From: a virus
Virus record (IMG/VR): IMGVR_UViG_3300046096_001078
Coordinates: 1 to 20,583 of that record
Length of the DNA: 20,583 nt
Strand: one strand, 5' to 3'
Made by a program: the position numbers and the translations under genes. The notes under the pieces were generated by a model, which was not told the origin of the DNA, made no database searches, and saw only the letters and a list, made by a program, of their open reading frames with translations. Within the stretch, counting starts at the first letter, position 1, and each line of letters begins with the position of its first letter. Of this stretch, positions 1 to 20,583 are shown piece after piece.

Positions 1-98
1 ATAACTTTAAAACCAATATAATAAACGTAACAGTTATCGACACCGCCCAAACTGCTCAAGAATTGGCTATTAAGTACGGGTTTAAACTCATAGGATGA
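1..98 (+). CDS. C-terminal end of a hypothetical protein (partial, runs off left edge)
   Basis: An open frame enters from the left edge and stops at TGA 96-98. The visible tail reads about 31 residues and ends in QELAIKYGFKLIG. Nothing identifies the family. It is followed by a short hairpin and then by the same A/C-rich leader type that precedes the other genes of the array, so it is most likely the preceding member of that array. The supporting evidence is only the absence of stops and the position, so the call is moderate. Confidence 0.5.
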   Translation, partial: NFKTNIINVTVIDTAQTAQELAIKYGFKLIG

Positions 99-112
99 GA
101 CACACTCGGCAA

Positions 113-136
113 GGTGCGATGCCCTTAAAACGCACC
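113..136. repeat. Inter-gene hairpin (6-bp stem)
   Basis: GGTGCG (113-118) pairs with CGCACC (131-136) around a 12-nt loop. It sits between the partial gene and the next start and is followed by AATAAACACTAAATAAA, the leader used through the array. There is no T-tract, so it is not a standard intrinsic terminator. Confidence 0.5.
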
Positions 137-176
137 AATAAACACTAAATAAATTAACAATAGGAAACTAAACAAA

Positions 177-635
177 ATGATCAATCTAATTAAAGAATCA
201 GCTCAAGACAATTTAATCGCCGCTATTTTTGAAATTATCGAAAAAGTAATCCCCTGCCCTTATATGAGTTTAGAGAAGAAGAAAGCCTATTTAAAAGGAG
301 CGGAAAACTTTTATAACTTCATTGATATTTTAATAGACGAAGATGCCGAACCCAACGGTTATTTTTTAACCGATAACGAAATCTATAATTATTTAAGAGA
401 GAACGATCCCACCCTTGAGAAAAGCCTCGCCCTATTAAATAAGAAAGGACAGTACGATGACCACCAAGATTGTCAAGCATGGTTATTAGCTGAATTATTA
501 GTTAAGGAATATAAAGAAAATTATTTATATAATCACTTATCAGAATACGAAGCGGCGATTAATGACTTCTTAAATTATCATGAATATTTTTACAATTGTA
601 CAGATGATGGAATAACTAGAGATTATTGTTATTAA
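177..635 (+). CDS. Hypothetical array protein sharing a motif with the next gene
   Basis: 152 residues, soluble, acidic, with no known domain that I recognise. Residues about 68-91 read as Y..YL.ENDP.L..SL.LL.KKG, and the same pattern with the same DP-to-KG spacing recurs near residues 186-208 of the next protein (757-1527). The two are probably homologous over this C-terminal part. The ATG is preceded by the leader AACACTAAATAAA and a weak purine stretch (AGGAAA). It is the first complete gene of the left array. Function unknown; reality of the gene is well supported by its length, leader and downstream hairpin. Confidence 0.82.
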   Translation: MINLIKESAQDNLIAAIFEIIEKVIPCPYMSLEKKKAYLKGAENFYNFIDILIDEDAEPNGYFLTDNEIYNYLRENDPTLEKSLALLNKKGQYDDHQDCQAWLLAELLVKEYKENYLYNHLSEYEAAINDFLNYHEYFYNCTDDGITRDYCY

Positions 636-647
636 ATAATCATCTAA

Positions 648-698
648 TTTATACTTAATTCTCTTTTTATCACCCTTTAAAAGGGAATTAAGTATAAA
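648..698. repeat. Array hairpin 1 (about 20-bp stem)
   Basis: Left arm 648-667 and right arm 679-698 pair almost perfectly, with a 14-bp perfect outer stem (TTTATACTTAATTC against GAATTAAGTATAAA), one G-T pair and an 11-nt loop. It starts 12 bases after the stop codon of the upstream gene. No T-tract follows; instead comes ATAGCAACACACTAAAACAAAC, part of the shared leader. Nearly the same element recurs at 4106, 4614 and 5161. Confidence 0.85.
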
Positions 699-756
699 TA
701 TAGCAACACACTAAAACAAACGTCAAAAATAAACAATAAACAACGGAGTTAAAAAG

Positions 757-1527
757 ATGAATTATCAAGAATTAGGAATCCTAGCATTAGAAATCATAGA
801 GACTGATATTAATATCAAATTTCAATCAAATTGGGAAGTCTACCAAAATAAATGTCAAGCTATATTAATTATAGATACTGAACGCTTTTTTTTCGTAGAT
901 AATAAAAAAGCTCAAGAATACCACGAAGAGGTATTCGCACTAAAAGAAGACGCAGGAAAGGATTTAGCTATTATTTTTTATGATACCGTTACCCCAGCGG
1001 AAGCTATTGGGCAGGATTGCTTTATATTAACTGATAACCAAGAACAATTTACTGTAGTAACAATTGATGGAAAAGTTATAAAAGATGGTCTTTTTCCGTG
1101 CCAAAATCACATAAAAACCGCTATAACCAATCATAAAGTCGGAAAAAGTCTCAACGGACAACATCAAGAAAAATTTAATAAATTCAAAGAATTAATCGCC
1201 ACTACTTTTATAAAAACAACCGATAATTTAATCTATGAATTATTAAGCAAAGGAAACAGAATAAATAGTTTATATTTCGAAGAAAGCTACAACGCCCCAG
1301 CAATAATTGGTTACAAGGAATATATGGATAAACATGACCCCATGTTAATTCAATCTTTTAAACTAATAAAAGAGAAAGGAGAAGACCCCCTAAAATACAG
1401 TTTTATCGATTTAACAGCCTTTTTTTATCGTGATAAACTCTATAAAGAAACCACCACTAAATTTAATGAAATTAAAGAATTATGGAACGAGTTAATAGAC
1501 TTCGCACTCGCCGCCAAAAATAACTAA
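757..1527 (+). CDS. Hypothetical array protein, two-part
   Basis: 256 residues. The N-terminal half (about 1-115) alternates predicted strands (AILIID, RFFFVD, LAIIFYD, FTVVTIDGKVI), suggesting a compact alpha/beta or beta domain. The C-terminal half is helical and contains Y.EYM..HDPML..SF.LI.EKG at about 186-208, matching the preceding protein (177-635) with identical motif spacing. The ATG follows ACGGAGTTAAAAAG, a reasonable ribosome site. Its first 15 coding bases (ATGAATTATCAAGAA) are identical to those of the gene at 3209, although the proteins then differ, as if the junction element extended into the coding start. No function can be assigned. Confidence 0.85.
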   Translation: MNYQELGILALEIIETDINIKFQSNWEVYQNKCQAILIIDTERFFFVDNKKAQEYHEEVFALKEDAGKDLAIIFYDTVTPAEAIGQDCFILTDNQEQFTVVTIDGKVIKDGLFPCQNHIKTAITNHKVGKSLNGQHQEKFNKFKELIATTFIKTTDNLIYELLSKGNRINSLYFEESYNAPAIIGYKEYMDKHDPMLIQSFKLIKEKGEDPLKYSFIDLTAFFYRDKLYKETTTKFNEIKELWNELIDFALAAKNN

Positions 1528-1578
1528 TTTATACTTAAATCGCTTTATATCACCACCGTAAATCGATTTATGTATAAA
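1528..1578. repeat. Array hairpin 2 (15-bp stem)
   Basis: TTTATACTTAAATCG (1528-1542) pairs with CGATTTATGTATAAA (1564-1578) with one mismatch; it begins immediately after the stop codon. The TTAAATCG/CGATTTA segment replaces the TTAATTC/GAATTAA segment of hairpin 1 on both arms, so the stem is kept while its sequence changes. Confidence 0.8.
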
Positions 1579-1610
1579 CACACCAGCAACTAAAATAATC
1601 GAAAAATACC

Positions 1611-1639
1611 TTGTCAAAACTAAATAATTGAGTTACAAT
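1611..1639 (+). promoter_or_regulatory. Sigma70-type promoter with a dyad in the spacer
   Basis: TTGTCA (1611-1616), exactly 17 bases, then TACAAT (1634-1639). The spacer carries AACTAAATAATTGAGTT (1618-1634), an inverted repeat with one mismatch. The sequence from -35 through the expected start (ACAGTTA) closely matches the promoter at 5312-5340. It would drive the gene at 1681; the dyad is in the right place for a repressor site. Confidence 0.7.
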
Positions 1640-1680
1640 AAAAACAGTTAGAAAACACTAAATAAAACGGAGTTAAAAAA

Positions 1681-2406
1681 ATGAGTTTGAGTTACAGAGA
1701 GTTACAAAAAATTTTAAGAAAATACCGTGAAAAAGGACTTACTACAATTAAATTAAATATTAAAAAAGTTCTTTTAATAGCTGAATATGAAAGAATAACA
1801 GGCAATAAACAAGACGAAGAAACAAAAACTTCTTTTACCACTTTTCAAGGATATTACGATTATACAAACATATTACTTCCCCAAGAAGAATTTTTATTAA
1901 AGAGTTTATATGAATATCAATATCAAGGCTATATTTATTTTAATTTCTTGAATGCTAATTATTCCGAATTATTAGAAGAATATAACAGAATAAAAGAAAT
2001 AGAGAGAAGAGGAGAATTAGTACAGGTAGAGAAAAAGATTAAATTTGTAGAACCTAAAGAAATAGATTACAATTTACTTCGCAGGAATTTTCCCTTAGGT
2101 CATTCCATTGATATTTTATTGGGACTAAGGGCAGTTGAAAGAGATACCGATCTAGCTTGGATCATAGAAGAAGCCGAAGCATGGCTAAAAGGCTTGTTAA
2201 AGGAGATAGAAAAAGTCAAAATAACAGGCGACTACAGGTTTTGCCATAAAGAACCTGAAATGAAACTTTACTTAATAAAAAAGGCTTTACACCCCGACAA
2301 TATAAAATTAAGAGAAGAACAAAAAAGCCAACTTAAATCGCAAAATTTAAGTTGGAAAGAAATAGCTAAGAAAAAAAGAACCCGTCCGTCTTTTTATCAA
2401 AAATAG
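1681..2406 (+). CDS. Hypothetical array protein, helical-hairpin domain plus shared C-terminal domain
   Basis: 241 residues, lysine- and glutamate-rich, stop TAG. Residues about 4-38 (SYRELQKILRKYREKGLTTI and following) form a SAP/HeH-like helical hairpin of a kind I associate with cyanobacterial hypothetical proteins; a related segment opens the protein at 4196. Residues about 125-210 (PKEI, then RRNF, LLG, KKALHPDNIK) align with the proteins at 3627 (PQEI at 18-21, NKALDKKNIK) and 4196 (PQEI at 58-61). The three are therefore domain-sharing paralogues. A recognisable promoter lies just upstream and the ATG follows ACGGAGTTAAAAAA. A nucleic-acid-binding role is possible from the hairpin but is not shown. 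Confidence 0.85.
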   Translation: MSLSYRELQKILRKYREKGLTTIKLNIKKVLLIAEYERITGNKQDEETKTSFTTFQGYYDYTNILLPQEEFLLKSLYEYQYQGYIYFNFLNANYSELLEEYNRIKEIERRGELVQVEKKIKFVEPKEIDYNLLRRNFPLGHSIDILLGLRAVERDTDLAWIIEEAEAWLKGLLKEIEKVKITGDYRFCHKEPEMKLYLIKKALHPDNIKLREEQKSQLKSQNLSWKEIAKKKRTRPSFYQK

Positions 2407-2459
2407 TTTTATAGTTAAATCACTTTATATAACCCCAATGGAGTGATTTAACTATAAAA
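2407..2459. repeat. Array hairpin 3 (18-bp perfect stem)
   Basis: TTTTATAGTTAAATCACT (2407-2424) pairs perfectly with AGTGATTTAACTATAAAA (2442-2459). It starts at the base after the TAG stop. Relative to hairpin 1, C/G becomes G/C in the outer stem (ATACTT to ATAGTT with GTAT to CTAT), a compensatory change. Confidence 0.85.
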
Positions 2460-2514
2460 CACACCAACACACTAAAACAACCGTCAACAAATAAACAAAA
2501 ACGAGGAAAGAAAA

Positions 2515-2967
2515 ATGCAAGAACTAAAAAAAGAAATCGAAAATATCTTAGATACTGAATTAAAAGGGTTTTATTATTCTATCGAGATAGATAACGGCTG
2601 GAGTCTTGATTTAAGAAAAAATACAGAATATATAAATATAGATATAAGTTATTTTCATAACTTCAAAAAAGAAAATAATTATATTTCCCTTTCTCTAAGA
2701 GAAGACACATTACTACTTATTGGCAGAGGTGGCTGCGTATGGCGTAAAAGCGATCCAGCGAATAAAAGTGAATGTTACGAAATTTCGCACGAAAAAATCC
2801 CCTTCCGCACCCCCAAAAAAGAAAAAACAGCAGTATTAAAAGCAATCAAAAACATTTGCCAAAAATATAAATCTATCCTTAAAGATATTGCATCAAGAGG
2901 CCTGTTATTAAGTGAAGATTTACCAGCAACCATTGAATTAATTAACAGTCACCAGAAAACACCTTAA
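2515..2967 (+). CDS. Hypothetical array protein
   Basis: 150 residues. The first 100 residues suggest a beta-rich fold (YYSIEID, EYINIDISYF, NYISLSL, TLLLIGRGG), followed by a lysine-rich helical tail (about 100-125) and a short leucine-rich end. There is one Cys in a GGCVW context and another in SECYE. No family recognised. The start follows ACGAGGAAAGAAAA, one of the better ribosome sites in the array, with the usual CACTAAAACAA leader above it. Confidence 0.82.
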   Translation: MQELKKEIENILDTELKGFYYSIEIDNGWSLDLRKNTEYINIDISYFHNFKKENNYISLSLREDTLLLIGRGGCVWRKSDPANKSECYEISHEKIPFRTPKKEKTAVLKAIKNICQKYKSILKDIASRGLLLSEDLPATIELINSHQKTP

Positions 2968-3010
2968 AATCTCTTATTTAATTTATCGCAAAAATCTCAA
3001 ATATTCTCAA

Positions 3011-3094
3011 TAAAAATAGAATAAATACATAATTTCTACTTATATTTATTCTATTTTTATATAATTTATTTCTATCTATTTTATATAGATAGAA
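3011..3094. repeat. Two consecutive hairpins downstream of the 2515 gene
   Basis: First, TAAAAATAGAATAAATA (3011-3027) pairs perfectly over 17 bp with 3043-3059, loop 15. Second, TTCTATCTAT (3070-3079) pairs perfectly with ATAGATAGAA (3085-3094), loop of 5. They lie in the 241-base gap before the 3209 gene. They differ in sequence from the usual array hairpins; both are very AT-rich, so they may act as pauses, terminators or protein sites. Confidence 0.6.
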
Positions 3095-3114
3095 CGCAAC
3101 GATTTAGTTATATT
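3093..3114 (+). promoter_or_regulatory. Possible promoter with degenerate copy of the spacer dyad
   Basis: AACGCAACGATTTAGTT (3093-3109) resembles the AACTAAATAATTTAGTT dyad of the 5312 promoter, retaining the right half-site, and is followed by TATATT (3109-3114) as a -10. The -35 is poor. It lies about 95 bases ahead of the gene at 3209. The leader also holds a tandem TTAGCTTGA repeat (3137-3154). Confidence 0.35.
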
Positions 3115-3208
3115 ATAAAGGTAAGCAAAAAAAAAGTTAGCTTGATTAGCTTGAAAAGATCAAACACTTACAAAAAACAAAAACAAACACTTAACAGGAC
3201 CTAGAAAA

Positions 3209-3547
3209 ATGAATTATCAAGAAAATTTCATTATGAATTGTTACGATCCAAACAAAATAGATTGGTTTATCTTAAATGATGTGATTATCGGTTATGGAAA
3301 TAAAGAACAATATCAGGAATTAGAAAAGCAATTCCATAAAGAAAAAAAACTAAATAATGAAAAAAGTAAATTTCATTTATATACTAATAATATAAATGAA
3401 ATTGAAATGTTAAGAACAAAAAGAGATTGGGGATTACTTCGATTAAATACAGTAGAGCCCGAAGACATAGATTGGTTGTTAGATCAACTAGCAGACATAC
3501 AAAACGAACTAAACGCACATAAAAAATATAAACCTTTCAAAGATTAA
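3209..3547 (+). CDS. Hypothetical array protein
   Basis: 112 residues, charged, starting MNYQENF. It contains DWFILNDVIIGYGN near residues 18-31 and a C-terminal helix rich in Asp, Leu and Glu (EPEDIDWLLDQLADI). No family recognised. The start context is AACAGGACCTAGAAAAATG, nearly the same as for the genes at 3627 and 4196, and the first 15 coding bases equal those of the 757 gene. A HIP1 site (3551-3558) follows the stop. Confidence 0.8.
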   Translation: MNYQENFIMNCYDPNKIDWFILNDVIIGYGNKEQYQELEKQFHKEKKLNNEKSKFHLYTNNINEIEMLRTKRDWGLLRLNTVEPEDIDWLLDQLADIQNELNAHKKYKPFKD

Positions 3548-3565
3548 TCGGCGATCGCCAATAAG

Positions 3566-3587
3566 AGTTACTCAGTAATGAGTAACT
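3566..3587. repeat. Array hairpin 4, GTAA tetraloop type
   Basis: AGTTACTCA (3566-3574) pairs perfectly with TGAGTAACT (3579-3587) around GTAA, which as RNA is a GNRA tetraloop. It has the same place in the gene-hairpin-leader layout but a different stem family; a relative (GTGGTTACT/AGTAACCAC) lies at 5719-5741. Confidence 0.7.
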
Positions 3588-3626
3588 AACCACAAAACAA
3601 ACACTAAATAAAACGGACTTAGGAAA

Positions 3627-4094
3627 ATGAATTATTACGATCAAAAAATAGCTGAACTTATGGCAACATATACACCTCCCCAAGAAATAACAGAAGATTT
3701 TATCACAGATATTTACTGCGAAGGTAGCATAAGATACAATGATTTAAAAGTATTACTAGGATCACCAAAATTTTATTATTGTTCTAAGTTTAAAGATTAT
3801 GCGAGGAACTTTAAATATCTTATTGATAGCTTGAATTATGAATTAGAAAGAGCAAAACGGGAATTATTAGCAGTGCCAACCAATCAGCAAGAAGGCTATA
3901 AGCAGTGGGTATGGTTATTAAATAAAGCATTAGACAAGAAAAACATTAAGGAAAGACGGACTGAATTAACTCAGGCATGGCTTAAAACTAACAGAGAGCA
4001 AAAAGAGTTTTATGACAGACAAACGTTATTAAGAGATGTTCGTATTATGGCAGAAGAATTCGGACTTAAATTAAAGCCAGAATACAGATTATAA
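3627..4094 (+). CDS. Hypothetical array protein, PQEI-domain paralogue
   Basis: 155 residues, helical and basic. PQEITEDFI at 18-26 and LLNKALDKKNIKER at 97-110 align with the equivalent parts of the proteins at 4196 and 1681, with the region between of similar length, so this protein is essentially the shared domain with a short N-terminus and an added C-terminal helix (about 125-155). The ATG follows ACGGACTTAGGAAA, preceded by AAACAAACACTAAATAAA. Function unknown. Confidence 0.83.
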   Translation: MNYYDQKIAELMATYTPPQEITEDFITDIYCEGSIRYNDLKVLLGSPKFYYCSKFKDYARNFKYLIDSLNYELERAKRELLAVPTNQQEGYKQWVWLLNKALDKKNIKERRTELTQAWLKTNREQKEFYDRQTLLRDVRIMAEEFGLKLKPEYRL

Positions 4095-4105
4095 ATTATC
4101 TAATC

Positions 4106-4152
4106 TATGTTTAATTCTCTTTATTTAACAAGGTAAAAGGGAATTAAGCATA
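4106..4152. repeat. Array hairpin 5 (17-bp stem)
   Basis: 4106-4122 pairs with 4136-4152 with two G-T pairs. It is close to hairpin 1, but ATACTT becomes ATGTTT on the left while GTAT becomes GCAT on the right, i.e. an A-T pair changed to G-C and a C-G pair changed to a T-G wobble. Confidence 0.82.
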
Positions 4153-4195
4153 AACACTCCGCCAACAAAAACAAACACTAACAGGACTTAGAAAA

Positions 4196-4603
4196 ATGAA
4201 TATAGCTTACTTAGAATCACAGTTAACAGAATTTAAACAGAAAAGATTAACTAGCATTGAGTTACCAATAAATGACAATTATAAATTGTTAGATGAATTT
4301 TTAAACGTAATGGTCAAGCTAGATCAAGAGAAGAAAGCAAAAGCAAAACTAAAAGAGATTGCACAACCTCAAGAAATAACTAAAGATTTTATTGATCAAA
4401 ACTTTTCTAGTTTACAGCGTTATTTTATATATCCTTTATTCGGTTTTAGTGATTGCACCAGTAACGAATTAATCGCCGCCCGTATTATGGCAACTCAAGA
4501 ATTAAACCGACTAGAAAGAGTTAAGAAATCGGAACAGGATCAAGACTTAAAAAGATGTTGCGATAAAGCTATTTATATCTTGAGAAAAGGATTAAATAAA
4601 TAA
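4196..4603 (+). CDS. Hypothetical array protein, hairpin domain plus PQEI domain
   Basis: 135 residues. Residues 5-36 (YLESQL, then KRLTSIELP and LLDEF) match the N-terminal helical hairpin of the 1681 protein (YRELQK, KGLTTIKLN, LIAEY). Residues 58-131 (PQEITKDFI, SLQRYF, PLFG, ELIAARIM, then KGL near the end) match the domain in the 3627 and 1681 proteins. It is thus a shorter version of the 1681 protein lacking its linker and C-terminal tail. Start context AACAGGACTTAGAAAAATG. Function unknown. Confidence 0.83.
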   Translation: MNIAYLESQLTEFKQKRLTSIELPINDNYKLLDEFLNVMVKLDQEKKAKAKLKEIAQPQEITKDFIDQNFSSLQRYFIYPLFGFSDCTSNELIAARIMATQELNRLERVKKSEQDQDLKRCCDKAIYILRKGLNK

Positions 4604-4613
4604 TACCCTAATC

Positions 4614-4660
4614 TATGCTTAATTCTCTTTGTTTAACCAGCTTAAAGAGAATTAAGTATA
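4614..4660. repeat. Array hairpin 6 (17-bp stem)
   Basis: 4614-4630 pairs with 4644-4660 with one G-T pair. The sequence is nearly the same as hairpins 1, 5 and 7, and AACACACCACCAACTAAAACAAACACTAAC, split here over the leader, follows directly. Confidence 0.82.
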
Positions 4661-4704
4661 AACACACCACCAACTAAAACAAACACTAACAAGATGTCAA
4701 AAAA

Positions 4705-5148
4705 ATGATTAACACAGAAGAAGTTACAAAGGCGATCGCCAATCAATATAAATATCAATTAGATGAATCAAGATATATAACTGAATCAATAGAAAAGGGT
4801 ATCAGAGAAGGGCAAAAAATGATCGAAAACCATAATAGAATATACAACGATCACGCAGTCATAAAAGTAGAAACTAGCAAACTTTTAGGCTTTCTTGGAA
4901 CTACACCGACAAGTTATTCTAATAAATACATTTTTTTTAATCAATTTGTAAATAATAAGATCCCTTCAGATAAAACAATAATAGACAGATCGGAGAAGGG
5001 GGAAATTATGGCGATCATTAGAAAAATAAAATTTAACGCTTATTGCATAGAGAGAAAAGGCGACACTCAATCCCCCGATTTTATTTACATCATAGAAAAC
5101 CACAAAACAAAACGCTATCTAATGCAAGATTATTTAAGCAACAGATAA
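4705..5148 (+). CDS. Hypothetical array protein
   Basis: 147 residues. A charged helical N-terminus (about 1-50) precedes a mixed region with KLLGFLG at 59-65 and strand-like C-terminal segments (MAIIRKIKF, DFIYIIEN). A HIP1 site (4732-4739) lies inside the coding region near its start. The leader is AAACAAACACTAACAAGATGTCAAAAAA, with almost no Shine-Dalgarno signal, so the start is less certain than for neighbours; no better in-frame start is visible. Function unknown. Confidence 0.8.
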   Translation: MINTEEVTKAIANQYKYQLDESRYITESIEKGIREGQKMIENHNRIYNDHAVIKVETSKLLGFLGTTPTSYSNKYIFFNQFVNNKIPSDKTIIDRSEKGEIMAIIRKIKFNAYCIERKGDTQSPDFIYIIENHKTKRYLMQDYLSNR

Positions 5149-5160
5149 TCATCTAATCTA

Positions 5161-5203
5161 TACTTAATTATCTTTATTTAACCACCTAAAAGAGAATTAA
5201 GTA
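5161..5203. repeat. Array hairpin 7 (15-bp stem)
   Basis: 5161-5175 pairs with 5189-5203 with one mismatch. The element is in the hairpin 1/5/6 family and is followed by a decayed version of the leader (GACGAAACAAACGCTAAAAAC). Confidence 0.78.
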
Positions 5204-5311
5204 CAATCTACCCCGACAGACGAAACAAACGCTAAAAACAAAGAATAAACACTATATAACTTTATCTTATACTTTCTTTAGTTTTTATCAGATATTTCTA
5301 TAGGTTAACTA

Positions 5312-5340
5312 TTGATTAAACTAAATAATTTAGTTAAGAT
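5312..5340 (+). promoter_or_regulatory. Sigma70-type promoter with perfect 17-bp dyad in the spacer
   Basis: TTGATT (5312-5317), 17-base spacer, TAAGAT (5335-5340). AACTAAATAATTTAGTT (5319-5335) is a perfect inverted repeat with 7-base arms and a 3-base centre, placed so that a bound dimer would block polymerase. The block is shared with the promoter at 1611-1639. Transcription should begin near 5347, at the base of the leader hairpin. Confidence 0.75.
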
Positions 5341-5345
5341 AGAGA

Positions 5346-5408
5346 CAGTTAAAAAAGTTTAAATTTTAGGTAGCCCCTCCTTGATGTGGTTTTAAATTTC
5401 TTTAACTG
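5346..5408 (+). promoter_or_regulatory. Structured 5' leader with anti-Shine-Dalgarno-like loop
   Basis: CAGTTAAA (5346-5353) pairs with TTTAACTG (5401-5408) and the helix continues to 5363/5391, giving about 17 of 18 pairs. The 27-base loop contains GCCCCTCCTTG (about 5372-5382), resembling the CCTCC of the 16S rRNA tail. The hairpin would form at the very 5' end of the transcript from the 5312 promoter, 39 bases ahead of the start of the 5448 gene. It could be a translational control element or a small RNA; this is inference. Confidence 0.6.
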
Positions 5409-5447
5409 ACAAAAATAAAAAACAATTAATCAAGAGAGAGAAAAAGA

Positions 5448-5645
5448 ATGTTTAGAGGGTTAGATTTTGACGATATGATAGATAAATTTTACAGTAATGG
5501 GAATCATGTATTACAAGTAAAAGAATGTAATATTCTGGCAGTAACTGTAATAACTGATATATTTGATGCCCCGATAGCTATTGATTGGGGAACTTTTAAA
5601 GAATATAGCTTAATGAATGCCACAAGATGGTTAGAAATCAGATAA
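5448..5645 (+). CDS. Small hypothetical protein behind a regulated promoter
   Basis: 65 residues, acidic N-terminus (DFDDMIDKF), then a strand-rich stretch (ILAVTVITDI) and WLEIR at the end. No family recognised. The ribosome site is a purine run (AAGAGAGAGAAAAAG). It is the only array gene with both a strong promoter carrying a perfect dyad and a long leader hairpin, so it may be the most tightly controlled. Three further hairpins follow the stop. Confidence 0.72.
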   Translation: MFRGLDFDDMIDKFYSNGNHVLQVKECNILAVTVITDIFDAPIAIDWGTFKEYSLMNATRWLEIR

Positions 5646-5668
5646 ACAGATAAAACAAACCGCAGTTA

Positions 5669-5794
5669 AAAATCAATCTGATAACGTGATTTTAGCTTAT
5701 GTACATTAATTAATTGACGTGGTTACTGAGTAAGTAACCACCAAACAAAAACACTTCTAAATCGTCCATTACAACCAGTTAAAAACGATTTAGA
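5669..5794. repeat. Three hairpins after the 5448 gene
   Basis: AAAATCA (5669-5675) pairs with TGATTTT (5687-5693). GTGGTTACT (5719-5727) pairs with AGTAACCAC (5733-5741) with a 5-base loop and is a relative of hairpin 4. TCTAAATCGT (5756-5765) pairs with ACGATTTAGA (5785-5794) and is followed by AACACTAGTAATAACTAAAACAAC, the array leader. Stacking of hairpins of different families suggests several insertion or deletion events here. Confidence 0.6.
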
Positions 5795-5842
5795 TAGAAA
5801 CACTAGTAATAACTAAAACAACACCAACTAAAGAGGTAAAAA

Positions 5843-6163
5843 ATGCCATTTGGATTAGAAACAATGCACAAAGTTTACGATATAACCATTACTGTTAATT
5901 GTGATTTTATCGTAATTCAACCACAAGTAGAATTGTCACAAGACATAAAAAATGAAATTTTAGACATCCAAAGCATACCAGGACATAGAATTTCATGGGA
6001 ATCTCGTTTAAAAAGTTATTACCTTTTACCAGCAACAGCATCAGATAAACTAGCAACCGCTGAACGTATAGCCATCGGGTTAGAAGAAAAAGGGCTTACA
6101 GTGTTGAGGCTTATAGATCATTACATTAAGCCAGTAATTTGTCAATCTTATATTATCGCTTAA
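5843..6163 (+). CDS. Small protein with a HARP-like motif
   Basis: 106 residues. After an N-terminal strand region (YDITITVNCDFIVIQP) come ILDIQSIPGHRISWESRLKS at about 40-59 and YYLLPA, then a helix (DKLATAERIAIGLEEKG). The IPG-R-x-W...LP pattern resembles the HARP module found with annealing helicases (SMARCAL1-like) and in short phage or plasmid proteins, which recognises branched or single-stranded DNA; here it stands alone without a helicase. The similarity is by eye. Ribosome site AAAGAGGTAAAAA is shared with the next gene (spacing 30 bases), suggesting a duplicated start module. Confidence 0.75.
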   Translation: MPFGLETMHKVYDITITVNCDFIVIQPQVELSQDIKNEILDIQSIPGHRISWESRLKSYYLLPATASDKLATAERIAIGLEEKGLTVLRLIDHYIKPVICQSYIIA

Positions 6164-6193
6164 TCTTCAAATTATATTATTAAAGAGGTAAAA

Positions 6194-6415
6194 ATGCCAA
6201 TATGTCCAAGATGCAACGGAAAATCATTTATTAAGCATGGGAAAACACCAGCAGGATCACAGCTAATTAAATGTCAACATTGTCATAAAGTATTTGTTCC
6301 CGAACCTAAAACATCAGGAAGAAAACTTATTGGCGATCGCCCATTAACACCTTACGAAAGAATTAAAAAATATAACGAGAAAAAAAGAAAACAAGAGGAT
6401 AAAAACAATGACTAA
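6194..6415 (+). CDS. Zinc-ribbon protein, transposase N-terminus-like
   Basis: 73 residues. CPRC (4-7) and CQHC (27-30) form a four-Cys zinc ribbon, with KHGKTPAGSQLIKC between, the pattern seen at the N-terminus of IS1/IS1595-type transposases and in free-standing cyanobacterial proteins. The C-terminus (GRKLIGDRPLTPYERIKKYNEKKRKQ) is basic and likely binds nucleic acid. No transposase catalytic domain follows and no terminal repeats are seen, so this is not evidence of an insertion sequence. A HIP1 site lies inside (6333-6340). It overlaps the next gene by 8 bases. Confidence 0.8.
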   Translation: MPICPRCNGKSFIKHGKTPAGSQLIKCQHCHKVFVPEPKTSGRKLIGDRPLTPYERIKKYNEKKRKQEDKNND

Positions 6416-6638
6416 AATTAAATTAATTAAATCTTTATTGGACACTTTCAAAAAGATTGATAGCGTAAGCATTAGTAACGAGGATACTTTTTTTGTTACT
6501 CGATATAAAAATAGATTACTTTTAATTAAAGCAAAATCTGATAGGTTTAAACTAAAAGCGGATTATACTTTACTAACTCAAATCCCTACTAAATTTGTCA
6601 ATCCAAAATTAACTAGATTTATTGAAAGTCACTATTAA
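6408..6638 (+). CDS. Small basic hypothetical protein, coupled to the zinc-ribbon gene
   Basis: 76 residues, lysine-rich. The ATG lies within the last codons of the zinc-ribbon gene, preceded by AAGAGGATAAAAACA, so translation is probably coupled. Strand pattern SVSISNEDTFFVTRYKNRLLLIKAK suggests a small beta-sheet domain. No family recognised. It is the last gene of the left plus-strand block; an intrinsic terminator begins 27 bases after its stop. Confidence 0.75.
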   Translation: MTKIKLIKSLLDTFKKIDSVSISNEDTFFVTRYKNRLLLIKAKSDRFKLKADYTLLTQIPTKFVNPKLTRFIESHY

Positions 6639-6664
6639 CCCACTCATATAACATTATCTAAAAC

Positions 6665-6704
6665 AACTAGGTTTTTCTCTCAAGAGAGCCTAGTTATTTT
6701 CTTT
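6665..6704 (+). terminator. Intrinsic terminator of the left gene block
   Basis: AACTAGG (6665-6671) pairs with CCTAGTT (6689-6695), with an inner CTCT/AGAG helix, followed by ATTTTCTTTT. This is the first hairpin in the block with a proper T-rich tail. Confidence 0.75.
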
Positions 6705-6773
6705 TATAGGGAATCATCAATAAGACTAAAATAAAGCCATTAATAAGCAAACAAACAGCAATAGATAGAATAA

Positions 6774-7032
6774 TTAAATCAATGCGGGTTGTATTATTTT
6801 TAAATTCTCTTTTAATTCTTCAATGTAATCTTTGTTTAATTCGATCGCCACATATTTTTTATTTTGCCTACTTGCTTCATTTACCACCGTACTAATACCA
6901 GCAAATGGTTATTTTCTAAACCTAATTAATCTAATTTCTTAATCCAAAATACGGAGGAGAAGTAACACAACAATCTATTGACTTATTAGCTAACGACTTT
7001 AAAACTTCCCGACAATCACCTTCTAAAATCAT
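6774..7032 (-). pseudogene. Remnant of a DNA N4/N6 methyltransferase
   Basis: On the minus strand an ATG at 7032 opens MILEGDCREVL, then SIDCCVTSPPYFGLRN and a TAG at 6933-6931. TSPPYFGLR is the catalytic motif of amino-methyltransferases, in the usual place after GDCREVL. From 6908 another frame reads PFAGISTVVNEA, then KKYVAIELNKDYIEELK and ends at TAA 6774-6776, corresponding to the C-terminal SAM-binding motif (FxGxxT) and the IEL..YIE end. About 200 or more residues between them are missing. The order suggests the class with TSPPY before FxG. The product cannot be functional. Confidence 0.8.
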
Positions 7033-7329
7033 CTTATTTTAATTGCAACTATAAAACAATCATACTACACAAAAAGATAACTTGACCATAGATGAAAATC
7101 TATACATTAATAATTAGTCAATTTATCCCTTATTTATTGTCTTTAGGTATGAATAGTTATTTATCGGTGAAGGTAGCCTTATTTCTTTAAATAACCATCA
7201 CTAGAGAAAATAATTACTTATTCCCTTAACTGCTTCTTTTCTCTTTAACAAAAAAAAGAAAAAAAAATCTCGTCCGCATAATTAGATTGATCTTTATTTA
7301 TTTGATGAATAATTGAGTTAGTTATTATT

Positions 7330-7428
7330 ATGTCATACGAAAACCTAACGATAGGCAACCTTAATCAGGAAGCCTGATACAGACTATCTAATGCAGAAAC
7401 TCGTCGATTGGTGAAACTCTATCATTAA
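7330..7428 (+). pseudogene. Decayed small frame interrupted by TGA
   Basis: ATG 7330 opens MSYENLTIGNLNQEA, hits TGA at 7375-7377, then continues in the same frame as YRLSNAETRRLVKLYH before TAA 7426-7428. Both halves look protein-like and helical after the stop. It lies where a terminase gene would precede the portal, and LSNAETRRLVKL is loosely like the start of some terminases, but this is only a suggestion. Chance is not excluded. Confidence 0.3.
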
Positions 7429-7552
7429 TAAAACAACTATAGATAAAACTCTATAGATAAAGATAGATCATTAATTGGTTAAACTTATCGATTAAAGAAT
7501 AGTCATAAATAAAACTGATGAATCGTCAATTGGCAAAAAACTATAGATGAAA
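7401..7552. repeat. Cluster of degenerate direct repeats
   Basis: Motif A, TCRTYRATTGG-like, occurs at 7401-7411 (TCGTCGATTGG), 7468-7478 (TCATTAATTGG) and 7523-7533 (TCGTCAATTGG), each followed by an A-rich stretch. Motif B, CTATAGATRAA, occurs at 7437-7447, 7451-7461 and 7541-7551. Spacing is irregular. It could be an iteron-like region, a protein-binding cluster or relics of duplication. Confidence 0.5.
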
Positions 7553-7652
7553 AGATGAGCATAGAGAAAAAGCTATGAATAATAATGTGCGATCGCCAAG
7601 TAGTTATAAAAAATCTTATAATAAAAGAAAAGATAAATTATAAAAAAAATAA

Positions 7653-9116
7653 ATGAAGATCATTAAATTGAATAAAGATAGCTTGTATAATCCGCATAGT
7701 GGTTTGGGAACAGAATATAGTCCTTTAAAAAATACTTTTTTCGATTTCAACTTGCCAAATAATCCAGATAATAGAGATAGTTTTTCATTGCTGTATCGGA
7801 CGTTATGGCAAATTCAAAAAGTAGTAGATTATTTTCCGAATGAGATGACAAAAGAATGGGGAAAATTAACCTTAAAAAGGAATAGGAAAGTACAGAATGA
7901 AATAGACGAAGCTACGGATAATTTAAGAGAGGTTTTTAGAGAAGGTCAAAAATTAGCTAATTTATACGGATCAGCAATGGCAGTAATTTATATTGAAGAT
8001 GGTGGCGAGTTATACGAACCAGTAAATTATGACAAAATAAAATCTTTTCAAGGGTATTCAAGAATATTTGATAGATGGGAATTGACAATAGCCCCTAAAA
8101 GTTATTCTAATAATGAACCCTATAATCCTGAATATTACACTTTATTGACTTATTCAAGCAATCAAAAAATACCGAATAATACTTTCATCCATAAAGATAG
8201 AATATTGAGATTCAGGGGAAAACAATTACCCCCCTATGAACAAATATTAAATCAAGGTTGGGAGGATTCGGTATTACAACCATTCTTAAATCCGCTGAAA
8301 AATTATCTAGCTGGTTATCAATATGTTACAGAAGCACTAAAAGATTTTGAAATAATGATTGTCAAGATACAAGATTTAAACGAAAAGTTGTCGGCAAGTG
8401 AACAGGGTTATAGAGCGATAAAACAAAGAGCAAAAGAAGTGAGTATTGATGCAAGTAGTCAGCGTGGTTTATGGATGGATAAAGAAACGGAAGAGGTACA
8501 GATATTAAGTAGAAATTTCAGTAATGTAGAGAAAATAGTCGATATTGCATTAAGAGAAATGATCGGAGCTTCGGGAATTGATCCAGGTGAATTTTATAAA
8601 GAAAAAGATCAAATAAAAGCTAACTCAAAAGAAGAAAGGTTGGCATCAGCTAATCGTATTTTATCTTTACAAGAAGAGAAATGGGGGAAGCTAATAGAAA
8701 CACAATTAGATTTGATTCTAGCCCCGTACAATATCAAAAAAAGCAATAGAAAATGGGAATGGCTATCAACTTATTCCCCAACAGAAAATGAGAAGTTAGA
8801 AATGGACGATCAAGAGTCAATTACTTTGGATAGATATATCTCTAATGGTGTATTAACGGCTGAGGAAGTAAGATCATCTGTATTTGATAATTCCGATACA
8901 AAAATAATGTTAAATGAAGTCGATAAAAAAAATGTATTAAAAGAACCTGAAAATATAGAAGAAAAACCATTAAATGAAACTATAGAAAAAAAAGAAAATA
9001 AAAAAGATGCTCAAGATGAGGTAGAGAAATTTGTAGTACAAGAAAATTTAGAATTATTACCAAATAGTTATTATGATATAGATTTAAAAGACTTAGAAGC
9101 AATTGAAGAAGATTAA
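7653..9116 (+). CDS. Phage portal protein (DUF1073/PF06381 type)
   Basis: 487 residues, usual for the family. The portal forms the dodecameric DNA channel at the capsid vertex. Family-typical stretches: LLYRTLWQIQKVVDYFPNEM (46-65), LANLYGSAMAVIYIEDG (101-117), FIHKDRILRFRG (178-189), then ILSRNFSNVEKIVD (284-297) and IGASGIDPGEFY (304-315), where related portals read SRNFSGL..VL. and ASGIP. The last 70 residues are acidic and lysine-rich and probably disordered. The ATG has little ribosome-site signal. No terminase precedes it and no capsid gene follows it; the neighbours downstream run the other way, meeting its stop with a 4-base overlap. Residue assignments are from memory of the family. 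Confidence 0.85.
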   Translation: MKIIKLNKDSLYNPHSGLGTEYSPLKNTFFDFNLPNNPDNRDSFSLLYRTLWQIQKVVDYFPNEMTKEWGKLTLKRNRKVQNEIDEATDNLREVFREGQKLANLYGSAMAVIYIEDGGELYEPVNYDKIKSFQGYSRIFDRWELTIAPKSYSNNEPYNPEYYTLLTYSSNQKIPNNTFIHKDRILRFRGKQLPPYEQILNQGWEDSVLQPFLNPLKNYLAGYQYVTEALKDFEIMIVKIQDLNEKLSASEQGYRAIKQRAKEVSIDASSQRGLWMDKETEEVQILSRNFSNVEKIVDIALREMIGASGIDPGEFYKEKDQIKANSKEERLASANRILSLQEEKWGKLIETQLDLILAPYNIKKSNRKWEWLSTYSPTENEKLEMDDQESITLDRYISNGVLTAEEVRSSVFDNSDTKIMLNEVDKKNVLKEPENIEEKPLNETIEKKENKKDAQDEVEKFVVQENLELLPNSYYDIDLKDLEAIEED

Positions 9117-9427
9117 TCTTGACTGCGGGAATTATGGGTATCGCCACTAGAAGGAATAAAACCGTTTACTTTCATCAAATAAGATTCAATGCCATCAATT
9201 CTTTTTTCTATATTTTTTAGATATATTCTTATCTCGGCTTTACTTGCTCTGAGGTTAGACGCATTCTCTTTAATACCTTCTTTGATTTTATTCGTATCAC
9301 TTGACAAAACGCTCATAATATCATTTTTGATCATTGTTTGTTTTGTGGTATTTAAGTAGTTAAATATGGGAATACCGAAAATTGTTAGCAATCCTACTAT
9401 CACTGTTACGATTAATTCAGGGCTCAT
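9113..9427 (-). CDS. Membrane-anchored coiled-coil protein, holin-accessory-like
   Basis: 104 residues. One membrane segment at about 4-24 (LIVTVIVGLLTIFGIPIFNYL) is followed by a charged helix (about 30-88) with heptad character (IKEGIKENASNLRASKAEIR, YLKNIEKRIDGIESYL). This TM-then-coil layout is seen among small phage membrane proteins and is repeated in the 12678-12875 protein of this window. Its role, possibly in lysis or host takeover, is inference. Last gene of the minus-strand set that begins at 11172; it converges on the portal gene. A TTGACA sits 40 bases upstream (9472-9467, minus strand) and may give it its own promoter. Confidence 0.75.
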   Translation of the reverse strand: MSPELIVTVIVGLLTIFGIPIFNYLNTTKQTMIKNDIMSVLSSDTNKIKEGIKENASNLRASKAEIRIYLKNIEKRIDGIESYLMKVNGFIPSSGDTHNSRSQD

Positions 9428-9483
9428 TTTAAATATTAAGAATTATTGCAATTTCTATTTTAACATTGTCAAAAATCTTTATT

Positions 9484-9699
9484 TTAAATTTTTGTTTTTT
9501 CCCATTTGATTTTAAGATACTGTCTAATTGCTTTTGCTTCTGCTTTTGTGCGGTTATAAAGATCAATAACTTTAAGTAAATGATAAAAAAGAGTAATCAT
9601 ACTTAGAAGCAAAAGTAAAGGGTGACTATGAGCAGTAATAAGTCCGATTAGAAATAGAAAAGAGAAAAATAGATTTCGTTTATATTTAGTTTTTAGCAC
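9484..9699 (-). CDS. Small two-helix membrane protein (GTG start)
   Basis: 71 residues. Membrane segments at about 9-23 and 27-45, separated by a short HSHP turn, then a basic cytoplasmic-looking tail (RTKAEAKAIRQYLKIKWEKTK). The start codon is GTG at 9699-9697, one base after the TAA of the upstream gene, so it is probably translationally coupled. No family recognised; holin-like size and topology. Confidence 0.7.
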   Translation of the reverse strand: MLKTKYKRNLFFSFLFLIGLITAHSHPLLLLLSMITLFYHLLKVIDLYNRTKAEAKAIRQYLKIKWEKTKI

Positions 9700-9700
9700 C

Positions 9701-10237
9701 TTAAAATTTATTAATTTTTGTTATTATTAATGCTATCAAATATCGATTATTAACATTTATTTTTTGTTTAAGTATTTCTTCTAAAATCTTTTCTAGTCGT
9801 TCATTGATTTTATGTATATTTTGGTTAATGAAATCTTGTAATATTTGACATTCCTCGTCAAGTAGATTATAAAATCGACAAAATCTATCAAATTGCCCAT
9901 CAGAAAAAGGATATTTATCTTCCTCTAAAAAGATAACTTCATTGATTCGGTCATAAATAAATTTTGCGGGGACAAACGGCTCTATTTTAGGAAATACCAA
10001 CTCATAATTAAGATAATCTTTTTGCAATTTAGTGATCATATTTAATTTATTCAATAATGCCGATAAATTAGACTGATACAATTCTCCCGTATCTTTTTTC
10101 ACCTGTGGGATTAAAAAACCGTCATTTCTTTTATTAAAGCCCGTGAACAGCTTTTTTTTTGAGATATACACGGGCGTATCATAACTTACTTTTTCACTTA
10201 GTAGGTTCATTGCTTTTCTTACCAAATATAACTTCAT
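9701..10237 (-). CDS. Hypothetical protein
   Basis: 178 residues, helical, lysine- and leucine-rich, with a central aromatic section (PFSDGQFDRFCRFYNLL at about 110-126) and a helical C-terminus. No signal peptide or membrane segment. It overlaps the end of the upstream gene by 4 bases (stop and start share ATGA-type overlap) and ends one base before the GTG of the next gene, so it is in a tight operon with the three small paralogues. Function unknown. Confidence 0.82.
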   Translation of the reverse strand: MKLYLVRKAMNLLSEKVSYDTPVYISKKKLFTGFNKRNDGFLIPQVKKDTGELYQSNLSALLNKLNMITKLQKDYLNYELVFPKIEPFVPAKFIYDRINEVIFLEEDKYPFSDGQFDRFCRFYNLLDEECQILQDFINQNIHKINERLEKILEEILKQKINVNNRYLIALIITKINKF

Positions 10238-10431
10238 TTTAAGTAATCTTTTAATACTTCTAAAATATCGTTTACGTTTACCTCACTTAAATCTTTTAAT
10301 TGTATATTGAGTAGTAAAACCTCATCTTTATCTGCTTTTACTTCTATTGATGCAAACTCGGTTTTTATTGCATACTTAGAACCTTCAATATTATTTATTC
10401 CTTTACTTTCTAATACTTTTCTTAAATCCAT
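10234..10431 (-). CDS. Small paralogue 3 of a tandem trio
   Basis: 65 residues: M-D-L-R-K-V-L start, central strands (YAIKTEFASIEVKAD, VLLLNIQL) and ending VNVNDILEVLKDYLK. The opening M-[DE]-L-[QR]-K-x-L, the strand core and the ending [VK]x[DE]IL..[LI]K are shared with the genes at 10457 and 10706. It overlaps the next gene by 4 bases. Function unknown; the fold is probably beta-sheet plus a C-terminal helix. Confidence 0.78.
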   Translation of the reverse strand: MDLRKVLESKGINNIEGSKYAIKTEFASIEVKADKDEVLLLNIQLKDLSEVNVNDILEVLKDYLK

Positions 10432-10456
10432 TATTCCCCTTTTCTTTATTTCAAAA

Positions 10457-10678
10457 CTATTTTGTTATTGTTTTTAAATATGTCAAAATCTCTTTAACTT
10501 TTTCTTCTCCAATATCTGTCAATTCTATTCTCAGAGAAAAAATATTTACCCGTTTTTCTGGGTCTAATGACATTATCTGTTTTTTGTCAAGTTCTAGGCT
10601 CATATTTTTAACTGAAAAATAAGAATAATCTCGACAGATAGATGTATCCTCATAACCTAATTCTTTTTGTAAGTCCAT
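10457..10678 (-). CDS. Small paralogue 2 of a tandem trio
   Basis: 73 residues. Starts MDLQKELGYED and ends EEKVKEILTYLKTITK, with strands FSVKNMSLEL and NIFSLRIELT between. Its first residues and KVKEIL end match the gene at 10706 best. The intergenic sequence before it (AAGGGGTAAAGATAATG on the coding strand) gives a fair ribosome site. Function unknown. Confidence 0.78.
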   Translation of the reverse strand: MDLQKELGYEDTSICRDYSYFSVKNMSLELDKKQIMSLDPEKRVNIFSLRIELTDIGEEKVKEILTYLKTITK

Positions 10679-10705
10679 TATCTTTACCCCTTAATTATTT
10701 TATAT

Positions 10706-10900
10706 TTATTCAATGAAAGGTTTTATTACTGCCAAAATTTCTTTTACTTTGTCGTTCTCTATCATAGGAAACTCGATTTTTAAATTGGAGTATTCCCCAT
10801 TACTACTTTTTATTTCTACGATTGAATCACCTGCTCGTAATTGAGTATTTAGATATAATAATTTTTCTTTTTCTATACCTAATTCTTTTTGTAATTCCAT
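10706..10900 (-). CDS. Small paralogue 1 of a tandem trio
   Basis: 64 residues. Starts MELQKELGIEKEK and ends NDKVKEILAVIKPFIE, with strands SIVEIKSS and LKIEFPMI. Its start overlaps the stop of the upstream gene by one base (TAATG). Closest relative is the next gene downstream. The trio probably arose by tandem duplication and has since diverged strongly. Function unknown. Confidence 0.78.
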   Translation of the reverse strand: MELQKELGIEKEKLLYLNTQLRAGDSIVEIKSSNGEYSNLKIEFPMIENDKVKEILAVIKPFIE

Positions 10901-11172
10901 TATCTAAAATCCTTTTCTATGTTTTCTATTAACGCATCTTGGCAACTCAAACCCACTTCTGTGATTATTTGATTTACTGTAATCTGTGTTGTTTCAATTA
11001 TACTACTAAAACTATGAATTAGGGAAAATATATTAGAAATACTTATCAAAAGTAAAACTTTTTGATGGTGTTCAATCAAAAAGTCGTAATCTTCTTTTTC
11101 TAACTCCCATTCTATATTTGACTTCATCACTAGAAACTCGTCTAACTTTTGGGTAAAAATATCTGTATTCAT
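10900..11172 (-). CDS. Hypothetical helical protein, first gene of minus-strand operon
   Basis: 90 residues, helical (EWELEKEDYDFLIEHHQKVLLLI, then IFSLIHSFSSIIET). No family recognised. It is divergent from the plus-strand gene at 11237; the 64-base gap contains a perfect 20-base inverted repeat (11190-11209) 18 bases upstream of this start, a likely control site for both directions. Confidence 0.75.
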   Translation of the reverse strand: MNTDIFTQKLDEFLVMKSNIEWELEKEDYDFLIEHHQKVLLLISISNIFSLIHSFSSIIETTQITVNQIITEVGLSCQDALIENIEKDFR

Positions 11173-11189
11173 ATTATTTGTTTTATACT

Positions 11190-11209
11190 TGTAATATATT
11201 TATATTACA
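11190..11209. promoter_or_regulatory. Perfect inverted repeat in a divergent promoter region
   Basis: TGTAATATA (11190-11198) and TATATTACA (11201-11209) are exact complements around TT. It lies between the divergent starts at 11172 (minus) and 11237 (plus). The 11-base half TGTAATATATT recurs on the minus strand at 16435-16425, just upstream of the thymidylate synthase start. Likely an operator. Confidence 0.6.
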
Positions 11210-11236
11210 CAAAAATGAGAATAAAAAATAAAAATA

Positions 11237-11698
11237 ATGACAATTTCGTATCAAGGGTTACTGACAGAATTAAAAAGTATAAGCAAGGGGTTAAAAGGAG
11301 TAACGGGAACTCAGTACAACGCACTGTTTACCTTTAAAGAAGGCACGGGAAATATTGTTATTGATGAAACTACAGGCAACTATAATTTAGAAGGTGAAAC
11401 CCTCAGAACAGTTAAAGCTAAATTAATCAAAAGAAAAGACGGTACAGTAGAAAGTGACGGCGGTTTAAATTACTCAAGGGTATATTGTGAAGGTTGGTTA
11501 GTTATGCCCGTAGAATATAACGGACGCATTCCTAATGTAGTTAATTGTAGTTTCATTCAAAACAATTTATCTTATGAAGGTAAGTTTTATTTCACGGACG
11601 CTATTACAACACCAGTTACTGAATCTATAGATTTGGCGATCGCTATTGGGCAAGCTATACAAGGTTACTTTGAAATAAAAGGAGACAACGGATTATAA
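11237..11698 (+). CDS. Probable phage neck or tail protein
   Basis: 153 residues, soluble, beta-rich. It begins MTISYQGLLTELKSISKGLK, contains GETLRTVKAKLIKRKDGTVE and ends DLAIAIGQAIQGYFEIKG. I do not recognise a named family, but it is translationally coupled (TAATG, one-base overlap) to a tail-completion-like gene, and the layout of a strand-rich body with a terminal helix is common among head-tail connector and tail proteins. It carries a HIP1 site (11636-11643) near its end. Assignment to virion structure rests on context. Confidence 0.7.
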   Translation: MTISYQGLLTELKSISKGLKGVTGTQYNALFTFKEGTGNIVIDETTGNYNLEGETLRTVKAKLIKRKDGTVESDGGLNYSRVYCEGWLVMPVEYNGRIPNVVNCSFIQNNLSYEGKFYFTDAITTPVTESIDLAIAIGQAIQGYFEIKGDNGL

Positions 11699-12072
11699 TG
11701 AAATTTACTTTTGATGAAAAGAAATTCTTAAAAGAAGCGGAGAGAATAGCTATTAAAGGATTTGGCAAAGTAGCAGATGTAATGCAAGAACAAATAACTG
11801 AGGAAAAAAGAGAATACCCTAACCTTACCGTGCGGAGTTATGGTGAGGGTAAAACTGGACGTATTGCTACAAGTCCTAGAGACGTGGTAGATAGTGCAGA
11901 CTTAAGAGATAGTTTTATGACCGCTACTAGGATTGAAGGTAATACGATTATTTTTAATGCTACATGGGATGCGGATCATGCTAGTTTAGTTTATTTAGGA
12001 ACTGCTAAAATTCCTAGTTATACTTGGGTAGATAATGTAGTACAGACTATTAATTGGCAAACTATTCTTTAA
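11698..12072 (+). CDS. Tail-completion / neck protein, HK97 gp10-like
   Basis: 124 residues. FDEKKFLKEAERIAIKGFGK opens a long helix, then TGRIATSPRDVVDSADLRDS (about 53-72), a strand pair (GNTIIFNATWDADHASLVYLG) and a final SYTWVDNVV. The pattern RDVVDSADLRDSF... A.LVYLGT... W is typical of HK97-gp10-like proteins, which close the tail top or head-tail joint. Its start overlaps the previous stop by one base. Length is normal. Family call is from pattern recognition. Confidence 0.72.
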   Translation: MKFTFDEKKFLKEAERIAIKGFGKVADVMQEQITEEKREYPNLTVRSYGEGKTGRIATSPRDVVDSADLRDSFMTATRIEGNTIIFNATWDADHASLVYLGTAKIPSYTWVDNVVQTINWQTIL

Positions 12073-12223
12073 TCTTCTTTTCGCATAGTTGAAAGATGTT
12101 AATACATCCCATTACATAGAAAATAAGTATGAATATAAAAGCTACATTTAGACGACGAACAATTATCATGCCTATGATGGACAGGGAAACACTAATTACA
12201 TTCTCTATTTTTTTATTGTTCAT
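12062..12223 (-). CDS. Small two-helix membrane protein
   Basis: 53 residues: ATG at 12223, stop TAG at 12064-12062. Hydrophobic segments at about 8-22 (NVISVSLSIIGMIIV) and 27-45 (VAFIFILIFYVMGCINIFQ), with an Arg-Arg between and a lysine-rich tail. A purine run (AAGACAAGAAAA) precedes the ATG. It follows the 12627-12250 gene by 26 bases and overlaps the end of the 11698 gene by 11 bases in the convergent direction. Function unknown; similar in size and topology to the 9484 and 16940 proteins. Confidence 0.6.
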   Translation of the reverse strand: MNNKKIENVISVSLSIIGMIIVRRLNVAFIFILIFYVMGCINIFQLCEKKIKE

Positions 12224-12249
12224 TTTTCTTGTCTTTATTATTTATCGAT

Positions 12250-12627
12250 TTAAAATAACGCAAGTTGTCCTTCCCTTTCAACTGTTAACGGTTTTATCTC
12301 ATTAGCCATATTGTTATAGTAATTATCTATTTTATCAGCCAAACTTACTCTACCTTCAAATACTGTAACCATTCTAGCTGTGTTCATATTCTCTTTAATT
12401 GTGCCGATTAATTCTTTATATTCTTTATCAGCATATATCTCAAGATGGCGATCGCCTTTAGTTATAAAGCACCAATGATCTGGAACTTCTGCTTTTATCC
12501 ATAAACCATCTTCTGATATTGAAAGGATGTTACACCCTAAAGCAATTAAATCATTATCAATACGATAAAGTTCGGTGCGAATCCAATAACAATATGCGGG
12601 GAAGTTTATTATTATTTTATCTGTCAT
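12250..12627 (-). CDS. Hypothetical protein
   Basis: 125 residues. The N-terminal half looks alpha/beta (MTDKIIINFPAYCYWIRTEL, ALGCNILSISEDGLWIKAEVP), the C-terminal half helical, ending REGQLALF. No family recognised. A HIP1 site (12448-12455) lies inside the gene. It follows the 12875-12678 gene by 50 bases; the coding-strand context AAAGTTTAAAAAATG has little ribosome-site signal. Function unknown. Confidence 0.8.
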   Translation of the reverse strand: MTDKIIINFPAYCYWIRTELYRIDNDLIALGCNILSISEDGLWIKAEVPDHWCFITKGDRHLEIYADKEYKELIGTIKENMNTARMVTVFEGRVSLADKIDNYYNNMANEIKPLTVEREGQLALF

Positions 12628-12677
12628 TTTTTAAACTTTCTGTTAGTAGCCATACTCTGTATTCTACCATGAGTTGG

Positions 12678-12875
12678 TCACATTTTCTCGTGATAATCTT
12701 GTCTAGTCTTCAAAATGACTAATTGTTTCTCTAATTGGTCATTTCTCTTATCTAGTTGCTTTTCTACTTTACTAAGTCTATTCTCACTAATCACACCGAA
12801 TAATAGACTTAGTAGGGTATAACCGCCCGTTACTGTAAATAATATTTGCTGATAGTGTTCTAGTATGAAATTCAT
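12678..12875 (-). CDS. Membrane-anchored coiled-coil protein
   Basis: 65 residues. Membrane segment at about 9-29 (QQILFTVTGGYTLLSLLFGVI) followed by a charged heptad helix (RLSKVEKQLDKRNDQLEKQLVIL). The layout matches the 104-residue protein at 9113-9427, though the sequences differ. Such proteins occur near phage lysis genes, but no endolysin is present here. The upstream region shares a 20-base motif with the region upstream of the 17342 gene. Confidence 0.75.
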   Translation of the reverse strand: MNFILEHYQQILFTVTGGYTLLSLLFGVISENRLSKVEKQLDKRNDQLEKQLVILKTRQDYHEKM

Positions 12876-12885
12876 TTTACTTTTT

Positions 12886-12905
12886 ATTTTAGCAAAGTAT
12901 TTTTT
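12886..12905 (-). promoter_or_regulatory. Conserved upstream motif, possible extended -10
   Basis: On the plus strand ATTTTAGCAAAGTATTTTTT; read on the minus strand it contains TGCTAAAAT, an extended -10 shape. The same motif with one change is at 17386-17405 ahead of another minus-strand gene. Here it ends about 10 bases before the start codon, so transcription from it would be almost leaderless; it may instead be a regulator site. Confidence 0.4.
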
Positions 12906-12953
12906 ACGTGTAATTAATTTTAAATAAAACTATAATTTTATCTCTAAATTTGT

Positions 12954-12959
12954 TACAAT
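12954..12959 (+). promoter_or_regulatory. Candidate -10 of the antirepressor-like gene
   Basis: TACAAT sits within TTGTTACAATAAACAA, an interrupted dyad (TTGTT/AACAA). No good -35 is present 17 bases upstream (TATAAT). It would give a leader of about 105 bases before the 13070 start, containing AGCAA/TTGCT arms that could pair. Confidence 0.35.
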
Positions 12960-13069
12960 AAACAAAGGAAGTGAATACTAGAAAAGCAACCAGTAACGCA
13001 AATTACCAATTGCTTATTAACATCTAGCATCCCCTAAACCAGTTAAGTAACATAGGAGATATATTTATT

Positions 13070-13750
13070 ATGGCAGAAAAAGCAGTCGTTGCACAGATAG
13101 ATTTTGGATATACAAAGATTGAGGGTTTGATGTTGCCTGATGGTAGCTATCGAATGGGGGTTACTCAAGTAACAAAATTAATGCCTACTCTCGCCACTCA
13201 AAATAATGCAACTAGAGAAGTGAAAGCCTTGCTAAGTAAAGAAAGTTTGCTATTCAAATTAAAGTCAGAATTGAATAGTCAACCTGTTAATACGATTTCG
13301 ATAGATCAATTTATTCAATTAATTAAAAATGTGGTCATTCAGAAAAAGAATGAAGAGGCGATTAATTTATTGATGATATTGGCTGAGGAATCAATAGAAC
13401 GCCGTTTTAATCATGCCTTCGGGGTTAAATGTACAGAAGAAGATTACAATAAGCTATTAACTATACGCTGGAAACGATTATTAGCTCGTAGAGATTATAC
13501 GGATGTTTTAATGGAACGTCATATTGATTTATACGGCACTAAACCAATACCTGAGGATTATAAAGTATGGACAGTGAAAGTAAACAAAGCTCTTTTTGGT
13601 TGCCAACAGTTCAAATGTAATCGTGATAATATGACAACCGATCAACAAGAAATGATTACTGATTTTGAACGAACAGTCAAACGTTTTGCTTTAAAATATG
13701 ATCATGCTACTCCTATGGAATTAATTGATCGGACTTTGGAGACCTTTTAA
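13070..13750 (+). CDS. Antirepressor-like (Bro-N-like) cyanobacterial phage protein
   Basis: 226 residues. Residues about 6-40 (VVAQIDFGYTKIEGLMLPDGSYRMGVTQVTKLM) resemble the Bro-N/antirepressor start, in which a small sheet with PDG(S/T)Y leads into a recognition helix. A central helical part carries AEESIERRFNHAFG and ARRDYTDVLMERHIDLYG (139-156), resembling the segment (RR.LTDAI..Y) of cyanobacterial relatives I recall. Such proteins bind DNA or repressors and sit at phage switch regions. The ATG follows ATAGGAGATATATTT, the best ribosome site in this part. It stands alone on the plus strand. Family call is by eye. Confidence 0.75.
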   Translation: MAEKAVVAQIDFGYTKIEGLMLPDGSYRMGVTQVTKLMPTLATQNNATREVKALLSKESLLFKLKSELNSQPVNTISIDQFIQLIKNVVIQKKNEEAINLLMILAEESIERRFNHAFGVKCTEEDYNKLLTIRWKRLLARRDYTDVLMERHIDLYGTKPIPEDYKVWTVKVNKALFGCQQFKCNRDNMTTDQQEMITDFERTVKRFALKYDHATPMELIDRTLETF

Positions 13751-13942
13751 ACTTAATCGCAAACCAAAATCAGAGCAATAGATAAAATAACCTTTACTTA
13801 TTAAATTATCTATTGCTTTTTCCTTTTCCTCTTTAGTTGCTGATATTGTTTGAGTAAATAAATAGATATATTGAAAATTTTGATAATAGTTGGCAACTTG
13901 TAATATATTTAATTCTAAGGCTGTCAAATCATCTTTAGGCAT
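13721..13942 (-). CDS. Small winged-helix-like protein
   Basis: 73 residues. LTALELNILQVANYY, then TKEEKEKAIDNLISKGYFIYCSDFGLRLSLKGLQ: helices followed by a two-strand wing (YFIYCSD.GLRLS), the usual end of a winged helix-turn-helix. It could be a small transcription regulator. It overlaps the tail of the 13070 gene by 30 bases in the convergent direction and follows a 42-residue frame by 2 bases. The wHTH reading is inference from the pattern. Confidence 0.65.
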   Translation of the reverse strand: MPKDDLTALELNILQVANYYQNFQYIYLFTQTISATKEEKEKAIDNLISKGYFIYCSDFGLRLSLKGLQSPIN

Positions 13943-13944
13943 GA

Positions 13945-14073
13945 TTAGTTATAATCCCAATAATCATATTCAAAAAGAGGTGTATATTTTCTCTCTTCTT
14001 CTATTAATAATCTTTTGATTTTATGTAAATTAATTGGGATACGTGGTACTTTGAAGATGGAGAATGCTACCAT
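13945..14073 (-). CDS. Very small hypothetical protein (42 residues)
   Basis: ATG 14073, TAA 13947-13945. It reads MVAFSIFKVPRIPINLHKIK, then a charged helix and an aromatic acidic end (FEYDYWDYN). It fits exactly between the stop of the ATPase-like gene (14079) and the start at 13942, filling the operon without gaps. No Shine-Dalgarno site is visible, so coupling to the upstream gene would be needed. The frame is open further upstream without ATG/GTG/TTG. Confidence 0.5.
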   Translation of the reverse strand: MVAFSIFKVPRIPINLHKIKRLLIEEERKYTPLFEYDYWDYN

Positions 14074-14078
14074 TACAG

Positions 14079-14537
14079 CTATGAAGATAACTCTTCTAAT
14101 TCCAATAGTTGATCAAATAACTGATTACTTTTAGCTAAGTGATTATTCAAATAATTATCATCTGAAGGTAATCCGTCAACTGTTGGTAATTTACGGATTA
14201 TGCCGTTTTCAGTTAATTCATAAATACTTACATCTTCAATATTTATACAAGATTTTTTTGGCACAATATTTTGGTTTTTTATTCCTTTAGCTTTTATGGC
14301 TAAGGTTAAAGCATTTAAGATGTAAGAGCTATGAGTAGTAAAGATTAATTTACCACCCTCGCCACGATTCATTCCTTTAAGTAATTCATAAAACCTAATT
14401 ACTTGTTGAGTTGGCGATGATTGGTGTTCTAAAAACTGAACAAATAGGTAATCTTTGTCGCAAGTCTCAACAAATTTGACACTCTGACTTAAATTTTCAC
14501 CAATAAAAACAGTTATCTTATTAAATTCAATTTTCAT
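14079..14537 (-). CDS. AAA/ABC-type ATPase-like protein lacking the P-loop
   Basis: 152 residues, far shorter than the usual 300-400 of AAA_15/AAA_21 proteins. The N-terminus ITVFIGENLSQS (8-19) keeps the strand and GEN of the Walker A region but lacks GSGKS. YLFVQFLEHQSSPTQQ (30-45) has the position and shape of the Walker B segment (LF.E.PE..L.P..Q) with the acidic pair altered. KLIFTTHSSYILNAL (63-77) is a clean His-switch motif. The end (NYLN.HLAKSNQLFDQLLEL) matches the usual C-terminus. The middle (lid and signature) is deleted. It could be a regulator or decoy, or a decaying gene. It overlaps the SLOG gene by 11 bases. Confidence 0.75.
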   Translation of the reverse strand: MKIEFNKITVFIGENLSQSVKFVETCDKDYLFVQFLEHQSSPTQQVIRFYELLKGMNRGEGGKLIFTTHSSYILNALTLAIKAKGIKNQNIVPKKSCINIEDVSIYELTENGIIRKLPTVDGLPSDDNYLNNHLAKSNQLFDQLLELEELSS

Positions 14538-14889
14538 ATTTAATTACAATTACTCTAATGTTTTTCTCTTTAGCAATATTAATCATGTGGTTCGTCCCTT
14601 TGCTAATACCATCCCAAAATGCAATTACCCCGTCTGCTATTTCAGCCATTTGTTGATTTCTTTTATATCCAGCTGACTTGCCATAACGATCCCAGTCTGC
14701 TGGATATTTTAATATTTCAAAACTTTTTTCAATAGCGTATTGTTCACCTAAACTATCAGCTCCTTTTGCTGTCCCACTAATAACTGTAACTTCTGATTTA
14801 AGGAAACGGCTCAAGTAATAATCACATTTTGTTTTTAATAAGTCGTAATTGTTAAAGTTTCTTGAGCCACAAATAATAACTTTAAACAT
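14527..14889 (-). CDS. SLOG-family nucleotide-binding protein (DUF2493, YspA-like)
   Basis: 120 residues, complete for the family. Rossmann-like start VIICGSRNF (4-12), then VTVISGTAKGADSLGEQYA (34-52), PADWDRYGKSAGYKRNQQM (63-81) and ADGVIAFWDGISKGTNHMI (85-103), all hallmark stretches of the DUF2493/YspA branch of the SLOG superfamily, proposed to bind nucleotides or nucleotide-derived ligands. It overlaps both the thymidylate synthase gene upstream (8 bases) and the ATPase-like gene downstream (11 bases), so the three are co-translated. A role in sensing a nucleotide linked to dTMP synthesis or to host defence signals is inference. Confidence 0.92.
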   Translation of the reverse strand: MFKVIICGSRNFNNYDLLKTKCDYYLSRFLKSEVTVISGTAKGADSLGEQYAIEKSFEILKYPADWDRYGKSAGYKRNQQMAEIADGVIAFWDGISKGTNHMINIAKEKNIRVIVIKYEN

Positions 14890-16402
14890 CTTGTTTATAA
14901 TTTTCTTTTTGTTGTGCTATTTTTTGTAATTCTAAACCTAAATAGCCGATATGTAAAGGATCAATACTTGGGTTATCTTTGGCGATCGCCCTAATAAGAA
15001 ATAATGGATTTTCTCCATAATAAGTTTTAATAATATTATCCTCACGATCTTGATGTGATATTGTTATTTTTTCTCCACAATAATTTTTCGGATCATATTC
15101 AATAATGAAATTACCCACAGGATCGACATAAGTTATTTTTTTATTGCCATAATATTGAGTTTTAATTAAGTTATCGGCATTCTCAAAACAATCATCATAG
15201 ATGTGTGCCGATTGACTGATAGTAATCAAAGGTGCTAATTCTAAAGTCTTATCTATTCCATCACGTATATGGGCTTGTAAAGCCCTTAATCCCATTGCAT
15301 TAGCAACCCAAGCACTGAACATATCATTACTTCTAAAGGTAGCCGTCATGCTTAATTTATTATCGATTATACGCACCCATATATGATTAAGACAAGGTGA
15401 ACCCCCATGTTCATGGTCACTATCACCAGCGTTACGTCCATAACGGGCGACTTGATAAGGTATTGGTTCAGGCATACCACAATCATCAATCACTTTAATT
15501 GTATTACGTTCACAACCGCTACCAGAATCCCATAAATTCATTACTGCACTAGCGGAATCTTTTTCTTTTTTTAATTTTTTAATGACTTCTTTAATTTGAT
15601 CTTTACCAAACCATGATCTTAATCTTTGCCCATAAGTATATTTAACACCTTCTTTATACGGGGCATCTTTTAAGATTTGTGGTAAATAATTTTGGATATA
15701 AGCCTGATCGACAGGTAAATAATTAGGAGTAGGAAAATAAAAATCTTTAGGTTCATCTGTAATTATTGCTTTTAAGTCAATTAATTCTTGCCATTGTCCA
15801 TCATAACCTGTAGGTCTTATCGTGCCATTAGTTCTAATTCTGTGAATAATCTTTACCCATGTATCAGCAATAGTTTTACCTGTTACTGTATGTCCATAAA
15901 TATTGCTTGGTTTTATTTCTGTACTATTTTCTTTTATTTCAAACTCATAAGATTGACGTTGATCAATAGTAGCCGTTATCTTTTCTAAATTGGTACTATC
16001 TTGATATTTTACTGTCATTGATGCTCTTAATTCTTCTAAGGCTTCTAAACTTATCTCTATATCTAAGTAACCTTTAATATCTGAATTGATTATCCATTTA
16101 TCGTTTTCTTGCGTAACACCGTACTTAAAGAAGTCAAATAGGCATTTACAACTACCACTATTCTGATCCTCTCTAGTGGTGCTTAAAATCCTTAATTGTG
16201 TAACCTGAGGATTTAATAATAAATTTCTAATTAAAAAATTTATTCCCCTTGATGGAGAGTAAAGGTTACCTATTGCCGCATATTCTTTAGAAGCTAACTT
16301 TTTGGCGATCGCCTCTTTAGGTGTCCAACCACTAACGATAACTAGATTGTCACCCGTGCCATAAATTAATTGATTTGGTTTATATTTTGGTTTGTAAGTC
16401 AT
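14882..16402 (-). CDS. thyA: Thymidylate synthase, cyanobacterial three-domain type (MtrA-like + ThyA + DUF4346)
   Basis: 506 residues. Makes dTMP from dUMP using methylene-tetrahydrofolate. N-terminal domain (about 18-115, NLYSPSRGINFLIRNLLLNP) resembles the tetrahydromethanopterin S-methyltransferase A fold. The ThyA core (about 168-415) has the catalytic Cys337 in GGSPCLNHIW, FRSND (356-360), NAMGLR (368-373) and SAHIYDD (398-404). The C-terminal part (about 427-500, DPVGNFIIEYD, HIGYLGLELQK) is DUF4346-like. This layout is known in cyanobacterial and archaeal proteins. About 32 residues (296-327, with Cys297 and Cys308) separate NLWDSGS from DHEHGGSPC and may be an insertion. It carries two HIP1 sites. 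It heads a SLOG-ATPase operon, and its start region has a TGTAATATATT half-operator (16435-16425). Confidence 0.93.
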   Translation of the reverse strand: MTYKPKYKPNQLIYGTGDNLVIVSGWTPKEAIAKKLASKEYAAIGNLYSPSRGINFLIRNLLLNPQVTQLRILSTTREDQNSGSCKCLFDFFKYGVTQENDKWIINSDIKGYLDIEISLEALEELRASMTVKYQDSTNLEKITATIDQRQSYEFEIKENSTEIKPSNIYGHTVTGKTIADTWVKIIHRIRTNGTIRPTGYDGQWQELIDLKAIITDEPKDFYFPTPNYLPVDQAYIQNYLPQILKDAPYKEGVKYTYGQRLRSWFGKDQIKEVIKKLKKEKDSASAVMNLWDSGSGCERNTIKVIDDCGMPEPIPYQVARYGRNAGDSDHEHGGSPCLNHIWVRIIDNKLSMTATFRSNDMFSAWVANAMGLRALQAHIRDGIDKTLELAPLITISQSAHIYDDCFENADNLIKTQYYGNKKITYVDPVGNFIIEYDPKNYCGEKITISHQDREDNIIKTYYGENPLFLIRAIAKDNPSIDPLHIGYLGLELQKIAQQKENYKQDV

Positions 16403-16445
16403 AGTTTGATTTATAATTATTACTAATATATTACATTTAGATTAC

Positions 16446-16600
16446 ATGAGAAAACTTAAACTGCCAACTGAATTAGATTTTAATTACAGAAGGCAAAAAC
16501 TTTATTGCCATATATAAAACGAGAAGATTTAGAAAGTCAATTCATAGTAATTTATGAACACTAACTATAGTTACATAATCAAGAAAAGACGATTGATGTA
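16446..16600 (+). pseudogene. nblA: Degenerate nblA-like gene
   Basis: ATG 16446 opens MRKLKLPTELDFNYRRQKL. A one-base shift near 16500 then gives LLPYIKREDLESQFIVIYEH, TAA at 16562-16564, a TAG two codons on, and LHNQEKT. Joined, it is about 55 residues, the NblA length, and the 27-residue span from the F of LDF to the YE of IYEH equals that from QF to LYE in Anabaena NblA as I recall it. NblA triggers phycobilisome breakdown and is known from some freshwater cyanophages. With a frameshift and two stops it is dead. Identification is by pattern and length only. Confidence 0.5.
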
Positions 16601-16623
16601 AGTATAAATAAAATTTTTCACTC

Positions 16624-16938
16624 TTATTTTTTTTGTTTTTCTTTTAATTCTTTAAGTCGATCAGTCTCATCTAATGCCGTAAAATAATCATCATAATCAT
16701 TTACATGAGTAGTGCCTTCTCTACATTTTAGATGTCTTAAATCACGCATAAAACCGAAATTAAAAAATAAATTGATTTCTATTTTTGCCTGTTCGATTTC
16801 ACAACCTAAAAATTGTTCATACTGCTTACTAACTATGAAATAACCAGCTTTTCTATCTTCTAAATGATAAAAAACACCTGTCGGATCATCTTCTTTAACT
16901 TGTTGCCATTTCAATAAAATTGTTTCTAATTCTTCCAT
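16624..16938 (-). CDS. Hypothetical protein
   Basis: 104 residues, mixed charge: ETILLKWQQVKEDDPTGVFYHLEDRKAGYFIVSKQYEQFLG at the front, FFNFGFMRDLRHLKCREGTT in the middle and a lysine/glutamate-rich C-terminal helix. No family recognised. Its ATG lies one base after the TAA of the upstream membrane-protein gene, so the genes 17342-16624 form one tight operon. Function unknown. Confidence 0.78.
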   Translation of the reverse strand: MEELETILLKWQQVKEDDPTGVFYHLEDRKAGYFIVSKQYEQFLGCEIEQAKIEINLFFNFGFMRDLRHLKCREGTTHVNDYDDYFTALDETDRLKELKEKQKK

Positions 16939-16939
16939 A

Positions 16940-17131
16940 TTATTTTCTTTTCTTATTTGTTAATCTAAGTAGTTCAAAAATATCCACAGTAGTGAATACC
17001 GAAATATTAAAAAGTATAGATAGAAGTAGAAAAATCCAATGCACATTTATAATTCCCCAAATATGCCCAATCATCAAAATATTTAAAGCTGAAGAAATGG
17101 CTATAACAATAAGCCGAGATTCCAATCTCAT
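16940..17131 (-). CDS. Small two-helix membrane protein
   Basis: 63 residues. Membrane segments at about 6-26 (RLIVIAISSALNILMIGHIWG) and 31-49 (WIFLLLSILFNISVFTTVD), then a short basic end (RLTNKKRK). A good ribosome site (AAGGAAAG) lies in the end of the preceding gene, 5 bases from the stop. It is the third small two-helix membrane protein in the window, after those at 9484 and 12062. Function unknown. Confidence 0.72.
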   Translation of the reverse strand: MRLESRLIVIAISSALNILMIGHIWGIINVHWIFLLLSILFNISVFTTVDIFELLRLTNKKRK

Positions 17132-17135
17132 TTGT

Positions 17136-17342
17136 TTACTTTCCTTTTTTTGTTATTTTATATTCAATATTTTCTTTACTTAGAGTTACCTCACCACCAC
17201 TAATACCTACCAATAAACCTGTTATTGATCCTGTTGTTTCACCACCATAAGTCCATACATAACCTAATTCATAGGCTATCGCTTTTATCCTTTCTGTTTG
17301 TGCATCTGTTAGCCTTACTGTATGTTTGTTTGATTTTGACAT
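17136..17342 (-). CDS. Small hypothetical protein, possible DNA-binding
   Basis: 68 residues. SNKHTVRLTDAQTERIKAIA reads like a ribbon-helix-helix or similar start (strand TVRL then helix), followed by a glycine-rich strand region (GGETTGSITGLLVGISGGEVTL). It leads the operon to 16624. The 126-base region upstream holds a nested inverted repeat (17412-17461) and a 13-base tandem repeat, as expected for a regulated promoter. The DNA-binding idea is inference. Confidence 0.7.
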   Translation of the reverse strand: MSKSNKHTVRLTDAQTERIKAIAYELGYVWTYGGETTGSITGLLVGISGGEVTLSKENIEYKITKKGK

Positions 17343-17377
17343 TTTACTTAATTTCTTACTCTCTTTATCTTACTTTA

Positions 17378-17405
17378 AGCAAGGTATTTTAGCAAGGTAT
17401 TTTTT
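17378..17405 (-). promoter_or_regulatory. Tandem 13-base repeat and shared upstream motif
   Basis: AGCAAGGTATTTT occurs twice in direct succession (17378-17390, 17391-17403, plus-strand sequence). The stretch 17386-17405 matches 12886-12905 with one difference. On the minus strand it contains TGCTAAAAT, an extended -10 shape, 44 bases from the 17342 start. Confidence 0.5.
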
Positions 17406-17411
17406 TATTTG

Positions 17412-17461
17412 AATATCTTATAAATAAACTAAATAAAGATAAGTTATACTTATAAGATATT
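17412..17461. promoter_or_regulatory. Nested inverted repeat upstream of the 17342 gene
   Basis: AATATCTTATAA (17412-17423) is the exact complement of TTATAAGATATT (17450-17461). Inside the right half, ATAAGT-TAT-ACTTAT forms a second perfect dyad. No T-tract on the transcribed strand, so an operator is more likely than a terminator. Confidence 0.5.
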
Positions 17462-17468
17462 AGATAGA

Positions 17469-17783
17469 TTAAGATTGAAGATTTAAAACTTTGGCAACTA
17501 AATCATCGATAAAAGATAAGTCTAGCTTGAGTAATGGTTTAGATATATCTTCTTGTGGTGGATTACCCATCGCCCAGTGTAAAAATCGATATTGTGGGTA
17601 TTTTTCATTAAGTGTTTTTGTAATCTCTTTAACTAAAGGTAAGGTATAAAGTGTTTTAGTTTGAAGGAAACCTCTATCGATGGGATAATCATAACCATCA
17701 AGGGCTGTAAAGGTGGCTATGGTTTTATATCTAATGCCAAATAATTGGATATGCCCGTTGCGTTTTAAAGGTACTGTTGTCAT
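17469..17783 (-). CDS. Hypothetical protein coupled to the helicase
   Basis: 104 residues. N-terminal strands (HIQLFGIRYKTIATFTALDG) suggest a small beta domain; later comes LPLVKEITKTLNEKYPQYRFLHWAMGNPP and a helical end (LDLSFIDDLVAKVLN). No family recognised. It starts 6 bases after the helicase stop and is probably co-transcribed with it; a helicase partner role would fit but is not shown. Confidence 0.78.
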   Translation of the reverse strand: MTTVPLKRNGHIQLFGIRYKTIATFTALDGYDYPIDRGFLQTKTLYTLPLVKEITKTLNEKYPQYRFLHWAMGNPPQEDISKPLLKLDLSFIDDLVAKVLNLQS

Positions 17784-17788
17784 TGTTT

Positions 17789-19444
17789 TTATATTAATTG
17801 TAATTGTTTAGTTGTGCCTTCTTTTAAAGTATCTTGAGTAATTACTTTTGCGAAATTACTATATTTATATTGTTCGAGTAATTCTGCTGGAAGCCAGTGA
17901 GGTGTTCTGTATCCGACAATCCCTAAATAATGAGTAGAACGAGTCAATGCAACATAAAGCAAATTAGACTCTTGTTCTATCTGCCACGAAGTCATTTTAG
18001 GAAAAGAACAAGGCATTATAGTCGCCTCAAGAAGATAAACCCTATCCTTTTCTAGTCCTTTAGCTCGATGAATTGTACAAAGAGTAATAGGAGAATCCTG
18101 ATCTGAAAAGAGGGGGATTATTGAATCAATTAATGCTTCAATGCTATTTATATCGCTTCTTTGTCTATAGATAGTTTCTATTGCCTCGATCTCATCTTTT
18201 AAATTCCATGCTTGAGCATTCAAGTCTTTTTCGTACAATTGTTTAAGTTTTTTTTGTAAAAATTCTTGGGAAAATTCTAAAAAACGAGAATAGTTAAAAT
18301 TCTTTATTTTTGCAATTTTTCTGAGTGTTTTTGCCAATTTTTTAGCTATATCCGTTCCTTTTACGATTGCTTTTTTCCCCTCACCCAATAATTTAATACA
18401 CATAAGAATTAAAGGAGCCGTAAAACGACATAAAACTAAATCCCCGTCTATCATTTTCTCTATTGCGTCATATTCTCCTAGTAATTCAATAACGCCTTTT
18501 GACACGTTATTTTTTTGTTCGATGCCCAAAATAGGGAATGTACTTTGTACTAACTTTATATGAGATTCGGGGCATCGATAACAAATTGATAATGGCATTT
18601 GTATCGCTTTTGTTTTTTGAACAATAGTTTCAACGCTATTACAGTCTGCCCCTGCAAATCCGTAAATAGCTTGATGCCGATCTCCCACAAAAATATAGTT
18701 ACTTCCCCCGTTGCCAATTTTTAAAGCAAGGTTCAATTGAGCCGCATTTAAATCTTGGCACTCATCTACTAATATCCATTTAGGCTGTTTTTTAATTTTC
18801 TGTTGTATCTTAGATGGGAGATAAATCATATCCGTGAAATCGTAAAAACCTTGTTTAGCCTCTTCACTTCCGATATTTAATATTTCCGTAATTATTTTTG
18901 AAGATATAACAAAATCGTTAATACCCTCAATATTGTAATGATTACATAAATTCTTTAATGAAGCTGGAGAACAATCCGATAGATTAACTCTGGACAGATC
19001 AAATAATTGTTTAAAGTCTGACTCATTTTCTACGATGTTATCTAAAAGTAGTGTTCCCCAGACTGTTTCTCTTTTTATTGTTTTTGTATAGTAACCTAAT
19101 CGTTCTCCAATGTCAGTATATTTCTGTGAGCATAGGGCTGGTTTATTTTTCCATTGATAATATTCAGCTAAATACCGTCTTCCTATGCTATGCAATGTTG
19201 ATATTGAAGACTTCCATAATCTGCCAAACTTTTGTTTCAAAGTTTGCTCATTTTCCTTCGCAAAAACAAGTATTTGAATATCGGAAAGTTCTACTCCTGT
19301 TTTCAAGAGTTCATTGCAAATTAATAAAAGTGTCGATGTTTTTCCACTCCCCGCTAAAGCATTGACAACAAAAGACTGATTAGTTTTATCTTTTGCTTTG
19401 ACAACTGCATCAATGATTGTCAATTGATATTTTGAAGGTCGCAT
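17789..19444 (-). CDS. Superfamily 1A DNA helicase (UvrD/PcrA-like)
   Basis: 551 residues, short for UvrD (about 700) but usual for phage relatives. ATP-driven 3'-5' DNA unwinding is expected. Motifs in order: Q-motif region SKYQLTIIDAV; Walker A AGSGKTS (31-37); motif Ia near LVFAKEN (59-65); YDFTDM (201-206); Walker B VDECQD (226-231); motif III VGDRHQAIYGFAGAD (253-267); motif IV LSICYRCPESH (285-295); motif V TIHRAKGLE (457-465); motif VI LLYVALTRS (495-503). All catalytic residues are present. The ATG follows AACAGGAGTGAATT, a strong ribosome site. A ribbon-helix-helix gene lies just upstream. Confidence 0.95.
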   Translation of the reverse strand: MRPSKYQLTIIDAVVKAKDKTNQSFVVNALAGSGKTSTLLLICNELLKTGVELSDIQILVFAKENEQTLKQKFGRLWKSSISTLHSIGRRYLAEYYQWKNKPALCSQKYTDIGERLGYYTKTIKRETVWGTLLLDNIVENESDFKQLFDLSRVNLSDCSPASLKNLCNHYNIEGINDFVISSKIITEILNIGSEEAKQGFYDFTDMIYLPSKIQQKIKKQPKWILVDECQDLNAAQLNLALKIGNGGSNYIFVGDRHQAIYGFAGADCNSVETIVQKTKAIQMPLSICYRCPESHIKLVQSTFPILGIEQKNNVSKGVIELLGEYDAIEKMIDGDLVLCRFTAPLILMCIKLLGEGKKAIVKGTDIAKKLAKTLRKIAKIKNFNYSRFLEFSQEFLQKKLKQLYEKDLNAQAWNLKDEIEAIETIYRQRSDINSIEALIDSIIPLFSDQDSPITLCTIHRAKGLEKDRVYLLEATIMPCSFPKMTSWQIEQESNLLYVALTRSTHYLGIVGYRTPHWLPAELLEQYKYSNFAKVITQDTLKEGTTKQLQLI

Positions 19445-19479
19445 AATTCACTCCTGTTATCGTTTTAATTAATCGCCAA

Positions 19480-19614
19480 CTAATCATCATTTTGATCTAA
19501 ATAATTAAGCAATAATTCAACTACCAGAGTATTTAATTGCTTATTATCTTTTACCAATTTTACTTTTATCTCAGAGTGAAACTCCGCATCTATTTTTACG
19601 TTTATATTTTTCAT
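19480..19614 (-). CDS. Ribbon-helix-helix (Arc/CopG-type) regulator, 44 residues
   Basis: ATG 19614, TAG 19482-19480. MKNINVKIDAEFHSEIKVKL gives the strand (KNINVKID) and first helix; DNKQLNTLVVELLLNYLDQN the second helix, the complete RHH fold in 44 residues. Such proteins bind DNA as dimers and often repress their own gene or act in partition or antitoxin systems. TACGTTTATATTT occurs twice (plus strand 19597-19609 and 19617-19629), exactly 20 bases apart, spanning the start codon: a fitting operator. It is 36 bases upstream of the helicase start, so it may control it. Confidence 0.78.
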   Translation of the reverse strand: MKNINVKIDAEFHSEIKVKLVKDNKQLNTLVVELLLNYLDQNDD

Positions 19615-19629
19615 AGTACGTTTATATTT
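19597..19629. promoter_or_regulatory. Two direct repeats 20 bases apart over the RHH start
   Basis: TACGTTTATATTT at 19597-19609 and 19617-19629, offset by two helical turns. RHH proteins commonly bind such spaced repeats. Part of the first copy is inside the RHH coding sequence. Confidence 0.55.
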
Positions 19630-19679
19630 CATTCATATTACTATTTTACTAAACAATGTAATAAATGGATATATACAAA

Positions 19680-19699
19680 GCTCAAAACCATTGAAACTA
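19680..19699. repeat. 20-base direct repeat, copy 1
   Basis: GCTCAAAACCATTGAAACTA; it matches 20160-20179 at 18 of 20 positions. On the minus strand it lies just downstream of the stop of the 20148-19708 gene. Confidence 0.55.
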
Positions 19700-19707
19700 C
19701 GTTAAAA

Positions 19708-20148
19708 TTAATTTTTTAGGTGTAATAATTGTGTTAATATCCATTGTTTTCGTTTAAGTAAAACAGATTTTGGGGTAATGGCTTCTAACTCACCTGTTTG
19801 TTCAAAACTCAATTCGTTCATTTCTGTTTCACTGCCAACAGCGATATATTGCCCGTTATCGATTAACCAATAATCTTGTTTTAATCCGAAGGTGTAAAAA
19901 TCGTTATGATACGCCCATTCAATTTGTGTTTGTGTACCTTCTTCAAAGCAATCAGCCATTATTGGTAATTTCCCTTTACTTTCTAACAATTCAAAATGAG
20001 CATCTAATTCTTTTTGAGTTTCTTCTAAATACCCCGTCAATAACTCTTTTTGCATAATCGATTCCATATGTCGTTTTACATCTTCCTCGATTATTTTTGA
20101 CCTTTCTTTTTGCTCTTTAGTATTTACTGAATTTTGCATATTTTTCAT
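19708..20148 (-). CDS. Hypothetical protein
   Basis: 146 residues. The first 60 are a charged helix, likely coiled coil (KEQKERSKIIEEDVKRHMES, then YLEETQKELDAHFELLES). The second part is beta-like and may be a small domain (QIEWAYHNDFYTFGLKQDYWLIDNGQYIAVGS), ending in a basic helix. No family recognised. Preceded on the coding strand by ATTCATG with a weak ribosome site and by copy 2 of a 20-base repeat. Lies in the RNR-TPR-RHH-helicase block; function unknown. Confidence 0.8.
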   Translation of the reverse strand: MKNMQNSVNTKEQKERSKIIEEDVKRHMESIMQKELLTGYLEETQKELDAHFELLESKGKLPIMADCFEEGTQTQIEWAYHNDFYTFGLKQDYWLIDNGQYIAVGSETEMNELSFEQTGELEAITPKSVLLKRKQWILTQLLHLKN

Positions 20149-20159
20149 GAATATTACTT

Positions 20160-20179
20160 GCTTAAAACCATTAAAACTA
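20160..20179. repeat. 20-base direct repeat, copy 2
   Basis: GCTTAAAACCATTAAAACTA; overlaps the stop region of the TPR gene by 3 bases and lies 12 bases upstream of the next start on the minus strand. Confidence 0.55.
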
Positions 20180-20458
20180 GATTTTTAAATTCCACTTATA
20201 CAAATATTTTTTTTGTCTAGCAATATGTCTAGCTTCTGCGATAAATTCATCATGCGGATCAAGTTCTAATGCCTTATCGTAATGATGAATTGCCCGATCA
20301 TAGTCTCCTAAGTAAACGAAAAGCAAACCTACGTTGTACCATGATTCAGGATTTTCTCGGTCTGTTTCTAAGACAGTTTGAAAATATATTAATGAATCTT
20401 CAAACTGTCCTTTGTTCAAAGTTATATGACCATTTAAGAAATTAGTTAGTTCATTCAT
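20177..20458 (-). CDS. TPR-repeat protein
   Basis: 93 residues. Two tetratricopeptide repeats: a weaker one at about 5-36 (NGHITLNKGQFEDSLIYFQT) and a canonical one at about 37-70, with WYNVGLLFVYLGDYDRAIHH and YDKALELDP, followed by a capping helix (EFIAEARHIARQKK). It serves protein-protein contact. Its ATG overlaps the stop of the upstream reductase gene by one base (TAATG), so the two are translationally coupled. Short TPR proteins are common in cyanobacteria; the partner is unknown. Confidence 0.85.
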   Translation of the reverse strand: MNELTNFLNGHITLNKGQFEDSLIYFQTVLETDRENPESWYNVGLLFVYLGDYDRAIHHYDKALELDPHDEFIAEARHIARQKKYLYKWNLKI

Positions 20459-20583
20459 TAATTAGCACATGAAATACATTCTTCTTTAAAGTTATCTTTT
20501 TGCACTACACGCACATAATAAATAGCTTTACATTCTGATTCCCAAGCGTTTAACATTACCTCATACATATCTTTTGCTGTTAA
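20458..20583 (-). CDS. C-terminal end of a ribonucleotide reductase large subunit (partial)
   Basis: The last 41 residues of a gene that runs off the right edge: LTAKDMYEVMLNAWESECKA, then IYYVRVVQKDNF and ECISCAN at the stop. (K)xIYYVR is the usual end of class I reductase alpha subunits (YYLR in many), and the C-terminal CxxC (ECISC) matches the redox-active pair that re-reduces the active site. Ribonucleotide reductases are common in cyanophages and fit the helicase and thymidylate synthase here. Class cannot be fixed from the tail alone. Confidence 0.72.
   Translation of the reverse strand, partial: LTAKDMYEVMLNAWESECKAIYYVRVVQKDNFKEECISCAN

Follow-up and report, generated by a model that had tools for sequence, protein, structure and literature searches.

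The accessory-gene array and its host

The window analysed here is a 20,583-nt stretch of an uncultured virus (IMG/VR record IMGVR_UViG_3300046096_001078, positions 1 to 20,583), and its positions 113 to 6,163 hold an array of ten small ORFs whose junctions carry copies of a repeated spacer (Table 1). Searches of the ten ORFs against Pfam, PHROGs and PADLOC gave no convincing match, and an all-against-all comparison of their proteins revealed no significant similarity (best E 0.013), so the repeats are not accounted for by gene duplication. An earlier note on this DNA had described the genes as orphans, and the tandem duplication that the note would have taken as a refutation was not detectable among them. 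The N-terminal ~40-50 aa of ORF 1681 are common to proteins encoded at 44719 and 45693 in contig G004 and at 28978 in contig G002, both from sister phages. AlphaFold2 models were too poor to use, with pLDDT 46 for ORF 177 (from a single sequence) and pLDDT 34 for ORF 1681 (from 3 sequences).

The window contains 8 HIP1 sites and its relatives 16-21 each, the numbers expected across all of them being 0.03-0.14 (0.03 for the window). This excess makes a cyanobacterial host almost certain, in agreement with the cyanophage origin proposed earlier. The portal protein belongs to phrog_146 and its best cultured match, at 28%, is that of Synechococcus phage S-CBS4; when a collection of bacterial genomes was searched with the portal, neither a prophage nor a host relative turned up. 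Nucleotide matches were found neither between positions 1-3100 and cultured phages nor between positions 3100-5845 and plasmids, and a 37-nt match to a Listeria phage, inside the coding DNA of ORF 4196, was dismissed as chance-level.

Table 1 Features of the array in window coordinates. L008, sister contig; G004, contig of a more distant sister phage; R1, covariance model of the module.
Feature	Position	Strand	Description	Score
Short hairpin	114-139		Ahead of ORF 177; unrelated to module family	
ORF 177	177..635	+	152 aa; G004 has a distant homologue at 46593; 3' end 81% aa identity in L008	
M1 module	641..725	+	Hairpin 647-699 and A/C leader; 11 nt past ORF 177 stop, ahead of ORF 757	R1 91.5 bits; dG -21.6, z -7.3
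ORF 757	757..1527	+	256 aa orphan; missing between its neighbours in L008	
M2 module	1521..1604	+	Hairpin 1528-1578; directly past ORF 757 stop	R1 87.8 bits; z -5.7
Promoter	1611..1639	+	Sigma70-like, TTGTCA-17-TACAAT, then ORF 1681 leader	10/12; 0/60 shuffles reach score
ORF 1681	1681..2406	+	241 aa; missing between its neighbours in L008	
M3 module	2401..2486	+	Hairpin 2406-2460, 23 bp perfect; at ORF 1681 stop, ahead of ORF 2515	R1 84 bits; dG -26.3, z -9.3
ORF 2515	2515..2967	+	150 aa; L008 counterpart 67% aa identity, next to ORF 177' across one module	
Long AT hairpin	3010..3060	+	Past ORF 2515; unrelated to module family	z -6.3
ORF 3209 leader	3174..3208	+	ACAAAAACAAACACTTAACAGGA; homologous to other leaders, no family hairpin	
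ORF 3209	3209..3547	+	112 aa orphan	
Second hairpin type	3566..3626	+	AGTTACT..AGTAACT, hairpin 3566-3587, and AAACAAACACTAA leader; ahead of ORF 3627	z -4.8
ORF 3627	3627..4094	+	155 aa orphan; sole relative found is near-identical, in L008	
M5 module	4097..4180	+	Hairpin 4106-4152; ahead of ORF 4196	R1 90.1 bits
ORF 4196	4196..4603	+	135 aa orphan	
M6 module	4605..4688	+	Hairpin 4614-4660; ahead of ORF 4705	R1 94.5 bits
ORF 4705	4705..5148	+	147 aa orphan	
M7 module	5150..5234	+	Hairpin 5159-5205; past ORF 4705, ahead of ORF 5448	R1 83.7 bits
Promoter-like repeat	5312..5340	+	Weak repeat of 1611 promoter region; 5' of ORF 5448	81% over 47 nt
ORF 5448	5448..5645	+	65 aa orphan	
Second hairpin type	5720..5741	+	Second window copy, short GTTACT..AGTAAC hairpin	
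M8 module	5743..5827	+	Most diverged copy; ahead of ORF 5843	R1 65.1 bits
ORF 5843	5843..6163	+	106 aa orphan	

A hairpin-leader module recurs between the genes

A single homologous module occurs at seven junctions and consists of an AT-rich hairpin of 18 bp, set just past the stop codon, and an A/C-rich leader behind it. The copies are 47-85% identical in pairwise comparisons, with AT-rich stems of 17-23 bp, loops of 9-13 nt and hairpin z-scores from -3.6 to -9.3; all of them lie on the gene strand, between a stop and the next start and only at 641-5827, and in 6 out of 7 the hairpin is placed -1 to 11 nt past the stop. The recurring order of stop, hairpin, A/C-rich leader, weak Shine-Dalgarno sequence and ATG reported earlier was thus found again at the junctions named. 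Of the eight junctions listed there, the ones ahead of ORFs 177 and 3627 have short hairpins unrelated to the homologous seven, and the module at 5150, ahead of ORF 5448, had been omitted.

A covariance model of the junctions (R1), as the earlier note had advised, gave 65-94 bits on the seven copies from which it was built and 78.5 bits (E = 1.5e-15) on a held-out copy, L008:210-293. With filters off it found nothing of comparable strength in the other 14 kb of the window, and its best match in 209 kb of sister-phage contigs (G002-G004) reached 19.4 bits. When IMG/VR was searched with a DNA pattern of stem base and leader, L008 was the only true match, and none of the other ten stretches scored above 16.9 bits under the model; Rfam gave no match. 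The repeated modules are real and above chance.

In the stem alignment 88.9% of the cells were paired and two-sided changes affected 7 of the 18 pairs: one pair occurs as G-C, C-G, U-A and U-G, a second as A-U and U-A (4:4), and a third in five pair types. The covariation score was 0.347 against 0.134 for shuffled alignments, a value reached by none of 500 shuffles, and such strong covariation indicates that the structure is under selection. Read on the gene strand, wobble-type cells in the core stem (columns 13-23) were G-U in 5 cases and A-C in none, a pattern that lends modest support to a gene-strand RNA, the core-stem test having been picked after inspection of the data. Over the whole stem this asymmetry was uninformative (8 G-U, 7 A-C), since stems are shorter in two copies. 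Counted against reading the modules as RNA elements were the AT-richness of the stems, their imperfect pairing in some copies (5150, 5743) and a possible phage-specific promoter class, since three copies allow for a weak -35 in the loop with a -10 at the stem base.

The A/C-rich leader holds the ribosome site for the gene that follows and is unusually unstructured, the start regions of the array having a mean MFE of -1.25 versus about -3.7 for other genes of the phage family (Mann-Whitney p = 0.0014). Its proposed core, AAACAAACAC, was clearly enriched when up to one mismatch was allowed (13 matches, 3.0 expected, 0/100 shuffles), but it is exact only at 3181, 3595, 4169 and 4677 and degenerate elsewhere. 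The hairpin-less leader of ORF 3209 matches that at 4165-4200 with 95% identity across 37 nt. The second hairpin type, that of 3566, occurs in four copies (window 3566 and 5720, and two sister phages), with 0.15 expected.

Promoters and terminators at the junctions

More distant sister phages carry at the same locus, 5' of the portal gene, other small genes and a different repeated cassette, ordered as hairpin, TTGACA-17-GAYAAT promoter and A/C leader. Full cassettes, with the hairpin past the stop, lie at 50292/50349 in G004 and 32031/32087 in G002, and further promoter-leader cassettes at 44618, 45632 and 51040 in G004 and 28917 in G002; the promoter score was above shuffles in all 6 tested. 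In the array, only the junction ahead of ORF 1681 has a promoter that scores above chance; the score of the repeat at 5312..5340 did not exceed shuffles. The family modules also lack the features of intrinsic terminators: their stems are AT-rich instead of G+C-rich, and the 8 nt past them contain 0-2 T residues, so a U-tract is absent. A terminator scan flagged none of them, although its loop limit of 8 would exclude loops of 9-13 nt anyway.

These data bear on whether the modules act like the promoter early stem-loop (PeSL) cassettes of T4-type phages (Arbiol 2010; Comeau 2014; cited in PMC4503421), with a hairpin that terminates the upstream transcript and a module promoter that restarts transcription, each gene being an independent, shufflable unit. 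At the same locus the sister-phage cassettes are arranged in precisely this way, and one such promoter lies in the window, at 1611, but we regard this as unlikely for the window modules, given that 9 of the 10 junctions have no sigma70 promoter above shuffled sequence and the hairpins have no U-tract. Terminating hairpins were also judged unlikely because downstream genes lacking promoters would be silenced. The missing promoter, which defines the T4 cassettes, points instead to a function at the RNA level.

Hairpin promoters have a precedent in phage N4, and a phage polymerase or sigma factor might read a promoter nested in the loop and stem base. The hairpin-leader-gene order would fit, and most copies keep a loop ACC and a stem base (G)TATAAA; we nevertheless find this improbable, as both are unconserved in the diverged 5743 and L008 copies and a partial survey of the relatives' genes identified no polymerase gene. 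The giant 5157-aa ORF of the relative G003, considered as an N4-like virion polymerase, proved to be a tape-measure protein with a lysozyme domain.

Gene gain and loss between modules

Sister contig L008 is 99.9% identical to the window from position 2785 onward, and lacks ORFs 757 and 1681: a single module links ORF 177' to ORF 2515', its left flank corresponding to the 177 side and its right flank to the 2515 leader, with ORF 2515' intact across the join. Gene content therefore differs exactly between modules. This one comparison suggests that two genes were gained or lost between two modules, and recombination at the repeats may be inferred from it. It should be considered that the part of L008 upstream of 588 belongs to a diverged allele, which makes a recombinant assembly possible. 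Gene order and content also proved variable in the sister phages at the same locus, as had been anticipated. Homologues of ORFs 177 and 1681 in those phages have quite different junctions without the module, which speaks against the earlier proposal of genes moving together with their modules; the modules seem rather to have spread locally and not with the genes.

One repeated sequence between unrelated genes, together with the change in L008, could also be expected of DNA recombination or mobile elements (attC-, REP- or MITE-like) whose primary role is to move genes. This too seems improbable, given a single orientation, an invariable stop-to-start position with no copies elsewhere, a ribosome site within the leader and the module-free homologues just described; REP/MITE-like palindromes were rejected on orientation and confinement. 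As previously claimed, no integron integrase was found among the window proteins searched and, by eye, the paired GTTRRRY/RYYYAAC boxes of attC are absent from the hairpins; likewise, none of the window's genes was recognised as a Y1/RAYT transposase. That a gene and its spacer were duplicated in tandem, the coding part then diverging rapidly, is very improbable despite a short stretch common to ORFs 3627 and 4196 (PQEITxDFI, 88% over 26 nt), because coding parts as old as these still-similar spacers ought to have stayed recognisable.

Predicted role of the modules

Our favoured reading, which we consider moderately probable, takes the modules as intercistronic RNA elements within the accessory operon of a cyanophage. 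Their hairpins are probably processing or stability elements with open ribosome-loading leaders, and the spacer would probably cut or insulate a shared mRNA. Long transcripts covering the genes would start at few promoters, of which one lies at 1611 and others outside the window, with RNA polymerase passing the hairpins. Each hairpin, for example as an entry or block point for RNase III or RNase E, would separate cistrons and shield the upstream message at its 3' end or the downstream message at its newly made 5' end, leaving the leader open for ribosome loading. RNase III sites of the T7 early region likewise form hairpins where one gene of a polycistronic phage mRNA meets the next, and a ribosome-binding leader comes after each; the window layout is predicted to be alike and its 17-23 bp stems would be plausible substrates, whereas the sequences are unrelated to those of T7.

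A secondary, evolutionary effect would follow from the modules providing short homologies between non-homologous genes, since recombination at module boundaries could then add or remove genes without damage to expression, as may have happened with ORFs 757 and 1681. More tentatively, the module may be a promoter-less, lineage-amplified RNA spacer that both processes polycistronic phage mRNA, yielding units that are translated independently, and serves as a recombination joint in gene exchange, and that replaced the promoter-based cassette which the sister cyanophages have at this locus.

Relation to known systems

The window modules resemble the T4 PeSLs and the extended start-associated sequences (ESAS) of mycobacteriophages, and are members of neither. 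PeSLs, as outlined in PMC4503421, are likewise repeated stem-loop cassettes between small accessory genes, linked to gene gain, loss and shuffling, and the window stem-loop similarly lies immediately 3' of the upstream gene in 6 of 7 copies. Compared with that outline, the window modules have no early promoter (one is present only at the ORF 1681 junction) but a covarying stem and an A/C leader. As to a kinship of the carrier with T4-type phages, the genes considered were the phrog_146 portal (28% to S-CBS4) and, in the relative G003, the 5157-aa tape measure. The sister-phage cassettes, with hairpin and promoter, come closer to PeSLs on the same outline. The module sequences are lineage-specific, which argues for an origin independent of the T4 cassettes, as the earlier note had held.

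In cluster K mycobacteriophages, ESAS are 17-bp inverted repeats, imperfect and separated by a spacer of 4-13 bp, just 5' of the conserved translation-start sequence of non-structural genes, and their consensus varies among subclusters (PMC3203893). The window modules are comparable in their 18-bp stem and 9-13 nt loop followed by a leader, and module types likewise differ between sister phages; however, the 13-bp GGGATAGGAGCCC element is absent at window starts, where longer, A/C-rich, AAACAAACAC-like leaders are found, and the host groups are unrelated. Haloarchaeal virus HGTV-1 also repeats an inverted-repeat unit ahead of many ORFs, in its case a TATA box-like region plus inverted repeat ahead of most left-side ORFs, for which a role in regulation and shuffling was proposed (PMC3950731); that unit includes a promoter element and belongs to an archaeal virus.

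Outside this locus, interchangeable accessory genes have been known in T4-type, mycobacterial and haloarchaeal phages, and one locus in related cyanophages now offers a natural comparison of promoter-based with putatively RNA-based interchangeability. Models of the module would help to locate cyanophage accessory-gene loci of unknown function, and the hairpin-leader unit, if it works as proposed, would give cyanobacterial multi-gene constructs a compact spacer. The ORFanage of cyanophage S-PM2 is a similar row of ORFans at a locus of gene gain and loss, but it has only sparse stem-loops, and its authors judged PeSL-type shuffling unlikely (PMC4503421), whereas the modules in the window are dense.

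A repeated hairpin-leader module with structure under selection

The recurring order of hairpin and A/C-rich leader that the earlier note had described at the array junctions proved to be a real feature. A covariance model built on seven window junctions gave 65-94 bits for these source copies. An eighth copy, from the close sister contig L008 and outside the building set, scored 78.5 bits; the maximum was 17.4 bits in the remainder of the window with filters off, and 19.4 bits in the more distant sisters G002-G004. By blastn, junction 4095-4200 matched the window at 4608 (E 4e-28) and 5148 (1e-15), and more weakly at 639 and 3176 (1e-11) and 3594 (2e-4). The module starts with a 5' flank ending in CTAAT, followed by an 18-bp stem with a loop of ~11 nt that includes ACC; the leader, AACACACCAnCAACTAAAACAAACrCyAA, comes after loop and stem, and between it and the ATG lies a stretch that differs from gene to gene and carries a weak Shine-Dalgarno sequence. 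In several genes the modules remain alike into ATGAATTAT.

Gene duplication, by which the junction likeness might have been explained, was rejected as the source of the repeats: an all-against-all comparison of the array ORFs (named by start coordinate) brought no pair of proteins to significance (best E 0.013), with a short stretch common to ORFs 3627 and 4196 only, while the spacers were 47-85% identical. Therefore, the spacers spread, or were kept alike, independently of the genes.

The hairpin structure is under selection. Among eight distinct module copies, 88.9% of the stem cells were paired, 7 of 18 stem pairs showed two-sided changes, and compensated cells numbered 17, compared to 6.8 in shuffles. 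The covariation score was 0.347 (0.134 shuffled), a value that no slid register of the stem alignment approached. All 5 wobble-type cells of the core stem, examined post hoc, were G-U on the gene strand and none A-C, lending modest support to a structure acting as gene-strand RNA.

The modules are unlikely to act as terminators or ordinary promoters: the sequence 3' of their hairpins is A/C-rich (0-2 T in 8 nt), and of the 10 array junctions only one, with TTGTCA-17-TACAAT at 1611, had a sigma70 promoter scoring above dinucleotide shuffles. Since the next gene would fall silent if a hairpin ended transcription and no promoter followed, the most economical reading is that transcription would read through the modules, which would have an RNA-level role. 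Start regions in the array were unusually open (mean MFE -1.25 kcal/mol vs ~-3.7 in relatives, p = 0.0014). In terms of expression, the array is probably closer to the intercistronic processing sites of T7.

Other, shorter hairpins precede ORFs 177 and 3627, and one is the first hairpin before 5843. Two of them share an AGTTACT..AGTAACT type, which in both lineages follows stop codons of the accessory locus (4 copies, 0.15 expected).

The accessory locus in related phages

Gene content differs at related loci, in keeping with the modular array proposed earlier. In G002 and G004, too, small genes stand in a row upstream of the portal, but they are different ones (KilA-N-like, HTH-like and zinc-ribbon-like by eye). 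Their repeated cassette consists of TTGACAAAATAAATCAAATAAGAGATAATAG and an A/C-rich leader, in some cases directly 3' of a long hairpin, and within IMG/VR it was confined to these sister contigs. Homologues of ORF 177 (G004 46593) and of the ORF 1681 N-terminus (G004 44719 and 45693; G002 28978) occur there in changed order and with different junctions. The locus has therefore retained a common plan while its spacers are lineage-specific.

The proposal that genes are gained or lost at module ends agrees with a single case. From window position 2785 onwards L008 matches at 99.9% identity; the first 588 bases of L008 are a diverged allele (about 80-87% identity) with the order ORF 177', one module and an intact ORF 2515' (149 aa); ORFs 757 and 1681 are missing. 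The left flank of that module is that of the 177 side and its leader is ORF 2515's own, the trace that would be expected from module-module recombination or from insertion of two gene-module units, although a chimeric assembly is a possible origin of the junction. ORF 2515 is itself mosaic between the haplotypes (L008 321-767 vs window 2515-2967), with the first ~22 and last ~60 residues nearly identical and the middle strongly diverged.

Among known systems, three come nearest in layout: PeSL cassettes, which T4-type phages carry (as set out in PMC4503421), ESAS elements, from cluster K mycobacteriophages (PMC3203893), and a motif repeated in the haloarchaeal virus HGTV-1 (PMC3950731). The array works like these in the way it evolves. 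It was assigned to neither PeSL nor ESAS, because the promoter that defines PeSLs, looked for in the window, stood above shuffles at only one of the ten junctions, and no 13-bp SAS sequence is present.

Phage, host and dispersed repeats

The window spans the whole of one IMG/VR record (20,583 bases) that is probably a genome fragment, and also codes for a portal protein, a thymidylate-synthase-like protein and a helicase. HIP1, over-represented in cyanobacterial genomes, occurs 8 times (GCGATCGC; 0.03 expected), and between 16 and 21 times in three contigs of related phages (0.08-0.14 expected), which makes a cyanobacterial host almost certain. The portal gene led to four related contigs: L008/G001 (15 kb), L009/G002 (50 kb), L010/G003 (67 kb) and L011/G004 (93 kb); G002 and G003 share 18.7 kb at 100% identity.

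Two repeats lie dispersed between genes in this phage family. The non-coding ~300-bp repeat (10 copies aligned), found upstream of the portal gene among other places, is A/T-rich and conserved in one half and made up of short AACCTA..AGG repeats in the other; its window copy had no Rfam match, and the repeat may serve as a promoter or regulatory region. The second, of ~170 bp, is common to the window and relatives. By eye only, the window holds a possible decayed methyltransferase remnant, whose G004 counterpart is seemingly part open as two adjacent ORFs. In G003, a single 5157-aa ORF combines tape-measure and phage tail lysozyme domains; a tail of matching length would be exceptionally long.

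Coordinates of features in the window and related contigs
Feature	Window	G002	G003	G004	Remark
Portal protein	7653-9116				phrog_146, E 8e-61
~300-bp repeat	7150-7470	20207-20533, 33039+	1271-1545, 46352-46670	514-777, 10192-10427, 34026-34316, 72301-72536, 52270-52692	
~170-bp repeat	12894-13077	223-360, 21650-21756, 39305-39548		1808-1983, 11504-11682, 41462-41635, 59103-59374	
TTGACAAAATAAATCAAATAAGAGATAATAG cassettes		28917, 32087		44618, 45632, 50349, 51040	
TTGACAAAATAAATCAAATAAGAGATAATAG cassettes		28613		44310	weaker copies
AGTTACT..AGTAACT hairpin	3566-3587, 5720-5741	29853-29878		46521-46546	
Methyltransferase gene	about 6780-7040			51790-52403	possible remnant in window, minus strand
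Tape-measure ORF			15311-30784		minus strand
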